From the NCBI GenBank assembly GCA_017306415.1, contig JAFKIL010000001.1:868001-932000 (forward strand): a stretch of DNA of 64,000 bases, read 5' to 3'. Both the position numbers and the translations under genes were made by a program. The stretch comes from Microbacterium sp. (lineage in GTDB: Bacteria; Actinomycetota; Actinomycetes; Actinomycetales; Microbacteriaceae). Each line of letters begins with the position of its first letter. The stretch's first letter is position 1. The notes under the pieces are model-generated. The model was not told the DNA's origin and ran no database searches. It saw nothing but the letters and a program-made list of their open reading frames with translations. Below are positions 1-64,000 of the stretch, piece by piece.

Positions 1-553
1 GGAAGTAGTACGGGACCCAGTGGTCGGCCGACGCCCCGCGCACGGCGAACACCACGGCGAGCCAGGCCAGCGGATGCAGCAGCCACAGGGGCACGGACGA
101 CCACGCGACCGGGGCTCGCGGCGGCAGCACCACCCACCACACCGCGGCTGCCAGCGGACTCAGCGCATGCAGCACGAGGTCGCCGCCGCCGTCGTGCAGG
201 AGAAGACCGTACACGATGCCGGTGATGGCGAGATCGACCGTCGCGAGCCCACGGAGCGACTCGATCCCCGCCGACGGCGCGCGCCCGCGCAGGAGGGCGG
301 TGGTACAGAGGACGAGCACGACGAGGAAGAGCACGTTCGACTGCACCGTGAAGTAGAGGAGCGGGCGGATCGCCCCGAACGGCACCTGCGCGCCCATGTT
401 GCCGAACCAGGGCAGCAGCGCGGCCCCGACCAGCAGAGCGACGACCGACAGCACCACGGCGACGACCACCCGCGCGGCGCGTCCTCCGTGCGCGTCGGGC
501 CTGCTGCTGCGCGCGGCCGCACGCGAGGTGACGGGGACGACGTTCGTCGGCAA
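1..553 (-). CDS. Pr6Pr-type integral membrane protein, 3' end outside window
   Basis: An open minus-strand frame runs without a stop from about 553 to the left edge, giving 184 visible codons. The product is very hydrophobic, with about five membrane segments, a conserved-looking 'LYFTVQSNVLF' stretch, then 'GIVYGLLLH' and 'WLLHPLAWLAVVF'. This spacing of aromatic and His residues resembles the Pr6Pr (FAR-17a/AIG1-like) membrane proteins common in Actinobacteria; their function is unknown. The start is a choice: TTG at 553 follows GGGAGG by five bases, but GTG at 589 is also in frame. The C-terminus and the stop lie outside the window. Family membership is inferred from recognition only. Confidence 0.65.
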   Translation of the reverse strand, partial: MPTNVVPVTSRAAARSSRPDAHGGRAARVVVAVVLSVVALLVGAALLPWFGNMGAQVPFGAIRPLLYFTVQSNVLFLVVLVLCTTALLRGRAPSAGIESLRGLATVDLAITGIVYGLLLHDGGGDLVLHALSPLAAAVWWVVLPPRAPVAWSSVPLWLLHPLAWLAVVFAVRGASADHWVPYYF

Positions 554-678
554 CAGACCTCCCGGAGCGGTGCCGACGACCCACTCCACCGGGAGGAGGC
601 TCGCCGGCGAGGAAAGAGGACCTTCGAAGCCGATGCTCTCACATCCGCCGACGACGGGCGAGTGCGCTCGCAGGGGTA

Positions 679-849
679 TCAGTTGGATGCGAGGACCGGG
701 ACCACGACGGCACGGAACTCCGCGCACGAGCGGATGTCGCACAGCGAGCACTCGGTGCCCTTGCGGTAGTGCTCGTGGGCGTCGCGGCCGTGACCGCACT
801 CGCACACGTCGGATGCGACCATCGCGTCCGTCCGCTTCGACTTGCGCAT
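679..849 (-). CDS. Small zinc-ribbon-like protein (56 aa)
   Basis: This is a 56-residue, Lys/Arg-rich N-terminal protein with a compact Cys/His cluster: 'CECGHGRDAHEHY' followed by 'CSLCDIRSC'. Such a CxC...H...H...CxxC arrangement is typical of a small metal-binding fold, so zinc binding is likely. ATG at 849 is preceded by a GGGGGAG Shine-Dalgarno run; a longer reading to 900 adds only low-complexity residues. I do not recognise a named function. It stands alone, divergent from the polysaccharide operon that begins about 320 bases away. Confidence 0.6.
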   Translation of the reverse strand: MRKSKRTDAMVASDVCECGHGRDAHEHYRKGTECSLCDIRSCAEFRAVVVPVLASN

Positions 850-1172
850 GCTCCGTCTCCCCCTCGTCGCCGGCTCACCCCATGGCTCGGCTGACCCCAT
901 CTTCCTCCGTATTCCTGGGAAATGCGCGTGGATTTGTCCCCCTTAATTCACGATCCGTGTCCCCCAAAAAGGTAATCAGGTCGAACATCCTCGGTTACCC
1001 ACCCGAAACACAACCTGAGGATCGTCGAAGTCAGGACGAGAGGCCCCGGCCTTCCGCCCCGGACCACCATCATCGGCTGCACCACCAACGCAACTCCCCC
1101 ACCGCCGCCCCCAGCGGCAGTCAGCGAAGGCGCCGGCAGCATGGCTGTCCGGTGTCGCCGGAAGGATGCATC
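850..1172. other. Intergenic leader region of the polysaccharide operon
   Basis: No gene is supported in these 323 bases. The segment at about 905-1020 is clearly less GC-rich than its surroundings and contains two direct copies of TGTCCCCC at 935-942 and 958-965, which could be a protein-binding site. It separates the divergent small zinc-ribbon gene from the polysaccharide operon and must hold the promoters for both. No convincing -35/-10 pair could be fixed. Confidence 0.4.
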
Positions 1173-1976
1173 GTGACCCACCTGGAAGACCGCGAACCGA
1201 CCGTCAGCATCATCGTCCCCGCCCGGAACGAAGCGAAGAACCTCGAGATCGTCCTGCCGCAGCTGCCGGACGTGCACGAGATCATCGTCGTCGACGGACA
1301 CTCCGTCGACGGCACGCCCGACGTGGCCCGCCGGGTCCGCCCCGACGCGCAGGTCATCACGCAGACCCGAAAAGGCAAGGGCAACGCGCTCGTCTGCGGC
1401 TTCGAGCAGGCGACCGGCGACATCATCGTGATGTTCGACGCCGACGGGTCGGCGGACGCCGCCGAGATCCCCCGGTTCGTCGCGGCGCTCATCGCCGGCG
1501 CCGACGTGAGCAAGGGCAGCCGGTTCCTCCCCGGCGGCGGGAGCGAGGACATCACGCCCCACCGGAGGATGGGCAACCTCCTCCTCAACGGCATGACCAA
1601 CCTCCTGCTGGGCACCCGGTACTCCGACCTCTGCTACGGCTACAACGCGTTCTGGCGCCGCATCCTCGACGACCTCGACCTGCCGTCGAGCCGGCTCGTC
1701 GCCCCCGACGGGCAGATGCTGTGGGGCGACGGGTTCGAGATCGAGACCCTCCTGAACTGCCGGTTCGCCGAGAACCGGCTCACCGTCGTCGAGGTGCCGA
1801 GCGTGGAGCTCCTGCGCATCCACGGCGAGAGCAACCTGAACGCCGTCAGCGACGGGCTCCGCGTGCTCAAGACCGTGCTCGACGAGCGGCTCAACTTCCG
1901 CTCGCGCCGGACGCTGGCGGATGCGCGGGCGACGGTCCCGCCGCGGATGGACGAGCACGAAGTCGCGATCGGCTGA
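1173..1976 (+). CDS. Glycosyltransferase family 2, first gene of polysaccharide operon
   Basis: A 267-residue GT-A fold glycosyltransferase. The N-terminus has the family pattern 'VSIIVPARNE', then 'IIVVDGHSVDGT' and the metal-binding 'MFDADGS' (DAD at residues 89-91). The later 'LLLGTRYSDLCYGYNAF' resembles polyprenyl-phosphate hexosyltransferases of the DPM1 type. It is probably cytoplasmic or membrane-associated and transfers a sugar from a nucleotide donor to a lipid carrier; the actual sugar cannot be read from sequence. GTG at 1173 is chosen because GGAAGGA lies six bases upstream; the reading frame extends further upstream, but that part is low-complexity Arg/Pro/Ser. It is the first gene of a run of eight closely spaced or overlapping genes. 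Confidence 0.85.
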   Translation: MTHLEDREPTVSIIVPARNEAKNLEIVLPQLPDVHEIIVVDGHSVDGTPDVARRVRPDAQVITQTRKGKGNALVCGFEQATGDIIVMFDADGSADAAEIPRFVAALIAGADVSKGSRFLPGGGSEDITPHRRMGNLLLNGMTNLLLGTRYSDLCYGYNAFWRRILDDLDLPSSRLVAPDGQMLWGDGFEIETLLNCRFAENRLTVVEVPSVELLRIHGESNLNAVSDGLRVLKTVLDERLNFRSRRTLADARATVPPRMDEHEVAIG

Positions 1977-1980
1977 GCCG

Positions 1981-2937
1981 ATGACGATCAGCGTCATCGT
2001 CTGCGCCTACACGATGGACCGGTGGGATCAGCTCGAACTGGCGATCGGATCCCTCGAACGCCAGGATGCGCCGCACGAGGTCATCCTGGTCTCCGACCAC
2101 AACGACGAGCTGTACACCCGTGCGGTGGACCGGTGGCCCGGCGTCCGGGTGCTCGCCAACGACGGACCGCGCGGGCTGTCCGGCGCCCGCAATCGCGCAC
2201 TGCGGGAGGCGAACGGCGACGTCGTCGCCTTCCTCGACGACGACGCGTGGGCGGATGCGTCCTGGCTGGCACATCTCGCGCGTCCGTTCGAGGATCCTCG
2301 CGTGGTGGCGGTGGGCGGCTCTGCCACGCCGATCTGGCCGGGCGCCGAGCCGGCCGTCGTGCCCCCCGAGCTGCGGTGGGTCGTCGGCTGCACCTACCGG
2401 GGGCAGCCCACGGTCCGGTCCGAGGTGCGCAACGTCATGGGCTGCTCGATGGCGTTCCGGCGCGCGCCGCTGCTCGCGATCGGCGGGTTCAATCCGGACA
2501 CGGGCCGGATCGGCGCGCTCCCCGTCGGCTGCGAGGAGACGGAGGCGTGCATCCGGCTGCGCCAGGCGGATGCCGGTCGGGTGATCCTGTTCGAGCCTGC
2601 CGCGGTCGTGCATCACCACGTCAGCGCCGACCGCGTGCGCCTCCGGTACGTGCTGCGCCGGAGCTGGTGCGAGGGGATCTCGAAGGCGGCGATCTCGCGC
2701 ACCGTCGGCGCCAAGGATTCGCTCGGGGTGGAGACGGACTACGTCCGCAGCACGATCGCGCGCGGCATCCTGACGTCGCTCGGCCGCGGGCCACGCGGAT
2801 GGGCGGGCGCCGCGGCGATGGGGCTGTCGGTCACGATGGCGGGCGCCGGTCTCATCCGCGGATCACTGACCCGCCCCACGAGGACCGCCCGCCCCGGCAC
2901 GGTGTCCGCACCCGCGTTCACCGGTGCGGACGCGTAG
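1981..2937 (+). CDS. Glycosyltransferase family 2
   Basis: A 318-residue GT2 enzyme: 'ISVIVCAYTMDRW' at the N-terminus, 'GLSGARNRAL' at about 65-74 and the metal site 'AFLDDDAW' (DDD at 86-88). 'GCEETEACIRL' near residue 180 corresponds to the catalytic-base ED/ET region of this family. It starts four bases after the previous stop, so translation is probably coupled. The C-terminal part (beyond about residue 240) is amphipathic or hydrophobic and may hold the protein at the membrane. It probably adds one sugar of the repeat unit; donor and linkage cannot be told. Confidence 0.85.
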   Translation: MTISVIVCAYTMDRWDQLELAIGSLERQDAPHEVILVSDHNDELYTRAVDRWPGVRVLANDGPRGLSGARNRALREANGDVVAFLDDDAWADASWLAHLARPFEDPRVVAVGGSATPIWPGAEPAVVPPELRWVVGCTYRGQPTVRSEVRNVMGCSMAFRRAPLLAIGGFNPDTGRIGALPVGCEETEACIRLRQADAGRVILFEPAAVVHHHVSADRVRLRYVLRRSWCEGISKAAISRTVGAKDSLGVETDYVRSTIARGILTSLGRGPRGWAGAAAMGLSVTMAGAGLIRGSLTRPTRTARPGTVSAPAFTGADA

Positions 2938-4281
2938 GTGGCCATGACCCGCCTCGAGGCTCCCCCGCCGCCGGTCCTCGCCACGGGCGCGCCGGCGGCC
3001 ACCCGGGGGCGGATCACGCGGGACTCGCTCTGGCTCGTCGGCGGGTTCGGCGCCACCGCCGGAGTGGGGTTCGTGTTCTGGATGGTCGCAGGGGCGACCC
3101 TCACTCCGCACGAGCTCGGCGTCGACGCCTCGATCGTCTCCGCGTTCAGCGCGGCGGCGACCTTCGCCTCCATCGGCACGGGAAGCGCGCTCATCGTCAT
3201 GCTCCCCCGCAGCGGCACTGCCGCGCGTCGCCTGGTGTCGCATTCCGTCGTCGCGACGAGCGCGATCGCGACGGTCACCGGCATCGTCGCGGGAGTCCTC
3301 GTCGCCATCGTCCTCCCGGTCGACCTGCCCGCGGCGTGGACGATCGCGATCGTCGCCGTCAGCACCGTGGTGTGGGCCCTGTTCAACCTCCAGTCCCAGG
3401 CGCTGGTCGGGGTCGGCGACGCACGGGCGACCCTTCTCGTCAACGGCTCGGCCACGCTCGCCAAGCTCGCGCTGCTCCTCGTGTTCGCGATCGTCCTCGT
3501 CAGGCTGCCGCATCCTGTCGTCGTCGCGACCGTCGCCCCCGCCGCCGTGGCCACCGCGATCAGCATCGGCGTGATCGTCTCCCGGGGCACCCGAGCCGAG
3601 GCCCGGGCTCGCCCCCTCGTCGTGTGGGAACGGGCCCGGGCGCACGCGTTCCACGCCTTCGCCGCGCAGAACACCGCCGCCGTGGGGATCGTCCTCGCCG
3701 CGGGCAGCTCGCTCGCCTTCGTGGTGACCGCCCTCTCCGTCCCCGCGCAGGGCGCGGTGTTCGCGATCGCGTTCCAGTTCAGCGCCGCCCTCGACCTCGT
3801 CGGCGTGGGCGTCGCCACCGCGCTGGCCCGCGCCGCCGCCGACGACCCGACCACCGACCGTCGGATCGTCCGCGGATTCGCCGCCCGCGTCGCCGCGATC
3901 GCGCTCCTGGTCGGGGGCGCCATGACGGCGGCGACCCCGGTGCTGTTCGGGCTGTTCGGCAAGGGCTACGATCCCGCGTACGCGGCGGGCGTGGTGGGCG
4001 TGCTCCTCGCCGCGAGCGTCATCCGACCCGGATTCGACATGTGGTCGGCCCGGATGCGGGCAGCCCGCCGTGTCACGCCCGTGCTCTGGGCGAACGCCAC
4101 CTACGTGGCCCTGTTGCTGGCCCTCGTCGTCGTGCTGGTCCCCCGGTGGGGGGCGCTCGGCGCGGCCACGGCGGTGACTGCGAGCGCCCTGTGGCTCGCC
4201 GTCGTCGGCGCCGTCGGCATCCGGCGACTCGGCCGCACGTCCCTCTCCCCGCGAACGGCATCGGAAGGCGGAACGACATGA
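2938..4281 (+). CDS. Polysaccharide flippase-like membrane protein (MOP superfamily)
   Basis: A 447-residue protein with roughly twelve to fourteen hydrophobic segments starting near 'SLWLVGGFGATAGVGFVFW', the look of Wzx/PST-type lipid-linked oligosaccharide flippases. Such proteins move polyprenyl-linked sugar units across the membrane. GTG at 2938 directly abuts the previous stop; ATG at 2944 is an alternative start. Its last codons overlap the next ATG by four bases. A second flippase-like gene (7663-9294) lies in the same operon, so one of them may instead be a membrane scaffold or act on a different carrier-linked substrate. Confidence 0.8.
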   Translation: MAMTRLEAPPPPVLATGAPAATRGRITRDSLWLVGGFGATAGVGFVFWMVAGATLTPHELGVDASIVSAFSAAATFASIGTGSALIVMLPRSGTAARRLVSHSVVATSAIATVTGIVAGVLVAIVLPVDLPAAWTIAIVAVSTVVWALFNLQSQALVGVGDARATLLVNGSATLAKLALLLVFAIVLVRLPHPVVVATVAPAAVATAISIGVIVSRGTRAEARARPLVVWERARAHAFHAFAAQNTAAVGIVLAAGSSLAFVVTALSVPAQGAVFAIAFQFSAALDLVGVGVATALARAAADDPTTDRRIVRGFAARVAAIALLVGGAMTAATPVLFGLFGKGYDPAYAAGVVGVLLAASVIRPGFDMWSARMRAARRVTPVLWANATYVALLLALVVVLVPRWGALGAATAVTASALWLAVVGAVGIRRLGRTSLSPRTASEGGTT

Positions 4282-5894
4282 CCACCCTCACCCTGCACCC
4301 CGCGATGCCGCTCCTCGGCCCGGCGGACCCGGACGCGTCGATCTGGGTCGGCGCCGTGGACGTCGCCGACCTCGCGGTCGCGGACGGTTCCGTGGCGCTC
4401 GTCGATGCCGCGGACTTCTCCCACGCCCGGCTCCTGGTCCGCGACGGGCGCGCCGTGCGCGGCTACGTCTCGCTCCCCGTCGCCGGGGGCACCGTGAGCG
4501 CGGTCGCGCTGCGGTCGGCGACAGACGACCTGCCGCCCGCCCCCCGGACCCCCGTGCCCGAGCCGGAGCCGATCACGGTGGTCCTGTGCACGCACGAACG
4601 CCCCGACTCCCTCCGCGCGGCGCTCAGGTCGATCGCCGCCCTGGACTACCCGCACCTCGAGACGGTCGTCGTCGACAACGCGCCCCGCACCTCGTCCACG
4701 CGCGACCTCATCGCGGCCGAGTTCCCGGACTTCCGGTACGTCGTCGAGGAGCGGAAGGGGCTGTCGTTCGCCCGCAACGCCGGGCTCGCAGCCGCGAGGT
4801 ACCCGATCGTCGCGTACACCGACGACGACACCCTCGCCGACCCGCAGTGGCTGTGGGGCATCATGGCCGGCTTCGCGCGCGGCGACGACGTGGCGTGCGT
4901 GACCGGCGTCGTCCCGAGCGGTGAGCTGCGCAACGCGATCCAGTGCTACTTCGACGCCCGGGTGAGCTGGTCGAAGCTCACCGCCGAGCGCGTGTTCCGG
5001 ATGAGCGAGCCGCCCGCCGATCTGCCCATGTTCCCTTTCTGCGTGGGCGAGTACGGCACGGGAGCGAACTTCGCCGTGCGCCGCGACGTCGCCCGCGCAC
5101 TCGGATCCTTCGACACCGCGCTCGGCGCGGGCACCGAGACGCAGGGCGGTGAGGACCTGGACCTCTTCGCACGGGTGGTCTTCGCCGGGTACGCCATCGC
5201 CGTCGAACCGTCGGCCGTCATCTGGCACCGGCACCGCGACGACGTGGACGCCCTCCGCTCGCAGGCGGTCGGGTACGGCCGCGGGCTCGGCGCGTGGCTC
5301 GCGACGGTGGCCCTCCGGCCACGCATGCTGGGCGCCGCCTTCGTCCGGGCGCCGCGGGCCCTCGCCCGCCTCATCGACAAGCCCATGTCGACCGTCGACG
5401 CCGGAGGGGCCGCCACTCCGGCCCTGGACGACGAGCTCCAGGCGGTGGGACGCCTTGAGCTGCGCAGCGTGCTCGGCGGCCCCGGCGCGTACTACCGCGA
5501 GCTCCGTCGCCAGCAGGAGTCCGAGGGGCGGACGACACCGACAGGGCTCCCGCCCGAGCGCCGGTCGGCCTTCGGGCAGTTCTGGGGACTCGTCGCCGTG
5601 GTGGCGGCGGTCGCCGGTCTCCTGGCACTCATCCCCTCTCCCCCGTGGGTGCGTCTGCCCCTCGTGCTCCTCTTCGTCCTCGCCGGCCCGGGTGCGGTGC
5701 TGCGCGCGTGGGTCCCCCTGCCGCCCTTCTTTGCGCCGATGGTGGTGCCCGCGGTCGGCGTCGCGCTCGTCATCCTGGTCACGACGGCGATGGCGTTCAC
5801 CGCACTGTGGAGCCCGGCGATATCGCTCCTCGCGATGGGCATGGCCGTGCTGGGTGCGGGAGTCCTGACCCTTCGCGCGAAGGCGGTGTCATGA
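4278..5894 (+). CDS. Glycosyltransferase family 2 with C-terminal membrane segments
   Basis: A 538-residue protein. Residues 1-95 form a small N-terminal domain I do not recognise. A GT2 domain follows: 'ITVVLCTHERPDSL' at about 99-112, 'GLSFARNAGL' at 161-170 and the metal site 'AYTDDDTLAD' (DDD at 182-184), with 'GGEDLDLFARV' as the probable catalytic-base region. Residues from about 430 onward contain three or four membrane helices, so the enzyme is anchored. The start ATG overlaps the previous stop (ATGA), showing translational coupling. The acceptor is probably the lipid-linked intermediate made by the upstream enzymes. Confidence 0.85.
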   Translation: MTTLTLHPAMPLLGPADPDASIWVGAVDVADLAVADGSVALVDAADFSHARLLVRDGRAVRGYVSLPVAGGTVSAVALRSATDDLPPAPRTPVPEPEPITVVLCTHERPDSLRAALRSIAALDYPHLETVVVDNAPRTSSTRDLIAAEFPDFRYVVEERKGLSFARNAGLAAARYPIVAYTDDDTLADPQWLWGIMAGFARGDDVACVTGVVPSGELRNAIQCYFDARVSWSKLTAERVFRMSEPPADLPMFPFCVGEYGTGANFAVRRDVARALGSFDTALGAGTETQGGEDLDLFARVVFAGYAIAVEPSAVIWHRHRDDVDALRSQAVGYGRGLGAWLATVALRPRMLGAAFVRAPRALARLIDKPMSTVDAGGAATPALDDELQAVGRLELRSVLGGPGAYYRELRRQQESEGRTTPTGLPPERRSAFGQFWGLVAVVAAVAGLLALIPSPPWVRLPLVLLFVLAGPGAVLRAWVPLPPFFAPMVVPAVGVALVILVTTAMAFTALWSPAISLLAMGMAVLGAGVLTLRAKAVS

Positions 5895-7666
5895 CCACGA
5901 CCGTCTCGCGGCCGGCCCTCAGCCCGGCGCTCCCGTCGGCCCCGCGGAGGCCCCGGCGCACGGCACGACCATGGGCCGTCCCTGCGGTGCTCGCCCTGGT
6001 CGCGGTGGTGTGCTGGCTGGTCGCGCTGCCCTCGCTCCGCTCGGCGTCGTACAGCGGCTTCGGGCTCCTCTTCGCCGGCAGCCCCCTCTTCGCCGTCTCG
6101 ATCGCGCTCATCGCCGTCGCCTTCGTCCTCGCGATCGCGCGGCGGACGTGGCGGGTGGCGGGCCTGGCCCTCATCCTGTCCGTCCTCATCCTTCGCCTCC
6201 CGACGGCGCTGGCCACCACCGAGCCGCTCTACTCGTGGACCTACAAGCACTTCGGCGTGATCGACTACATCCAGACCCACGGCGGCCTGGCACAGGGCGT
6301 GGACATCTACCAGGAGTGGCCCGGCGCGTTCAGCTTCTTCGCGTGGCTCAACACGCTCACCGGCACGACCAACGAGCAGGTCGCGCTGTGGTTCACCGTG
6401 AGCGTGCAACTGGTGCTCGCGGGGTCCGTCTATCTGCTCGCGCGATCCCTCGGGCTGAGCGTGGGCGCGGGTCTCGTGGCGGGCTACATCGCCCAGGCGG
6501 CGAACTGGGTCGGCCAGGACTACCTGTCCCCGCAGGCGCTCGCGTTCGCTCTCGGCACCGTCGTCCTCGCGCTGATGCTCGCCTCGCCGCGCTCACGCGC
6601 CGCCGCGTGGATCGGCCTCGCGCTGTTCGTCGCGATCGTCGTGAGCCACCAGCTCACGCCGTACTGGCTGATCGCGGTCGTCCTCGTGCTCACGCTGCTC
6701 GGCCGTCTGCGTCCGCGGTACATGATCGTGCTGTTCATCGTGATCGCGGTCGGGTACATGCTGCTGCACCTGCAGACCGTCCTGCAGTTCGGCAACCCGC
6801 TCAACCTCGATCTCGCCCAGAACGTGCAGACGGTGCAACGGGGCACCGAGCCGAGCGCGGGTCAGAGATTCTCCTCGTGGGGATCGCGCCTCACGGTGGT
6901 GCTCGTCTGCGGGGGCACCGCCGCGATCCTCGTCACGCGCCTCATCCGCCATCGCTCGCAGTGGCGCGAAACCGTCGCCCTCGGGGCCATCGCCTTCTCC
7001 TCGGGCCTCATCCTGGGCGGCCAGAGCTACGGAGGCGAGGCGGTGCTGCGGGTGTTCCTGTACGCGCTCCCCGGATGCGCCATCGTGCTCGCCCCGGTGA
7101 TCGAGCGCGCGCTCACCGGTGGGGTCGCACGGGCGACACGGCTCGTCAGGATGAGCACGGCAGTGGCCATCACCGCGGTGACGCTGATGTCCGCCCAGGC
7201 CTACTACGGGGCCTGGTTCGCGAACTACATCACGCCGGAGTCCGTGCGGGTGAGCACCGAGCTGCTCGAGGAGGAGCCCGTCAACACCCTCACGATCGGC
7301 GTCGCTCCCGGGGCCCCCGGTCGGCTGGTCGCCCGGTACGTCGAGTTCGTCGAGGCCCACCGTGAGTTCGACGCGGGCGTCGACACGTGGATCAACGCGT
7401 GGCCGGGCTGGAAGGACTACGACTTCCGGGATCCCACCAAGTTCCATGACCTCACGACGAGGCTCATCGCAACCGATCAGCCGACGACGGTGATCATCAC
7501 CGAGCAGATGCTCTACTACAGCGAGTACTACGGCATCTTCGAGCCCGGATCCCTGGAACGGTTCCGCGACATCCTGCTGAACGACCCGCGCTGGCGGCTC
7601 GTGCACCGGACCCCGGATCTGCTGATGTTCCGGCTCCAGATGGATGCGTCGGGGTCATTCGGATGA
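5891..7666 (+). CDS. Polytopic membrane protein, GT-C-like, of polysaccharide operon
   Basis: A 591-residue protein with about eleven to thirteen membrane helices and a C-terminal extracytoplasmic-looking domain of roughly 120 residues ('GVAPGAPGRLVARYVEF...'). An early loop between helices carries acidic and aromatic residues ('YIQTHGGLAQGVDIYQEWPG'), and 'VGQDYLSPQALAF' sits in a later loop. This layout resembles GT-C glycosyltransferases or O-antigen ligase/polymerase-like proteins, but no diagnostic motif is seen. It may polymerise or transfer the glycan at the outer face of the membrane. ATGA overlap with the upstream gene places it firmly in the operon. Confidence 0.65.
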   Translation: MTTTVSRPALSPALPSAPRRPRRTARPWAVPAVLALVAVVCWLVALPSLRSASYSGFGLLFAGSPLFAVSIALIAVAFVLAIARRTWRVAGLALILSVLILRLPTALATTEPLYSWTYKHFGVIDYIQTHGGLAQGVDIYQEWPGAFSFFAWLNTLTGTTNEQVALWFTVSVQLVLAGSVYLLARSLGLSVGAGLVAGYIAQAANWVGQDYLSPQALAFALGTVVLALMLASPRSRAAAWIGLALFVAIVVSHQLTPYWLIAVVLVLTLLGRLRPRYMIVLFIVIAVGYMLLHLQTVLQFGNPLNLDLAQNVQTVQRGTEPSAGQRFSSWGSRLTVVLVCGGTAAILVTRLIRHRSQWRETVALGAIAFSSGLILGGQSYGGEAVLRVFLYALPGCAIVLAPVIERALTGGVARATRLVRMSTAVAITAVTLMSAQAYYGAWFANYITPESVRVSTELLEEEPVNTLTIGVAPGAPGRLVARYVEFVEAHREFDAGVDTWINAWPGWKDYDFRDPTKFHDLTTRLIATDQPTTVIITEQMLYYSEYYGIFEPGSLERFRDILLNDPRWRLVHRTPDLLMFRLQMDASGSFG

Positions 7667-9294
7667 GGGCGCGCGAGGCCGTGGGACCGCACCTCGGGAA
7701 CGGCACGCCGCCACCCCCGGCTCCGGCCGCGCGCGAGCCGCGGATGGGGCGCTCCATCGTCACGACCTACGCGGCGAGGTTCGCGTCGATCGTCGCCTAT
7801 GTCGCGCTCCTCCCCATCGTGCTCCACACGTTCGGAGCCGACGCGTACGGCGTCTACGTGCTCACGGTCTCGGTGGGGGCGCTGTTCCAGCAGGATCTCG
7901 GGATCGGGGATGCCACGACCCGGTTCATCGCCGTGGCCGCGGGAGCGCGCGATCCGGAGCGGATGCGACGGATCGCGTCGGCGAGCTGGGCGTTCTACCT
8001 CGTCATCGCGGTGGTGATGTCGCTCGCCACGGCGCTCGCCTTCGCCTTCACGCTCACGCATGCCAAGGACGTGCCCGCCGATCTGCACGCGACGGGCTGG
8101 ATTCTTGCGGCTCTGGGAGTGGCCAACGTCTTCTGCATGCTGATCTTCTCGACCAACCGTCAGATCCTGGGCGGCCTCGGCCGCCTCGACGAGGTGAACT
8201 ACCTCCTCATCGGGCAGGCCGCGCTGCGCATCGTGCTGACCGTCGCGGTGTGCCTGACGGATCTCGGGATCGTCGCGGTCGGTGCCGTCGACCTCGCGGC
8301 CACGCTCGCCTTCGGCGTCGTCTCGTTCCTGCTCCGCCATCGGCGCGCGCGCGATGTGCGCCCCACCTTGCGCGGCTTCGAGTGGCGTGTCTTCCGTGAG
8401 CTGTTCGGGGTCAGCGCGCAGCTGATGGTGCTGGGCGTGGCCTCCGTCGTCATCATGCAGGTCGGCGGCATCCTCACGGCCGTGCTCCTGCCCATCGCGT
8501 TCACGGCCGTGTACGCGGCCGCCCAGCGCGTGTTCCTCCTCGTCAAGGAGGTCACGAACTCGCTGTCGATCGCGGTGCTGCCGACGGCGTCGATGCAGTT
8601 CGGCGAGGCCGACCACCGCGGCAACGCCCGACTGTACCTGCGGGGCACCACCCTCGCGAACATCCTGATGACCCTCGTGCTCGTGCCCGTCCTCGCTTTC
8701 CTGCCGCAGATCATGCAGTGGTGGATCGGGCCGCCCGGCATCCAGGCCGCACTCGTGGCGCAGATCCTGATCGTGTCGATGTTCGCGAACAACAATCACG
8801 TTCTGGGCATCCCCATCCTCACGGCCCAGGGCTCCGTGCGCGGCTACGCCATCCTCCACACCGTCTGGGCCGTCACGGGATGCCTCCTGGCATACGTGCT
8901 CGGCGAGCGGATGGGGATCGCCGGGATCGCGCTGGGCCTGACGATCCCGGTCGTGCTGCTCGAACCGCTGTACATCCGGATCGCGCTGCGGCGGCTGTCC
9001 ATCTCCCTGCGCGCGTTCGTGCTCCGCTGCCTCGTGGCGCCGTTCGCGACGGTGATCCTCCCGGCTGCGGGTCTCATCGCGCTCGGGCGGATGATCGCCT
9101 TCGGTCCCGGCGGAGTCATCGCGCTGAGCGCCGCCTGGGTGGTCGTCGCCGCCGTCGTGTACTGGTTCCTCGGCCTCGACGAGGAGTCACGCACCGTCAT
9201 CCGCCGCGCCTGGGCGGCCGCCCGCCGTGCCGCGCCCGCGGCGCCTGATCAGCGCACCGTCCGAGAGGGGCTCCCCGATGTCGACAACCGCTGA
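7663..9294 (+). CDS. Polysaccharide biosynthesis flippase (Wzx/MATE-like)
   Basis: A 543-residue polytopic protein, with a short Pro-rich cytoplasmic N-terminus and about fourteen membrane helices beginning at 'SIVTTYAARFASIVAYVALLP'. 'FGADAYGVYVLTVSVGALF' and 'DLGIGDATTRFIA' match the typical first helices of oligosaccharide flippases (MOP superfamily). It probably translocates a polyprenyl-linked repeat unit. Start overlaps the previous stop (ATGA). The stop falls after the start of the following gene by 17 bases, again indicating coupling. It is the second such protein of the operon. Confidence 0.85.
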   Translation: MRAREAVGPHLGNGTPPPPAPAAREPRMGRSIVTTYAARFASIVAYVALLPIVLHTFGADAYGVYVLTVSVGALFQQDLGIGDATTRFIAVAAGARDPERMRRIASASWAFYLVIAVVMSLATALAFAFTLTHAKDVPADLHATGWILAALGVANVFCMLIFSTNRQILGGLGRLDEVNYLLIGQAALRIVLTVAVCLTDLGIVAVGAVDLAATLAFGVVSFLLRHRRARDVRPTLRGFEWRVFRELFGVSAQLMVLGVASVVIMQVGGILTAVLLPIAFTAVYAAAQRVFLLVKEVTNSLSIAVLPTASMQFGEADHRGNARLYLRGTTLANILMTLVLVPVLAFLPQIMQWWIGPPGIQAALVAQILIVSMFANNNHVLGIPILTAQGSVRGYAILHTVWAVTGCLLAYVLGERMGIAGIALGLTIPVVLLEPLYIRIALRRLSISLRAFVLRCLVAPFATVILPAAGLIALGRMIAFGPGGVIALSAAWVVVAAVVYWFLGLDEESRTVIRRAWAAARRAAPAAPDQRTVREGLPDVDNR

Positions 9295-10273
9295 CGAGAC
9301 GCGGGACCGCCTGGATTTCGTCGACGCGATGGCCGGCGACGCCGTCGAGGCGCTGTCGCGACTGCACGAGGGTGTCCGGCAGGTCGTGTTCACCGACTTC
9401 CCCGACCACCACAACATCGGGGACGCCGCCATCGCGCTGGGCCAGCTCGCGTTCTGGCGCCGCGCCGGCATCGAGGTGGTCATGACCTACTCGTGGCGCA
9501 CGATCGGCGACGGTGTCTTCGGGTCGGCGATCCCGGTGGCCATCCAGGGCGGCGGCAACGTGGGCGGCCTCTATCCGGTGCACGGCGAGCACCGGTTCGC
9601 GCTCGCCGAACGCCTGGACCCCGCGACGCTCCTCATCCAGGAGCCCCAGACGATCCACTTCGTGACCGACGCCGACCGCGAGAGCTTCGCCACGCGCCTC
9701 GCCTCGCGGGAGGCGTTCCGGCTCGCGGTGCGCGACCGGCCATCGCTCGACGCGGTGCGCGACCTGATGCCATCGGCCATTCTGTCGCCCGACAGCGCCC
9801 ACGTGCTGGGTCGCCTGGCCGCGCCTGCGCCGACCCGGGCGGCCGTCTTCCTGCTGCGACGGGACGGGGAGAGCGCGCTGCACGGCGATGGCCTCAGGCC
9901 GCGCACGCCGCACGCGGTCGACTGGCCCGAGCTCGGCTTCGGTGACCTGGCGCGGCGCCGCGTCGCGCGGATCGTGCGCGAGGGTCAGCTGCGCCGCACC
10001 GACAACCGGCGCACGTCGAACTGGGAGCGCGACGCCCGGCTGCGCGTGGAGCGCGGTGTCCGGCTCCTGTCGCCGGGCGAGACGATCGTGACCGACCGCC
10101 TCCACGCGATGCTGCTCGCGCTCCAGATGGGGAGGCGCGTCATCGCGATCGACAACGCGAACGGCAAGCTGACCAGTTATGCGCGGACCTGGTTCGCCGA
10201 CGGGCGGGCCCCCGTCGTGTTCGCCGAGGACCTCGCGCACGCGGCCGAGCTGCTGCGGACGGGCCGACCATGA
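9278..10273 (+). CDS. Polysaccharide pyruvyl transferase family protein
   Basis: A 331-residue protein. 'FTDFPDHHNIGDAAIALGQ' near residues 34-52 and 'IQGGGNVGGLYP' near 90 match the polysaccharide pyruvyl transferase (WcaK/CsaB) pattern, as does the late 'ETIVTDRLHAMLLALQMG' with its conserved Arg-His. These enzymes add a pyruvate ketal from phosphoenolpyruvate to a sugar, giving the glycan acidic groups. The ATG at 9278 lies inside the end of the flippase gene with GAGAGGGG upstream. The frame remains open further upstream, but that stretch is the shadow of the flippase C-terminus. Confidence 0.85.
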   Translation: MSTTADETRDRLDFVDAMAGDAVEALSRLHEGVRQVVFTDFPDHHNIGDAAIALGQLAFWRRAGIEVVMTYSWRTIGDGVFGSAIPVAIQGGGNVGGLYPVHGEHRFALAERLDPATLLIQEPQTIHFVTDADRESFATRLASREAFRLAVRDRPSLDAVRDLMPSAILSPDSAHVLGRLAAPAPTRAAVFLLRRDGESALHGDGLRPRTPHAVDWPELGFGDLARRRVARIVREGQLRRTDNRRTSNWERDARLRVERGVRLLSPGETIVTDRLHAMLLALQMGRRVIAIDNANGKLTSYARTWFADGRAPVVFAEDLAHAAELLRTGRP

Positions 10274-11556
10274 CCCAGCTCCGAATGGCCCCGAGGACCG
10301 CCGACGCAACGTCCGTGTGGACGGCGCCCATCGCCCGCCGCGACCGCACGTCGGCAGGCGCGTTCATCGCGGTCCTCCTCGCGCCCCTCGATGTCCCGTC
10401 GCGCGAGACGGTCGTGGCCCGCGTCCGCGACCTCGTGGCACTCGGACCGGATGCGCGCGTGGGCCGCACCCTGGTGGCGGACTCGTGGCGCTACGACCCG
10501 TCACGGCACGGCGATCAGTCCGAGCGGCTCGTGATCGACGCCCCCGACGCGGCGCTCTCGCTCGGCGCGGCACCGACGCTGCGCGACAGCATGGACCCCG
10601 ACCTGCCGTTCACCGTGTTCCTCGGCGGCACGCGCGCGGCGGTGGTGATCGATCATCGGCTGGGCGACGGCTTCCTGGCCGTGCTCCTCACCGCCGCCGT
10701 CCTCGGAGAGGGAGGCATCCCTCCGTCCATCTCCGCCGCCGTCGACCGCGATCCCCTGCCCGCCGCGTTGCGCACGACCTTCGCGGCCGACCGGCGCAGA
10801 GCGGCCGACGTGCTCCGCGACCGTGTCGTCGACCGTCGCTCAGCCGCGCTCCCCTTTCCCCCCGCCGGTCGATCCCGCGACGCCGCGATGCAGCCGCACC
10901 CGGCAACGGTGGCGTGCGAGATGTCACCGGAAGATACGGCGGCCTTTCAGCGCTGGGTGAAGGGGCGGATGCCGCTCGCGGTCGCCGTGCTCCATGCGAT
11001 GCGGGAGGCGCTCCCCCGCTCGGGCATCGCCGCGACGGACGGCGGCTCCGTCCTCGTGGACCTGCGCCGATACCTCCCCTCGGGGATGTCCGTCCTCGGT
11101 AACTTCGTCACCGGACAGCCGGTCGCCCTCGGCGCCGACCCCGATGAGACGGCCGACCGCCTCGCGCGGCTCCTGCGCACGGGGCGGCCCCTCGCCGCCC
11201 ACGCGACGGGCCTCGCCACGCAGGCGGCCCGCGATCTCCGCCACCGGCTGCATCGGCCGGGCTCCGTCACCACCCCCGCGCCCACCGGGGTCGCCCGGCT
11301 CACGGTGAGCGACATGGGGTTCGTCCGTCCCCTCGACCACCTGCCCTGGGACGACGCGAGCGGTCCGGCCACGATCTCGGTCTCGGTCGACGCCGCGGGC
11401 CGCGACGGGATGACGGTGCTCACGTACGTGCTTCGTCGTCGCCTCAACGTGTCGATCACGTTCGATGCGGCGGTGTTCGATGCGGCCCGCGTGACCGAGG
11501 CCTGCCGCCAACTGTGCGCCGATCCGCTCGGGCTCCTGGAGAGGCGTCCGGCATGA
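10270..11556 (+). CDS. HxxxDG acyltransferase-like protein (condensation/PapA superfamily)
   Basis: A 428-residue soluble protein. 'VVIDHRLGDGFLAVLL' near residues 128-143 contains an HxxxDG motif (H, then D-G), the catalytic signature of the CoA-dependent acyltransferase superfamily that includes NRPS condensation domains, PapA5 and CAT. The C-terminal half has a plausible second lobe with 'VLVDLRRYLPSG' and 'LGNFVTGQP', recalling the DFGWG-side structural region. It is the last gene of the polysaccharide operon and overlaps the pyruvyl transferase by four bases. I infer that it acylates the glycan or its lipid-linked precursor. Catalytic role is inferred from the motif; overall similarity appears weak. 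Confidence 0.65.
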   Translation: MTQLRMAPRTADATSVWTAPIARRDRTSAGAFIAVLLAPLDVPSRETVVARVRDLVALGPDARVGRTLVADSWRYDPSRHGDQSERLVIDAPDAALSLGAAPTLRDSMDPDLPFTVFLGGTRAAVVIDHRLGDGFLAVLLTAAVLGEGGIPPSISAAVDRDPLPAALRTTFAADRRRAADVLRDRVVDRRSAALPFPPAGRSRDAAMQPHPATVACEMSPEDTAAFQRWVKGRMPLAVAVLHAMREALPRSGIAATDGGSVLVDLRRYLPSGMSVLGNFVTGQPVALGADPDETADRLARLLRTGRPLAAHATGLATQAARDLRHRLHRPGSVTTPAPTGVARLTVSDMGFVRPLDHLPWDDASGPATISVSVDAAGRDGMTVLTYVLRRRLNVSITFDAAVFDAARVTEACRQLCADPLGLLERRPA

Positions 11557-11561
11557 ACCCG

Positions 11562-12095
11562 TCAGCCGGATGCGGCCATCGAGCGTCCGCGGATGACCTT
11601 CGCGGGCACGCCACCCACGACGGTGCCCGGCTCCACGTCCTTCATCACGACCGCGCCCGCGGCGACGGTGGCGCCGTCGCCGATCGTGACCGGGCCGAGG
11701 ACGACCGCGTTCACGCCGAGGAAGACGTCGTCGCCGAGCACGGGCACCGCGCCCCCGCGCTCCGCGACACCGATCGTCACTCCTTGTCGGAGGCGGCAGC
11801 GGGCTCCGATGCGGATGCCTCCGCCCAGCACGATCGTGCCCTGGTGGAACACGCGGAACCCCGGTCCGATGTCGCACGTGAACGGGATCTCGATGCTGAC
11901 GAACGCCTTCATGAACACGTGGAGAGCGAAGGCCGCCGGCCACAGCAGACGCTTCGCCACGCGGGCGCCGTCTGGCTCGAGCGTCCACGCGCCGAAGCGG
12001 TACACCCACACGGCCCAGTAGCCGGGCTCGCTCAGCCATGCGCGGGGCGGGTACACCGCCCGATCGGCCTTCCATCGTTCCCACGAGGTGCTCAT
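11562..12095 (-). CDS. Left-handed beta-helix acetyltransferase (CysE/WcaB-like)
   Basis: A 177-residue protein whose second half is built of hexapeptide repeats ('IVLGGGIRIGARCRLRQGVT', 'VFLGVNAVVLGPVTIGDGA', 'VAAGAVVMKDVEPGTVVGG'). 'FRVFHQGTIVLGGG' carries the conserved catalytic His seen in serine acetyltransferase-type enzymes. It lacks the N-terminal helical domain of true CysE, and its neighbours suggest a sugar O-acetyltransferase acting on the polysaccharide. It is convergent with the operon (five bases apart). ATG at 12095 has a TAGCCT box exactly six bases upstream, so the mRNA is probably leaderless. Confidence 0.8.
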   Translation of the reverse strand: MSTSWERWKADRAVYPPRAWLSEPGYWAVWVYRFGAWTLEPDGARVAKRLLWPAAFALHVFMKAFVSIEIPFTCDIGPGFRVFHQGTIVLGGGIRIGARCRLRQGVTIGVAERGGAVPVLGDDVFLGVNAVVLGPVTIGDGATVAAGAVVMKDVEPGTVVGGVPAKVIRGRSMAASG

Positions 12096-12101
12096 GTCTC
12101 G

Positions 12102-12107
12102 AGGCTA
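12102..12107 (-). promoter_or_regulatory. -10 box for leaderless acetyltransferase mRNA
   Basis: TAGCCT read on the minus strand lies six bases before the ATG at 12095, the spacing expected if transcription starts at the A of ATG. No clear -35 box is visible. Confidence 0.5.
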
Positions 12108-12216
12108 GAAGCCCGGGCGCCGCGCGGTGTTGCGCCCGCGTTACCGTTCGGAGGCGATCACGCGAGCTGTTCGCTGCCGTTGCCCTCCCCGAAACCACGC
12201 CGTGACACGCGGAACG

Positions 12217-12222
12217 TAGCGT
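12217..12222 (+). promoter_or_regulatory. -10 box for OafA-like acyltransferase gene
   Basis: TAGCGT ends four bases before the ATG at 12227. No Shine-Dalgarno sequence is present, so a leaderless or near-leaderless transcript is likely. No convincing -35 is seen. Confidence 0.4.
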
Positions 12223-12226
12223 TCCC

Positions 12227-13411
12227 ATGGTGACCGCGAACCGGATCGAGATCTCGTGGCTGGACGGCCTGCGCGGCACCGCTGCGCTCGTCGTCGTCGC
12301 CTTCCACGCGTTCCTGTTCACCGGGCGCACCGGCGACGCAGCCGCCGCGATGCCGGTGTGGGGTGCGATCGTGGGCCAGGGCTACCTGGGCGTGCCGGTG
12401 TTCATCGTGCTGTCGGGGTACGTCCTCATGCTTCCCGTCGTGCGGGGCGGGGCCGGCACGTTCCGTAATGGCATCGCCGACTTCCTCAAGAGGCGGGCGC
12501 GCCGCATCCTGCCGCCCTACTTCGCAGCGCTGCTCTTCTCGCTCGCCCTCATCGCCGCCGTGCCTCTGCTGCAGTCGCCCTCGGGAACGCAGTGGGACTC
12601 GAAGATCCCGATCGACCTCCCTTCGGTCCTCTCCCACGTCTTCCTGCTGCAGGACCTGTCGCCGCAGTGGATCGAGAAGATCAACGGCCCGATGTGGTCG
12701 GTGGCGGTGGAGTGGCAGATCTACTTCCTGATGCCGCTCGTGCTGCTCCCCCTGTGGCGGCGGATGCCGCATGTCGTGGTCGTCGCTGCGATCACGGCCG
12801 TGCTGCTCGTCCCCGCCTTCGTGGGGTACGGCGCCTACCTGCACCCCTGGCTCGTCGGCCTCTTCGCGATGGGGATGTTCGCCGCCGAGCTCACGCTCTC
12901 CGAGCGCCTGCCGCGATGGCTGCCGTGGGGGGCCGGTGCGACCGGGCTCGCGGCGGTGGCGGTGTTCGTCGCCTCCGCGCTGCGCGGGACGGACCTCCTC
13001 CCGTTCAAGGAGGTCGTCGCGGGAGGCCTCATCGCGCTCCTGCTCGCGTGGGGCGGATGGCGCGAGGTGAACGGGCGCCGCGTGCGGCCGCTGCGGGTGT
13101 TCGCCACACGTCCGATGCTCTACCTGGGGCTGATCTCCTACAGCATCTACCTCTTCCACAGCCCGCTGCTCGGACTCGCGAACCTCGTGCTGCTCCCGCT
13201 CGGGCTGCCCACCGTCGTGCAGTACCTCGTGATGACGTTCGTGGCGGCGCCGCTCGCCGTCGCCGTCGCGTGGGGCATGTTCCATCTCGTCGAGAGGCAC
13301 TTCCTGAACCGTCGTCAATCCCGCGTCGAAGCCGCGGTCCACCACGAGCAGACGCCGTCCTCGGCTCCGGCTCACGTCCGCTCCTCACGGCAGGCCGGTC
13401 CTGCCGCATGA
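12227..13411 (+). CDS. Acyltransferase family 3 membrane protein (OafA/YrhL-like)
   Basis: A 394-residue polytopic protein. 'ISWLDGLRGTAALVVVAFHAF' at the N-terminus, with R-G and the catalytic-type His, is the hallmark of acyltransferase-3 proteins, followed by about ten membrane helices; 'MWSVAVEWQIYFLMPL' is the conserved W-x-x-x-x-E-x-x-F block and 'LISYSIYLFHSPLLGL' the conserved late helix. These proteins pass acyl groups across the membrane to sugars of surface polysaccharides. It is divergent from the hexapeptide acetyltransferase and overlaps the GH16 gene by four bases, so the two are probably co-translated. Confidence 0.9.
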   Translation: MVTANRIEISWLDGLRGTAALVVVAFHAFLFTGRTGDAAAAMPVWGAIVGQGYLGVPVFIVLSGYVLMLPVVRGGAGTFRNGIADFLKRRARRILPPYFAALLFSLALIAAVPLLQSPSGTQWDSKIPIDLPSVLSHVFLLQDLSPQWIEKINGPMWSVAVEWQIYFLMPLVLLPLWRRMPHVVVVAAITAVLLVPAFVGYGAYLHPWLVGLFAMGMFAAELTLSERLPRWLPWGAGATGLAAVAVFVASALRGTDLLPFKEVVAGGLIALLLAWGGWREVNGRRVRPLRVFATRPMLYLGLISYSIYLFHSPLLGLANLVLLPLGLPTVVQYLVMTFVAAPLAVAVAWGMFHLVERHFLNRRQSRVEAAVHHEQTPSSAPAHVRSSRQAGPAA

Positions 13412-14301
13412 GGCGTCGTGTCCCGGTCCGCCGCGCCGCGCTCGCCGCCGTCGCGCTCCTCGCGGTCGTCGCGACGGCCACCGGCTGCATCGCCGAGACG
13501 GACGCCTCGAGGAACGGGCAGTCGCCGAGCAGCGCCCCGAGCGACACCGCCCTGGGAGCCGATCCGTCCGGCGCCGTGGAGGACACGTTCGACGGTCCGG
13601 CGGGCAGCAAGCCCAACTCGGCGGTCTGGACCATCCAGACCGGGGGCGGAGGCTGGGGCAACGCGGAGCTGCAGACATACACCGAAGATGCCGTCTCGCT
13701 CGACGGCGAGGGCCATCTCGTCATCGAGGCCCGTATCCCGAAGGACGGGGGCTCTCCGACCTCAGGGCGCATCACCACGCAGGGGCACTACTCGTTCACC
13801 TACGGCACGCTGACCGCACGCATCCGGATCCCCGACGGCAAGGGACTCCTACCCGCGTTCTGGCTGCTGGGCGACAGCATCTCCCTCGTCGGATGGCCGA
13901 AGTCGGGCGAGATCGACGTCGTCGAGACGCCGGCGTCCACCACATCGACCCACCACAACCTGCACGGTCCGACGACGGCCGGGAACGCGTGGAACGTCGC
14001 CACCGGCGTGCGGTGGCCGACGCCGCTGTCGGAGGACTTCCACGACTACGCGATCGTGAAGAGCCCCGGCACGCTGCAGTGGCTCGTCGACGGCAAGGTG
14101 GTCTACACGGTGACCAAGAGCCAGCTGCCCGCGCGATACGAGTGGGTCTTCGACGCACCCTTCCACATCCTGTTCTCGCTGGCGGTCGGCGGCAACTGGC
14201 CCGGCGCACCCGACAAGACGACGCCGAAGGTCGCGAAGATGGTCATCGACTGGGTGCGCTACGAGCCCCTCACGAGTCCGACGCCCGCACCGTCGCCCTG
14301 A
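13408..14301 (+). CDS. GH16 family glycoside hydrolase, lipoprotein
   Basis: A 297-residue secreted lipoprotein: signal peptide of about 26 residues ending at the lipobox-like 'ATGC' (Cys27), a Ser/Ala-rich linker, then a GH16 jelly-roll domain from about residue 56. 'WGNAELQTYTEDAVSLDG' is typical of laminarinase-like GH16, and 'SGEIDVVE' (Glu168, Asp170, Glu173) is the ExDxxE catalytic signature. It would cut beta-1,3/1,4-glucan or galactan-type chains outside the cell. Position at the end of the acylation genes suggests that it trims or releases the polysaccharide made by this locus, although scavenging of foreign glycans is also possible. Confidence 0.9.
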   Translation: MRRRVPVRRAALAAVALLAVVATATGCIAETDASRNGQSPSSAPSDTALGADPSGAVEDTFDGPAGSKPNSAVWTIQTGGGGWGNAELQTYTEDAVSLDGEGHLVIEARIPKDGGSPTSGRITTQGHYSFTYGTLTARIRIPDGKGLLPAFWLLGDSISLVGWPKSGEIDVVETPASTTSTHHNLHGPTTAGNAWNVATGVRWPTPLSEDFHDYAIVKSPGTLQWLVDGKVVYTVTKSQLPARYEWVFDAPFHILFSLAVGGNWPGAPDKTTPKVAKMVIDWVRYEPLTSPTPAPSP

Positions 14302-14320
14302 CCGCGACGAGGACATCCGC

Positions 14321-14396
14321 TGGTGCCCCCGCTGGGATTCGAACCCAGACTGAAGCGATTTTAAGTCGCCTGCCTCTGCCATTGGGCTACGGGGGC
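14321..14396 (-). tRNA. tRNA with UAA anticodon and short variable loop
   Basis: The minus strand folds as a 73-nt tRNA body with an encoded CCA end. The acceptor GCCCCCG pairs with CGGGGGC. The anticodon stem GGCGA/TCGCT holds the loop CTTAAAA, giving anticodon UAA (reads UUA, Leu). The T-arm is CTGGG-TTCGAAT-CCCAG, and the discriminator base is A. The D-stem has three good pairs (GCC/GGC) plus a C-A mismatch, as in class II tRNAs. The region between anticodon and T stems is only five bases (TCAGT), whereas bacterial tRNA-Leu normally has a long variable arm. The call is therefore tRNA-Leu-like, with charging identity uncertain. Confidence 0.75.
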
Positions 14397-14459
14397 CGCA
14401 CCCCAGGCTAGAGGCTCGCACCGCGAGTCGCCGGAAACCCGGGCGACTCGCGCACACGA

Positions 14460-15896
14460 CTACGCCGAGGCGGAGGCCTTCTGCGCCGGCTTCTTCGCGG
14501 CGGGAGCCTTCTTCTCCGGAGCGGCCTCGGGCTTCGCCGCCTCGACCGGCTGCGGCGGACGCGGGCGCGCCGCGAACTCCTCGAAGACGTACCGCGGGTT
14601 CTGCACGGTCGACAGGTTCACGATGTCGCGACCGAGCCAGAAGTTGTTCCACCAGCCCCAGATCACGCGCCACTTGCGCTCCCACGACGGCATCGCGAGG
14701 CCGTGGTAGCCACGGTGGGCGACCCAGGCGACGAAGCCCTTGAGCGCCAGGTTGCCCGACTGGAAGACGCCGTCGTACAGGCCGAGGCCCGCCACGGCAC
14801 CGACGTTCTTGTGGAAGTACTCCTTCGGCAGCTCGCCGCGGAGCACGGCGACGATGTTCTTCGCCATGAGCTTCGCCTGGCGCACCGCGTGCTGGGCGTT
14901 GGGAACGCAGTAGCCGCCCACGCCGCCGCCCGTGAGGTCCGGTACCGCGGCGACGTCGCCCGCCGCCCACGCGCCCTCGACGAACTCCTCGGCCGTGCCC
15001 ACGCGCAGGTCGGCGCGCGTGCGGATGCGGCCGCGCTCCTCGACGGGGAGGTCACCGCCGCGGACCACGGTGGGGTTGGCCATGACGCCGGCCGTCCAGA
15101 CGATGAGGTCGGACGGGAAGACCTCGCCGGTGGAGAGCTCGACGTTGCCGTCGACGGCGCTCGTGACCTGCGTGTCGAGGTGGACGTAGGCGCCGCGCTT
15201 CGCGAGGTCCTTGAGCACCCACTCGCTCGTCTTCAGCGACACCTCGGGCATGATCCGGCTCATCGCCTCGATGAGGTGGAAGTGCGTGTCGTCGAAGGTG
15301 ATCTGGGGGTAGTCCTTGATGAGCGCGGAGGCGAGCGAACGCAGCTCCGCGAACGCCTCGATGCCGGCGAAGCCACCACCGACGACGATGACGGTCAGCA
15401 AGCGCTCGCGCTCCGGCCCGGGAGGCAGGGTGGCCGCCTTGTCGAAGTTCGACATCAGGCGGTCGCGCACGGCCACCGCCTCCTCGATCGTCTTGAGGCC
15501 GATCGCATTGTCGGCGATGCCCGGGATCGGGAAGGTGCGCGACACGGCGCCCGCGGTCACGACGATCTGGTCGTACTCGTGCTGCCACGTCTCGCCCGTC
15601 GGGCCGGTGATGGTGGCGGTCTTGTGGGCGTGGTCGATGCCCGTGATCTTCGCGGTGATCACATCGGTGCGCTTCAAGTGCCGGCGCAGGGCCACGACGG
15701 CGTGCCGCGCCTCGATCGACCCGGCCGCGACCTCAGGGAGGAACGGCTGGTAGGTCATGTACGGCAGGGGGTCGACGATGGTGACCTGGGCCTCGCCCTT
15801 GCGCAGATGCTTCTCCAGCTTCCACGCGGTGTAGAAACCGGCATACCCACCGCCGACGATGAGGATCCGGGGCACGGTCGTAGCGGCGCTGTTCAC
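14460..15896 (-). CDS. ndh: Type II NADH dehydrogenase (NDH-2), FAD-dependent
   Basis: A 478-residue flavoprotein oxidising NADH and reducing membrane quinone without proton pumping. It has two Rossmann folds: 'RILIVGGGYAGFYTAW' for FAD near residue 10 and 'VIVVGGGFAGIEAFAEL' for NADH near residue 170. 'WAAGDVAAVPD' is the usual second FAD-contact motif. The C-terminal part contains the amphipathic membrane-binding region and ends in an Ala/Lys/Pro-rich tail of about 35 residues, longer than in many homologues. GTG at 15896 has AGGAG eleven bases upstream. It lies downstream of the S8 protease gene on the same strand. Confidence 0.9.
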   Translation of the reverse strand: MNSAATTVPRILIVGGGYAGFYTAWKLEKHLRKGEAQVTIVDPLPYMTYQPFLPEVAAGSIEARHAVVALRRHLKRTDVITAKITGIDHAHKTATITGPTGETWQHEYDQIVVTAGAVSRTFPIPGIADNAIGLKTIEEAVAVRDRLMSNFDKAATLPPGPERERLLTVIVVGGGFAGIEAFAELRSLASALIKDYPQITFDDTHFHLIEAMSRIMPEVSLKTSEWVLKDLAKRGAYVHLDTQVTSAVDGNVELSTGEVFPSDLIVWTAGVMANPTVVRGGDLPVEERGRIRTRADLRVGTAEEFVEGAWAAGDVAAVPDLTGGGVGGYCVPNAQHAVRQAKLMAKNIVAVLRGELPKEYFHKNVGAVAGLGLYDGVFQSGNLALKGFVAWVAHRGYHGLAMPSWERKWRVIWGWWNNFWLGRDIVNLSTVQNPRYVFEEFAARPRPPQPVEAAKPEAAPEKKAPAAKKPAQKASASA

Positions 15897-15918
15897 GGTG
15901 GGAAGAACTCCTAGAGCT

Positions 15919-17196
15919 TCAACTGCTCGGCGGTCGCTGGCGGCGCGCCGATCGGATGCGTCGGACAGCAGCGGTGACGCCGAGCGCCACCAGTATAGCG
16001 GGCACCGTGAGCGCCATCAGCGGAATGGTCCCGTAGAGGAGGCTGTTCGCCGAGGGCATCAGCGCCGATCCGGCCGGACTCACCGCGTCCGCGCGCGGCA
16101 GCGCGGGGACGGCGATGGGCGTTGCACTCGGAGTCGGAGCGCCCGGCTGCGAGTTCGCCCGCCGATACAGCCGGATCCAGTCCTCGAGGCTGCCCATCGG
16201 GTTGGAGCTCACCAGCGGAACCTTCGCGGACACCGCCGCTGCGGCATCCACCAGCCCGTAGCCGTAGATCGCATCGGGGACCGACGTGGCGTCGGACGCG
16301 GGGCGAGCGGTCTTGATGATGCGCTCGATGACGTTGTTCGCATCGAGGTCGGGGTGGGCCGCGCGCACCAGGGCGACGATGCCCGCGACGATGGGCGCGG
16401 CTCCGCTCGTGCCGTTCCACGTCACGACGTCGCCGTTGGCCGAGACGCCGAGCAGCTGCTCGCTCGGCGCCGAGACCCCGATCGTGATGCCCTGGGTGGA
16501 TGCCTCGACACTGGCCTTGCCGGAGGGGTCGACGCCCCCCACGGTGAGCACGCCGGGGATCGTGGCGGGAGCGCCTACGCGGGTCGTGCCGCTCCCCCGG
16601 TTGCCCGCGGCCACCACCACGACCACGTCGTGCGAGAACGCGTACTCGAACGCGTCGTCCCAGCTCTCGTCCCAGTCGAGCGTGTTCGTCGTGAAGGAGA
16701 GGTTGATGACCTTCGCCCCGTGGTCCACCGCCCAGTGCATGGCGTCGGCGACCTGCTTCGTGAAGGCGATCTGCGACGTCGCGCCGAAGCCGACCGAGAT
16801 CGCGAGGATGCCGGCCTCCGGGGCGACCCCGATCATGCCCTTGCCGTCGCCGGTGCCGCGGGCCGCTGCGAGGGACGCGACCCAGCTGCCGTGGCTCGCG
16901 TCGACCGCGCCGACGGGGGTGCGCCCGTCCGCGGCGCCCACGCCGGAAACGTCCGTGCCCCCCACCACCGCGGGGTCGAGCTCCGGCGAGTGGCCGACAC
17001 CCGTGTCGATGACGGCGATCTTCACGCCGGCGCCGCGCGTCGTGTTCCACGCGTCGCGGATGCCGTACTTGTCGATCCAGTACTCGGCCTTGCGAACCGG
17101 ATCCGCCGGGTCGTCGGGCACGGGCGGTGCCGACGCGCCCGTCAGCGCCAGGACCGCGAGGACCCCGGCGACGACCGTCACGACCGCGCGTCTCAT
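15919..17196 (-). CDS. S8 family serine protease, membrane-anchored (mycosin-like)
   Basis: A 425-residue subtilisin-type protease. A signal peptide covers residues 1-23. The catalytic triad is visible: Asp64 in 'IAVIDTGVGHS', His102 in 'ASHGSWVASLA' and Ser264 in 'NGTSGAAPIVAG'; Asn199 ('AAGNRG') forms the oxyanion hole. A single C-terminal helix ('LMALTVPAILVALGV') followed by Arg-rich residues anchors it with the protease domain outside, as in mycosins. No type VII secretion genes are nearby, so an ESX role is not supported here. ATG at 17196 overlaps the end of the DUF501 gene by four bases, so the two are coupled. Confidence 0.9.
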   Translation of the reverse strand: MRRAVVTVVAGVLAVLALTGASAPPVPDDPADPVRKAEYWIDKYGIRDAWNTTRGAGVKIAVIDTGVGHSPELDPAVVGGTDVSGVGAADGRTPVGAVDASHGSWVASLAAARGTGDGKGMIGVAPEAGILAISVGFGATSQIAFTKQVADAMHWAVDHGAKVINLSFTTNTLDWDESWDDAFEYAFSHDVVVVVAAGNRGSGTTRVGAPATIPGVLTVGGVDPSGKASVEASTQGITIGVSAPSEQLLGVSANGDVVTWNGTSGAAPIVAGIVALVRAAHPDLDANNVIERIIKTARPASDATSVPDAIYGYGLVDAAAAVSAKVPLVSSNPMGSLEDWIRLYRRANSQPGAPTPSATPIAVPALPRADAVSPAGSALMPSANSLLYGTIPLMALTVPAILVALGVTAAVRRIRSARRQRPPSS

Positions 17197-17714
17197 GCGC
17201 TCCCGCCACCCGGATGAGCGCACTCGCAGCGGTCCGGCGACCAGCGCGAGCGGGCGAGCGCCGCGTCGCCGATGGGATTCACGCCGGGGCCGGCCGCGAG
17301 GGCGTGGCCGGCGAGCGCGTGCAGGCACTTCACCCGGCGCGGCATCCCGCCCGCCGAGATGCCGTCGATCTCGGGCACCTCGCCGAACGCCGCCCGATCG
17401 CGGAGGTAGGCCTCGTGCGCTCGGAGATAGGCGGCGCGGAGGTCCTCGTCCGCCTCCAGCTGATCCTGCAGCTCGCGCATGACGTGGTCGGCCTCCAGGA
17501 CCGACATCGCCGCGGTGGCGGCGGGATGCGTGAGGTAGTAGAACGTCGGGAACGGCGTGCCGTCGGACAAGCGGGGAGCCGTGGCGACCACGGTCGGATT
17601 GCCGCAGACGCAGCGCGCGGCGATGCCCACCACGTCGCGGGCGGGGCGACCGAGCTGGTCACGCAGCACGGACAGATCGGCGTCGCTGACCGGCGGGTAC
17701 GGCGGAGTCGTCAC
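17193..17714 (-). CDS. DUF501 domain-containing protein
   Basis: A 173-residue protein. 'QLGRPARDVVGIAARCVCGNP' with nearby 'TFYYLTHP' and the late 'RVKCLHALAGHALAAGPG' plus 'CECAHP' are typical of DUF501 proteins, which in Actinobacteria usually lie next to eno and a FtsB/DivIC-like gene, as here. Conserved Cys/His residues suggest a metal site; function is unknown. GTG at 17714 has a TAGCCT box exactly six bases upstream, so it may have its own leaderless promoter in addition to readthrough from the FtsB-like gene 66 bases away. Confidence 0.85.
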   Translation of the reverse strand: MTTPPYPPVSDADLSVLRDQLGRPARDVVGIAARCVCGNPTVVATAPRLSDGTPFPTFYYLTHPAATAAMSVLEADHVMRELQDQLEADEDLRAAYLRAHEAYLRDRAAFGEVPEIDGISAGGMPRRVKCLHALAGHALAAGPGVNPIGDAALARSRWSPDRCECAHPGGGSA

Positions 17715-17720
17715 CCCGCC

Positions 17721-17726
17721 AGGCTA
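17721..17726 (-). promoter_or_regulatory. -10 box for leaderless DUF501 mRNA
   Basis: TAGCCT on the minus strand is separated by six bases from the GTG start at 17714. This would place the transcription start on the initiation codon. No -35 box is obvious. Confidence 0.45.
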
Positions 17727-17780
17727 TCCGGGCCGGCTGGGACGCCGCTGATTCGGGACGACCGTCGCTGTCCCCCCGCG

Positions 17781-18305
17781 TCACCTCGTGGCGCTCGGCG
17801 ACGTCGTGGGCGAGGGCGTGGTGCCCCCGGGCGCGCCACCCGTCGTCGACGCCGTGCGTGCGAGGCCGGCGGCGGCGACCGACCGTAGCAGCTGCGACAT
17901 CCAGTCCGTCCGGGTCTGCTGGACGGTGTCGCTCACGGGAGCCTTCTCCTGCGGGAGCTGGGATGCGGAGAGATCGTCGTCGACGAGGTAGACGACCTCG
18001 CCCGGCTTGACGTAGTAGAGCCGGGCGCGCGCCTGGGTCGTGATGTAGGCGGGGTCCTTCCAGCGGTCGCGCTGCTTCTGCAGCTCCGCCACCTGGGACT
18101 TCGTCACCTGGACCGAGTTCTCGAGAGCGGCGATCTGCTGCCGCTGGCCGACGTACGTTCCGATGGTGGGGACGAGGACGAAGACGGCGAGCACGACGAG
18201 GCCGAGCATGATGAGCATGAACCCCGAGAGACGGATCCCGCCGAGCCAGCCGCGCACGTCGACACGCCGCTCGGTGCCGCCGTCAGGCCGGTCCGTCCTG
18301 CTCAT
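17781..18305 (-). CDS. FtsB/DivIC-like septum formation initiator protein
   Basis: A 174-residue bitopic membrane protein: cytoplasmic basic N-terminus (about 25 residues), one helix ('SGFMLIMLGLVVLAVFVLV'), then a coiled coil ('QQIAALENSVQVTKSQVAELQ') and the typical 'ARARLYYVKPGEVVYLV' block. This is the DivIC/FtsB family, which bridges FtsL and FtsQ in the divisome. The tail after residue 125 is Thr/Ser/Pro-rich and disordered. Its position near eno and next to DUF501 is the standard actinobacterial order, although a desaturase gene and a broken cold-shock gene separate it from eno here. Confidence 0.85.
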   Translation of the reverse strand: MSRTDRPDGGTERRVDVRGWLGGIRLSGFMLIMLGLVVLAVFVLVPTIGTYVGQRQQIAALENSVQVTKSQVAELQKQRDRWKDPAYITTQARARLYYVKPGEVVYLVDDDLSASQLPQEKAPVSDTVQQTRTDWMSQLLRSVAAAGLARTASTTGGAPGGTTPSPTTSPSATR

Positions 18306-18443
18306 CCTGCCTCGACACCCCCTGCGACCGGCGACGCCCCGTGCGCGCCTCCGGAGAATCGTAAGCGGCGCGGCCGGGAGTTCGGTGCCGACGTGCCGGG
18401 AGTCTGGTGGCCGCTCACCTCTCGGCGCTGGCCCGACCGGCGC

Positions 18444-19379
18444 TCAGACGCGACGGTACGTGGCCGCCATCGGGCAGTCGAAGGGGTCGCGCGCGGCGAG
18501 GCCCACCTCGTTCAGGTAGGAGATCACGATGCCGTACGAGCGCCACAGCGTCGTCTCGGTGTACGGCACGTCGAGCGCACGGCACTGGTCGATGACGATC
18601 TCGCGCGCCTTCGCGAGGTGAGGTCGGGGCATGTTGGGGAACAGGTGGTGCTCGACCTGGTAGTTCAGACCGCCCATGAGCCACGTCGCCCACCAGCCGC
18701 CGCTGACGTTGCGGGACGTGCGGACCTGCTTGCTGAAGAAGTCCAGCTTGGCGTCTCGGGCGATGACCGGCATGCCCTTGTGGTTCGGGGCGAAGGACGC
18801 CCCCATGTAGATGCCGAAGACAGCGAGCTGGACGCCCAGGAAGGCAGCGGCCATTCCGAGCGGAAGCAGCAGGAAGACGGGGATGAGCACGATCGCGAAC
18901 CGCAGCGCGAGCAGCGCGAACTCCGTCCCGCGCTTCTCGACCGGCTGGCGCCCGAACAGGTGTCGGAGGGCGAGGGCGTGGAGGTTGAGACCCTCGAGTG
19001 TGAGGAGGGGGAAGAACAGCCACCCCTGACGACGGGTGATGGCGCGCCGCAGGCCGCGCGCGGTGGCCGCGTCCTCGTCGAGGAAGGAGATCGTGTCGAC
19101 GTCGATGTCGGGGTCCTTGCCCACCCGGTTCGGGTTCGCATGGTGCCGCGTGTGCTTGGTCGCCCACCACGAATAGCTCATTCCGACGACGCCGTTGCCG
19201 AGGAACCGCGCCAGACGATCGTTCGCGGGGCCCGAGCTGAGGATCTGGCGATGCGCGGCCTCGTGGGCGAGGAACGCGACCTGCGTGAAGAGGATGCCGA
19301 GCGCGGCGGCGATGAGGAGCTGGAACCAGCTGTGGCCGAGCAGCACCGAACCGGCGATGCACGCGGCGAAGCCGAGCAC
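18444..19379 (-). CDS. Fatty acid (acyl-CoA) desaturase; N-terminus uncertain
   Basis: A membrane-bound di-iron desaturase with all three histidine boxes: 'LAHEAAHRQ', 'HTRHHANPN' and 'NYQVEHHLFPNMPR'. It introduces double bonds into acyl chains and so adjusts membrane fluidity. The listed start, GTG at 19379, lies inside the first hydrophobic segment. The same frame continues upstream to about 19550 with residues typical of family N-termini ('GPIRQTYAGTAEFPP', 'RRTPWFYALVGG'), up to a TAG codon. That stretch contains no ATG, GTG or TTG. An ATC codon at 19550, about ten bases after AAAAGG, is a possible rare start. Otherwise the true start has been lost by mutation. Confidence 0.8.
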   Translation of the reverse strand: MLGFAACIAGSVLLGHSWFQLLIAAALGILFTQVAFLAHEAAHRQILSSGPANDRLARFLGNGVVGMSYSWWATKHTRHHANPNRVGKDPDIDVDTISFLDEDAATARGLRRAITRRQGWLFFPLLTLEGLNLHALALRHLFGRQPVEKRGTEFALLALRFAIVLIPVFLLLPLGMAAAFLGVQLAVFGIYMGASFAPNHKGMPVIARDAKLDFFSKQVRTSRNVSGGWWATWLMGGLNYQVEHHLFPNMPRPHLAKAREIVIDQCRALDVPYTETTLWRSYGIVISYLNEVGLAARDPFDCPMAATYRRV

Positions 19380-19672
19380 GATCGCTCCGCCGACGAGAGC
19401 GTAGAACCAGGGTGTGCGGCGCAGGAGCCCGGTCTCGCGCGCGACACGCGAGATGTCGGTGAAGGCGTGCGTCAGAGGGGGGAACTCGGCGGTCCCGGCG
19501 TAGGTCTGGCGAATCGGACCGAGCCGGGATTCGAGGACGGAAGCGGCGATGGGGCACCAGCCTTTTCGATCGGGACCCTGAGGCCTGAAGCCATGGGCGG
19601 GAGCCGATCGCTACCGCTCACACTACGTCGCAGGGGATGCCCTGACCGGAATGTGCGGGAACTCCCAGACAG

Positions 19673-19708
19673 CCGACAGCCGGAGCCCAGGCGGACTCCG
19701 GCTGTCGG
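19673..19708 (-). terminator. Hairpin terminator after the broken cold-shock gene
   Basis: CCGACAGCCGGAG (19673-19685) and CTCCGGCTGTCGG (19696-19708) form a perfect 13-bp stem with a ten-base loop, just past the stop of the cold-shock remnant. No T-run is evident, as is common in high-GC Actinobacteria. Confidence 0.7.
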
Positions 19709-19718
19709 GTGCTGCAGA

Positions 19719-19896
19719 TCAGAGGGGGCGGATGTTCGCCGCCTGCATGCCCTTCGGGCCGCGCTCAGCGTCGAATTCCACCTTCTGGTCCTCGCGAAGC
19801 TCCTTGAAGCCCTCGCCAGCGATCGCGCTGAAATGCGCGAACGATGAACCCGTAACCCTTCTCGGAGTTGAACCATTTCACGGTGCCAGTGGCCAT
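19719..19896 (-). pseudogene. Cold-shock protein (CspA-like), frameshifted by internal deletion
   Basis: ATG at 19896 opens a normal CspA start ('[18 protein letters not shown]'), then the frame goes wrong. The second half continues in another frame ('[19 protein letters not shown]' ... '[16 protein letters not shown]') to the TGA at 19719-19721. A complete 67-residue protein needs 204 bases; only 178 are present, so about 26 bases are missing around 19840. The lost part covers the loop usually reading PDDGS-DV next to the RNP motifs. Read as it stands, translation gives about 42 residues with a nonsense tail, so RNA binding should be lost. Both halves remain well conserved, pointing to a recent deletion or an assembly error. 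Confidence 0.85.
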
Positions 19897-19949
19897 CGTG
19901 TCTTTCCTTCTGTTCTTTGGCCGCCGTTATGGAGACCGGGGAGCCCGCG

Positions 19950-19963
19950 CCGGCAGCTGCCGG
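19950..19963 (-). terminator. GC-rich palindrome after eno
   Basis: CCGGCAGCTGCCGG is a perfect palindrome 20 bases beyond the eno stop codon, with further complementary GC pairs outside it. It is a plausible terminator for eno and lies upstream of the cold-shock remnant. Confidence 0.4.
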
Positions 19964-19982
19964 GCGGACGCTGGTGCGGCCG

Positions 19983-22033
<2,051 letters not shown>

Positions 22034-22065
22034 GGCCTCAGCGTCCCGCGGTCGCGGCGCCGGCG

Positions 22066-23367
22066 TCAAGACGCGTCGAGCGCGGCGCGCACCTTCTCCA
22101 CCGTGGCGGCGATGCGTCGTTCGCGCGTGGCGGCCTGCTTCGCCTCGTTCACCGCGCGCACGTGCTCCTTGCGGTGGGTGAAGGCAAGGGCGTCGAATGC
22201 GGCGCGCACCTTCGGGTCGGCGTCGAGAGCCGCGGCGAGATCGTCGGGGATCTCGACATCGCGTTCGGCGGCGTCCACCGCGATGATCGCGTCGACGGTG
22301 TCGCCGATCTCGACGCCGAGCTCCGCCCGGGCGGCCTTCGACAGGCCGATGAGGTTCCTGCCGCCCATCACGCCCAGACGAAGCCGGGCGGTGCGATCGC
22401 CGATCGTGACGCGGACGGCGGCGCGCTTCCCGCCACCGAGCTCGTCGACCTGGGCGTCGGTCAGTTCGATCGCCGTCGCCGGCCCCTGCGGGGCGAGCAC
22501 GGTGCGGATGCGCAGGGTCACCGTCCGATCATGCCGCCCGGCGGGCGGTCTGTCGAGCCGCGGAGACGCCGCGCGCGACAGCGCGACCACGACCGCCGGG
22601 AGCATGGCATCGGCCGTGCGCCGGTAGCCGAGCGCACTGGGGTGGAAGCGGTCGAGACTGAACATCTCCTCCGGCTGCGACAGGAAGATCGGTCCCACGG
22701 CGCGGTGGAGCCGCACGACGTCCGCGCCCGCCGCCACGGCAGCCGCTCCCTGTGCGTCGGCGAGCTGGCGGGACAGTCGCGAAGCGAGCGCCCGCAGGGG
22801 CTGCGGCACCGCCCGCAGCGCCCCCAGGTCGGGGCACGTACCCACCACCACCACCGCGCCGCGATCACGCACGCGGCGGATCGCCTCCTCCAACCGCGCA
22901 ACCGCCTGCGCGACCGGTACGCGGTGGGTCACATCGTTCCCTCCGACCACGATGACGGCGACGTCGGGTCGATAGTCGACGGGCAGTCCGTCGAGCTGGG
23001 CGCCGAGCATCGCGGACTCGGAACCCACCACCGCGGCCGTGCGCAGCCGGACCGGGCGGTGCGTCGCCCGCGCGAGGCCCTTGGCCAGGCGCGCGCCCGG
23101 CGTGTCCTTCCGCCGTGTCGCGCCGAGGCCGGCGGCGATCGAGTCGCCCAGCATCAGCAGCTCGACCGGGGTGCCGTCGTTCGTCCGGCGCCAGACCCGG
23201 TCCGCGGCCGGCGCGATCTCCCCGAGCGGCTTCCCGATCCGCCGGCGGGCGATCGCGGCCTGTCGTCGCAGCACACCGCGGGCGAGGAGCACGGCCGCCG
23301 CCGCACCGAGGGCGGCACCGGAGACCGTCAGGGCCGCGAGACGCACATGACGCACGCGGCGATGCAA
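22066..23367 (-). CDS. SGNH/GDSL hydrolase fused in frame to DUF1905-YdeI domains
   Basis: One uninterrupted 433-codon frame holds two unrelated modules. Residues about 10-30 form a membrane anchor or signal segment. Residues 65-265 are an SGNH hydrolase: 'LLMLGDSIAAGLG' (block I, nucleophile Ser), 'VVGGNDVTH' (block III) and 'DRFHPSALGY' (block V, Asp-His). From residue 283 a DUF1905-like beta-barrel begins ('VTLRIRTVLAPQGPATAIEL'), followed by a YdeI/OmdA-like C-terminus ('FDALAFTHRKEHVRAVNEAK'). An internal GTG at 22521 could start the second module separately, but its Shine-Dalgarno is weak. The outer start TTG at 23367 is uncertain; GTG at 23355 is an alternative. Confidence 0.75.
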   Translation of the reverse strand: MHRRVRHVRLAALTVSGAALGAAAAVLLARGVLRRQAAIARRRIGKPLGEIAPAADRVWRRTNDGTPVELLMLGDSIAAGLGATRRKDTPGARLAKGLARATHRPVRLRTAAVVGSESAMLGAQLDGLPVDYRPDVAVIVVGGNDVTHRVPVAQAVARLEEAIRRVRDRGAVVVVGTCPDLGALRAVPQPLRALASRLSRQLADAQGAAAVAAGADVVRLHRAVGPIFLSQPEEMFSLDRFHPSALGYRRTADAMLPAVVVALSRAASPRLDRPPAGRHDRTVTLRIRTVLAPQGPATAIELTDAQVDELGGGKRAAVRVTIGDRTARLRLGVMGGRNLIGLSKAARAELGVEIGDTVDAIIAVDAAERDVEIPDDLAAALDADPKVRAAFDALAFTHRKEHVRAVNEAKQAATRERRIAATVEKVRAALDAS

Positions 23368-23413
23368 CCGCGGCGGGGTGAACGGCGGCTGACGCGCGGA
23401 TGGCGGGCAGTCG

Positions 23414-24712
23414 TCAGGACAGGGGCTTGAGCTCCAACTCGGCGGAAGAGCCCGCCGACACCGTCGCGAACGACGTGTAGCCGTCCGCCGCCGCGCGCTC
23501 GAGCAGCGCCTTCAGGTTCTTCGTCCGGGTCTCGAGCCGGACACGCGCCCCCTCGGCGACGAGCCGGGCCTTGAGGGCGAGGAGCTCGTGGGCGGGGACG
23601 TCGCGATCGTGCACGAGCACCACCGCGCGGGAGCCGGCGTCCGCGGCGGCGTCGAGGAGGTCGACGATCCGCTCGAAGCCGATCGAGAAGCCGACGGCGG
23701 GGACGTCCTGCCCGAGGAAGCGCCCGATCATCCCGTCATAGCGCCCTCCCCCGCCGAGCGAGTAATCGACGCTCGGATGGGCGAGCTCGAGGATCGTTCC
23801 GGTGTAGTAGCCCATGCCGCGCACGAGGAAGGCGTCGAAGACCAGGGGCACCTCGCCGTCGCCCGGTCGCGCGGCACCCACTGTGCGACCGATCCCGACG
23901 AGGTGCTCGACGATGTCGTCTGGCACGCCCACGGGGAGCGCCTTGCGGATCTGCCGCTCGCCGTAGGCGTTGTACTCCATCGTCTGCGGGCGGCGGAGGA
24001 ACGCCTCGAAGGCATCGATCGCGCCGGGCGTCGCGTCACGGTCGCGCAGTTCGGCGGCCACGCCGTCCGGACCGATCTTGTCGAGCTTGTCGATCGTGAT
24101 GAGGACGCCGGGGCGCTCGGCGGCGTCGAACCCGAAGCTGTCCAGCATCCACTCCAGCGCGCGGCGGTCGTTGATGCGGATCCGCCCGCCGTCGAGTCCG
24201 AGCGCGTCGAGCGTGTCGAGCGTCGCGATCGCCAGCTCCGCCTCCGCGCGCGCGGACGCGTCGCCGATGATGTCGATGTCGCACTGCACGAACTGGCGGT
24301 AGCGGCCCTTCTGCGGCCGCTCGGCACGCCACACCGGCGCGATCTGCACGGCGCGGAACACCGTCGGCAGCTCGGCGCGGTGACTCGCGTAGAAGCGCGC
24401 GAGTGGCACAGTCAGGTCGTAGCGCAGCCCCAGATCGGCGAGCGCACCGATGTCGACGGGGCCATCCCCGATCGTCGCGCCGACGACCGCTTCCGCGTCG
24501 AGCCCGCGCTTGAGCACGTTGTAGGCGAGCTTCTCGTTGTCGCCGCCCATGCCCGAGTGCAGGCGTCCGTACTCCTCCATGACCGGTGTCTCGATCTCGT
24601 CGAACCCGTGTGCCCGATAGCGCTCGCGGATGACGGCGAGGACGCGCTCGCGACGGGCCTTCTCGGCGGGGAGGAAGTCGCGCATGCCACGCGGCGGATT
24701 GACGGATGCCAC
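23414..24712 (-). CDS. hisS: Histidyl-tRNA synthetase
   Basis: A 432-residue class II aminoacyl-tRNA synthetase that charges tRNA-His. It opens with the family pattern 'PPRGMRDFLPAEKARRERV'. Motif 2 reads 'FRAVQIAPVWRAERPQKGR', and the histidine-binding HisA motif appears as 'LVRGMGYYTGTILE', followed by 'GGGGRYDGMIG' (motif region before motif 3). The C-terminal anticodon-binding domain occupies about residues 335-432. Length and order are normal. The GTG start at 24712 is followed 43 bases upstream by the end of mazG on the same strand. Confidence 0.97.
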   Translation of the reverse strand: MASVNPPRGMRDFLPAEKARRERVLAVIRERYRAHGFDEIETPVMEEYGRLHSGMGGDNEKLAYNVLKRGLDAEAVVGATIGDGPVDIGALADLGLRYDLTVPLARFYASHRAELPTVFRAVQIAPVWRAERPQKGRYRQFVQCDIDIIGDASARAEAELAIATLDTLDALGLDGGRIRINDRRALEWMLDSFGFDAAERPGVLITIDKLDKIGPDGVAAELRDRDATPGAIDAFEAFLRRPQTMEYNAYGERQIRKALPVGVPDDIVEHLVGIGRTVGAARPGDGEVPLVFDAFLVRGMGYYTGTILELAHPSVDYSLGGGGRYDGMIGRFLGQDVPAVGFSIGFERIVDLLDAAADAGSRAVVLVHDRDVPAHELLALKARLVAEGARVRLETRTKNLKALLERAAADGYTSFATVSAGSSAELELKPLS

Positions 24713-24754
24713 GCCCCTATCCTTCCAGGTCGCGCGCGCCCGTCCGTGCGAGGG

Positions 24755-25471
24755 TCAGTCGCCCGCGGCCCCCTCGGCCGTGCGGATCGCGGCCTCGAGC
24801 CCGCGCAACCGCTCGCGCAGCGCCCGCTCCGCATCCCATCCCCGCCCCCGGGCGCGTGCGACGAGAGCCAGGAGCGCAGCGCCCAGCTGCTCCTCGCTGC
24901 CCACGTCGTCGGCCGCCGGCGTCGGCGGGATCGACCAGGCGCCCACCTGGGTCGCCTTGCCCACCAGCTTCTGCGCGAGCGCGAGCGACGGCATCCGCCG
25001 GCTCACGCCGTCCAGCACGGACCGGCGCTCGTGCTTCTCCTCGGCCTTGGCCGCGTTCCACAGGACGAGCACCTCCTCCGGCGTGGCCGCGGCGGCGTCG
25101 CCGAAGACATGCGGATGCCGGTGCACCATCTTCGCGGTCAGTCCGGCGGCGACGTCGTCGATGTCGAACGGATCGTCGGGGTCGCGCGAGGCGATCTCCG
25201 CGTGGAAGAGCACCTGCCACAGGAGGTCGCCGAGCTCCTCGCGCAGCTCGGCGCGGGAGCCCTCCTCCACCGCGTCGATGAGCTCGGCGCTCTCCTCGAC
25301 GAGGTAGGGCACGAGGTCGCGGTGCCCGATCTGCTGCGTCCACACGCAGTGGTCGCGCACGGCGTGCATCGTGTCCGCGGCGGCGCGGAGCGCGTCGTCG
25401 GTGAGCTCGCGCGGATCGGGTGCGGCGGGCGTACCGGCCCGACGTTCCGAGCCGCTCTCCGTCTCGACCAT
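24755..25471 (-). CDS. mazG: MazG family nucleotide pyrophosphohydrolase
   Basis: A 238-residue all-alpha NTP pyrophosphatase. 'YLVEESAELIDAVEEG' carries the EExxE metal site and 'REELGDLLWQVLFHAEIA' the ExxD partner, matching MazG. It hydrolyses (d)NTPs to monophosphates and cleans the nucleotide pool. The C-terminal half ('WNAAKAEEKHERRSVLDGVS') is the usual linker region with a second, reduced helical segment, so it is shorter than the duplicated E. coli form (about 263 residues). ATG at 25471 has GGGGGAG nearby. It sits between nhaA and hisS on the same strand. Confidence 0.9.
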   Translation of the reverse strand: MVETESGSERRAGTPAAPDPRELTDDALRAAADTMHAVRDHCVWTQQIGHRDLVPYLVEESAELIDAVEEGSRAELREELGDLLWQVLFHAEIASRDPDDPFDIDDVAAGLTAKMVHRHPHVFGDAAAATPEEVLVLWNAAKAEEKHERRSVLDGVSRRMPSLALAQKLVGKATQVGAWSIPPTPAADDVGSEEQLGAALLALVARARGRGWDAERALRERLRGLEAAIRTAEGAAGD

Positions 25472-25483
25472 GCGTCTCCCCCT

Positions 25484-26632
25484 TCAGCCGGCCGTCGCCG
25501 CGCGACGATGGTGCCGCGCCCGCAACGATACGACGACGGCGGCCACGACGAGCGACACGATCGAGCCGGCGAGCACACCGAGGATCGCCTCGTCCCGCAG
25601 GACGGCCGAGTCGGCGAACGCGAGCGCGGCGAGCAGGAGCGACACCGTGAACCCGACCCCGCCGAGCGCCCCTGCGGCGACGAGGTCGCCCACGGCGAGC
25701 CGGGGCTGGCCGGCACTGCCGAGCAGCCGCTGCGCCAGCCATCCCGCGCCCGTGATCCCCACGAGCTTGCCGACCGGCAGCGCGACGAGGATGCCCCAGA
25801 ACACCGGCGACAGCCCGTCGCCGACGGCCGGGATCGCGACCAGCGCCGCGGAGAGGGCGAACAGCGGCAGCACGATCCCGTTCACCCACGGCTCGAGGAG
25901 GTGCCGTGCGCGCACTCCCGGCTGCTGGGCGACCGCGAGGCCGAGCAGCACTCCCGCGATGGTCGCGTGCACGCCCGAGGCCAGGACCAGTGCCCACGTG
26001 CACAGCGCCAGGACGACCAGGAGCACGACGAGCGGGCGGAAACGCGGTCCGCCCAGCATCCTGCTGACGACTCCGAACGCCACCGTCGCCACGAGGGCAA
26101 GACCCAACAGCCACAGGTTGACGCCGTGCGCGAAGAGCACCGCGATGAAGAGGATGCCGACGATGTCGTCGAGGATCGCGAGGGCGAGCAGGAACACGCG
26201 CACGGTCGGCGGCAGCCCGCGGCCGAAGACGGCGAGGATCCCGAGCGCGAAGGCGATGTCCGTCGCCGTCGAAACCGGCCATCCCGCGGTCAGCCCGCTC
26301 GGACCGGCGATCGCGACGTAGACCGCGATGGGGACGATCACCCCGCCGAGGGCGGCGATCGCGGGCTGCACCGCCCGCCGGGCGGAGCGCAGCTCACCCG
26401 CGGTCAGCTCGAACTGGAGCTCCACCGCCACGACGAAGAAGAACACGGCGAGCAGGCCGTCCGAGATCCAGTGCCCGACGCTGAGGTCGAACGGAGTGCC
26501 TGGGAGCCCGAGATGAGCGTGCTGGATCGCGAACGCCGTGTCCGCGGCTGCGCTGTTCGCGAGAGCAAGGCCGAGCGCGGCCGCGACCAGCAGCAGGATC
26601 GCGGGGAACCGCGCGGAGCGGAGGAGTGTCAT
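25484..26632 (-). CDS. nhaA: Na+/H+ antiporter NhaA
   Basis: A 382-residue antiporter with about twelve helices, exporting Na+ in exchange for protons. 'WISDGLLAVFFFVVAVELQFE' (early helices), 'PVSTATDIAFALGILAVFG' and 'LLALAILDDIVGILFIAV' with the paired Asp of the ion-binding site are diagnostic of NhaA. ATG at 26632 has GGAG upstream. It stops twelve bases before the mazG start, so the two are probably on one transcript. Confidence 0.95.
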   Translation of the reverse strand: MTLLRSARFPAILLLVAAALGLALANSAAADTAFAIQHAHLGLPGTPFDLSVGHWISDGLLAVFFFVVAVELQFELTAGELRSARRAVQPAIAALGGVIVPIAVYVAIAGPSGLTAGWPVSTATDIAFALGILAVFGRGLPPTVRVFLLALAILDDIVGILFIAVLFAHGVNLWLLGLALVATVAFGVVSRMLGGPRFRPLVVLLVVLALCTWALVLASGVHATIAGVLLGLAVAQQPGVRARHLLEPWVNGIVLPLFALSAALVAIPAVGDGLSPVFWGILVALPVGKLVGITGAGWLAQRLLGSAGQPRLAVGDLVAAGALGGVGFTVSLLLAALAFADSAVLRDEAILGVLAGSIVSLVVAAVVVSLRARHHRRAATAG

Positions 26633-26760
26633 GGGGACTCCGGCCAGGATGAGGGAGCGTCACCGGCGCGGTCGCGTCGGCGGCCGACCAGGCTTCCCGG
26701 CGCACCCGCCTCCCATGTTACCGAGGGCGGCCCGTGATCAGCCGGAAACACATCTCCCGC

Positions 26761-26766
26761 TAGCGT
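26761..26766 (+). promoter_or_regulatory. -10 box for ppc
   Basis: TAGCGT is followed after six bases (GGAGGG) by the ATG of ppc at 26773. The spacing suggests transcription starts on or next to the start codon; the GGAGG would then not be part of the mRNA. Confidence 0.5.
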
Positions 26767-26772
26767 GGAGGG

Positions 26773-29448
26773 ATGCGCGAACCCACCCCCACCGAAGCCA
26801 TCGATCTCGTCGGCCGCTTCGAGGCGGGGCAGGAGATCCCTGAGCGGATGCGGGCGGACGTGCGGATGCTCGGGAGCCTCCTGGGCCGGGTGCTGCGCGA
26901 GAGCGGATCGCCCGGTCTCTACGAGGACGTGGAGGCCCTGCGCGTCGCGACGATCCAGGCTTACACCGACGAGACGGCCGAGGCCTTCGCCCGCGCAGAG
27001 GCGATCGCCGACTCGTTCACGGTGCAGCGGGCCGACGAGGTGGCTCGCGCGTTCACGTGCTACTTCCACCTCGCGAACCTGGCCGAGGAGCACCAGCGCG
27101 TGCGCATCCTGCGCGAGCGCGACGGCCGGCCGGAGCGCGAGGATGCCGCGGACTCCGTCGCCGCGGCATTCGTGCGCCTCGCCGCCGAGGTCGGCGACGA
27201 CACCGCTCTGCGACGACTGCAGGCGCTGCGGTTCCATCCGGTCTTCACCGCCCACCCGACGGAGGCGCGACGGCGCGCCATCTCGGCGAGCATCCGCCGC
27301 CTGGCCGCGCTCCTCGACGAGCACGAGCGGTCGGCGCACGGAGGCGCGGACGAGCGCCGCGCCGAGCGCCGCATGATCGAGGAGATCGACACCCTCTGGC
27401 GCACCGCCCCCCTGCGGCCGGAGAAGCCGTCCCCCACCGACGAGGTGCGGGCCATCATGGCGGTGTTCGATGAGACGCTCTTCACGACCGTCCCACACGT
27501 CTACCGCCGCGTCGACGACGCCCTGCAGGGGCCCGCTGCTGGTGGCCGGGCTCCCGTCGTGCGACCGTTCGTGCGCGTCGGCTCGTGGGTGGGCGGCGAC
27601 CGCGACGGCAACCCATTCGTGACCGCCTCGGTGACGCGCAAGGCGGCGGCCATCGCGAGCGAACACGTCCTGCTCGGGCTCGAGCGCGCCGCAAGCCGCA
27701 TCGGCCGCGGACTGACGCTCGACGCCGCCACGACACCGCCGAGCGACGCACTTCGCGGGCTGTGGCAGCGGCTCAAGGACGCCGACGAGGACGCCGCGTC
27801 CGAGGTCGCCAAGCGCTCGCCCGACGAGCCGCATCGCCGCGTCGTCCTGCTCCTGGCCCGGAAGATCGCCGCCACGCGGACCCGCAACGCGGACCTCGCG
27901 TACCGCGCACCCGACGAGCTGCTGGCCGACCTGCGCACCGTACAGGACTCGCTCGTCGAGGCAGGCGCCCCGCGTCAGGCGTACGGGCACCTGCAGCAGC
28001 TGATCTGGCAGGTCGAGACCTACGGGTTCCACCTCGCCGAGCTCGAGGTGCGCCAGCACTCCGCCGTCCATGCGAAGGTGCTGGCGGAGATCGAGTCCGG
28101 CGCGCCGCTCAGCGAGCAGGCGCACGAGGTCCTCGAGGTCTTCCGCGTGGTGGCGCACATCCAGAAGCGCTACGGCCCCCGGGCCGCCGGCCGGTACATC
28201 GTGTCGTTCACGCAATCCGCCGACGATCTCGCGGCCGTCCACCGTCTCGCCCGGCACGCCGTCGGAGAGGACGCCGTCGCGCCGGTGCTGGACGTGATCC
28301 CGCTCTTCGAGACGTTCGCCGACCTGCAGGCGGCTCCGCGCATCCTCGCCGAGATCGTCGAGCATCCCGAGTTCGCGGCCCGCCTCGCAGCGACCGGCAG
28401 GCGCCTGGAGGTCATGCTCGGGTACTCGGACTCCTCGAAGGACGTCGGCCCGGTCGCGGCGAACCTCGCGCTCTACGAGGCCCAGCAGCGGATCGCCGCA
28501 TGGGCGGAGGGCGAGGGCATCGAGCTGACCCTGTTCCACGGCCGCGGCGGCGCCCTCGGCCGGGGCGGCGGTCCCGCCAACAGCGCCGTGCTCGCGCAGC
28601 CGCCGCACTCGGTGGACGGCAGATTCAAGCTCACCGAGCAGGGCGAGGTGATCTTCGCCCGCTACGGCGACCCGGCGATCGCGATGCGCCACATCGACCA
28701 GGTCGCCGCCGCCGTCCTGATGGCCTCGGCGCCCTCCAACGAAGCGCGCAACAGCGCGGCGGCGGAGCGCTTCGCGGATGTCGCGGCGACGATGGACGTC
28801 GCCTCCCGCGCGCGGTTCTTCGCCCTGGTGAAGGCGCCCGGCTTCGCGCCGTGGTTCGCGACCGTGACCCCGATGGAGGAGATCGGGCTGCTCGCCCTCG
28901 GCTCCCGGCCCGCGCGCCGCGGCCTGTCCGTCGAGTCGCTGGAGGACCTGCGCGCCATCCCCTGGGTGTTCGCGTGGACCCAGGCCCGCATCAACCTGGC
29001 GGGCTGGTTCGGGCTCGGCACGGCGCTCGAGTCGGTCGGCGACGAGGCCCGCCTCCGCTCCGCCTACGACGAGTGGCCGCTGTTCCGGACGCTCATCGAC
29101 AACGTCGCGATGAGCCTGGCGAAGGCGGATGCGCGCATCGCCCGCCGCTACCTCGAGCTCGGCGACCGCGACGATCTCGCGGCGCTCGTCGTCGAGGAGA
29201 TGGAGCTGACCCGTTCCTGGGTGGTCCGCGTCACCGGCGCGACCGAGCTCCTCGCGAACAAGCCGGTGCTGCAGCGTGCGGTGAAGCTGCGCAGTCCTTA
29301 CGTGGACGCGCTGTCGCTGCTGCAGCTGCGCGCCCTGCGCGCGCTGCGCGATGCGCCGGCCGAGGCATCCGCCCCCGATCCGGAGCAGCAGCGCCTGCTC
29401 CTCCTGTCGGTGAGCGGCGTCGCCGCGGGGCTGCAGAACACGGGCTGA
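26773..29448 (+). CDS. ppc: Phosphoenolpyruvate carboxylase
   Basis: An 891-residue anaplerotic enzyme making oxaloacetate from phosphoenolpyruvate and bicarbonate. Family signatures are clear: 'PVFTAHPTEARRR' with the catalytic His near residue 160, 'VMLGYSDSSKDVGPVAANLA' near 550, and 'LFHGRGGALGRGGGPANSA' (the Gly-rich loop) near 590. The C-terminus ends '...SGVAAGLQNTG', the normal NTG ending of this family. Length matches the actinobacterial type. It is transcribed alone, divergent from nhaA. Confidence 0.97.
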   Translation: MREPTPTEAIDLVGRFEAGQEIPERMRADVRMLGSLLGRVLRESGSPGLYEDVEALRVATIQAYTDETAEAFARAEAIADSFTVQRADEVARAFTCYFHLANLAEEHQRVRILRERDGRPEREDAADSVAAAFVRLAAEVGDDTALRRLQALRFHPVFTAHPTEARRRAISASIRRLAALLDEHERSAHGGADERRAERRMIEEIDTLWRTAPLRPEKPSPTDEVRAIMAVFDETLFTTVPHVYRRVDDALQGPAAGGRAPVVRPFVRVGSWVGGDRDGNPFVTASVTRKAAAIASEHVLLGLERAASRIGRGLTLDAATTPPSDALRGLWQRLKDADEDAASEVAKRSPDEPHRRVVLLLARKIAATRTRNADLAYRAPDELLADLRTVQDSLVEAGAPRQAYGHLQQLIWQVETYGFHLAELEVRQHSAVHAKVLAEIESGAPLSEQAHEVLEVFRVVAHIQKRYGPRAAGRYIVSFTQSADDLAAVHRLARHAVGEDAVAPVLDVIPLFETFADLQAAPRILAEIVEHPEFAARLAATGRRLEVMLGYSDSSKDVGPVAANLALYEAQQRIAAWAEGEGIELTLFHGRGGALGRGGGPANSAVLAQPPHSVDGRFKLTEQGEVIFARYGDPAIAMRHIDQVAAAVLMASAPSNEARNSAAAERFADVAATMDVASRARFFALVKAPGFAPWFATVTPMEEIGLLALGSRPARRGLSVESLEDLRAIPWVFAWTQARINLAGWFGLGTALESVGDEARLRSAYDEWPLFRTLIDNVAMSLAKADARIARRYLELGDRDDLAALVVEEMELTRSWVVRVTGATELLANKPVLQRAVKLRSPYVDALSLLQLRALRALRDAPAEASAPDPEQQRLLLLSVSGVAAGLQNTG

Positions 29449-29485
29449 TCCGCGGGTCGCTCCCGCCCCGTCGACGCCGCGGGGT

Positions 29486-29491
29486 TACCGT
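29486..29491 (+). promoter_or_regulatory. -10 box for small zinc-ribbon gene
   Basis: TACCGT lies six bases before the ATG at 29498, again the leaderless spacing. No Shine-Dalgarno sequence is seen in the gap (CGGGAC). Confidence 0.45.
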
Positions 29492-29497
29492 CGGGAC

Positions 29498-29683
29498 ATG
29501 GACCGAGGAGAGGATGTCGCGGTGGCCGTGGTCACCGCCGAAGTCTGTCCGCAGTGCGGTTCGCTCGACGTCCGCGTCGTCGAACCGGTCTGGTTCGCCG
29601 TCGAACTCGCCCGCGGGCACGAGCTGCGCGACACCGAACGCGTGGAGTTCGTCTGCCGCGACTGCACCACCACGTGGTCCTGA
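29498..29683 (+). CDS. Small zinc-ribbon protein (61 aa)
   Basis: A 61-residue protein with two CxxC knuckles, 'VCPQCGSLDV' and 'FVCRDCTTTWS', spaced about 35 residues apart: a zinc ribbon. Between them lies a charged stretch ('GHELRDTERVEF'). Such proteins occur in Actinobacteria as orphans; possible roles are nucleic-acid or protein binding. It is preceded by a leaderless-type promoter and followed by a convergent membrane-protein gene. Confidence 0.65.
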   Translation: MDRGEDVAVAVVTAEVCPQCGSLDVRVVEPVWFAVELARGHELRDTERVEFVCRDCTTTWS

Positions 29684-29699
29684 CCGCAAACGCGGATCG

Positions 29700-30266
29700 C
29701 TACGGCGTCGGAGTCGGTGTCGGGTCGACCGACACGCACCCCGGTGGCCGGGAGTTCCCGCTGAGGTCGAAGTCCTGGCACGTCAGGAAGCGACTCTGGT
29801 TGAGGCCGAGCACGAACGATGCGACGGCGATCGCGACCACGATGAGGAGCGCCCCGAACCGGGTGCGGGCGGGCAGGTCCGTCCGCATCTCGGGCCAGAT
29901 GACGCGCACGAGCGCCCACAGGGTGAACGGGATGCCGAGGAGACCCACGAACACGCCCAGCAGCGTCACGAGGGCGGTGAAGAGGTCGTCCGTACCCGAG
30001 TCGTCGACGAACCACAGCACCAGCCAGAGCGACGGGACGGCGAGAGCGAGGAGCGTCGGCCAGCGCCGTCCCAGCGCGCGAGGACGCAGGAGGACGACGA
30101 AGAACCCCGCGGTCGCGGCCACCCACACGAGCAGCTGCTGATCGAAGAACAGGTCCCCCCACGCGCCGAGCGTGAAGGCCGGCCACCACACGGCGACCGA
30201 CATGCCGACCACCACGAGACTGAAGGCTCGGTGGCGCCGAACGGGCTCCTGATCGGCCGGCACCAT
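29700..30266 (-). CDS. Integral membrane protein of unknown function
   Basis: A 188-residue protein with about five membrane helices ('AFSLVVVGMSVAVWWPAF', 'LLVWVAATAGFFVVLL', 'LLALAVPSLWLVLWFV', 'ALVTLLGVFVGLLGIPFTLW', 'LLIVVAIAVASFVLGL') and a C-terminal tail containing two Cys and a run of Thr-Pro repeats. I do not recognise a family. ATG at 30266 overlaps the stop of the carbonic-anhydrase-like gene (TGATG), so the two are translated together; GTG at 30263 is an alternative start. Confidence 0.65.
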   Translation of the reverse strand: MVPADQEPVRRHRAFSLVVVGMSVAVWWPAFTLGAWGDLFFDQQLLVWVAATAGFFVVLLRPRALGRRWPTLLALAVPSLWLVLWFVDDSGTDDLFTALVTLLGVFVGLLGIPFTLWALVRVIWPEMRTDLPARTRFGALLIVVAIAVASFVLGLNQSRFLTCQDFDLSGNSRPPGCVSVDPTPTPTP

Positions 30267-30865
30267 CACCCGAGCATCCGATCGCTCCGGTGGCGCGCGA
30301 GGCTGCGGCCGTAGCGCTCGGTGAGCTGCACCATGAGATCCGGCGTCTCGCGATCCAGGCCGAAGACGTAGCCCGGGAAGTCGAGCTCCTGCTGCGCCGC
30401 CCAGATCTCCTCGTGCCGCTCGGCCGGCAGGATCTGCACGGGCTCGCCGACGGCGACCCACCCGATCGGCACGACCGTCTCGGGGGCGAGGTGGGTGCGC
30501 AGGTGCACGACCGCGTTGATCCGCACCTCGCAGCGCGCCTCGATCCGCGCGCCGTTGAAGACCCGCGTGCCCGTGGCGAGGAAGACCTCCTCGGCGATCG
30601 TCGCGCCCGAAACGCTCGCCATGGGGCCGACGAGCGTGTGCGCCCCGATGTGCACCGGATTGGCGGCAGTGGCGCGGATGACGGCGTTCTCCATGACGAT
30701 GACACTCTCCCCCAGCCTGATCGGGCCGCCCTCGGCCGTGATCACGGCGCCGTGCAGCACCTGGCACTCGGGTCCGATCTCGACATCGCCGCTGATGACC
30801 GCGGTCGGCGCGATGACAGCCGTGGGATGGATGCGGGGCGCCGCCCCGAGGTGGTCGAACAGCAT
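30266..30865 (-). CDS. Gamma-carbonic-anhydrase-like hexapeptide-repeat protein
   Basis: A 199-residue left-handed beta-helix protein. Repeats such as 'VIAPTAVISGDVEIGPEC' and 'VHIGAHTLVGPMASVSGATI' fill residues 12-130. The layout resembles the YrdA/PaaY branch of gamma-class carbonic anhydrases, with His in 'NPVHIGAHTLVGP'; the full three-His zinc site is not clear, so catalytic activity is unproven. The C-terminal helical part is typical of the branch. TACCGT lies six bases before the ATG at 30865, indicating a leaderless transcript. Confidence 0.75.
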   Translation of the reverse strand: MLFDHLGAAPRIHPTAVIAPTAVISGDVEIGPECQVLHGAVITAEGGPIRLGESVIVMENAVIRATAANPVHIGAHTLVGPMASVSGATIAEEVFLATGTRVFNGARIEARCEVRINAVVHLRTHLAPETVVPIGWVAVGEPVQILPAERHEEIWAAQQELDFPGYVFGLDRETPDLMVQLTERYGRSLARHRSDRMLG

Positions 30866-30871
30866 GCGTCC

Positions 30872-30877
30872 ACGGTA
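30872..30877 (-). promoter_or_regulatory. -10 box for hexapeptide-repeat gene
   Basis: TACCGT on the minus strand, six bases before the ATG at 30865. Same spacing as at several other genes of this window. Confidence 0.5.
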
Positions 30878-30910
30878 GCGCCCCCCACCCCGGCACAGCC
30901 GCTGGGCTCC

Positions 30911-30976
30911 ATCGGTCGCGATCGGCCGTTATCACCGGGATAGTGCGGCCTGAACCATCCATTCGCGACCGACGAG
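30911..30976. repeat. REP-like inverted pair 1
   Basis: ATCGGTCGCGATCGGCCG (30911-30928) faces an inverted copy of the left part (CATTCGCGACCGACGAG, ending 30976). The shared core is TCGGTCGC followed by three or four bases and CGGCCG. The pair lies in the spacer between the hexapeptide gene and the DUF559-type gene. Confidence 0.6.
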
Positions 30977-30998
30977 CTCTCGAAGCCCGTCCCGGCCC

Positions 30999-31065
30999 GA
31001 TCGGTCGCAAACGGCCGCTCTCAGCGCGGTCGCGTGGGCGGAACCGGCCGTTCGCGACCGACGAG
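30999..31065. repeat. REP-like inverted pair 2
   Basis: GATCGGTCGCAAACGGCCG (30999-31017) faces the inverted copy CGGCCGTTCGCGACCGACG (31045-31063). The two arms are about 27 bases apart, giving the look of a bacterial interspersed mosaic element. Confidence 0.65.
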
Positions 31066-31132
31066 ATCGTCGGGGCACGCACGCTGTGGAGAACTGCGAG
31101 GGTCGGACGACGAGCTCCGACAGAGTGGCCGG

Positions 31133-32035
31133 ATGCGCCGAGCCCGACCCCTCCCCGCCTCGATGGCGCCCTCTTTCACCGTCGCAGAAGCGCGGGCAGC
31201 CGGCGTGGAGCCTGGCCGACTGAAGCGGCGCGACCTCGCCACCCCGTTCCACGGGGTGCGCTCCACCGCGGCCTCGGTGAGGACCGGCGAGCTCTGCGCG
31301 TTGCTCCGCGGTCTGGGGCCTCGGTTCGTCGCCTTCGGCCCGACGGCGGCACTCATCCACGGAATGCAGGTCCCCGACGCTCTGACAGTCCAGACGCGCA
31401 CCGCCCACATCGCCGGCATCCGACCGACGCGGGCACCGCGAAGCGCCGGGGTATCCGGCGCATCTCTGACCCTCGGTGACCTCGATCTGGTGACCGTGGA
31501 CGGGGCAACGGTGACCAGTCGCGCGCGCACCTGGGTCGACCTGGCGCGGTTTCTGGACGTCCCCCGCCTGGTGGCCGCGGCGGACGCGCTCTGCTCGCCT
31601 CGAACGGGCATCTGCTCGCTGTCCGAGTTGCGCAGCGCGCTCGTCCGTGCCGGACGCGTGATCGGAGTGAGTGATCTCCGCGTGGCGCTCGATCTCGCGA
31701 ATCCGAGCGCCGAATCGATCGCGGAGTCGCTCATCCGCGTCGCGCTGGTCACGAGCGGCCTCCCTGAGCCGGTCGCGAACGCGACGATTCGCGATCACGG
31801 CCGGTTCGTCGCGCGGGTCGATCTTCTGTTCGAGCGATACGGGGTGATCCTCGAATACGAAGGCCTGCACCACGCGACGGATCCGCGGCAGTGGCGTCGC
31901 GATCTCACTCGCATCGGCGAGCTGCAACGCCTCGGATTCCTGGTCGAGCGTGCCCACGCGGACGACCTCCGCGACCCCCGAGCCCTGATCGCCCGCATCC
32001 GCGCACATCTCCGCCGCCGCGGCTGGACAGGGTGA
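31133..32035 (+). CDS. DUF559-type endonuclease-like protein
   Basis: A 300-residue protein of a type frequent in Actinobacteria. The C-terminal part ('RVDLLFERYGVILEYEGLHH', then 'WRRDLTRIGELQRLGF') has the D...E-x-x motif of the DUF559 / very-short-patch-repair-like nuclease fold; the N-terminal 200 residues resemble AbiEi-type winged-helix proteins ('TVAEARAAGVEPGRLKRRDL', 'GPTAALIHGM'). DNA binding or cleavage is plausible but unproven. ATG at 31133 is chosen because the upstream codons run through the repeat region. REP-like repeat pairs lie on both sides of the gene. Confidence 0.7.
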   Translation: MRRARPLPASMAPSFTVAEARAAGVEPGRLKRRDLATPFHGVRSTAASVRTGELCALLRGLGPRFVAFGPTAALIHGMQVPDALTVQTRTAHIAGIRPTRAPRSAGVSGASLTLGDLDLVTVDGATVTSRARTWVDLARFLDVPRLVAAADALCSPRTGICSLSELRSALVRAGRVIGVSDLRVALDLANPSAESIAESLIRVALVTSGLPEPVANATIRDHGRFVARVDLLFERYGVILEYEGLHHATDPRQWRRDLTRIGELQRLGFLVERAHADDLRDPRALIARIRAHLRRRGWTG

Positions 32036-32053
32036 CCCCAGACTCGGAGCGCC

Positions 32054-32120
32054 CATCGGTCGCAACACGCCGCGACCCCACCGCCGCTCAGGACCAAATC
32101 CGGCCGTTTCAGACCGATGA
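32054..32120. repeat. REP-like inverted pair 3
   Basis: CATCGGTCGCAACACGCCG (32054-32072) and the inverted copy CGGCCGTTTCAGACCGATGA (32101-32120). It fills the gap between the convergent DUF559-type gene and mfd. Confidence 0.6.
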
Positions 32121-32142
32121 ACAACGACGCCTGGGGGCGGGC

Positions 32143-35100
32143 CTACGAGGCGTCGGCAGGCGCGGGGGCCGGTGCGGGCCAGAGCTGCTCGAGCAGCTGA
32201 CCCACCCAGGCGATCAGCTCGGGGTCGCCGAGCGGCTCGCCTCCCGCCCCGGGGAGCGGAACCACGAGCGCCTCGCCGCCGGAGAGCAGCTTCGCCTTCG
32301 GGTGGAGCCGCTGCAGGCGCACACGCATCGAGTCGGGCAGCCGAGCGGGGGCGATGCGCAGGTTCGGGCCCATCGCGACGACGTCCGTCAGCCCCGCCTG
32401 GGCGGCGCGGCGGCGCAGGCGGGCGATCGCGAGCAGCCCCTCCACCTCGGCGGGCGGCTCGCCATAGCGGTCGCGGAGTTCGTCGACCACGAGGTCGATG
32501 GCATCGTCCTTCGCGGTCGCAGATGCCGCCGCCGAGAGCTTCTGGTACGCCTCGAGCCGGAGCCGCTCGCTGTCGATGTACGACTCCGGGATGCGCGCCT
32601 GCACGGGCAGCTCGAGCCGCAGTTCGACGGGCGACTCTGTCTCGTCGCCGCGGAATGTCGCGACGGCCTCGCCGATCATCCGCAGATAGAGATCGAACCC
32701 GACGCCGGCGATGTGGCCGGCCTGCTCCGCGCCGAGGAGGTTCCCGGCCCCGCGCAACTCGAGGTCCTTCAGCGCCACCTGCATCCCCGAGCCCAGGTCG
32801 TTGTTGACGGCGATCGTCTCGAGGCGGTCGGCGGCCGTCTCGGACAGCGGCTTCTGCTCGTCGTACAGGAAGTAGGCGTATGCGCGCTCGCGGGCGCGCC
32901 CCACGCGTCCGCGGAGCTGATGCAGCTGCGACAGCCCGTACTTGTCAGCGCGGTCGATGATGATCGTGTTCGCGTTGGAGATGTCGAGCCCGGTCTCGAC
33001 GATCGTCGTGCACACCAGCACGTCGGCTCGGCGCTCCCAGAAGTCGTCGACGACCTGCTCCAGGGCGTGCTCGCCCATCTGCCCGTGCGCGACCGCGATG
33101 CGCGCCTCGGGCACGAGCTCGGCGAGTTCGGCGGCGACCCGCTGGATCGACTGCACCCGGTTGTGGACGTAGAAGACCTGTCCTTCACGCAGCAGCTCGC
33201 GCCGGACGGCGGCGGCGATCTGCTTGTCGTTGCGCGGCCCGACGTACGACAGGATCGGATGGCGATCCTCCGGCGGCGTCTGCAGCGTCGACATCTCGCG
33301 GATGCCGGTGACCGCCATCTCGAGCGTGCGCGGGATCGGCGTCGCACTCATCGCGAGGATGTCGACGTTGGTCTTGAGCTTCTTCAGCTGGTCCTTGTGC
33401 TCGACCCCGAACCGCTGCTCCTCGTCGATGATCATCAGGCCGAGGTCCTTGAAGATCACCTTCTCCGTGAGGATGCGGTGGGTCCCGATCACCATGTCGA
33501 CCGTGCCGTCGGTGAGGCCCGCGAGCGTCTCGCGCGCCTCCTTGTCGGTCTGGAACCGCGAGAGCGGCCGCACCTTCACGGGGAAGCCGGCGAACCGCTC
33601 GGTGAACGTGTCGAGGTGCTGCTTCACGAGGAGCGTCGTGGGCACGAGCATCGCGACCTGCTTGCCGTCCTGGATGGCCTTGAAGGCGGCGCGCACCGCG
33701 ACCTCGGTCTTCCCGAACCCGACGTCGCCGGAGAGGAGGCGGTCCATCGGGATCGGCTTCTCCATGTCGGCCTTGATCTCGTCGACGGTCTGCAGCTGAT
33801 CGGGCGTCTCGGCGAAGGGGAACGCCTCCTCCAGCTCGCGCTGCCACGGGGTGTCCGGGCCGAACGCGTGCCCCTTGGACGCCATGCGCGCCGAGTAGAG
33901 CTTCACCAGCTCCACGGCGATGTCGCGCACCGCCTTGCGCGCGCGGCCCTTGGCCTGCGCCCAGTCGCTCCCGCCCATCTTCGACAGGACGGGCGCCTCG
34001 CCGCCGACGTAGCGCGACAGCAGGTCGAGCTGATCGGTGGGGACGTACAGCTTGTCGCCGGGGTAGCCGCGTTTGCTCGGCGCGTACTCGAGCACCAGGT
34101 ACTCGCGCACGCTCTTCACCGCGTGGCGACCGCCGCTGGACACTTCGCGCTGCGTGAGCTCGACGAACCGGCCGATGCCGTGGGTCGCGTGGACCACGTA
34201 GTCGCCCGCCTTGAGCTGCAGCGGGTCGACGACGTTGCGACGGCGAGACGCCAGTTTCTTCACGATGCGCGCGTCGCTGCCGATCGTGCGCCCGTAGAAC
34301 TCGGTCTCGGTCAGGACGGCGAGCTGCGCGTCGGGCGCCTCGAAGCCGCGCTCGAGCGTCGCGGCGACCACGTGCACGACACCCGGCTCCGGCGGCTCCA
34401 GCACCTGATCGACGCGACGCGCCGCGATCCCGCGTTCGGCGAGCACGTCGCGCGCGCGGTCGGCGAGCCCGGCTCCGGATGCCGCGACCACGACACGCCA
34501 CCCCGAGGCGAGGAGCTCGGCGATGTGCGCGGTCGCTCCGTCGACGTTGCCGTGGAACGAGGGCACGCCCGATGCCGCGATGCGGATGGCCGTCGTGTCG
34601 TCCCGCTCGGCGAGCCCCTCGGCCGCGGCATCCGCCGCACCCGAGTCGAAGGCGCTGAGGCTCCACCACACCCCGCCGCGGTCGCGTGCCACCTCACGCA
34701 GGCGCCCGAGGCTGACGAAGTCGCCCGCTCCGAGGTCGATGGGGGTCTGTGCGCCGGCCGTGGCGGCGCTCCAGGCCGCCTCGAGGAACTCGCGGTTCGT
34801 GTCCGACAGCGTCATCGCGCGGGTGACCGAGCGCTCGGGGTCGAGCAGCGCGACCGCGGCACCCTTCGGCAGGTAGTCGACGAGCGTGACGACGCGGTCC
34901 ACCAGGGCCGGGGTGAGCGACTCCATGCCGTCGGCCGGGATGCCCTCGGCCATCCGCTCCAGCATCCCGCGCAGGCCGGGGAAGTCGTCCATCAGCCCGC
35001 GCGCACGGGCGCGCACGGCTTCCGTGAGGAGGAGCTCGCGGCTGGCGAGCAGCTCCACCTCCCGGATCTCACCGGGGAGGCTCCGCTGGTCCGCAACGGA

Positions 35101-35739
35101 GAACGAACGGATCTGGTCGACCTCGTCGCCGAAGAACTCCACGCGGTACGGGTGGTCGGCGATCGGCGGGAACACGTCGAGGATGCCGCCGCGCACTGCG
35201 AACTCGCCGCGCCGCGACACCATGTCGACGCGGTGGTAGGCGCGCTCCACCAGCTGTGCGCTCACCGCGGTCAGCTCGTGGTCGCGGCCGCCGACGGTCA
35301 GCCGGATCGGCGCCGCGTCCGTGAGACCCGCCGCGATGGGCTGCAGCGCCGACCGCACCGACGCGGTCACGATGAGCGGCGCGACGCCGTCCCATTCCGC
35401 CACCCTGCGCAGCACGTCGAGCCGCTGCCCCACGGTCTCGGCGCTCGGGCTCAGGCGCTCGTGCGGGAGCGTCTCCCACGCCGGGAAGTGCATGACCTGG
35501 GCACCGGGCACGAGGGCCTCCAGCGCCGGCCCGATGGCGTCTGCACGACGGCCGGTCGGTGAGATGACGAGCACGGCGGCGGGCGAGCCCGCGCGGGCTC
35601 TCCGGTCGATGAGCCCCGCGATGAGCGGAGCGTCGACCCCCTCGACGAGCGAGAAGTCGGCGTCGACGGGGGCGGCGACCAGCGCGTCCCGCAGGGTGTC
35701 GGACTGCGCGAGGGCGCGCGCGATCCCGGGAACTGTCAC
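32143..35739 (-). CDS. mfd: Transcription-repair coupling factor Mfd
   Basis: A 1198-residue ATPase that removes stalled RNA polymerase and recruits UvrA to DNA damage. The order is normal: UvrB-like N-terminal domains (about 1-450), RNA-polymerase interaction domain near 'YVVHATHGIGRFVELTQR', then the RecG-like motor with Walker A 'LLSGDVGFGKTEVAVRAAF', 'MIIDEEQRFG' (motif II, DEEQ), 'AMSATPIPRTLEMA' (motif III), 'LRGRVGRARERAYAYF' (motif VI) and the TRG/RID C-terminal domain. GTG at 35739 has TAGACT six bases upstream, so the mRNA is probably leaderless. Confidence 0.97.
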   Translation of the reverse strand: MTVPGIARALAQSDTLRDALVAAPVDADFSLVEGVDAPLIAGLIDRRARAGSPAAVLVISPTGRRADAIGPALEALVPGAQVMHFPAWETLPHERLSPSAETVGQRLDVLRRVAEWDGVAPLIVTASVRSALQPIAAGLTDAAPIRLTVGGRDHELTAVSAQLVERAYHRVDMVSRRGEFAVRGGILDVFPPIADHPYRVEFFGDEVDQIRSFSVADQRSLPGEIREVELLASRELLLTEAVRARARGLMDDFPGLRGMLERMAEGIPADGMESLTPALVDRVVTLVDYLPKGAAVALLDPERSVTRAMTLSDTNREFLEAAWSAATAGAQTPIDLGAGDFVSLGRLREVARDRGGVWWSLSAFDSGAADAAAEGLAERDDTTAIRIAASGVPSFHGNVDGATAHIAELLASGWRVVVAASGAGLADRARDVLAERGIAARRVDQVLEPPEPGVVHVVAATLERGFEAPDAQLAVLTETEFYGRTIGSDARIVKKLASRRRNVVDPLQLKAGDYVVHATHGIGRFVELTQREVSSGGRHAVKSVREYLVLEYAPSKRGYPGDKLYVPTDQLDLLSRYVGGEAPVLSKMGGSDWAQAKGRARKAVRDIAVELVKLYSARMASKGHAFGPDTPWQRELEEAFPFAETPDQLQTVDEIKADMEKPIPMDRLLSGDVGFGKTEVAVRAAFKAIQDGKQVAMLVPTTLLVKQHLDTFTERFAGFPVKVRPLSRFQTDKEARETLAGLTDGTVDMVIGTHRILTEKVIFKDLGLMIIDEEQRFGVEHKDQLKKLKTNVDILAMSATPIPRTLEMAVTGIREMSTLQTPPEDRHPILSYVGPRNDKQIAAAVRRELLREGQVFYVHNRVQSIQRVAAELAELVPEARIAVAHGQMGEHALEQVVDDFWERRADVLVCTTIVETGLDISNANTIIIDRADKYGLSQLHQLRGRVGRARERAYAYFLYDEQKPLSETAADRLETIAVNNDLGSGMQVALKDLELRGAGNLLGAEQAGHIAGVGFDLYLRMIGEAVATFRGDETESPVELRLELPVQARIPESYIDSERLRLEAYQKLSAAASATAKDDAIDLVVDELRDRYGEPPAEVEGLLAIARLRRRAAQAGLTDVVAMGPNLRIAPARLPDSMRVRLQRLHPKAKLLSGGEALVVPLPGAGGEPLGDPELIAWVGQLLEQLWPAPAPAPADAS

Positions 35740-35745
35740 CAGAGG

Positions 35746-35751
35746 AGTCTA
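35746..35751 (-). promoter_or_regulatory. -10 box for mfd
   Basis: TAGACT on the minus strand, followed after six bases by the GTG start of mfd at 35739. Confidence 0.5.
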
Positions 35752-35799
35752 CGGTGGGCTGCCGACGTCGGCTCCGCTCGGGACGAACCGGCCGCCTCC

Positions 35800-35805
35800 T
35801 AGGAT
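35800..35805 (+). promoter_or_regulatory. -10 box for membrane-protein pair
   Basis: TAGGAT ends seven bases before the ATG at 35813. It overlaps an alternative ATG at 35804, which makes the later start more likely. Confidence 0.35.
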
Positions 35806-35812
35806 GAATCGC

Positions 35813-36271
35813 ATGTCGTCGCCCTTCGCCGCGCCGTACGTCCCTCCTGCACCGGGCGCGTACGCCCCGCCGACGGCGGAGCGCCGCGGTCCCGGTCTCG
35901 GGATCACCGCCATGGTGGTGGCCCTCGTCGCCGTTCCGCTCGCGGTCGGCGCCGCCGCCGTGATCGGCTTCCGGGTCGGCCTCGGCGCCGGCAAGGAGAT
36001 CGCGGCCCGGCCGTTCGGGACGACGTTCGACCTGAGCGTGCTCACCCCCGTCCGGTACGACGTCTTGGCCGGGGAGATCGTGTTCTGGACGGCGACAGCA
36101 CTCGGCGTGTGGGCGCTCGCCCAGGGCATCGTCGCGCTCGCCACCGCGCGCGGGCGCGGCCCGGCCCTCATCGCCGTCGTCGTCGCGGCACTCGGGCCTA
36201 TCCTGTTCGTGGGTGCCGCCGCCGTCTTCGTGCAGGCGGGCATGGGAGCAGGATCGGGGATCGGCGGATGA
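35813..36271 (+). CDS. Small membrane protein, first of a paralogous pair
   Basis: A 152-residue protein: Pro/Ala/Tyr-rich cytoplasmic N-terminus (about 30 residues), then four hydrophobic segments including 'GITAMVVALVAVPLAVGAAA' and 'LGVWALAQGIVALATARGRG'. I do not know its function. The same architecture, including the W-A-L-x-Q-G-I-V-A stretch, is found in the next gene, so the two arose by duplication. ATG at 35813 is preferred over 35804 because a -10-like box covers the earlier codon. The stop overlaps the next ATG (ATGA). Confidence 0.6.
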   Translation: MSSPFAAPYVPPAPGAYAPPTAERRGPGLGITAMVVALVAVPLAVGAAAVIGFRVGLGAGKEIAARPFGTTFDLSVLTPVRYDVLAGEIVFWTATALGVWALAQGIVALATARGRGPALIAVVVAALGPILFVGAAAVFVQAGMGAGSGIGG

Positions 36272-36711
36272 GCGGCTTCACGACGTCGGGGACGGCGCGC
36301 GGGCGAGCGAAGGGGCCGCGCCGGCTCGGGCTCGTGGCCTTCCTGATCGGCGTCGGCGGCGTCGTGCTGGGGTCCGGCCTGCAGTTCTGGGCGGGGTACC
36401 ACCTGGGGTCCATCGCGCAGTTCGACGTCGTGCGCGCGGCCATCGAGGCGCAGAAGTCCATCGACGTGTCGAAGCTGCCCCCGGCAGGCGGTCGCATCGT
36501 CGGCGAAGTCAACACCATCTCGATCGTGGGCAGCCTCGCCTACTACGGCCTCGCCCTCTGGGCGCTCATCCAGGGGATCGTCGCCATCGTGCGCCGCCGC
36601 GGACGTGCGTGGGGCGTCGCGGCGATCGTGGTCATCGTGATCGGCTACTTCCTGGTGCAGCTCGCCTACAGCGGAGGTCTCGCGCTCGGCGCCGCGCCGT
36701 ACCTGAGCTGA
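36268..36711 (+). CDS. Small membrane protein, second of a paralogous pair
   Basis: A 147-residue protein with four hydrophobic segments ('LVAFLIGVGGVVLGSGL', 'ISIVGSLAYYGLALWALIQG', 'VAAIVVIVIGYFLVQLAY'). 'LALWALIQGIVAIVRRRGRA' parallels the sequence of the preceding gene. Between helices 1 and 2 lies a soluble loop of about 55 residues. Start and upstream stop overlap (ATGA). Function unknown; a complex of both proteins is plausible. Confidence 0.6.
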   Translation: MSGFTTSGTARGRAKGPRRLGLVAFLIGVGGVVLGSGLQFWAGYHLGSIAQFDVVRAAIEAQKSIDVSKLPPAGGRIVGEVNTISIVGSLAYYGLALWALIQGIVAIVRRRGRAWGVAAIVVIVIGYFLVQLAYSGGLALGAAPYLS

Positions 36712-36723
36712 CCGGGACGCCCC

Positions 36724-36744
36724 CGCACGCGACGCGGGCGTGCG
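36724..36744. terminator. Hairpin between convergent membrane-protein gene and pth
   Basis: CGCACGC (36724-36730) and GCGTGCG (36738-36744) form a seven-base-pair stem with a seven-base loop between the two convergent stops. It could act on both strands. No T-run is present. Confidence 0.45.
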
Positions 36745-36751
36745 CGCGGGG

Positions 36752-37336
36752 TCATGCCCGCGGCGCGTGGTGCGTCTGCTGCGCCGCGAGGAGGCCCTCG
36801 CCGATGAGCTGCTCGACGGCGTCCGCCGCATCCGACACCAGGAGCGGCAGCGCCTTGCGGTCGGCCGCCCCGAACGGATCCAGGACCCAGTCCGCGGCAT
36901 CCTGACGCCCGGGTGGCCGACCGATGCCCACACGCACCCGCGGGAACTCGGGCGTTCCGAGCGCCTTGGCCACGTCGCGCACACCGTTGTGGCCGCCATG
37001 ACCGCCGCCGGTCTTCAGCTTGATCGTGTCGAAGGGGATGTCGAGTTCGTCGTGGACGACGACGACGTGCGCGGGCTCGACGCCGTAGAAGGCCGCGAGG
37101 CCCGCGACCGGTCCCCCGGACACGTTCATGAACGAGTTCGGCTTCGCGAGCACGATCTTCGGGCCACCCGGGCGCAGCCACGTCTCCGCGACGCGCGCGT
37201 TCGCGCGGTGCGCCTTGAACTTCTCACTCCGACGCGCGGCCAGCTCGTCCACGACGAGCTGGCCGACGTTGTGCCGGGTCAGCTCGTACTGGGGCCCCGG
37301 GTTCCCCAGTCCCACCACCAGCCAGGTCTCAGCCAT
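36752..37336 (-). CDS. pth: Peptidyl-tRNA hydrolase
   Basis: A 194-residue enzyme that recycles peptidyl-tRNAs dropped by the ribosome. '[21 protein letters not shown]' holds the conserved Asn and catalytic His near residue 20, '[10 protein letters not shown]' and '[17 protein letters not shown]' hold the other active-site residues, and '[12 protein letters not shown]' the tRNA-binding loop. ATG at 37336 has AGGA seven bases upstream; GTG at 37342 would leave it too close. It lies directly downstream of rplY on the same strand, a usual order in Actinobacteria. Confidence 0.96.
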
Positions 37337-37356
37337 GCTCACATCCTGCCGGAACG

Positions 37357-37390
37357 CGTCGAGGGGATGCGCGGACGCACCCCCTCGACG
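37357..37390 (-). terminator. Hairpin after rplY
   Basis: CGTCGAGGGG (37357-37366) and CCCCTCGACG (37381-37390) form a perfect ten-base-pair stem with a fourteen-base loop, 16 bases past the rplY stop and before pth. Confidence 0.65.
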
Positions 37391-37406
37391 GACTTCCTCG
37401 CGACGA

Positions 37407-38048
37407 TTACTCGGCGGCGGCCTCGCCGGCCTCCTCCGAGGACTCCTCGGACTGCTCGGCGGCCACGGCCGCGTCCGCCTCGGCGATCTCCGCTTCGGCG
37501 GCGAGCGCGGCCGACGGCACGGAGATCGCCACGATGAGCGTCTCCGGGTCGGCGACGAGCGCCGCGCCGCGCGGGAGGGAGAGGTCGGCGGCCGTGATGT
37601 GCGTGCCCTCCTCGAGACCCTCGACGTCGAGGACGATGTGCTCCGGGATGTGGGTGGCCTCGACCTCGAGCGCGATGCTCACGGCGTCGAGGTTCGCGAT
37701 CGTGCCCGGCGCGGGCTCGCCCTCGACGAGGATCGGCACGTCGACCTGGATCTTCTCGCCCTTCTTCACGACGAGGAGGTCGATGTGCTCGATGATCTGG
37801 TGCACCGGGTCCTTCTGGACGTCCTTGACGAGCGTCAGCTGCTCCTTGCCGTCGAGGTCGAGCTCGAGCACGACGTTCGCCCGGCGGATGAGCAGCGCGA
37901 CCTGGTGACCGGGCAGCGCGACGTGGACGGGCGACGTGCCGTGGCCGTAGATGACGGCCGGGATCTTGCCGGTCGCGCGAAGGCGGCGGGCGAAGCCCTT
38001 GCCGAAGTTCTCGCGAAGCTCGGCCTGGACCTTGGTGTCCTCGGACAT
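37407..38048 (-). CDS. rplY: 50S ribosomal protein L25/Ctc
   Basis: A 213-residue ribosomal protein binding 5S rRNA. The N-terminal L25 domain is clear ('[20 protein letters not shown]', '[18 protein letters not shown]'), followed by the TL5/Ctc C-terminal beta domain ('[20 protein letters not shown]', '[19 protein letters not shown]') and an acidic Ala/Glu-rich tail typical of Actinobacteria. ATG at 38048 has AAGGAG six bases upstream; the frame is open to 38207, but the extra residues are not conserved-looking. Confidence 0.96.
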
Positions 38049-38288
38049 GATGTTCTCCTTGCGGCGGACCCGCGCGGTGCAGGGTCCGGATGGTGTGGTC
38101 GGGATTCGACTCGAACGCGAGCGCGTGAGGAAAGCCGGAGCCTGCATCACCGCGTCGATCACGGATGCTTGGGCGCCGCCGCCAGGGGCCGCGCGACCGG
38201 AGGTCATCCCTCGCCGAAGTTGCAGTGATCGAGTCTACCAGGGGGACCGCTACGATGAGAACGCACCCTGACGCGCCGGAGGAAGACC

Positions 38289-38411
38289 ATGGACAGCCAG
38301 CTCAACTCGGACATCCTGCTCACCGTCATCGGCCTCATCGCGGCGATCGGGCTCGTCGGCACGGTGCTCGCGTTCTGGTCGATGGGCCGCCAGGCGTATC
38401 GCAAGGACTGA
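38289..38411 (+). CDS. Single-span membrane microprotein (40 aa)
   Basis: ATG at 38289 follows GGAGGAAGACC, a strong Shine-Dalgarno. The frame encodes 40 residues: a short polar start (MDSQLNSD), one hydrophobic helix ('ILLTVIGLIAAIGLVGTVLA'), and a basic end ('FWSMGRQAYRKD'). The pattern of a polar N-terminus, one helix and a basic C-terminus is common for bacterial membrane microproteins. It starts 240 bases after the divergent rplY start and is convergent with gntK (seven bases between stops). Function unknown. Confidence 0.55.
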   Translation: MDSQLNSDILLTVIGLIAAIGLVGTVLAFWSMGRQAYRKD

Positions 38412-38418
38412 GCGGCGC

Positions 38419-38946
38419 TCAGGGGCGCGCCAGCTCGCGACGGATGCGGTCCACGACCGCCTCGACTGATCCCTCGTTGACGACGGAGACGCCCGGCTCG
38501 TTCGGTTCGAGCTCCTCCCACAGCGTCAGCTGCGAGTCGAGCAGCGCCGGGGGCATGAAGTGCTCGCGCGTCTCCATCCGATGCTCGAGCTCCCCGCGCG
38601 GCACGCACAGCTCGACGAAGCGCACATCCGCGCAACCCCGCAGGATGCGGTCCCGGTAGCGGCGGGCGAGCGCCGAGCACGCGACGACGGCGCCGCCGGT
38701 CGGGGCGCACGCCTGCGCCGCCACGACGTCGAGCCACGGCATCCGGTCGTCGTCGGTGAGGGGATGTCCCGACGCCATCTTCGCCACGTTCGCGGGCGGA
38801 TGCAGATCGTCGCCGTCGACGAAGGGCACGCCGAGCCGCGCGGCGAGCGCCGCGCCGATCACCGACTTCCCCGCCCCGCTCGGACCCATCACGATCAGCC
38901 GGGACACCCCCTCCGCGTGCGCGCGCGCCGTCCTGCCGTCGGTCAT
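38419..38946 (-). CDS. gntK: Gluconokinase
   Basis: A 175-residue P-loop kinase that phosphorylates gluconate to 6-phosphogluconate. 'LIVMGPSGAGKSVIGAALA' is the Walker A motif near residue 18-36; 'FVDGDDLHPPANVAKMASG' and 'PLTDDDRMPWLD' are the substrate and lid signatures of bacterial GntK. Length is normal. ATG at 38946 has a GGAAGGG about seven bases upstream. It is divergent from gnd, whose enzyme uses the product, so the 209-base spacer probably holds a shared control region. Confidence 0.93.
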   Translation of the reverse strand: MTDGRTARAHAEGVSRLIVMGPSGAGKSVIGAALAARLGVPFVDGDDLHPPANVAKMASGHPLTDDDRMPWLDVVAAQACAPTGGAVVACSALARRYRDRILRGCADVRFVELCVPRGELEHRMETREHFMPPALLDSQLTLWEELEPNEPGVSVVNEGSVEAVVDRIRRELARP

Positions 38947-39155
38947 CGGCCACCCTTCCTCAGAGCTCGTCACGGGGATCGCGTGCACCGACGATCGCCT
39001 CTCCGCCATCCTCCACCCCCGCACGGTCAGGTCGGTGCCGCGGTGATCGCGCCCGCCCTCCCCGGCGCCTTCGCCCGTCGAGGTCCGGCGGGGCAGAGGG
39101 GGCACGACCAGTACGCTGGAACGGAATCCGAACAGACACCTTCCGAGGAGTGCGC

Positions 39156-40613
39156 GTGACCGAGAACGCCCAGGCAACCGCGAACATCGGCGTAGTGGGG
39201 CTGGCCGTCATGGGCTCGAACCTCGCGCGCAACCTCGCCTCGCGCGAGGGCAACACGGTCGCGATCTACAACCGCACCCACGCCAAGACCGAGGAGCTCG
39301 TCGCCGAGCACCCCGAGGCCGGCTTCGTGCCGACCGGGTCCTACGAGGAGTTCGCGGCAGCCCTCCAGAAGCCGCGCGCGGCGATCATCATGGTGAAGGC
39401 GGGAGCCGGGACCGACGCCGTGATCGACGAGCTCGTGCGCGTGTTCGAGCCGGGCGACATCATCGTCGACGGCGGCAACGCGCTGTTCGGCGACACCATC
39501 CGCCGCGAGAAGGCGGTGCGCGAGACCGGCATCAACTTCGTCGGGATGGGGGTCTCCGGCGGCGAGGAGGGCGCACTGCTCGGGCCGTCGCTGATGCCCG
39601 GCGGATCCGACGAGTCGTGGGTCACGCTCGGCCCCATCCTGCGATCGATCGCCGCCGTCGCAGAGGGCGAGGCGTGCGTCACGCACATCGGTCACGACGG
39701 CGCCGGCCACTTCGTCAAGATGGTCCACAACGGCATCGAGTACGCCGACATGCAGCTCATCGCCGAGGCCTACGACCTCATTCGCAAGGGCACCGGTCAG
39801 TCGCCCGCCGAGATCGCGGATGTCTTCGCCGAGTGGAACCGCGGCGAGCTCGAGTCGTACCTGATCGAGATCACGAGCGAGGTGCTGCGCCAGGTGGATG
39901 CCGAGACCGGCGCACCTCTCGTCGACGTCATCCTCGATCAGGCCGGCGCGAAGGGCACCGGAGCGTGGACCGTGCAGACGGCGCTCGACCTCGGCGTCCC
40001 GGTCTCGGGGATCGCGGAGGCGACGTTCGCCCGGTCGCTCTCCTCCCACCCGGAGCAGCGCGCGGTGTCGCGCGAGCTTCCCGGTCCGGACCAGGTGCTC
40101 ACCGCGCCGGACGCCGCGCAGTTCGTCGAGGACGTGCGTCTCGCCCTGTTCGCGTCGAAGATCGTCGCGTACTCGCAGGGGTTCGACGAGATCCGCGCCG
40201 GCGCCGCGCAGTACGGGTGGGACATCGACCTCGGCGCCGTCTCGAAGATCTGGCGCGGGGGCTGCATCATCCGCGCCCAGTTCCTCAACCGCATCGCCGA
40301 CGCGTACGCCGAGACGCCCGACCTCCCCGTCCTGCTGACCGCGCCCTACTTCGTCGAGGCGCTCGAGCGTGCGCAGGGCGCGTGGCGCCGGATCGTCACC
40401 GCGGCCGCGACCGCCGGCATCCCCGCACCCGCCTTCTCGTCGTCGCTCGCGTACTACGACGGCCTGCGCGCCGAGCGGCTGCCGGCGGCGCTCATCCAGG
40501 GCCAGCGCGACTTCTTCGGGGCGCACACGTACAAGCGCGTCGACAAGGACGGCACGTTCCACACGCTGTGGTCGGGCGACCGGACCGAGGTCGAGGGCGT
40601 CGACACGCACTGA
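39156..40613 (+). CDS. gnd: 6-Phosphogluconate dehydrogenase (decarboxylating)
   Basis: A 485-residue enzyme of the oxidative pentose phosphate pathway. 'IGVVGLAVMGSNLARNLA' is the cofactor-binding fold, 'IIVDGGNALFGDT' and 'GMGVSGGEEGALLGPSLMPG' are active-site motifs, and 'HFVKMVHNGIEYADMQLIAE' holds the catalytic Lys and the family signature. The long form of about 480 residues normally uses NADP. GTG at 39156 is chosen because GAGGAG lies five bases upstream; GTG at 39150 overlaps that site. A TACGCT sequence at about 39112 may be a -10 box. It is divergent from gntK. Confidence 0.97.
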   Translation: MTENAQATANIGVVGLAVMGSNLARNLASREGNTVAIYNRTHAKTEELVAEHPEAGFVPTGSYEEFAAALQKPRAAIIMVKAGAGTDAVIDELVRVFEPGDIIVDGGNALFGDTIRREKAVRETGINFVGMGVSGGEEGALLGPSLMPGGSDESWVTLGPILRSIAAVAEGEACVTHIGHDGAGHFVKMVHNGIEYADMQLIAEAYDLIRKGTGQSPAEIADVFAEWNRGELESYLIEITSEVLRQVDAETGAPLVDVILDQAGAKGTGAWTVQTALDLGVPVSGIAEATFARSLSSHPEQRAVSRELPGPDQVLTAPDAAQFVEDVRLALFASKIVAYSQGFDEIRAGAAQYGWDIDLGAVSKIWRGGCIIRAQFLNRIADAYAETPDLPVLLTAPYFVEALERAQGAWRRIVTAAATAGIPAPAFSSSLAYYDGLRAERLPAALIQGQRDFFGAHTYKRVDKDGTFHTLWSGDRTEVEGVDTH

Positions 40614-40629
40614 GCCGCGGGCGCAGGTC

Positions 40630-40635
40630 TAGGGT
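40630..40635 (+). promoter_or_regulatory. -10 box for epimerase gene
   Basis: TAGGGT is followed by six bases (CGACAC) and the GTG start at 40642. No Shine-Dalgarno site; leaderless initiation is likely. Confidence 0.5.
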
Positions 40636-40641
40636 CGACAC

Positions 40642-41637
40642 GTGACGAGTCGACGCATCCTCTACATCGGTGGCACCGGGGTCATCAGCACGGCGTGCGT
40701 GGCGCGCTCGGCCGAGGCGGGCGACGAGGTGACGGTGCTCAACCGCGGCGGCCGGGGGCGTCCCGTGCCGGACGGCGTGCGTGAGCTCGTCGCCGACATC
40801 CGCGATCCGGATTCGGTGCGCGACGCCGTCGGCGACGAGGAGTTCGACGTCGTGGCCGAGTTCCTCGCGTTCACGCCGGAGCACGTCGCCGCCGACGTCG
40901 CCCGCTTCGAGGGGCGTACGGGACAGTACGTCTTCATCAGCTCGGCGTCGGCGTACCAGAAGCCGCCGACGCACCTGCCGATCACCGATTCGACGCCCCT
41001 GCGCAACCCGTTCTGGGGCTACTCGCGCGACAAGATCGCGTGCGAGGACCTCCTGGTCGCGGCATACCGCGAGCGCGGCCTGCCCATCACCATCGTCCGG
41101 CCGTCCCACACGTATGACGACACTCTGCTGCCCACCAGCGGCGGATGGACGGACATCGCGCGCATGCGCGCGGGCAAGCCGGTCGTCGTGCACGGCGACG
41201 GCACGAGCCTGTGGACGCTGACCCATAGCTCGGATTTCGCAGTGGGCTTCTGCGGCCTTCTGGGCACACCCGCGGCGATCGGCGAGGCATTCACGATCAC
41301 GGGATCCCACACTCCCACGTGGGATCAGATCTACGGATGGCTCGCGGACGCCGCAGGGGTTCCCGACGCGCCCCTCGTGCACGTCGCGAGCGAGACGATG
41401 GCGGCGTTCGCGCCCGACCTCGGGCCGAGCCTCCTCGGCGACAAGGCCCATTCCGTCGTGTTCGACACCGCGAAGCTGCGCGCGCTCGTCCCCGCCTTCG
41501 GCACCACCATCACGTTCGACGAGGGGGCGCGTCGCATCCTGCGCCACCTCGACGCGCACCCGGAGCGGCAGCGCAACGACCCCGCTCTCGACGCCGCGTT
41601 CGACCGGATGGTCGCCCACGCGGCGAGCGCCCGCTGA
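40642..41637 (+). CDS. NAD(P)-dependent epimerase/reductase (extended SDR)
   Basis: A 331-residue extended short-chain dehydrogenase. 'RILYIGGTGVISTACV' is the nucleotide-binding motif, 'YVFISSASAY' the catalytic Ser region and 'YSRDKIACEDLL' the YxxxK pair. 'PITIVRPSHTYDDTLLPTSG' follows as usual in sugar epimerases. The substrate is not evident; many actinobacterial relatives are annotated as NAD-dependent epimerases or as mRNA-binding-type SDRs. It is convergent with the ABC exporter gene. Confidence 0.88.
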   Translation: MTSRRILYIGGTGVISTACVARSAEAGDEVTVLNRGGRGRPVPDGVRELVADIRDPDSVRDAVGDEEFDVVAEFLAFTPEHVAADVARFEGRTGQYVFISSASAYQKPPTHLPITDSTPLRNPFWGYSRDKIACEDLLVAAYRERGLPITIVRPSHTYDDTLLPTSGGWTDIARMRAGKPVVVHGDGTSLWTLTHSSDFAVGFCGLLGTPAAIGEAFTITGSHTPTWDQIYGWLADAAGVPDAPLVHVASETMAAFAPDLGPSLLGDKAHSVVFDTAKLRALVPAFGTTITFDEGARRILRHLDAHPERQRNDPALDAAFDRMVAHAASAR

Positions 41638-41650
41638 GGCGCCCGCCGGT

Positions 41651-42379
41651 TCAGCGGGTGATGTCGCCGACCTTGCCCTGATCGAGACGTAGCCGGCGGC
41701 GTGCCCGACGAGCGACGGCGGAGTCATGGGTGACGACGATCAGCGTGAGCCCTTCGTCGTTCAGCCCCGTGAGGAGCGCGAGGATCTCGTCGCGCATGCT
41801 CTCGTCGAGGTTCCCGGTGGGCTCGTCGGCGAGGAGCACGCGCGGTCGCTTGGCGATCGCCCGCGCGATGGCGACCCGCTGCTGCTGGCCGCCCGAGAGC
41901 TCGCCGGGCCGGTGGTCGGCGCGATCGGCGAGGCCGACGTGCGCAAGCGCCTCCTGCACCCGCTCCGCACGCTCCCCCGCGGGGAGGTCGAGCGGCTCCA
42001 GCCCCATGCTGACGTTCTCGGCGGCCGTGAGGGTCGGGATGAGGTTGAACCCCTGGAACACGAACCCGATGGCGCCGGCGCGTAGGGCGCCCAGGCGCGC
42101 GTTGGACGCCGTCGCGATGTCGGTGTCGCCGAGGAACACGGATCCCTCGCTCGGGCGGTCCAGGGCGCCGAGCAGCTGGAGCAGGGTCGACTTGCCGCCG
42201 CCCGTGGGTCCCTGGATGGTCGCGAACTCGCCGTCCGCGATCTCCAGGTCGACCCCGGCGAGCGCGCGGACGATGCGGCCCTTCTGCCGGTACGTCTTTG
42301 TGACGCCGCTCAGGCGATAGATGGGCGCCGAGGCGGATGCTTCGGGGGTGCCGTCCTGCTGTGTGTCGGTGATCGTCAT
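41651..42379 (-). CDS. ABC exporter ATP-binding protein (MacB/LolD-like)
   Basis: A 242-residue ATPase. Walker A 'IQGPTGGGKSTLLQLLGALD', Q-loop 'FVFQGFNLIPTLTAAENV', signature 'ELSGGQQQRVAIARA' and Walker B 'VLLADEPTGNLDESM' are all intact and match the MacB/LolD group. It is translated 70 bases after the permease 42450-43922 on the same strand. Together they probably form a mechanotransmission-type exporter. ATG at 42379 has a GGAGGAC site; upstream codons are low-complexity. Confidence 0.92.
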   Translation of the reverse strand: MTITDTQQDGTPEASASAPIYRLSGVTKTYRQKGRIVRALAGVDLEIADGEFATIQGPTGGGKSTLLQLLGALDRPSEGSVFLGDTDIATASNARLGALRAGAIGFVFQGFNLIPTLTAAENVSMGLEPLDLPAGERAERVQEALAHVGLADRADHRPGELSGGQQQRVAIARAIAKRPRVLLADEPTGNLDESMRDEILALLTGLNDEGLTLIVVTHDSAVARRARRRLRLDQGKVGDITR

Positions 42380-42449
42380 GTCGTCCTCCGCGGTGTGTGT
42401 GTGGTGTCGTGGGTTTCGGGGATGCGGGACCGGGTCGTCCATGGCTGCC

Positions 42450-43922
42450 TCACCCCACCGAGCGCAGGGCCTCGGCGGGACTCAGGCGGGCCGCACGCCA
42501 CCCGCCGAAGGCACCGGCGAGCAGGCCTCCCGCGAGCGCGAGGCCGACGGCCGCGACCAGCACCCACACCGTGAGCGGGGCGCCCAGGGTGATGTCGGTC
42601 GCCGACTGCGCGCCCGCGCCGCCGAAGCCGCCGCCTCCGGGGAGACCGCCGCCGCCGCCCGGGAGCGTCCCGCCGCCCGGACCCCCCTGACCGACGCCGG
42701 ACGGCGCCGAGGAGATGGTGGGCGAGATGAGGTTGATCGCCCAGATCCCGCCGAGTCCGATGACGAGTCCGATCGCGCCGCCGATGAGTCCCTGGATCAT
42801 CGACTCGCCCGCGACCTGCCCCACGATCCGACCGTTGGACCATCCGATCGCCTTGAGCGTGCCGAATTCACGGGTCCGGCGGGACACCCCGGAGATCGTG
42901 AACAGGACCGCGAGGACGAGCGCGACGGCGAGCACCAGGAGCGACAGCCACGTTCCGAGGCTGGTGATGAGCGACGTCGCGCTGGAGAGGGAGCCCGACA
43001 CGTTCGCGGCCAGGTCCGACTGCGAGCTCACCGTCGCGTCCGGCAGCGCCTTCTCGATGGCGGCCTGCACAGCCGCGATGTCTGTCGAAGAGGACGCCTG
43101 GACATAGACCGTGGACACCACGTCGCCGGTGTCGGCGAGCTTCTGCGCGACATCCAGCGGCAGGTACACATCAGCGGCGGTGTCGGCGCTGTCGGAGCTC
43201 GACGCCACGACTCCGACGATCTTCATCTTCGTGCCCGCCACCTCCACAGTGCCCCCCACCGCCAGGTCGTTCGTCTTCGCGTACGTCGCATCCACGACAG
43301 CCACGTCGGAGCCGGCATCCGAGCTCGCGAGCGCGCGGCCGCTCGAGACCGTCACCGCGGAGAGGGGTCCGACCGACGTGTTCGCCGGGTCGATGCCGAG
43401 CACGCTGAACGAGGTGATCTTGAAGCTGCTGCCGCCCGCGCCGTCCGAGCCGGTCGAAGGCGCAGAGCCCGGCTGACCCTGCTGCATCTGCGAGCGATCG
43501 GGCAGCTGTCCCGAGAACGAGGTGTTCGTGAGGCTCAGCGCGGCAGACGCCGACGACACCCCGTCGACCTTCTCGACCGTCGCGAGGACCGTGGATGCCA
43601 GCGTTCCGCGACGGAAGTCCGTCATCAGGCGCGATTGCGCGATGCTCGTCGTCCCGCCCGAGGAGGTGCCGTCGTTCCCGCCGAAATCGAACTGCTGCCC
43701 TCCCCCGGCCCCGCTGCCGGGCTGCTGCGCCGCGCCGGTGACGGTGAGGTCCGTCCCGACGCCGTAGACGGATTGGAGCGCCTGGGTCTGGGCGTCCTTC
43801 ACGCCCGCCGACAGCGCGTTCACGACGATCACGAGGGCGATGGCGATCGCGAGCCCCGCCGCGACGATGATCGTCTGCTTCTTGCGGCCACCGAGTTCGC
43901 GGCGCAGATAGGTCCAGTACAT
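42450..43922 (-). CDS. MacB-like ABC transporter permease
   Basis: A 490-residue permease: an N-terminal helix (about 17-38), a large extracytoplasmic MacB-type domain of about 300 residues, then three helices (first at 'LSLLVLAVALVLAVLFT'). 'SRRTREFGTLKAIGWSNGRI' is the conserved coupling segment of FtsX/MacB permeases. A Gly/Pro-rich insert ('LPGGGGGLPGGGGFGG') before the last helix is unusual. It is divergent from the two-component genes that follow at 44086, suggesting control by that system. The substrate is unknown. Confidence 0.9.
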   Translation of the reverse strand: MYWTYLRRELGGRKKQTIIVAAGLAIAIALVIVVNALSAGVKDAQTQALQSVYGVGTDLTVTGAAQQPGSGAGGGQQFDFGGNDGTSSGGTTSIAQSRLMTDFRRGTLASTVLATVEKVDGVSSASAALSLTNTSFSGQLPDRSQMQQGQPGSAPSTGSDGAGGSSFKITSFSVLGIDPANTSVGPLSAVTVSSGRALASSDAGSDVAVVDATYAKTNDLAVGGTVEVAGTKMKIVGVVASSSDSADTAADVYLPLDVAQKLADTGDVVSTVYVQASSSTDIAAVQAAIEKALPDATVSSQSDLAANVSGSLSSATSLITSLGTWLSLLVLAVALVLAVLFTISGVSRRTREFGTLKAIGWSNGRIVGQVAGESMIQGLIGGAIGLVIGLGGIWAINLISPTISSAPSGVGQGGPGGGTLPGGGGGLPGGGGFGGAGAQSATDITLGAPLTVWVLVAAVGLALAGGLLAGAFGGWRAARLSPAEALRSVG

Positions 43923-44085
43923 GGGTCTCCTCCTCGGCCCGGGTGCGGCCGTCGAGAAGGACGCTAGGGACGACGCTCATGGGGACCCCCTGCGCGGATG
44001 ATGAGAACCGTATGAGCGAGGATTCACAGGAAGGACATAGTCGCGCCCATAGGAAATGCACAGCGGGTGTCACACAATCGGAGTC

Positions 44086-44820
44086 ATGACCGCGATCGCC
44101 CCTGCCACGCCCCTGCATCGCGCCGATGGCGGCGCCCCTCGCGTGCTCGTCGTCGACGACGAGCAGATGCTCACCGATCTGCTCTCGATGGCCCTGCGCA
44201 TGGAGGGATGGGACGTCCGGACCGCGGCCTCGGGCTTCCAGGCGCTGCAGGCGGCGCGCGACTTCGGGCCCGACGCCATGGTGCTCGACATCATGATGCC
44301 GGACCTCGACGGGATGTCCGTGCTGCACCGGCTGCGGCAGAGCGGCAACGACGTGCCCGTGCTTTTCCTGACGGCGAAGGACTCCGTGGGAGACCGCGTC
44401 GCGGGGCTCACCGCCGGTGGCGACGACTACGTGACGAAGCCGTTCAGCCTGGAGGAGGTGGTCGCTCGACTCCGCGGACTCATGCGGCGCGCCGGCACCG
44501 CGCAGGCGAGCGAGGCGGAGCCGATCCTGCGCGTCGGCGACCTGTCGCTCAACGAGGACAGCCACGAGGTCGAGCGGGGAGACGACCAGATCGAGCTGAC
44601 CGCCACGGAGTTCGAACTCCTGCGCTACCTGATGCGCAACCAGCGGCGCGTCGTGTCCAAGGCGCAGATCCTCGACCGGGTGTGGAACTACGACTTCGGC
44701 GGCCGCAGCAGTGTCGTCGAGCTCTACATCTCGTACCTGCGAAAGAAGATCGACCAGGGCAAGGACCCGCTGATCCACACCGTGCGCGGCGTCGGGTACA
44801 TGATCAAGGCGCCCCAATAG
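44086..44820 (+). CDS. OmpR/PhoB-family response regulator
   Basis: A 244-residue regulator. Receiver domain: acidic pair in 'VLVVDDEQML', phosphorylated Asp in 'AMVLDIMMPDLDGM' and Lys in 'DDYVTKPFSLEEV'. A winged-helix DNA-binding domain follows ('LTATEFELLRYLMRNQRRVV', '...VVELYISYLRKKID', 'IHTVRGVGYMIK'). ATG at 44086 is chosen; ten further in-frame codons lie upstream. It is 26 bases before the sensor kinase gene, forming a pair. Its divergent position to the ABC exporter suggests that the exporter is its target. Confidence 0.95.
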   Translation: MTAIAPATPLHRADGGAPRVLVVDDEQMLTDLLSMALRMEGWDVRTAASGFQALQAARDFGPDAMVLDIMMPDLDGMSVLHRLRQSGNDVPVLFLTAKDSVGDRVAGLTAGGDDYVTKPFSLEEVVARLRGLMRRAGTAQASEAEPILRVGDLSLNEDSHEVERGDDQIELTATEFELLRYLMRNQRRVVSKAQILDRVWNYDFGGRSSVVELYISYLRKKIDQGKDPLIHTVRGVGYMIKAPQ

Positions 44821-44846
44821 CCACCCCGACCAGATCGAGCACCACC

Positions 44847-46391
44847 GTGAGCACCGCCGTCCGCAGTACGCGGCATCCGCTGAGCCTGCAGACCCGACTG
44901 ATGGCCACCGTCATCGGGATGGTCGCGCTCATCCTCGTGGCGGTGGCGCTCGCGACGAGCGCGATCCTCGGCGGCATCCTGCAGCAGAACCTCGACAACA
45001 AGGTGCGGGAGACGACGTCCCGGGCGCTGCAGGGCCTCGGGAGGCCATCGCTCACCACCGGGCACGGCATCGCGTTCTCGACGCTCGACGGCGGCCCGCA
45101 GACGGCCGGCTTCCTGTTGCTGGTCGATTCGGCGGCGGGCACGGACGCCGCGTATGTGGACGGCGACGGCACGGTGCAGGCGCTCACCGCGACTCAGCTC
45201 GCTCAGCTTCAGGCACAGCTGCAGCGCCCCGAGCAGACGATGACCGTCGCGATCGACGGGTTCGGTGCGTACCGGCTCTACAGCCTGAACATCGGGGGCG
45301 CGTACTTCATCTCGGGCGGCCTGCCCCTGAGCGACGTCAACTCCACGATCGGCCAGATCCTGACGACCGTCGGTCTCGTGACGTTCGGCGGTCTGCTGCT
45401 TCTCGCGGTCGCGATCGCCGTCGTCATCAGACGCGGTCTGCAGCCGCTGCGCGCCGTCGCGGACACCGCCACGCGGGTCGCCGGGCTGCCGCTCTCGCGG
45501 GGCGAGGTCTCCATCTCCGAACGCGTGCCGGCCGAGCAGGCCGACGAACGGACCGAGATCGGTCAGGTGGGCGCGGCCCTCAACACCCTCCTCGACCACG
45601 TCGGCGAGTCGCTCGAGGCCCGTCAACGCAACGAAGAGCGGATGCGCGCCTTCGTCGCCGACGCGAGCCACGAGCTGCGCACTCCCCTCGCGTCGATCCG
45701 CGGCTACTCCGAGCTCTCGTTGCGCGACCCGTCGCTCAGCGACACCACGGAGCAGTCGCTGGAGCGCATCCAGGCGCAGTCGCTCCGGATGACGACCCTC
45801 GTCGAGGACCTCCTGCTGCTCGCCCGCCTCGACGAGGGACAGGAACTCGTCTACGGCACGGTTGACCTGACCCGGCTCGCGATCGAGGCCGTGGGCGACG
45901 CCCGTCCGGCCGGACCCGAGCACACCTGGATCATCGACGTCGACGACGAGCCGGTGCTCGTCGCCGGTGACGCGTCGCGCCTGCATCAGGTCGCCGCGAA
46001 CCTGCTCGCGAACGCGCGCACGCACACGCCGGACGGAACCGTGGTGACCATGCGCGTCGCGCGGGACGGCTCGGATGCGGTGATGAGCGTGCACGACGAC
46101 GGACCGGGTGTCGACCCCGCCATCGCCGACGAGCTGTTCGAGCGGTTCTCCCGCGCGGATCGCTCGCGGGCGCGCAAGACCGGAGGCACGGGCCTCGGCC
46201 TGTCGATCGCCCGGGCCATCGTGGAGGCGCATCACGGCTCCATCTCGGTGTCGAGTGAGCCCGGCGACACGACCTTCTTCGTGCGCCTCCCTGCCAAGCC
46301 CGCGAATCCGACGGCCGCGAAGGCCGCGGAGCCCGACGCGGAGGCACCGGAGGCCGGCGTCCCGGCGGCCGCCCCGTCCTCGCGGCCCTGA
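44847..46391 (+). CDS. Sensor histidine kinase
   Basis: A 514-residue two-helix membrane kinase. Helix 1 is near residues 20-45 and helix 2 at about 170-195, framing an extracellular sensor domain of about 120 residues. A HAMP domain follows ('RRGLQPLRAVADTATRVAGL'), then the H-box 'DASHELRTPLASIRGYSEL', N-box 'AANLLANARTHTPD', and G-boxes 'HDDGPGVD' and 'GGTGLGLSIARAIVEA'. The Ala/Pro-rich tail is disordered. GTG at 44847 lies 26 bases after the regulator stop. It presumably phosphorylates the preceding regulator. Confidence 0.94.
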   Translation: MSTAVRSTRHPLSLQTRLMATVIGMVALILVAVALATSAILGGILQQNLDNKVRETTSRALQGLGRPSLTTGHGIAFSTLDGGPQTAGFLLLVDSAAGTDAAYVDGDGTVQALTATQLAQLQAQLQRPEQTMTVAIDGFGAYRLYSLNIGGAYFISGGLPLSDVNSTIGQILTTVGLVTFGGLLLLAVAIAVVIRRGLQPLRAVADTATRVAGLPLSRGEVSISERVPAEQADERTEIGQVGAALNTLLDHVGESLEARQRNEERMRAFVADASHELRTPLASIRGYSELSLRDPSLSDTTEQSLERIQAQSLRMTTLVEDLLLLARLDEGQELVYGTVDLTRLAIEAVGDARPAGPEHTWIIDVDDEPVLVAGDASRLHQVAANLLANARTHTPDGTVVTMRVARDGSDAVMSVHDDGPGVDPAIADELFERFSRADRSRARKTGGTGLGLSIARAIVEAHHGSISVSSEPGDTTFFVRLPAKPANPTAAKAAEPDAEAPEAGVPAAAPSSRP

Positions 46392-46428
46392 GCTCCGCCC
46401 CACCCCCGGCCGCCGCCGCGGCGCTGTT

Positions 46429-46494
46429 CATCGGGTGCGAATCGCCGCCATCCGGGCGCGGGACGGGCCCGATTCCGGACGATTGCGACCGATG
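46429..46494. repeat. REP-like inverted pair 4
   Basis: CATCGGGTGCGAATCGCCGC (46429-46448), a degenerate copy, faces the inverted copy GACGATTGCGACCGATG (46478-46494). It lies between the convergent sensor-kinase and flavin-reductase genes. Confidence 0.5.
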
Positions 46495-46516
46495 GGACCG
46501 GGTGTCGGGGGTGGAA

Positions 46517-48088
46517 TCAGTAGCCGCTGAACGCGTCCGTCGTGATCGAGCGCGCCTTCTCGAGCGCGGGCGCGAGGTCGGCGATCAGGCCCGCGGGGCC
46601 CGACACGTAGGCGTGACGCTGGGTGAGATCCGGCACCTCGCGATGGAGTCCCGCGGCGTCGATCCGGGTGCCGCCGGCCCACGCCCAGGTCGACGGCAGG
46701 GCGGCGGGCTCATCCCGCGTGAACGCGACGACGCGGACCCCGGATGCCTCGAGGTCGGCACGGAACGCGAGTTCGGACGCGTCGGACGCGACGTAGACGA
46801 GCACGATGTCGCGCACGTCGCCGGTCGCTGACAGGTGCCGCAGCTGCGACACGAACGGCGTCACGCCGATCCCGGCCGCGACGAGCAGGATCTTCGCCGA
46901 ACGGTCCCGCGGCAGCACGAAGTCGCCCCACACCCCGGTGACCGGGAGCGTGCCCCCGGGCTCCACCTCCGCCAGCGCCTTCTTGAAGCTCGACACCGCA
47001 CCCCCGCCCTCACGGAAAGCGATGCGCAGCGTGGGCAGGTCCTCCGGGGCGGAGACGATGCTGAACTCCCGACGCGTCCCGCGGGCATCCGGCCGCCGGT
47101 GGGGCACCTCCAGCTCGATGTACTGGCCGGCCGAGAACGCCAGGGGCCGCTTCGTGCGGAACGTGAGCTCGCGCACGGTGGCGGTCGGCGCCGCCCGCGA
47201 CACGAGCACGAGTCGGACGGCGGTGCGGACGGCGAAGAGGAACGCGATGAGGTTGCCGATGAGGAGCGCGCGCTCCTGGCCGAGGCTCACCGGGAACGTG
47301 CCGATCGCCGGAGCCCAACCGACGAGCACCCCCACGATCGCCGCCACCGTGAGCTGCTGCCATCGGCGCGGCGGCATCGTCAGCGGCTCGGAGAGCATGA
47401 AGGCGCCGAGGAACAGCAGTGGCGACGACCACAGCTGCGTCCACAGGACCGACCACACGTCCGGGGCCTGGCCGTTGAGGGACGACTGCACCGACAGGTT
47501 CACGACCCCCACCGCCAGCGCGACGACCCAGAACAGCGCGACCACCCGCAGCTTCTCGATCCGCCACAGGACCACGATGCCGAGGAGCAGGACGACCGGG
47601 CCGAGGATCGGCGTGCCGACCCACCACCACGACGTGCCCAGCGCGAACACTCCCGTGATCGCGGTGATCAGCGTCAGCACCGTGGCGCCGACCGCCGCCG
47701 GGTTGAAGATGTGCCGCCCGCGCCACGCGAGGACGTACTTCGACAGGGATGCCACGGCCGCCGCGATCGCGACGCCCACGAGCCCGAGCGGCTGGACTGT
47801 CGGGTGGAGCACGAACAGGAGGATGAGGGACGTGATGAGCGACGACTCGATGCGCCACGAGAGCCGGAGGATCCGCTGGGCCGCGGCATCCACCGCCACG
47901 TTCACCACCGCGAGGACGACAGCGGTCACGAGGATGTCGAGCCACCCGACGCTCACGAGCCCGAGCGTCGCCAGCAGGAAGGCGAGAACTGCGAGGAGCG
48001 TGAGCTCGAGGAACACGAGCCGGTACATCGACACGCGACCGAGCAGCGCGAACACCCGGTTCCAGGTCGAGGCGATGGTGGATTTCAC
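46517..48088 (-). CDS. NqrB/RnfD-like membrane domain fused to ferredoxin reductase
   Basis: A 523-residue redox protein. Residues 1-290 have about ten helices resembling NqrB/RnfD subunits ('RLSWRIESSLITSLILLFVL', 'RHIFNPAAVGATVLTLIT'). Residues 295-523 form a ferredoxin-NADP-reductase module: 'FSAGQYIELEVPH' and 'RREFSIVSAPED' bind FAD, 'LLVAAGIGVTPFVSQLRHL' and 'YVSGPAGLIADL' bind NAD(P). It should take electrons from cytoplasmic NAD(P)H into or across the membrane. GTG at 48088 overlaps the apbE stop. The acidic residue expected before the usual FMN-attachment motif of NqrB/RnfD is not seen, so covalent FMN here is uncertain. Confidence 0.85.
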   Translation of the reverse strand: MKSTIASTWNRVFALLGRVSMYRLVFLELTLLAVLAFLLATLGLVSVGWLDILVTAVVLAVVNVAVDAAAQRILRLSWRIESSLITSLILLFVLHPTVQPLGLVGVAIAAAVASLSKYVLAWRGRHIFNPAAVGATVLTLITAITGVFALGTSWWWVGTPILGPVVLLLGIVVLWRIEKLRVVALFWVVALAVGVVNLSVQSSLNGQAPDVWSVLWTQLWSSPLLFLGAFMLSEPLTMPPRRWQQLTVAAIVGVLVGWAPAIGTFPVSLGQERALLIGNLIAFLFAVRTAVRLVLVSRAAPTATVRELTFRTKRPLAFSAGQYIELEVPHRRPDARGTRREFSIVSAPEDLPTLRIAFREGGGAVSSFKKALAEVEPGGTLPVTGVWGDFVLPRDRSAKILLVAAGIGVTPFVSQLRHLSATGDVRDIVLVYVASDASELAFRADLEASGVRVVAFTRDEPAALPSTWAWAGGTRIDAAGLHREVPDLTQRHAYVSGPAGLIADLAPALEKARSITTDAFSGY

Positions 48089-48963
48089 GTGAACAACTCT
48101 GCCTTACTGCCGGGCGCCCACTGGAGCCGGCCGTCGGTGGTCATGCGCACCCAGTCCGCACCCCACACGTGGGCGAGCTCCGGTCCGCCGTCGAAGAAGA
48201 GCGCGGTCGCGATCGCGTCGGCGTGCAGGGCGTCGGATGCCACGGCCCACGTCGCCGCGAACCGCTGCACCGGCGCCCCGGTACGGGCGTCGAGCACGTG
48301 GTGGAGGCCGTCGCCCCACACGCGCCGGTTCACGGCGGACGCGCACAGCGCGGCATCCTGCAGCTCGATCACCCCGACAGCGCGAGTGGTGTCGTACGGA
48401 TGCTCCAGCGCCACGCGCACCGCGGTCCCGCGGGCGACGAGGTCGCCGCTCGCGTCGACGACGATGTCGCCGCCGACGTGGCGGCGCACGCACGCGAGCA
48501 CGAGGTCGACGAGCAGCCCCTTGCCGATCGCGCCGACGTCGATCGTCGCCGGCGGGTCGAGCACCAGTCGTCCGTCCGTCGCGCGCACCCGCTCCTGCCA
48601 GTTCTTCGCCGCGGCCACGGGGCCGTGATCGACGAACGAGTAGGCGGAGTCGTAGCCGCGCCGCTCCAGCACGTCGCCGATCAGTGGATTCACCGCACCC
48701 GAAGTCGCGGCCGACAGGTCCGTGTAGACGGCCAGCAGAGTGCCCGCGTCGGCCGGCGCCGGCACCGAGCCGGCGCCCCGCGCCAGCCGTGAGACCAGCG
48801 AATCCGGACGGAAGCGCGACCACTCGGCATCGAACCGGTCGATGACCGCGCGGACCTCGCGCTGCGCCTCCGTGGGAAGCGGTTCATCCGTCTCGATCTG
48901 CCATCGCGTGCCGATCGCCTCGAAGGACCACATGTCGTCCGCGCGGTCGGCCCCCGGGGCCAT
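48085..48963 (-). CDS. apbE: FAD:protein FMN transferase (ApbE)
   Basis: A 292-residue flavin transferase. 'ATIDVGAIGKGLLVDLVLA' corresponds to the conserved G-x-I-x-KG block, 'DIVVDASGDLVARG' to the nucleotide-binding region and 'DALHADAIATALFFDGG' to the metal-binding D-A-x-A-T-A segment. ApbE attaches FMN to Thr/Ser of exported or membrane proteins. No signal peptide is seen, which is unusual compared with Gram-negative ApbE lipoproteins. It begins two bases after the end of the FMN-binding lipoprotein gene, which is its likely substrate, and overlaps the reductase gene. Confidence 0.92.
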   Translation of the reverse strand: MAPGADRADDMWSFEAIGTRWQIETDEPLPTEAQREVRAVIDRFDAEWSRFRPDSLVSRLARGAGSVPAPADAGTLLAVYTDLSAATSGAVNPLIGDVLERRGYDSAYSFVDHGPVAAAKNWQERVRATDGRLVLDPPATIDVGAIGKGLLVDLVLACVRRHVGGDIVVDASGDLVARGTAVRVALEHPYDTTRAVGVIELQDAALCASAVNRRVWGDGLHHVLDARTGAPVQRFAATWAVASDALHADAIATALFFDGGPELAHVWGADWVRMTTDGRLQWAPGSKAELFT

Positions 48964-48965
48964 GG

Positions 48966-49427
48966 CTACGCCGCCGCCTCGCTCTTGATCTCGTCGATCG
49001 CCTTGTTGAACCCCCCGCTGGTCAGCGACGATCCTGCGACCCGACTGACCGAGAGGGTGTCGATGTTCTTGCCGACGACTGCGTCCGAGATGCCGCCGAC
49101 GAACTGCGCCTGATACTGCTGCGACTCCGCGCGCGTCGGACTGCCGTTGATGGAGACGTCCGTGACGACGTCGTCCTTCAGGGTCACGGTCACCGAGATC
49201 GTCTCGACCGACTCGGGCGTCTGATAGGAGCCCTCCGCCGTGTAGGTGCCGTCCTTGTAGGCGCCACCGCCGGACGCGTCGGACGATCCTGAGGTCGAGG
49301 CGGCGTTCTCGTCGCTCGTGCCGGAGCCCGATGTCGTCGCGCTGGCACACCCGGCGAGGGTGAGCGTGCCGGCGATGCCGACGACGGCTGCTCCGACACG
49401 CAGCGGGCGGGCGGTGGTGCGGATCAT
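48966..49427 (-). CDS. FMN-binding domain lipoprotein
   Basis: A 153-residue lipoprotein: signal peptide with lipobox 'LTLAGC' (Cys near residue 25), a Ser/Thr/Gly-rich linker, then an FMN_bind domain ('YKDGTYTAEGSYQTPESVE', 'VTVTLKDDVVTDVSIN'). The end 'SRVAGSSLTSGGFNKAIDE' matches the flavinylation site usually written SGAT-x-TS, with Ser-Ser in place of Ala-Thr. ApbE should attach FMN here. It is the first gene of a three-gene operon and would accept electrons outside the membrane. ATG at 49427 has AGGAGGA nearby; upstream codons lack signal-peptide character. Confidence 0.9.
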   Translation of the reverse strand: MIRTTARPLRVGAAVVGIAGTLTLAGCASATTSGSGTSDENAASTSGSSDASGGGAYKDGTYTAEGSYQTPESVETISVTVTLKDDVVTDVSINGSPTRAESQQYQAQFVGGISDAVVGKNIDTLSVSRVAGSSLTSGGFNKAIDEIKSEAAA

Positions 49428-49499
49428 TTCGGGTCCTCCTTCTGCTCGGCCCGGCGCGTCGACGCCGGCATTTCGGCCGCCAAACGCGGTCGCGATGTA

Positions 49500-49514
49500 T
49501 TCCACGGTATGGAA
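49500..49514. promoter_or_regulatory. Operator-like palindrome upstream of the flavin operon
   Basis: TTCCA-N5-TGGAA is a perfect inverted repeat 73 bases upstream of the lipoprotein start. It sits in the 168-base spacer after prs, where the operon promoter should lie, and may bind a dimeric regulator. Confidence 0.35.
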
Positions 49515-49595
49515 ACGAGTCAGGAGGAGACTTCGTTCAACCTGTGAATCGCCTCTGTGGCTCGGGCGTCCGCGAGCGCGCCACGGGTCGTGCGG

Positions 49596-50630
49596 CTACG
49601 CCGCGCCGTCGAACATGCTCGTCACCGAGCCGTCCTCGAAGACCTCGTGGATGGCGCGGGCCAGCAGCGGCGCGATCGGGAGGACCGTCAGCGCGTCGAA
49701 GCGCTTCTCGAGCGGGATGGGGATGGTGTCGGTGACGACCACCTCGTCGATCGCGGCATCCTGCAGGCGATCGATCGCGGGGTCGCTGAAGACCGCGTGC
49801 GTCGCCGCCACGATGACGCGCTCCGCCCCATTCGCCTTCAGCGCCTGGGCGGCCTTCACGATGGTGCCGCCGGTGTCGATCATGTCGTCGACGAGGAGGC
49901 ACACGCGCCCCTGCACGCGGCCCACGATCTCGGCGACCGTCACCTGGTTCGCCACGTTCGGGTCGCGCCGCTTGTGGATGATCGCCAGCGGCGCGCCCAG
50001 ACTGTCCGACCACTGATCGGCCACCCGCACACGCCCGGTGTCGGGCGAGACGACCGTGAGCCGCTCGCGGTCCTCGGCGCTCAGCGTGCGCTGGAAGTAG
50101 TCGAGCAGCACCGGCTTGGCGAACAGGTGGTCGACCGGCCCGTCGAAGAAGCCCTGGATCTGCGCCGCGTGGAGGTCGACGCTCATCACGCGGTCGGCGC
50201 CGGCGGTCTTCAGCACATCGGCGACGAGGCGCGCACTGATCGGCTCGCGCCCGCGGCCCTTCTTGTCCTGGCGCGAGTAGGGGTAGTACGGCGCGACGAC
50301 GGTGATGCGCTTCGCGGATGCCCGCTTCGCGGCATCCAACATGATGAGCAGCTCCATCAGCCACTCGTTGACCGGCGGCCCGAACGACTGGATGAGGAAG
50401 ACATCGCACCCGCGGATCGACACCTCGAAGCGCGTGAGGATCTCGCCCGAGGCGAAGGTGCGGTACTCGGTCGGGACGAGCTCGGTGCCCAGGGCCTCTG
50501 CGACGTCCGTCGCGAGCGCCGGATGCGAGCGACCCGAAGCGACCACGAGCCGCTTCTTCGTCTTGGCGACGATTCCCGGCGCTATGCCCCGCTCACGATC
50601 GAGGTCAACCGTCTTGTCCTTGCGAGCCAT
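49596..50630 (-). CDS. prs: Ribose-phosphate pyrophosphokinase (PRPP synthetase)
   Basis: A 344-residue enzyme making PRPP from ribose-5-phosphate and ATP. 'SGRSHPALATDVAEALG' (N-terminal), 'YPYSRQDKKGRGREPISARL' (flexible loop and conserved Arg), 'SVDLHAAQIQGFFDGPVDHL' (PRPP synthetase signature) and 'VCLLVDDMIDTGGTIVKAA' (PRPP-binding loop) are intact. The N-terminal 25 residues before the catalytic fold are longer than in E. coli, as usual in Actinobacteria. ATG at 50630 lies inside the end of glmU (26-base overlap), so the two are translationally coupled. Confidence 0.97.
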   Translation of the reverse strand: MARKDKTVDLDRERGIAPGIVAKTKKRLVVASGRSHPALATDVAEALGTELVPTEYRTFASGEILTRFEVSIRGCDVFLIQSFGPPVNEWLMELLIMLDAAKRASAKRITVVAPYYPYSRQDKKGRGREPISARLVADVLKTAGADRVMSVDLHAAQIQGFFDGPVDHLFAKPVLLDYFQRTLSAEDRERLTVVSPDTGRVRVADQWSDSLGAPLAIIHKRRDPNVANQVTVAEIVGRVQGRVCLLVDDMIDTGGTIVKAAQALKANGAERVIVAATHAVFSDPAIDRLQDAAIDEVVVTDTIPIPLEKRFDALTVLPIAPLLARAIHEVFEDGSVTSMFDGAA

Positions 50631-52074
50631 CGTCCGCCTTCTGTGCGGACCGGGCGCGTGCCGCGACGTCCGCTGCGGCAGTCCCCGGTCGGTTGTTCTC
50701 GACCCATCCCTCGACGTTTCGCTGAGGGGCGACGCTGAGGGCCAGGGCACCGGCGGGCACATCCTTGCGGATCACGGCGCCGGCACCGGTCTTCGCGCCT
50801 TCTCCGATCCTAACGGGCGCGACGAACACGTTGTGCGAGCCGGTGTGGACCTCATCGCCGATCTCGGTGCGGTGCTTGGTGATGTCGTCGTAGTTCGCGG
50901 TGATCGCGCCCGCGCCGAGGTTGACGCCCGAGCCGATCGTGGTGTCGCCGATATACGACAGGTGCGGAACCTTGCTGCGCTCGCCGATCGTGGAGTTCTT
51001 CGTCTCGACGAAGGTGCCGATCTTGCCCTTGTCGCCGAGGTAGGTGCCCGGGCGGAGGTAGGCGAACGGCCCGACGGTCGCCCCGGCCCCGATGACGGCG
51101 AGGGTCGCGTCGGTGCGGGTGACCGTCGCCCCGGCGCCGACCTCGCAGTCCACGAGGCTCGTGTCCGGCCCGAGGGTCGCACCCTCAGCCACCGCCGTCG
51201 CGCGCAGGATGAAGGTGCCCGGCAGCACTGTCACGTCCGGGGCGAGCGTCGCGTCCACGTCGATCCACGTCGTGGCGGGGTCGAGGATCGTCGCGCCCTC
51301 CAGCTGCCACCGGCGCACGACCCGCTGGTTGAGGAGGCGCGCGGCCTCGGCGAGCTGGGCACGGTCGTTGACGCCGAGCGCGACGGCGGCGTCGGCCGCC
51401 GTCGTCGCGCTGACGGGCAGGTCATCCCCGCGGAGGAGGCCGATCACGTCGGTGAGGTACATCTCCCCCTGCGCGTTGGCGGTGCTCACGTGTGCCAGCT
51501 GGGTCCGCAGGGCGGCCGCCTGGAACACGTAGACGCCCGCGTTGATCTCCGTGACCGCCGCCTCGTCGGGCGTCGCGTCCTTCTCCTCGACGATCCGGCG
51601 CACCCCGCCGTCGGCGTCGCGGATGACGCGGCCGTACCCGGTGGCGTCGGTCAGGTGCGCGCTGAGCAGCGTCACGGCGGCCCCCGTGGAGCGGTGCGAG
51701 GCGATGAGGGCCCGGAGGGTCTCGGCTTCGAGCAGCGGCACGTCGCCGCTGAGCACGAGGACGTCGCCCGCGAAGTCGGGTACCGCGGCCAGGGCGACCT
51801 GCACCGCGCGACCGGTTCCGGGGATCTCGTCCTGATCGACGACCCGTGCCCCGGGGGCGATCTCGGCGACGGCCGTGGTGACGAGGTCGCGCTCGTGGCG
51901 CACGACGACCAGGACCTCCTGCGGACGGAGCCCGCTCGCGGTGTGCAGGACGTGGCCGATCAGGGAGCGGCCGCCGATCCGGTGCAGGACCTTCGGCAGG
52001 GCCGACTTCATGCGCGTGCCCTGCCCCGCAGCGAGGACGACGACCGCGAGCGAGGTATCCGTGTTATCCGACAT
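50605..52074 (-). CDS. glmU: Bifunctional GlmU (UDP-GlcNAc pyrophosphorylase / GlcN-1-P acetyltransferase)
   Basis: A 489-residue bifunctional enzyme making UDP-N-acetylglucosamine for peptidoglycan and other glycans. The N-terminal uridyltransferase starts with 'VVVLAAGQGTRMKSALPKVL' and contains 'DVLVLSGDVPLL'. The C-terminal part is a left-handed beta-helix acetyltransferase ('AYLRPGTYLGDKGKIGTFVE', 'IGSGVNLGAGAITANYDD'). A disordered tail of about 35 residues overlaps prs. ATG at 52074 begins two bases after the end of the tRNA-Gln body; a longer start would lie within the tRNA. Confidence 0.96.
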   Translation of the reverse strand: MSDNTDTSLAVVVLAAGQGTRMKSALPKVLHRIGGRSLIGHVLHTASGLRPQEVLVVVRHERDLVTTAVAEIAPGARVVDQDEIPGTGRAVQVALAAVPDFAGDVLVLSGDVPLLEAETLRALIASHRSTGAAVTLLSAHLTDATGYGRVIRDADGGVRRIVEEKDATPDEAAVTEINAGVYVFQAAALRTQLAHVSTANAQGEMYLTDVIGLLRGDDLPVSATTAADAAVALGVNDRAQLAEAARLLNQRVVRRWQLEGATILDPATTWIDVDATLAPDVTVLPGTFILRATAVAEGATLGPDTSLVDCEVGAGATVTRTDATLAVIGAGATVGPFAYLRPGTYLGDKGKIGTFVETKNSTIGERSKVPHLSYIGDTTIGSGVNLGAGAITANYDDITKHRTEIGDEVHTGSHNVFVAPVRIGEGAKTGAGAVIRKDVPAGALALSVAPQRNVEGWVENNRPGTAAADVAARARSAQKADDGSQGQDG

Positions 52075-52075
52075 G

Positions 52076-52147
52076 CTCCGCCGCCAGGATTCGAACCTGG
52101 GCCTCACAGCTCCAAAGGCTGTCGTGCTGCCGTTACACCACGGCGGA
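52076..52147 (-). tRNA. tRNA-Gln (anticodon UUG)
   Basis: The minus strand folds into a 72-nt tRNA. The acceptor TCCGCCG pairs with CGGCGGA, the discriminator is G, the anticodon stem ACAGC/GCTGT holds the loop CTTTGGA giving UUG, and the T-arm contains GGTTCGAATCC. CCA is not encoded. The next base but one is the A of the glmU start codon. Confidence 0.95.
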
Positions 52148-52216
52148 CCGCCGCGTGTGCGGCGTCGTCAAGTCTGCCAGACGTCGGCGCACAGACTTCG
52201 GCAGTGGGCGGCCGAC

Positions 52217-52222
52217 GATAAT
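52217..52222 (+). promoter_or_regulatory. -10 box for MarR-family gene
   Basis: GATAAT, close to the ideal TATAAT, lies six bases before the ATG at 52229. Leaderless spacing; the intervening GGAGCC would otherwise be a Shine-Dalgarno set too close to the start. Confidence 0.55.
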
Positions 52223-52228
52223 GGAGCC

Positions 52229-52726
52229 ATGGCGCAGGAGAGCGACGAGGTCGACCGCATCGTCGATGCGTGGGGTCGGCAGCGTCCCGACCTGGACTTC
52301 TCGCCGCTGGAGGTGCTCTCGCGCGTCGACCGGCTCTCCCGCCACCTCGACCGGGCGCGGCGGGACGCATTCAAGCGCAGCGAGCTGGAGCCGTGGGAGT
52401 GGGACGTGCTGTCCGCACTCCGCCGCGCCGGCGAACCGTTCCAGCTCAGCCCCAAGCAGCTGCTCCAGCAGACGCTCGTCTCGAGCGGGACGATGACGAA
52501 CCGGATCGATCGACTGGTCGGGCGCCGGCTCGTGCGGCGCGAGGCGGATCCGGGCGACGGCCGCAGCATCCTCGTGATCCTGACGCCGGACGGCCGCATC
52601 CGGGTGGATGCCGCGATCACGCGGCTCGTCGACGCCGAGGCGCTCCTCCTGGCCCGGCTCTCCCGCTCGGACCGCGACCGGCTGGCAGGCCTGCTGCGAA
52701 AGCTGAGCCTGGGCTTCGACGTCTGA
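52229..52726 (+). CDS. MarR-family transcriptional regulator
   Basis: A 165-residue winged-helix regulator. 'LEPWEWDVLSALRRAGEPFQ' is the first part of the DNA-binding domain, 'SPKQLLQQTLVSSGTMTNRI' the recognition region, and 'RRLVRREADPGDGRSILVIL' the wing with the conserved D-x-R. MarR proteins dimerise and often respond to small aromatic ligands. It is divergent from tRNA-Gln/glmU and precedes the ABC-F gene, which may be a target. Confidence 0.93.
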   Translation: MAQESDEVDRIVDAWGRQRPDLDFSPLEVLSRVDRLSRHLDRARRDAFKRSELEPWEWDVLSALRRAGEPFQLSPKQLLQQTLVSSGTMTNRIDRLVGRRLVRREADPGDGRSILVILTPDGRIRVDAAITRLVDAEALLLARLSRSDRDRLAGLLRKLSLGFDV

Positions 52727-52830
52727 CCGCGCACGCCCGCCCACGGTTTCGGGCGCGCGCATCCGTCTCCGTGCACCCAAGATCGTGCGCAAGCGGCCAC
52801 GGGCGCGGGGCGGGGAGGGCGGGCGGCACC

Positions 52831-52836
52831 TACGCT
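52831..52836 (+). promoter_or_regulatory. -10-like box for disrupted ABC-F gene
   Basis: TACGCT, nine bases before the ATG at 52846. A GGGAGGGAC segment lies between, so initiation with a very short leader is likely. Confidence 0.35.
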
Positions 52837-54179
52837 GGGAGGGACATGGCACATCTTCTCGGGGCGGAAGCCCTGCACCTGGACTACCCGACCCGCACCG
52901 TGTTCGACGCGGTGAGCCTCGGCGTCGACGAGGGCGACCGTATCGGCATCGTCGGACGCAACGGCGACGGCAAGTCGAGCCTGCTCGCGATGCTCACCGG
53001 CCGGCGGCAGCCCGACTCGGGCCGCGTGACCGTGCGCGGCGGCGTCCGGATCGGCGTCCTCGAGCAGGAGGACGCCCTGCCCGACGACGAGACGGTCGCG
53101 CACGCGGTCGTCGGCGACGCCGTCGAGCACGAGTGGGCCGGCGACGCACGCGTGCGCGACGTGATCGGCGGCCTGCTCGCCGACGTGCCGTGGGAGGCGA
53201 GCATCGGGACGCTCTCGGGCGGCCAGCGCCGCCGGGTCGCACTCGCGGCCCTGCTCGCGCAGGACCTGGATGTCGTCGCGCTCGACGAGCCGACCAATCA
53301 CCTGGACGTCGAGGGCATCGCGTGGCTCGCCGGGCACGTGAAGCGCCGGTGGACCGCCAACGCCGGTGCGCTCCTCGTCGTCACGCACGATCGGTGGTTC
53401 CTCGACGAGGTGTGCACCGCGACGTGGGAGGTGCACGACCGCACGGTCGACCCCTTCGAGGGCGGGTACGCCGCCTACATCCTGCAGCGCGTCGAGCGTG
53501 ATCGGCAGGCGGCGTCGATCGAGTCGCGCCGTCAGAACCTCGCGCGGCGTGAGCTCGCGTGGCTGCGCCGCGGTGCGCCCGCGCGCACCTCCAAGCCGAA
53601 GTTCCGCATCGACGCCGCGAACGCGCTCATCTCGGACGTGCCGGAGCTGCGCGACCCCATCGCCCTGCGCTCCCTCGCCGTGACGCGGCTCGGGAAGGAC
53701 GTCGTCGATCTCCTGGACGCGTCCGTGACGTACGACGACCCCGACACCGGCGGTGCGCGCGAGGTCCTGCACGACGTGGAGTGGCGCATCGCCCCGGGCG
53801 AGCGCACCGGCATCCTCGGTGTGAACGGCGCCGGGAAGTCGACCCTCCTCGGCCTGGTGGACGGGAGCGTCGTGCCCACCTCGGGGCGCGTCAAGCGCGG
53901 CACGACGGTGCGGGTCGCGGCGCTGAGCCAGCGCATGGACGAACTCGACCAGCACCTCGACGTTCCGGTGCGGATCGTGCTCGAGCGCCTGCGCACCACC
54001 TACACGTTCGGGACGGGGTCCAAGGCGCAGGAGCTCACCCCCGGACAGCTCCTCGAGCGGATGGGGTTCGCCAGCGCGCAGCTGTCGACTCCGGTGAAGG
54101 ATCTCTCCGGGGGACAGAAGAGGCGGCTGCAGCTGCTGCTGATCCTCCTCGAACAGCCCAACGTGCTGATCCTCGACGA

Positions 54180-54194
54180 ACCGAGCACTTCGGT
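54180..54194. other. Inverted repeat spanning the element junction
   Basis: ACCGA-GCACT-TCGGT is a perfect five-base inverted repeat with a five-base centre, placed across the point where native ABC-F coding ends. It may be the crossover site of a site-specific recombinase, or a chance palindrome. Confidence 0.35.
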
Positions 54195-54256
54195 AGTGGG
54201 TTGGGCTTGTCCCCTGATTTTACGGGGTTCTCGGCCTCGGCGGAAGCGCCGTGGCG

Positions 54257-54283
54257 GGTGCGCCGCGGCCTGGTCGGCGCACC
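54257..54283. terminator. Hairpin upstream of the element's ABC-F gene
   Basis: GGTGCGCCG (54257-54265) and CGGCGCACC (54275-54283) form a nine-base-pair stem with a nine-base loop. It could stop transcripts of the broken ABC-F gene, or act as an attenuator for the next gene. The -10-like box at 54305 lies after it, which favours the first reading. Confidence 0.4.
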
Positions 54284-54304
54284 GGGCCCACCCTGTGGCC
54301 TGCC

Positions 54305-54310
54305 TAACCT
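54305..54310 (+). promoter_or_regulatory. -10-like box for the element's ABC-F gene
   Basis: TAACCT, seven bases before the ATG at 54318. No Shine-Dalgarno sequence is present, so the transcript is probably leaderless. Confidence 0.4.
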
Positions 54311-54317
54311 AGAACCG

Positions 54318-56096
54318 ATGGCACATCTGCTTGGGGCCGAAGCCCTGCACCTGGAATACCCGACCCGCGTCGTGTTCGACTCAGTGACGATCGGCGTGAA
54401 CGAGGGCGACCGGATCGGCATCGTGGGCCGCAACGGCGATGGGAAGTCAAGCCTGCTCGGGATGCTGTCGGGACGGATCGAGCCGGACTCCGGCCGCGTG
54501 ACCCGGCGAGGCGGGGTACGGATGGGCGTGCTCGATCAGGGCGACACACTGGACGGCTCCTCGACGGTCGGGCACGCCATCGTCGGCGACCGGGTTGAGC
54601 ACGAGTGGGCAGGCGACGCGAAGGTGCGTGATGTGATCGCGGGCCTCGTTCCTGACATCGCCTGGCACGCGCGGATCAACACACTCAGCGGCGGTCAGCG
54701 TCGGCGGGTTGCTCTGGCGGCTCTGTTGACCGGCGAGTGGGATGTCGTTGCATTGGATGAGCCGACCAACCACCTCGACGTGGAGGGCATTACCTGGCTC
54801 GCTGGACACCTGCGTTCGCGGTGGCCGAGGAATGCGGGTGGGCTGCTGATCGTGACGCACGACCGCTGGTTCCTCGATGAAGTCGCCACGGCGACATGGG
54901 AGGTTCACGACCGGATCGTGGAACCGTTCGAGGGCGGCTACGCCGCCTATGTGCTCCAGCGAGTCGAGCGCGACCGGCAGGCGGCGGCGGTCGAGGCGAA
55001 GCGGCAGAACCTCATGAAGAAGGAACTCGCGTGGCTGCGCCGTGGGGCTCCGGCGCGCACGTCCAAGCCGAAGTTCCGCATCGAGGCGGCCAACCAGCTC
55101 ATCGAGGACGTGCCGCCGCTGCGCGACCGAATCGAGCTGAACCGGCTCGCCGTGGCACGACTCGGCAAGGACGTGGTCGACTTGCTCGACGCAGGCGTGG
55201 TCTTCGACGGCCGCGAGGTCCTGCGCGACATCGAATGGCGCATCGCACCCGGCGAGCGCACCGCGATCCTCGGCGCGAACGGCGCCGGCAAGTCCACCCT
55301 GCTCGGCCTGATCGCGGGGACTATCGAGCCCACGGTCGGGCGGGTGAAGCGCGGCAAGACCGTGAAGCTCGGCGTGCTCGACCAGCAGTTCCGCGAGCTG
55401 GAGGACATCGCCGGCGACCGGGTGCGCGACGTGCTCGCCCGCGCCAAAACGACGTACGTCATCGACGGCAAGGAACTCACCCCGGCTCAGCTCCTCGAAC
55501 GCCTCGGCTTCGCCCGCGAGCACCTGTCCGCCAGAGTCGGGGAGCTCTCCGGCGGGCAGAAGCGGAGACTACAACTACTCCTCGTGCTGCTGTCGGAACC
55601 TAACCTGATGGTGCTAGACGAGCCTTCAAACGATGTTGACACCGACATGCTGGCGGCGATGGAGGACCTGTTCGACTCCTGGCCGGGAACACTCATCGTC
55701 GTATCCCACGACCGCTATCTCGTAGAGCGGATCACCGACCAGCAGTACGCCATCATCGACGGCCGCCTTCGGCATCTGCCCGGCGGAATGGACGAGTACC
55801 TGCGACTGCGGGAGTCAGCGGCGTCTGCGGTCGTCCCACGGGGGTCCGTCCCCGAGCCGAGTGCCGCACGCCTGTCGGGCGCTGAGGAGCGAACCGCGAG
55901 GAAGGAGCTCAGCGCCACCGAGCGCAAGCTGGAACGGCTCTCCGAGCGGATCGCTCGGCTTCACGACCGCATGGCGACACACGATCCGAGCGATTACGAA
56001 GGCATTGGCCGACTGAACGACGAGCTGCGCGACGCTGAGGCCGAGACAGCGACGCTAGAGGAGCGCTGGTTTGAGCTGTCCGAGCTCTTTGGCTGA
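54318..56096 (+). CDS. ABC-F family ATPase, complete copy on the element
   Basis: A 592-residue ABC-F protein with two ATPase domains: Walker A 'GIVGRNGDGKSSLLGMLS' and 'ILGANGAGKSTLLGLIAG', signatures 'LSGGQRRRVALA' and 'LSGGQKRRLQLLL', Walker B 'VVALDEPTNHLD' and 'LMVLDEPSNDVDTD', then a coiled-coil C-terminus ('TERKLERLSERIARLHDRMA') as in Uup. Such proteins act on the ribosome, as translation factors or in antibiotic resistance; which applies here is unknown. It is a close homologue of the truncated gene just upstream and may replace its function. Codon use is somewhat less GC-biased than in the chromosomal copy. Confidence 0.92.
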   Translation: MAHLLGAEALHLEYPTRVVFDSVTIGVNEGDRIGIVGRNGDGKSSLLGMLSGRIEPDSGRVTRRGGVRMGVLDQGDTLDGSSTVGHAIVGDRVEHEWAGDAKVRDVIAGLVPDIAWHARINTLSGGQRRRVALAALLTGEWDVVALDEPTNHLDVEGITWLAGHLRSRWPRNAGGLLIVTHDRWFLDEVATATWEVHDRIVEPFEGGYAAYVLQRVERDRQAAAVEAKRQNLMKKELAWLRRGAPARTSKPKFRIEAANQLIEDVPPLRDRIELNRLAVARLGKDVVDLLDAGVVFDGREVLRDIEWRIAPGERTAILGANGAGKSTLLGLIAGTIEPTVGRVKRGKTVKLGVLDQQFRELEDIAGDRVRDVLARAKTTYVIDGKELTPAQLLERLGFAREHLSARVGELSGGQKRRLQLLLVLLSEPNLMVLDEPSNDVDTDMLAAMEDLFDSWPGTLIVVSHDRYLVERITDQQYAIIDGRLRHLPGGMDEYLRLRESAASAVVPRGSVPEPSAARLSGAEERTARKELSATERKLERLSERIARLHDRMATHDPSDYEGIGRLNDELRDAEAETATLEERWFELSELFG

Positions 56097-56130
56097 TGCG
56101 GACACCGACGAAACAGCAAGTTCAGGAGGG

Positions 56131-56610
56131 CTATCCGTCGAGGTCGACAGGCTTCAGCGGGACGACCAGGACCGGACGGCGTTGACCGTGTACGAGGTGG
56201 TCGGCGACGGAACCGTTGAACAGTTCACGCAGAGTCTCACGCGCTCCTGGGTCCCTTGTGCCGACGACGATCATCGGCGCATCCACACGGTCGGCGAGCA
56301 GTTCGAGTTCGCGGGCTGGGCGACCGGCCAGAGCCTCAACACTCCACTTGACGCCCGTGCCAGCCAAGGCCGCGGCGATCGCCTCCTGCAAAGTGGGATC
56401 GAACCGTTCCCGGCGGCTCTCCGAGCGGTCAGGAGTCAGTGGCAGCGACAGAACCGTCCCATCTGAATCGAACGCGGCGGTGTAGCGAGCAGCGTTCACG
56501 CTCGCGCAGATTAGCTCGGCGTGGAACTGCTGGGCGAATACCGCGGCCGTGGAGAGTACGTCGGCGGCGTGACGAGGGACGACCCCGACGACGATGCGAG
56601 TTGTAGCCAC
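56131..56610 (-). CDS. Universal stress protein (UspA family)
   Basis: A 159-residue protein with the UspA fold: 'TRIVVGVVPRHAADVLSTAA' at the N-terminus and the nucleotide-binding end 'MIVVGTRDPGARETLRELFN' followed by 'GSVADHLVHGQRRPVLVVP'. The GS-V-x-x-x-L-V ending is typical, though the usual G-x2-G spacing is altered. GTG at 56610 is chosen because AAGGAGG lies five bases upstream; ATG at 56640 precedes that site. It is convergent with the ABC-F gene. Confidence 0.88.
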   Translation of the reverse strand: MATTRIVVGVVPRHAADVLSTAAVFAQQFHAELICASVNAARYTAAFDSDGTVLSLPLTPDRSESRRERFDPTLQEAIAAALAGTGVKWSVEALAGRPARELELLADRVDAPMIVVGTRDPGARETLRELFNGSVADHLVHGQRRPVLVVPLKPVDLDG

Positions 56611-56692
56611 GACGACCTCCTTTTGCCCCGACCGACACATGATTGAGGGGTAGGCGGACTTGCCGCCTACCCCTCAAGTCTGCTGGTTGTGT

Positions 56693-57064
56693 CTACGCTC
56701 CGATGGTTGCATACCGGGCCGATTTCATTGCCTCGCTCTGACGACGCACGCGGCGGCGCTCAGCCGCCTCGTGGATGCGGATGCGGAACAGAAGAACGAG
56801 ACTGACCGGCCCAATGATGAGGAACTTGAGCGCGTTCCAAATAAACAGAATCACGAGCAGGTTGAGCCAGCCAGGCCCGCCGTTCGCGATGAGGTTGGTG
56901 CAGATGCTCGCGGCGAGCAGGTACGGGGCGGCAAGGAGCATCGCCGGGATGCCCCATTTGAGGCCGCGGCGTGTGCGGATGAGGTCAAGCAGGATGTTCG
57001 TCGGCATGTAGCGGCGAAGGAAGTAGCGGGTGCGGACGCTTGCCGCCCAGAGCAGTCGAAGCAT
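56693..57064 (-). CDS. Small integral membrane protein
   Basis: A 123-residue protein: a basic, aromatic N-terminus ('LLWAASVRTRYFLRRYMPTN'), then two strong helices ('AMLLAAPYLLAASICTNLIA' and 'LLVILFIWNALKFLIIGPVS') and a basic C-terminus. Closely similar small proteins recur in actinobacterial genomes and are sometimes labelled sulfate permease, but no transporter domain is present. No clear Shine-Dalgarno precedes ATG at 57064. Function unknown. It shares the strand with the USP gene. Confidence 0.65.
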   Translation of the reverse strand: MLRLLWAASVRTRYFLRRYMPTNILLDLIRTRRGLKWGIPAMLLAAPYLLAASICTNLIANGGPGWLNLLVILFIWNALKFLIIGPVSLVLLFRIRIHEAAERRRVRRQSEAMKSARYATIGA

Positions 57065-57225
57065 GGGTTGGGCCTCTCATCAGACGTGTTTCTCCGTCGA
57101 GGAGGCAGAACATGATGAGTGGCCCCGAAGGGACTGTCCCGAAGGACCCGCAGAGATTGGAACGCTGCCTCTGTCCCAAGGGTACGACTTGGTGGCGACA
57201 TTCGTAAGAGGTGCGCCGGCTACGC

Positions 57226-60200
57226 CTACAGGGCCGGCCCGACCCGCTCCGACCCGGTGCGGTGGCTGGGCTCCTGCCCCTGGCGTTCGGCATCGGCGAG
57301 GCTCCGGGCTCGGTCGAGGGCCGCGCGGGCTCGGGCGGCATCGACCTTCTGTGCGTCGCTTTCGGCCGGCGCTCCAAGTGGTGAGGTGTCGGTGACGTTG
57401 TAGCGATCCCGGTAGGCAGCGACGGTGCGGGCGGCCTGCCGCCACGCGAGCGCGGCGCGGGTCTGCTTCGGCTCAGCCCCAAGCGCCGTCGTCCAGCTCT
57501 GGCGCTCGGTGAACGCGGCGACGAGAAGGGCGGCGGCGCGGGCTTCGATGAGGTCGCGGCGTTCGGTGAGCGCCTGCCGGAGCTCGGAGGTCATGGTGCC
57601 GGTCGCTTCAGGGATCATCCCGGCGATCAGTCGCGGGGTCTTGCGCGCGCGCCCGGCGCCGGCGGGCCGTTCCGTGGCCTTGGCGATGCGGTAGTGGAGG
57701 ACCGCGGCGATGTCGTCGGCGTCGGTGAACCCGCGCGCTCGGACGAGGCGCGGCAGCAGCACGTCGACGTTGTGGTGGTTGGCCTCGGCCCGGCGCAGCT
57801 CAGCGGTCAGCGCGCCGAACGCCGGGGAGGAGATCGCGGCCTCTGATTCCTCGTCACTGAGCCCGGAAGCATGGACGAGGTTCGCCCAGCGGTCGTGTTG
57901 GGCGGCAGCGGCGATCGTCTCGTACTCGGCGGCGAGCTGACCGATGTTGGCCCATGCCTCGTGCTCGGCGGTGATGGTTTCGTGGGCGGAGAGCTCGGCG
58001 CCGACGTGCTGCAGAACTCCGAACAGCACCGATCTGGCGGTGGCTTCGATGTTGTCGCCGGGGTGTTGCCCGTCATGTGCAGCGTCGGGCTTGTCGATGG
58101 CGACGTAGGCGAGGTTCGCGTCTCGGCCGCGGGTGAGGGCGACGTACAGGTTCTCCCTCGTCATGGCCGCGTCGACCAGGACGTGCGAGCGGTCGACGGT
58201 GATGCCCTGGGCTCGGTAGGAGGTGACGGCGTAGCCGAGGTCGAGGTGTTCGGCCACGTAGTCGGCCGGGAGCACGACCGAGGCGCCCCACTTGCGGGTT
58301 GCGCGGCGGAGGGTGAGGGAGCCGTCGTCGCGGACGTCGGTGACGGTCCATCGGTCGCCGTTGCGGACCCAGCCGCGGCCGGCGCGCAGGTGCCGGTCGT
58401 TGTGCCGGGTGATGACCGAGTCCCCGACCGCGGCTCTCGTGCCGTCGTGTAGTTCGACCTCGCGCAGCGCGTCCACCGTGCCGTCGAGGACCAGATCGGT
58501 ACGAGCGCGCTGGTTCAACGCGAGGACGGACTCGTTCGAGTCGGTGACCAACACCGTCGCACGTCCCGCAATCCAGTCGGCCCGCCACGCGACGTAGGCG
58601 GCGTCGATCATCGCGTCCGTGTCCCCGCCGGTGATCCGGCCGTGCTCCATGTAGGTGTCGATGACCTCGGTGCGTCCATGCCTGAGGCCGAGCGAGGCGG
58701 CCTTCTCCCACGGGTTCGTGAACCTATGGATGTCGACCAGCTCGGGGGCATCGTCCCGGTCGTGCACGAGCAGCGAGAACGCGCCGCTCGCGGTTGGGGA
58801 CTGGAGCTGGGCGTAGTCCCCGACGAGCAGCACCTTCGCCCCGGCCTCGGCCGCGAGCGCCGTGATGCGGTCCAGGGAGAGCGTGCCGGCCAGGGATGCT
58901 TCGTCCACGATGACAAGCTGCCCGACGCTGAACGTCTCGCCGGTGCGCTCGTGGACCTCCCACCACTTCGCCGTGTTCTCGGTCTGGACGTTCAGGTCAT
59001 CGGCCAACACCTGCGCCGCGACCGCGGACGGCGCGAGCCCGACCACGCTTCCGGGGCCGTGCTCGTGCTCCCACGCCCGCCGCAACGCGCTCATGGCCGT
59101 GGTCTTGCCCGCCCCTGCCGGACCGACCAGGACATCGACGATGCGTCCGGAGACGGCGATCTTCGCCAACGCGCCGGATTGGTCGTCGCCGAGCGTCTGT
59201 CCCTTCCGGTCGGGCCGTGCTGCGATGCGTTCGACGGTGGAGAGTCGGACGGTCGGGCCGGTGGTGGTGCGGGCGCGCTCGAGGAGGCGGTCTTCGGCCG
59301 CCAACAGCACCTCGGAGGAGAACACGGTCGAGTGCTTCGGCCGGAACACGCTCGTCCCGTCCGGCCGCTGGAACACGGTCGGGCTGGTGGCGAGTTCGGG
59401 CGGGGTCAGCCGCAGCGACGCGCCCTCGGCGGCGTCCACCACCAGGCCGACGATCGCCTCGCGATCCTCGACGGTGGCGAACCTGTAGCCCATCGTCTGC
59501 CGGGCGGCCTCAGCGGTCAGGTTCCACCGCCGCCAGGTGGAGCGCTTCTCACCAACCGTCTCGACCACGGACTGGCCGAGCGAGGCGATCACGTCCAGCG
59601 GCACGTCGTCGGCACGCAGCAGCAGCGCCTCCTCATTCGCCGCGACCCCGCGCGCCCACGAGGTCGCGTCGGCTCCGAGAACGCGGCGGGCGCGCGGCCG
59701 CCACGAGGCGGTGAGGTCCGCGAGCGAGTGGACTTCTTTCTCGGGACGGGTGGTGAGGGTGGCTTGGGCGCGGAGCTTCATGATCGTCGCCGGCGCCGGC
59801 CGCCGTCCGTGCTCGGTGACGTACTGCTCGATCAGGCGGTCCGTCTCGACGTCGATGTGCCGTGACCGGGTGGAGAACTCGGTCACCAGTTCCTCCGGCA
59901 CCCCGGCGATCGCCCACGCCGGATTGCGGTCGCGGCCCATGTCGCGGGCCTCCCATGAGAGGCCGAACATGCGGGTCAGGTGGTCGGCGAACACCGCCTC
60001 GTGCAGCTCGGACAAGGCGACGGTCGCCGCGTGCATGGGCCGCCCGTCCAACGACCGCCACTTGCCGTCGAGGACGGTCTGCACCTTGTTCGATATGACG
60101 ACGTGCGTGTGCAGGTGGGGGTCGCCCGCGCGGGAGTCGTAGTGGTCGTAGGCGGTAGCGATGAGCCCGGTCACGTCGACCTGTGCAACCGCGCCGTTGC

Positions 60201-60783
60201 GGCCGGTTGCGCCGGTGCGGGTGGCTGCAACCTCCCGTTCCATGTACGCAACCACCTCCGCAACCGCCGCGTGGTGCGCCTGTCCGATCAGGGCTTGGGT
60301 GCCGGCGTCCGCGACCGCCCACAGCACGGACGCGGACTTGGGGATCGAGAACGTGAAGTCGTATCCCGCAACCGCCCGCCGCGTCCCGCGTTCGGCCTCC
60401 TCGGCCTCGATCGCGGCCACCGCCTCCGCACGCGAGACCGGCCCCAGCGCGGGGTCGAGGTCCGCGACACGCTCAGCGACCCGTTCCGTGGTCGGCTGGT
60501 ACTCGGGGTAGGCGCGGCCCAACGGCGTCCCGGTGATGGGATCGCGGCCCATACCGACGAGGAGCTGAAGTTGGGCTTCGGAGACCTGATCGCCCTCCAT
60601 GATCTGCCCGCCGCCCAGGCCGGCGACACCGGCGCCAAGCCACCGGCCTGGCGGGGTGCCCTCCGCGTTGTAGTACCTCGTCAACGGCGTCGAGAGTGAC
60701 CTGTCGCCGTCCGCCGCGGCCACCGTACGCAGCAGGTACTTATAGCCGTCGCCCGCCGACATGACGCGCATCGAAACCGTCAT
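57226..60783 (-). CDS. MobF-family conjugative relaxase-helicase (TrwC/TraA-like)
   Basis: An 1185-residue protein. The N-terminal relaxase (about 1-330) has 'SAGDGYKYLLRTVAAADG' (catalytic Tyr region) and the metal-binding triad 'DPHLHTHVVISNKVQ'. A RecD-like helicase follows: Walker A 'VGPAGAGKTTAMSALRRA', motif II 'QLVIVDEASLAG', motif III 'LLVGDYAQLQSPTASG' and the late 'YAVTSYRAQGITVDRSHVLV' and 'ENLYVALTRGRDAN'. It nicks oriT and unwinds the transferred strand during conjugation. The C-terminus is helical and charged. ATG at 60783 has GAGG upstream; the next ATG is 60771. Confidence 0.93.
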   Translation of the reverse strand: MTVSMRVMSAGDGYKYLLRTVAAADGDRSLSTPLTRYYNAEGTPPGRWLGAGVAGLGGGQIMEGDQVSEAQLQLLVGMGRDPITGTPLGRAYPEYQPTTERVAERVADLDPALGPVSRAEAVAAIEAEEAERGTRRAVAGYDFTFSIPKSASVLWAVADAGTQALIGQAHHAAVAEVVAYMEREVAATRTGATGRNGAVAQVDVTGLIATAYDHYDSRAGDPHLHTHVVISNKVQTVLDGKWRSLDGRPMHAATVALSELHEAVFADHLTRMFGLSWEARDMGRDRNPAWAIAGVPEELVTEFSTRSRHIDVETDRLIEQYVTEHGRRPAPATIMKLRAQATLTTRPEKEVHSLADLTASWRPRARRVLGADATSWARGVAANEEALLLRADDVPLDVIASLGQSVVETVGEKRSTWRRWNLTAEAARQTMGYRFATVEDREAIVGLVVDAAEGASLRLTPPELATSPTVFQRPDGTSVFRPKHSTVFSSEVLLAAEDRLLERARTTTGPTVRLSTVERIAARPDRKGQTLGDDQSGALAKIAVSGRIVDVLVGPAGAGKTTAMSALRRAWEHEHGPGSVVGLAPSAVAAQVLADDLNVQTENTAKWWEVHERTGETFSVGQLVIVDEASLAGTLSLDRITALAAEAGAKVLLVGDYAQLQSPTASGAFSLLVHDRDDAPELVDIHRFTNPWEKAASLGLRHGRTEVIDTYMEHGRITGGDTDAMIDAAYVAWRADWIAGRATVLVTDSNESVLALNQRARTDLVLDGTVDALREVELHDGTRAAVGDSVITRHNDRHLRAGRGWVRNGDRWTVTDVRDDGSLTLRRATRKWGASVVLPADYVAEHLDLGYAVTSYRAQGITVDRSHVLVDAAMTRENLYVALTRGRDANLAYVAIDKPDAAHDGQHPGDNIEATARSVLFGVLQHVGAELSAHETITAEHEAWANIGQLAAEYETIAAAAQHDRWANLVHASGLSDEESEAAISSPAFGALTAELRRAEANHHNVDVLLPRLVRARGFTDADDIAAVLHYRIAKATERPAGAGRARKTPRLIAGMIPEATGTMTSELRQALTERRDLIEARAAALLVAAFTERQSWTTALGAEPKQTRAALAWRQAARTVAAYRDRYNVTDTSPLGAPAESDAQKVDAARARAALDRARSLADAERQGQEPSHRTGSERVGPAL

Positions 60784-60789
60784 CGCCTC

Positions 60790-60893
60790 TTGTCTCCTGT
60801 CGCTCGTCGGGAAGGTGAGCGACTGACCGCCCGAAGGGCGGGCGACCTCGATCTGCAAGAGGCGTGGTGGCTCAGAGGAGGGGCGGGAGACAA
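60790..60893. other. Candidate origin of transfer (oriT)
   Basis: Just upstream of the relaxase start lie a perfect inverted repeat GTCGCTC-N11-GAGCGAC (60799-60823), a second hairpin CCGCCC-GAA-GGGCGG (60827-60841), and an outer pair TTGTCTCC (60790-60797) / GGAGACAA (60886-60893). oriT sequences of MobF elements usually lie next to the relaxase gene and contain such repeats beside the nic site. No nic consensus could be assigned. Confidence 0.4.
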
Positions 60894-61023
60894 GGGCGGC
60901 GGCCGGTCGGCGGGGGCGATCTGGCCGGCTGTGGGAGGGCGTCGAGCACCTGCCGGGTGACCAGCCCGGTCAGGAGTCTCAGCGAGGACGACGGCCGGGG
61001 ATCACCGATCTGCCGGAGTCCTC

Positions 61024-62112
61024 ATGTACGAAGCCAGCGGCGCGAACAACGACCATCGCCTGCGGATCGGGTCGCTGTTCTCCGGCTACGGCGGACTCGA
61101 CCTCGCCGTCGAGCAGGTCTTCGACGCCCACACGATCTGGTTCTCCGAAATCAACGAACCCGTCGCCCGCGTCTTCGCCCATCACTGGCCCGCCGTCCCG
61201 AACCTGGGCGACATCACCGCGATCGACTGGAGCACGGTCGAACCGGTCGATGTACTTTGCGGCGGCTTCCCCTGCCAGGACGTCTCCACGGTCGGGAAGA
61301 TGGCCGGCCTCGCACCCGGCACCCGATCCGGCCTGTGGACGCACATGGCAGCGGCGATCGATGCGCTGCAACCCGAATGGGTCGTCATCGAGAACGTCCG
61401 CGGGCTGCTCTCCGCACTTGCCGTTCGCGTGACCACGGAAGGAGACGACGATGAACGACGCAACCCCGATGCCGCAACCCCCGGCGATGCAACCCGTCGC
61501 GGTGTGGAACCCGACCCGTGGGGTCTGGGAGACAAGCCAGCCCGACCTCTTCGGGCGCTTGGCGCCGTACTCGGAGACCTGGCCGACCTCCGGTATGACG
61601 CACGATGGCTCGGCCTATCCGCTTCCGCGATCGGCGCACCGCATCCCCGGTTCCGCATCTTCATCCTGGCCCGCCGCGCTCTTCCGCACCCCCTTGGCAT
61701 CAGACTCGGCCAGGGGTGGCGAGACACTAGCCCACGTCAAGGCGCGACGGGGCACGATCGCCCTGAGTCACCAGGTGATCGACCTCGTGACCAGACACGA
61801 TCGGCAGCCTTCGCCGGAGGCGACATTCGTGTTGATCGAGGAGTTCTTCGACGCTGGGGACGCTACGCCCTCGCCATCGCCCGATGGGAACGCATCACTG
61901 GCCGATCCGCCCCAGCTCCCGCCATCCTGAACGAGGACGCGGGTCCGCGGCCTGCACCCGCCTTTGTGGAATGGCTCATGGGGTTGCCGGGCGGATGGGT
62001 GACCGACCCTTCGCTCTGCCTGACGCATCCGCAGCAGCTCACCGCCCTGGGGAACGGCGTCGTGCCGCGCCAGGCGGCGTGTGCTCTCGGCACACTGAGG
62101 CACTGGACGTGA
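61024..62112 (+). CDS. DNA (cytosine-5-)-methyltransferase
   Basis: A 362-residue C5-methyltransferase. 'IGSLFSGYGGLDLAVEQVF' is motif I (SAM binding), 'VLCGGFPCQDVSTVGK' motif IV with the catalytic Cys near residue 85, 'WVVIENVRGLL' motif VI, 'GAPHPRFRIFILARR' motif VIII, and 'TALGNGVVPRQAACALG' motif X. The target-recognition part is short and Arg/Asp-rich. No matching restriction enzyme is near, so it is probably an orphan that protects the element from host restriction. From 61451 to 61930 the same DNA encodes a second protein in another frame. It ends three bases from the convergent ABC gene. Confidence 0.92.
   Translation: MYEASGANNDHRLRIGSLFSGYGGLDLAVEQVFDAHTIWFSEINEPVARVFAHHWPAVPNLGDITAIDWSTVEPVDVLCGGFPCQDVSTVGKMAGLAPGTRSGLWTHMAAAIDALQPEWVVIENVRGLLSALAVRVTTEGDDDERRNPDAATPGDATRRGVEPDPWGLGDKPARPLRALGAVLGDLADLRYDARWLGLSASAIGAPHPRFRIFILARRALPHPLGIRLGQGWRDTSPRQGATGHDRPESPGDRPRDQTRSAAFAGGDIRVDRGVLRRWGRYALAIARWERITGRSAPAPAILNEDAGPRPAPAFVEWLMGLPGGWVTDPSLCLTHPQQLTALGNGVVPRQAACALGTLRHWT
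61451..61930 (+). CDS. Overlapping (overprinted) gene inside the methyltransferase gene
   Basis: A 159-residue protein read in a different frame entirely within the methyltransferase gene. ATG at 61451 has a strong AAGGAG exactly six bases upstream. Over 61501-61620 this frame has 35 of 40 codons ending in G or C, against 25 of 40 for the methyltransferase frame, so codon bias here favours the inner frame. 'VWNPTRGVWETSQPDLFGRL', 'APYSETWPTSGMTHDGSAY', 'LFRTPLASDSARGGETLA' and 'RRGTIALSHQVIDLV' look like ordinary protein, and I believe such blocks recur beside phage and plasmid methyltransferases. Function unknown. Confidence 0.65.
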   Translation: MNDATPMPQPPAMQPVAVWNPTRGVWETSQPDLFGRLAPYSETWPTSGMTHDGSAYPLPRSAHRIPGSASSSWPAALFRTPLASDSARGGETLAHVKARRGTIALSHQVIDLVTRHDRQPSPEATFVLIEEFFDAGDATPSPSPDGNASLADPPQLPPS

Positions 62113-62114
62113 AG

Positions 62115-63464
62115 CTACCCTTCGGCATCGCCGTCCATCAGCGTTGATGTAAGCGCTGCGGCGACTTCAGACAAGACCAGTTCTCCGGTGTTGGCGTCGT
62201 AGTCGAACAGTTCGCCGTAGCGCCCCCAGTCGATAGCGATGTCGAGTTGCTTTTCGGTGTCCTCGGCGTTGTAGCCGCGGCGCAGCAGGTCGCGGAAGAA
62301 GTCGTCGCGGAGGGCGCCGTCGTTGCTGTTCTCCAACGCCTTCACGATGGTCTTGACGAGGGGAGCGTGTTCGACGGCGAGGCCGGCGAACATCTCCTTG
62401 GAGCGCTGGATGTCGGCGGTGTACCAGGCGCGCCCTACCTCGGTGAGGAATGCCTGAGCGCCTTCCACTTCGAGAAGCCCCAGCATCCGTGCGGCGTCGA
62501 CCAGCGGCAGCAGGTCGTCGACCTCAAAGGAGAGCTCGTCGGCGAGGTCAGGCAGGTCTGATTGGCCGTCGTGGGCATAGACGATCTCGACCAGGCCGGC
62601 GAGTCCGCCGACACTGGCGTCAGGTAGCGGATGAGTGAGGGGTCCCGGCGTGGCGGCGCGTTCTGCGGCAGACTTCTCGTCGCGGCCGGTGAGGATCGCG
62701 TAGAGCCGGTCAACGGCCGCCTCGAAGGTGGGGCTGCGCCGGTCGCGGGGACGTGGCAGCAGGATCGGGACTTCGGCCTTGATGTGGCCGGGGTTGGAGC
62801 CCAGCACGAGCACCCGGTCGGCGAGGAGGACGGCCTCTTCGATGTTGTGGGTGACGATGCAGATGCACTTGGTGGGAAAGTCCGGCTGCGCCCACAGGGA
62901 GATGAGCTCGCCGCGCAGGTTCTCGCTGGTGAGGACGTCGAGGGCGGAGAACGGCTCGTCCATGAGGAGCACGTCGGGCTGGAGGACCAGGGCACGGGCG
63001 AAGCCGACCCGCTGGCGCATCCCGCCGGAGAGCTCGCGGGGGTAGGCGCTCTCGAACCCGTCAAGGCCGATCTGGTCGATGGCGTCGAGTGCGCGCTGGC
63101 GGCGTTCCTTCTCGGGGACGCCGGCGGCGCGCAGGCCGAGCTCGACGTTGTCTTGCACGCTCAGCCACGGCATGAGCGCGAAGGACTGGAACACCATCGC
63201 CGTGCCGGGGTTGGCGCCGTTCAGTGGCGTGCCGCGGTAGCGGATGTCGCCGCTCGTGGGTGCGATCAGGCCTGCGATGGTGCGCAGCAGTGTGGACTTG
63301 CCGGAGCCGGACTTGCCGAGCAGGGCGACGACCTCACCTTCGTGCAGTGTGACCGATACGTCATCGAGGACGTGCAGAGTCGAGCCGTCCGCAGAGGGGA
63401 ACGACTTGGAGACATGCTCGGCCTCGATCAGCGCGGTGCGGATCGGGACGGTCGTGGCGGCCAT
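62115..63464 (-). CDS. ABC transporter ATPase, nitrate/sulfonate type, with AAA-associated C-terminal domain
   Basis: A 449-residue protein. Residues 1-265 are an SsuB/NrtD-like ATPase: Walker A 'VVALLGKSGSGKSTLLRTIA', Q-loop 'AMVFQSFALMPWLSVQDNVE', signature 'ELSGGMRQRVGFARA' and Walker B 'VLLMDEPFSALDVLT'. Residues 300-449 form an extra domain ('ASVGGLAGLVEIVYAHDG', 'AFLTEVGRAWYTADIQRSKE', 'DDFFRDLLRRGYNAEDTE') of the AAA-associated type found on some nitrate/sulfonate/bicarbonate transporters, probably regulatory. It follows the permease gene on the same strand, 36 bases apart. The substrate cannot be assigned. Confidence 0.9.
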   Translation of the reverse strand: MAATTVPIRTALIEAEHVSKSFPSADGSTLHVLDDVSVTLHEGEVVALLGKSGSGKSTLLRTIAGLIAPTSGDIRYRGTPLNGANPGTAMVFQSFALMPWLSVQDNVELGLRAAGVPEKERRQRALDAIDQIGLDGFESAYPRELSGGMRQRVGFARALVLQPDVLLMDEPFSALDVLTSENLRGELISLWAQPDFPTKCICIVTHNIEEAVLLADRVLVLGSNPGHIKAEVPILLPRPRDRRSPTFEAAVDRLYAILTGRDEKSAAERAATPGPLTHPLPDASVGGLAGLVEIVYAHDGQSDLPDLADELSFEVDDLLPLVDAARMLGLLEVEGAQAFLTEVGRAWYTADIQRSKEMFAGLAVEHAPLVKTIVKALENSNDGALRDDFFRDLLRRGYNAEDTEKQLDIAIDWGRYGELFDYDANTGELVLSEVAAALTSTLMDGDAEG

Positions 63465-63500
63465 GAGGGTTCACGTCCTTTCACTGGTCGATGGGCGAGG

Positions 63501-64000
63501 TCAGGTGAGGGAGAAGCGGCGCTCGGCGTAGTCATAGAGGCGTCGCCAAAACAGCCTGTTGAGGCCAACGACGAAGATGCTCATCACCGTGACCCCGACG
63601 AGGGTCTTGCCGAAGTCGCCATCTGCGGTGGATTGGGCGATATAGGCGCCGAGCCCTGCGGCGGTGAGGGTGGTGTGCCCGTAGGAGACGACCTCGGCGA
63701 CAATTGAGGCGTTCCACGCGCCGCCGGCGGCGGTGATGCCGCCGGTGACCCAGGAGGCGAAGATTGCCGGCCCGTACAGGTTGCGCCACTTCTGGACGCG
63801 ATTGAGCCGCAGGTTGGTGGCGGCCTCGCGCAGATCATTCGGGATCGCCGCGGCGCCGGCGATGACGTTGAACAGGATGTACCACTGCGCGCCGAGGGCC
63901 ATCAGGAAGATGCCGCCAACGTTGAGGCTGACGCCGGACCAGATCAGGGCCAGGGTGAAGAACGGGAACAGGAAGTTCGCCGGGAACGACGCGAGGACCT
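63501..64000 (-). CDS. ABC transporter permease, C-terminal part (start outside window)
   Basis: About 165 codons of a permease continuing past the right edge. The visible part has helices at 'NFLFPFFTLALIWSGVSLN' and 'IFLMALGAQWYILFNVIAGA', then the cytoplasmic EAA loop ('LREAATNLRLNRVQKWRNLY', with the conserved E-A-A...G pattern partly kept as 'YGPAIF') that contacts the ATPase. Type I importer permease of the nitrate/taurine class. The preceding part is outside, so total length and any fusion cannot be judged. Confidence 0.85.
   Translation of the reverse strand, partial: VLASFPANFLFPFFTLALIWSGVSLNVGGIFLMALGAQWYILFNVIAGAAAIPNDLREAATNLRLNRVQKWRNLYGPAIFASWVTGGITAAGGAWNASIVAEVVSYGHTTLTAAGLGAYIAQSTADGDFGKTLVGVTVMSIFVVGLNRLFWRRLYDYAERRFSLT

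Follow-up and report, generated by a model that had tools for sequence, protein, structure and literature searches.

The locus described here raises the question of whether one stretch of actinobacterial DNA encodes two different proteins in the same bases and, if so, what the second protein does. The window, i.e. the whole analysed stretch of 64,000 nucleotides from a Microbacterium sp. contig, carries on its forward strand a gene for a C5-cytosine DNA methyltransferase (61024–62112, 362 amino acids; alpha). A preliminary description had drawn attention to a 159-codon frame inside this gene, and such a frame was indeed found at 61451–61930 of the same strand, shifted by +1 and wholly nested in alpha (beta). 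Its suggestion that two real proteins are read from the same DNA is borne out by homologues in a fixed register, a codon null model, substitution classes, reduced divergence at fourfold sites and the start signal; on these grounds, the inner frame is confirmed from sequence comparison as a real protein-coding gene. With a probability of roughly 85%, we regard it as an independently started gene that encodes the beta subunit of a two-chain C5-cytosine DNA methyltransferase, in which alpha would supply motifs I–VIII and, in this case, IX–X, and beta the small-domain or target-recognition part.

The outer frame was assigned based on several profile and structure matches. Residues 14–131 of alpha match PF00145 (E 7.5e-31, Pfam search), residues 13–129 match M.HhaI structures (E 2.2e-11) and the whole protein matches phrog_363 (E 1.4e-65, PHROGs), while the score against NCBIfam TIGR00675 (100.4) lies slightly below the cut-off of 100.65. 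By its PF00145 catalytic domain with motifs I, IV and VI, alpha is a C5-cytosine DNA methyltransferase. Along the protein, we distinguish segments that we take to be motifs I–VI, a motif VIII region and an end resembling motifs IX–X. The motif VIII region was located by a profile match at about 61531–61671 (outer-frame sequence GAPHPRFRIFILA), on DNA shared with the inner frame as the preliminary description had proposed. The motif IX–X-like C-terminal module follows in the alpha frame at 61849–62109, and only a short variable stretch separates motif VIII from motif IX in the window alpha.

The conserved core of the inner protein (61490–61711, + strand) overlaps the motif VIII region of alpha and shows the residues W-N-P ... 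W-E-T ... E-T-W-P-T-S-G-M ... Y-x-L-P ... P. This core matches positions 62–149 of phrog_1008 (E 1.6e-12), and the C-terminal module of the outer frame matches positions 230–317 (E 9e-30), so that the two frames hold different stretches of one family. At E up to 1, neither Pfam nor NCBIfam contained a family matching the inner protein, and PADLOC gave no match; a hidden HNH nuclease and a known defence protein, respectively, were rejected as its identity on these results.

A tblastn search with the inner protein returned 181 phage records and 6 plasmid records, and the best plasmid homologue is annotated as a hypothetical protein (WP_187326295.1, plasmid NZ_CP072877.1). Loci were collected in sets of 35 viral, 35 genome, 80 of 102 viral and 80 of 171 viral records, the last set with the Methylorubrum inner domain as query; since some contigs were fetched twice, we counted 190 distinct loci for the codon null model and 265 for the comparison of layouts. 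In 238/239 loci (190 distinct; mostly fetched with the inner frame), the inner-domain match falls on the motif VIII match in the +1 frame; the single exception (L155) had been retrieved because its N part is similar at the DNA level. Because this first set was mostly found through the inner frame, further loci were retrieved with a query restricted to the N-terminal part of the outer protein. Among the 80 viral loci obtained in this way (best 80 of 588), 74 show the inner domain in this register, as do all five readable loci fetched with P0002, giving 79/85 in combination; four loci without an N match (three on the other strand, as the + strand was scanned, and one with the C part only) lie outside these 85. 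The six exceptions comprise two loci with a +1 open reading frame having LPTP and motif-IX-like ends and no inner-profile match (L309, L320), a one-chain alpha-like enzyme that lacks the inner domain (L278) and three conventional-looking enzymes (L304, L319, L325). The preliminary description had named a lack of homologues together with stops in related genes as the outcome that would speak against an inner gene, and the opposite was observed. The stop count as such (0/190 distinct loci with a stop in the inner frame) is biased because the loci were found through an open inner frame, and we do not rely on it.

We then compared how the parts of the enzyme are distributed over the two frames. 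The 265 distinct loci were divided into 74 of layout A, 78 of layout B, 95 of layout E and 18 that stayed unresolved, some of them at contig ends or with broken frames. In layout A, which includes the window, alpha holds motifs I–VIII and IX–X, and beta consists of the inner domain only and is nested in alpha in 74/74 loci. In layout B, alpha holds motifs I–VIII and beta the inner domain followed by IX–X, with beta extending beyond alpha in 60 loci. In layout E, alpha holds I–VIII and X and beta the inner domain and IX; beta is nested in 91/95 of these loci, and its motif IX overlaps the motif X of alpha in a different frame in 88/95. At least 13 changes between the three labels are needed on a quick tree of 103 loci, a poorly resolved tree (103 of 218 rows, 121 columns) on which recombination or mislabelled weak matches could inflate the count.

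Several minor features accompany these layouts. LPTP-type repeats, which in many betas come after the inner domain, are found in the alpha frame after position 2700 of the locus of phage DLane (L159) and also after motif X in the B-type betas L032, L128 and L101. Four loci of the genome_contigs set (L042, L050, L067, L069) show their IX–X match in a frame other than that of alpha or beta, and these copies are thus either decayed or affected by sequencing errors.

A further arrangement was found on Vibrio and Alteromonas plasmids, where a single chain (L334, 1587–2831, and L338–L346; 10 aligned) runs through motifs I–VIII and X and then into a beta-like tail with motif IX at its end. This tail was matched by 31 plasmid records. 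In a profile-profile comparison, the E-type betas matched it from the WPRSG stretch on with a probability of 97.0 (E 9.9e-11), in contrast to a probability of 0.1 for the control against the rest of the Vibrio/Alteromonas protein. With the Vibrio tail as a single sequence, the motif IX part scored 19.7 bits (shuffles up to 5.0), and the part upstream of motif IX was not significant (−1.0 bit; shuffles up to 10.4). The motif order of these chains corresponds to a natural permutation, unlike the BssHII type as described in PMC5944983.

In single-chain C5 enzymes, the target-recognition domain sits between motifs VIII and IX (PMC3404938, PMC5944983), and enzymes split after motif VIII, ahead of the recognition domain, are described as complementing well (PMC5944983). 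In the window, alpha would perform cofactor binding and catalysis (I–VIII) and also contribute IX–X, and beta would provide the small-domain or target-recognition part that is missing from alpha between VIII and IX. Beta would thereby complete the small domain and help to choose the target, because it is co-encoded with alpha, is fused to IX or IX–X elsewhere and follows alpha within one chain in the Vibrio type, and because the window alpha has just the short variable stretch at this place. The two chains would be expected to bind each other, with beta reading the DNA target. The idea of the preliminary description that the inner protein might assist the methyltransferase is supported by the same fusions and by the beta-like tail behind alpha on the Vibrio/Alteromonas plasmids. 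Structure prediction did not confirm the target-recognition role of beta: AlphaFold gave weak models both for the inner protein (pLDDT 70.7, pTM 0.37) and for a B-type beta (pLDDT 69.7, pTM 0.38), their best Foldseek hits in the PDB had E values of 1.9 and 0.82, with no match below 0.8, and the inner-domain profile A1 matched no solved structure at E up to 1.

The inner frame could also encode a separate protein that is merely housed in the methyltransferase gene, such as a regulator, an anti-restriction protein or a hidden homing nuclease of the ShiLan kind. In the window variant, beta indeed lacks motif IX, which is the defining part of the small chain of M.EcoHK31I and whose absence counts against a beta subunit, and an HNH gene concealed within a phage methylase gene has been published (PMC11855218). 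Such a protein is nevertheless improbable, as the inner domain belongs to a methyltransferase chain in the B and E loci and to phrog_1008 ("DNA methyltransferase"), is matched by no Pfam, NCBIfam or PADLOC entry and overlaps the motif VIII region instead of forming an insert. The published ShiLan domain is a mobile insert that encodes an HNH endonuclease in an out-of-frame ORF of an actinophage methylase gene (PMC11855218). The inner gene differs from it by its fixed, non-inserted overlap and by showing no nuclease match. Phage ShiLan itself (NC_041988.1) has an inner-domain match under its own methyltransferase feature, and the accessible text of PMC11855218 makes no mention of the alpha-beta overlap.

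How beta would be translated was examined based on the start signals. As the preliminary description had noted, a well-spaced Shine-Dalgarno site precedes the inner gene of the window (AAGGAG, 61439–61444, + strand, 6 nt before the ATG). A match of 6–7 nt, AAGGAG(G), before an inner-frame start was found in 29/33 near relatives including the window, a set that contains near-copies. Among these relatives, the inner start and its Shine-Dalgarno site lie about −45, −30 or −24 from the inner domain, so that start and signal shift together. Over the whole set, the signal fades, with a match of 5 nt or more in only 34/74 A, 10/78 B and 6/95 E loci, which counts against a beta started in this way throughout. 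A programmed frameshift, in which ribosomes slip from alpha to produce an alpha-beta fusion and no free beta, would fit the constant +1 phase and the B and E loci with a Shine-Dalgarno match of 0 or no start (36/78 and 52/95, respectively). We nevertheless give little credence to this mechanism because the window and most of its near relatives possess a strong start signal, which is kept at moving positions, and because a slip before the overlap would remove motif VIII from that chain, whereas motif VIII is kept.

Whether the inner frame itself is maintained was assessed on the codon level. The GC3 contrast over 61501–61620 given in the preliminary description (35/40 inner against 25/40 outer codons) was largely reproduced, with 34/39 whole codons in the inner and 25/40 in the outer frame. 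This bias is weak evidence because inner GC3 is outer GC1, which amounts to 35/40 over the same stretch. The open inner frame is weak evidence as well, since, when the outer codons of the window were synonymously reshuffled 2000 times, the inner core remained open in about 66% of the trials; GC3 and the open frame alone would not have been enough to establish an inner gene. The reshuffled sequences were scored with an inner-domain profile trained only on B-labelled loci, these labels following a looser rule than the layout comparison and including some E-type loci. For the A loci, the real inner score exceeded all 100 own reshuffles in 60/60 distinct loci (mean 86.7 versus 19.9 bits), and in the window, the real score of 85.8 bits compares with a maximum of 62.6 in the 2000 reshuffles.

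Substitutions in 23 near relatives (246 pairs, which are not independent) show the constraint on both frames. Changes that are non-synonymous in both the outer and the inner frame reach 0.18 of expectation, as compared to 1.52 for outer-non-synonymous/inner-synonymous and 1.68 for outer-synonymous/inner-non-synonymous changes. The third frame shows no such avoidance (1.04 for changes non-synonymous in outer and third frame) and contains stops in 23/23 relatives. Mean identity is 0.745 in the outer, 0.732 in the inner and 0.617 in the third frame. Differences at fourfold sites, determined for 26 loci, amount to 0.079, 0.265 and 0.319 in the three stretches of the overlap; outside it, the values are higher (N part, 0.417; IX–X part, 0.672). 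At the level of sequence, these comparisons demonstrate that both frames are conserved as proteins and under purifying selection. A shadow ORF, i.e. inner conservation as a by-product of conserved motif VIII residues and biased codons with no product, is very improbable. In its favour, a GC content like this one often yields open frames as long as the inner one, many reshuffles stay open, and the conventional enzyme L332 gives a weak inner-profile match judged to be such a shadow; against it, the codon null never attains the real scores, doubly non-synonymous changes are depleted, fourfold divergence is lower, the start signal is found at shifting positions and the same domain is fused to IX or IX–X in its own frame.

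Two-chain enzymes with which a beta subunit can be compared have precedents. M.EcoHK31I has the target YGGCCR, and Lee et al. reportedly described in 1995 that its beta is read from another frame inside the alpha gene. The window shares this trait, with 61451–61930 nested in 61024–62112, and the same holds for 74/74 A loci. Two-chain C5 enzymes as such are already known from M.AquI and M.EcoHK31I (PMC3404938); the latter is described as two chains forming one C5 enzyme, with I–VIII and X in alpha and IX in beta. The E-type relatives (95/265 loci) share this layout, with IX in beta and X in alpha, as judged by the published description. In contrast, the window has IX–X in alpha and the inner domain only in beta, so that its small chain carries no motif IX. 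In addition, according to PMC3404938, alpha is the chain of M.EcoHK31I with the predicted target-recognition domain, whereas in the window we assign it to beta. Based on this comparison, M.EcoHK31I is the nearest known system, and we treat the window as a variant with motif IX in alpha and do not file it as a member. M.AquI likewise consists of two chains, with a distal variable region and IX–X in beta (PMC3404938), and the B-type relatives (78/265) resemble it in having IX–X in the second polypeptide. The window is unlike M.AquI in that IX–X lie in alpha; its own frames overlap over motif VIII. The PHROGs entries phrog_1008 and phrog_363 (phage DNA methyltransferases) are whole-protein families, and the entries are silent on an overlap.

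The breadth of the overlap was sampled with eight further loci, seven on plasmids picked by alpha similarity (132 plasmid records match alpha) and one in an E. coli prophage picked by DNA. A clear +1 overlap was found in Leptospira, the archaeon Methanomethylovorans, Halotia, Ca. Megaera and the E. coli prophage, and a weak one in Paenibacillus. The Clostridioides enzyme is conventional, its weak inner match being judged a shadow, and the Vibrio enzyme among the eight shows no overlap. The +1 overlap is shared by loci of Actinomycetota, Alphaproteobacteria, Cyanobacteriota and Spirochaetota, an E. coli prophage and a methanogen plasmid. We lean slightly towards the view that this is one conserved overlap, with the beta recognition domain over alpha motif VIII and, in E loci, IX over X, which would rank among the most widespread overlapping gene pairs of prokaryotes; the IX–X module would move between frames because it is functional in either chain, and the overlap would hold the subunits together in horizontal transfer. 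The literature searched, which included few subscription papers, yielded no paper on this overlap and no description of its breadth or of the switching of IX–X between frames. Well-supported long overlaps of genes on the same strand are rare in prokaryotes, and the frame switching of IX–X represents a natural experiment in cutting and re-joining an enzyme.

The alpha frame is broken in the E. coli prophage and on a Microbacterium plasmid. In the prophage (L337, 1880–2641), where the methyltransferase carries a pseudogene annotation and alpha has an internal stop in the record, the beta frame (inner domain and motif IX) is open. On the Microbacterium plasmid NZ_CP072877.1 (L037, 2551–3599), alpha is interrupted in its N part, beta is intact, and beta is the only one of the two that is annotated. 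This intact beta beside a broken alpha, like the alpha-like enzyme of L278 that lacks the inner domain, speaks against the subunit reading.

The usual annotation omits or shortens the inner gene. In phage TaylorSipht (L038), gene 41 is annotated from locus position 2256, and the domain begins near 1974, about 90 codons earlier; in phage RitaG (L039), a single methylase feature covers the overlap. If beta sets the target, the specificities of many phage and plasmid methyltransferases would not be recoverable by cloning the annotated frame alone.

The genomic context points to a mobile element. Next to the pair and divergent from it, the window encodes a TrwC/MobF-type relaxase-helicase (57226–60858, − strand; Pfam TrwC, E 6.1e-91), which suggests a role of the pair in protecting such an element. 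A related relaxase lies beside the methyltransferase in 30/327 loci compared, a count that includes 22/35 loci of the genome_contigs set. Apart from the genome of the window, 6/57 related genomes contain P0002, a distribution that suggests a mobile unit. No restriction gene was recognised in 56080–64000, where the open frames were scanned in part. We infer that the pair is an orphan enzyme shielding an entering element: alpha and beta would methylate their conjugative element and so protect it from restriction. The proposal of the preliminary description that the inner protein counters host defence is possible only indirectly, via this self-methylation. Further upstream, the window contains two similar ABC-F-like ATPase genes in tandem (52785–56096, + strand), the first of which appears truncated at its C-terminus.
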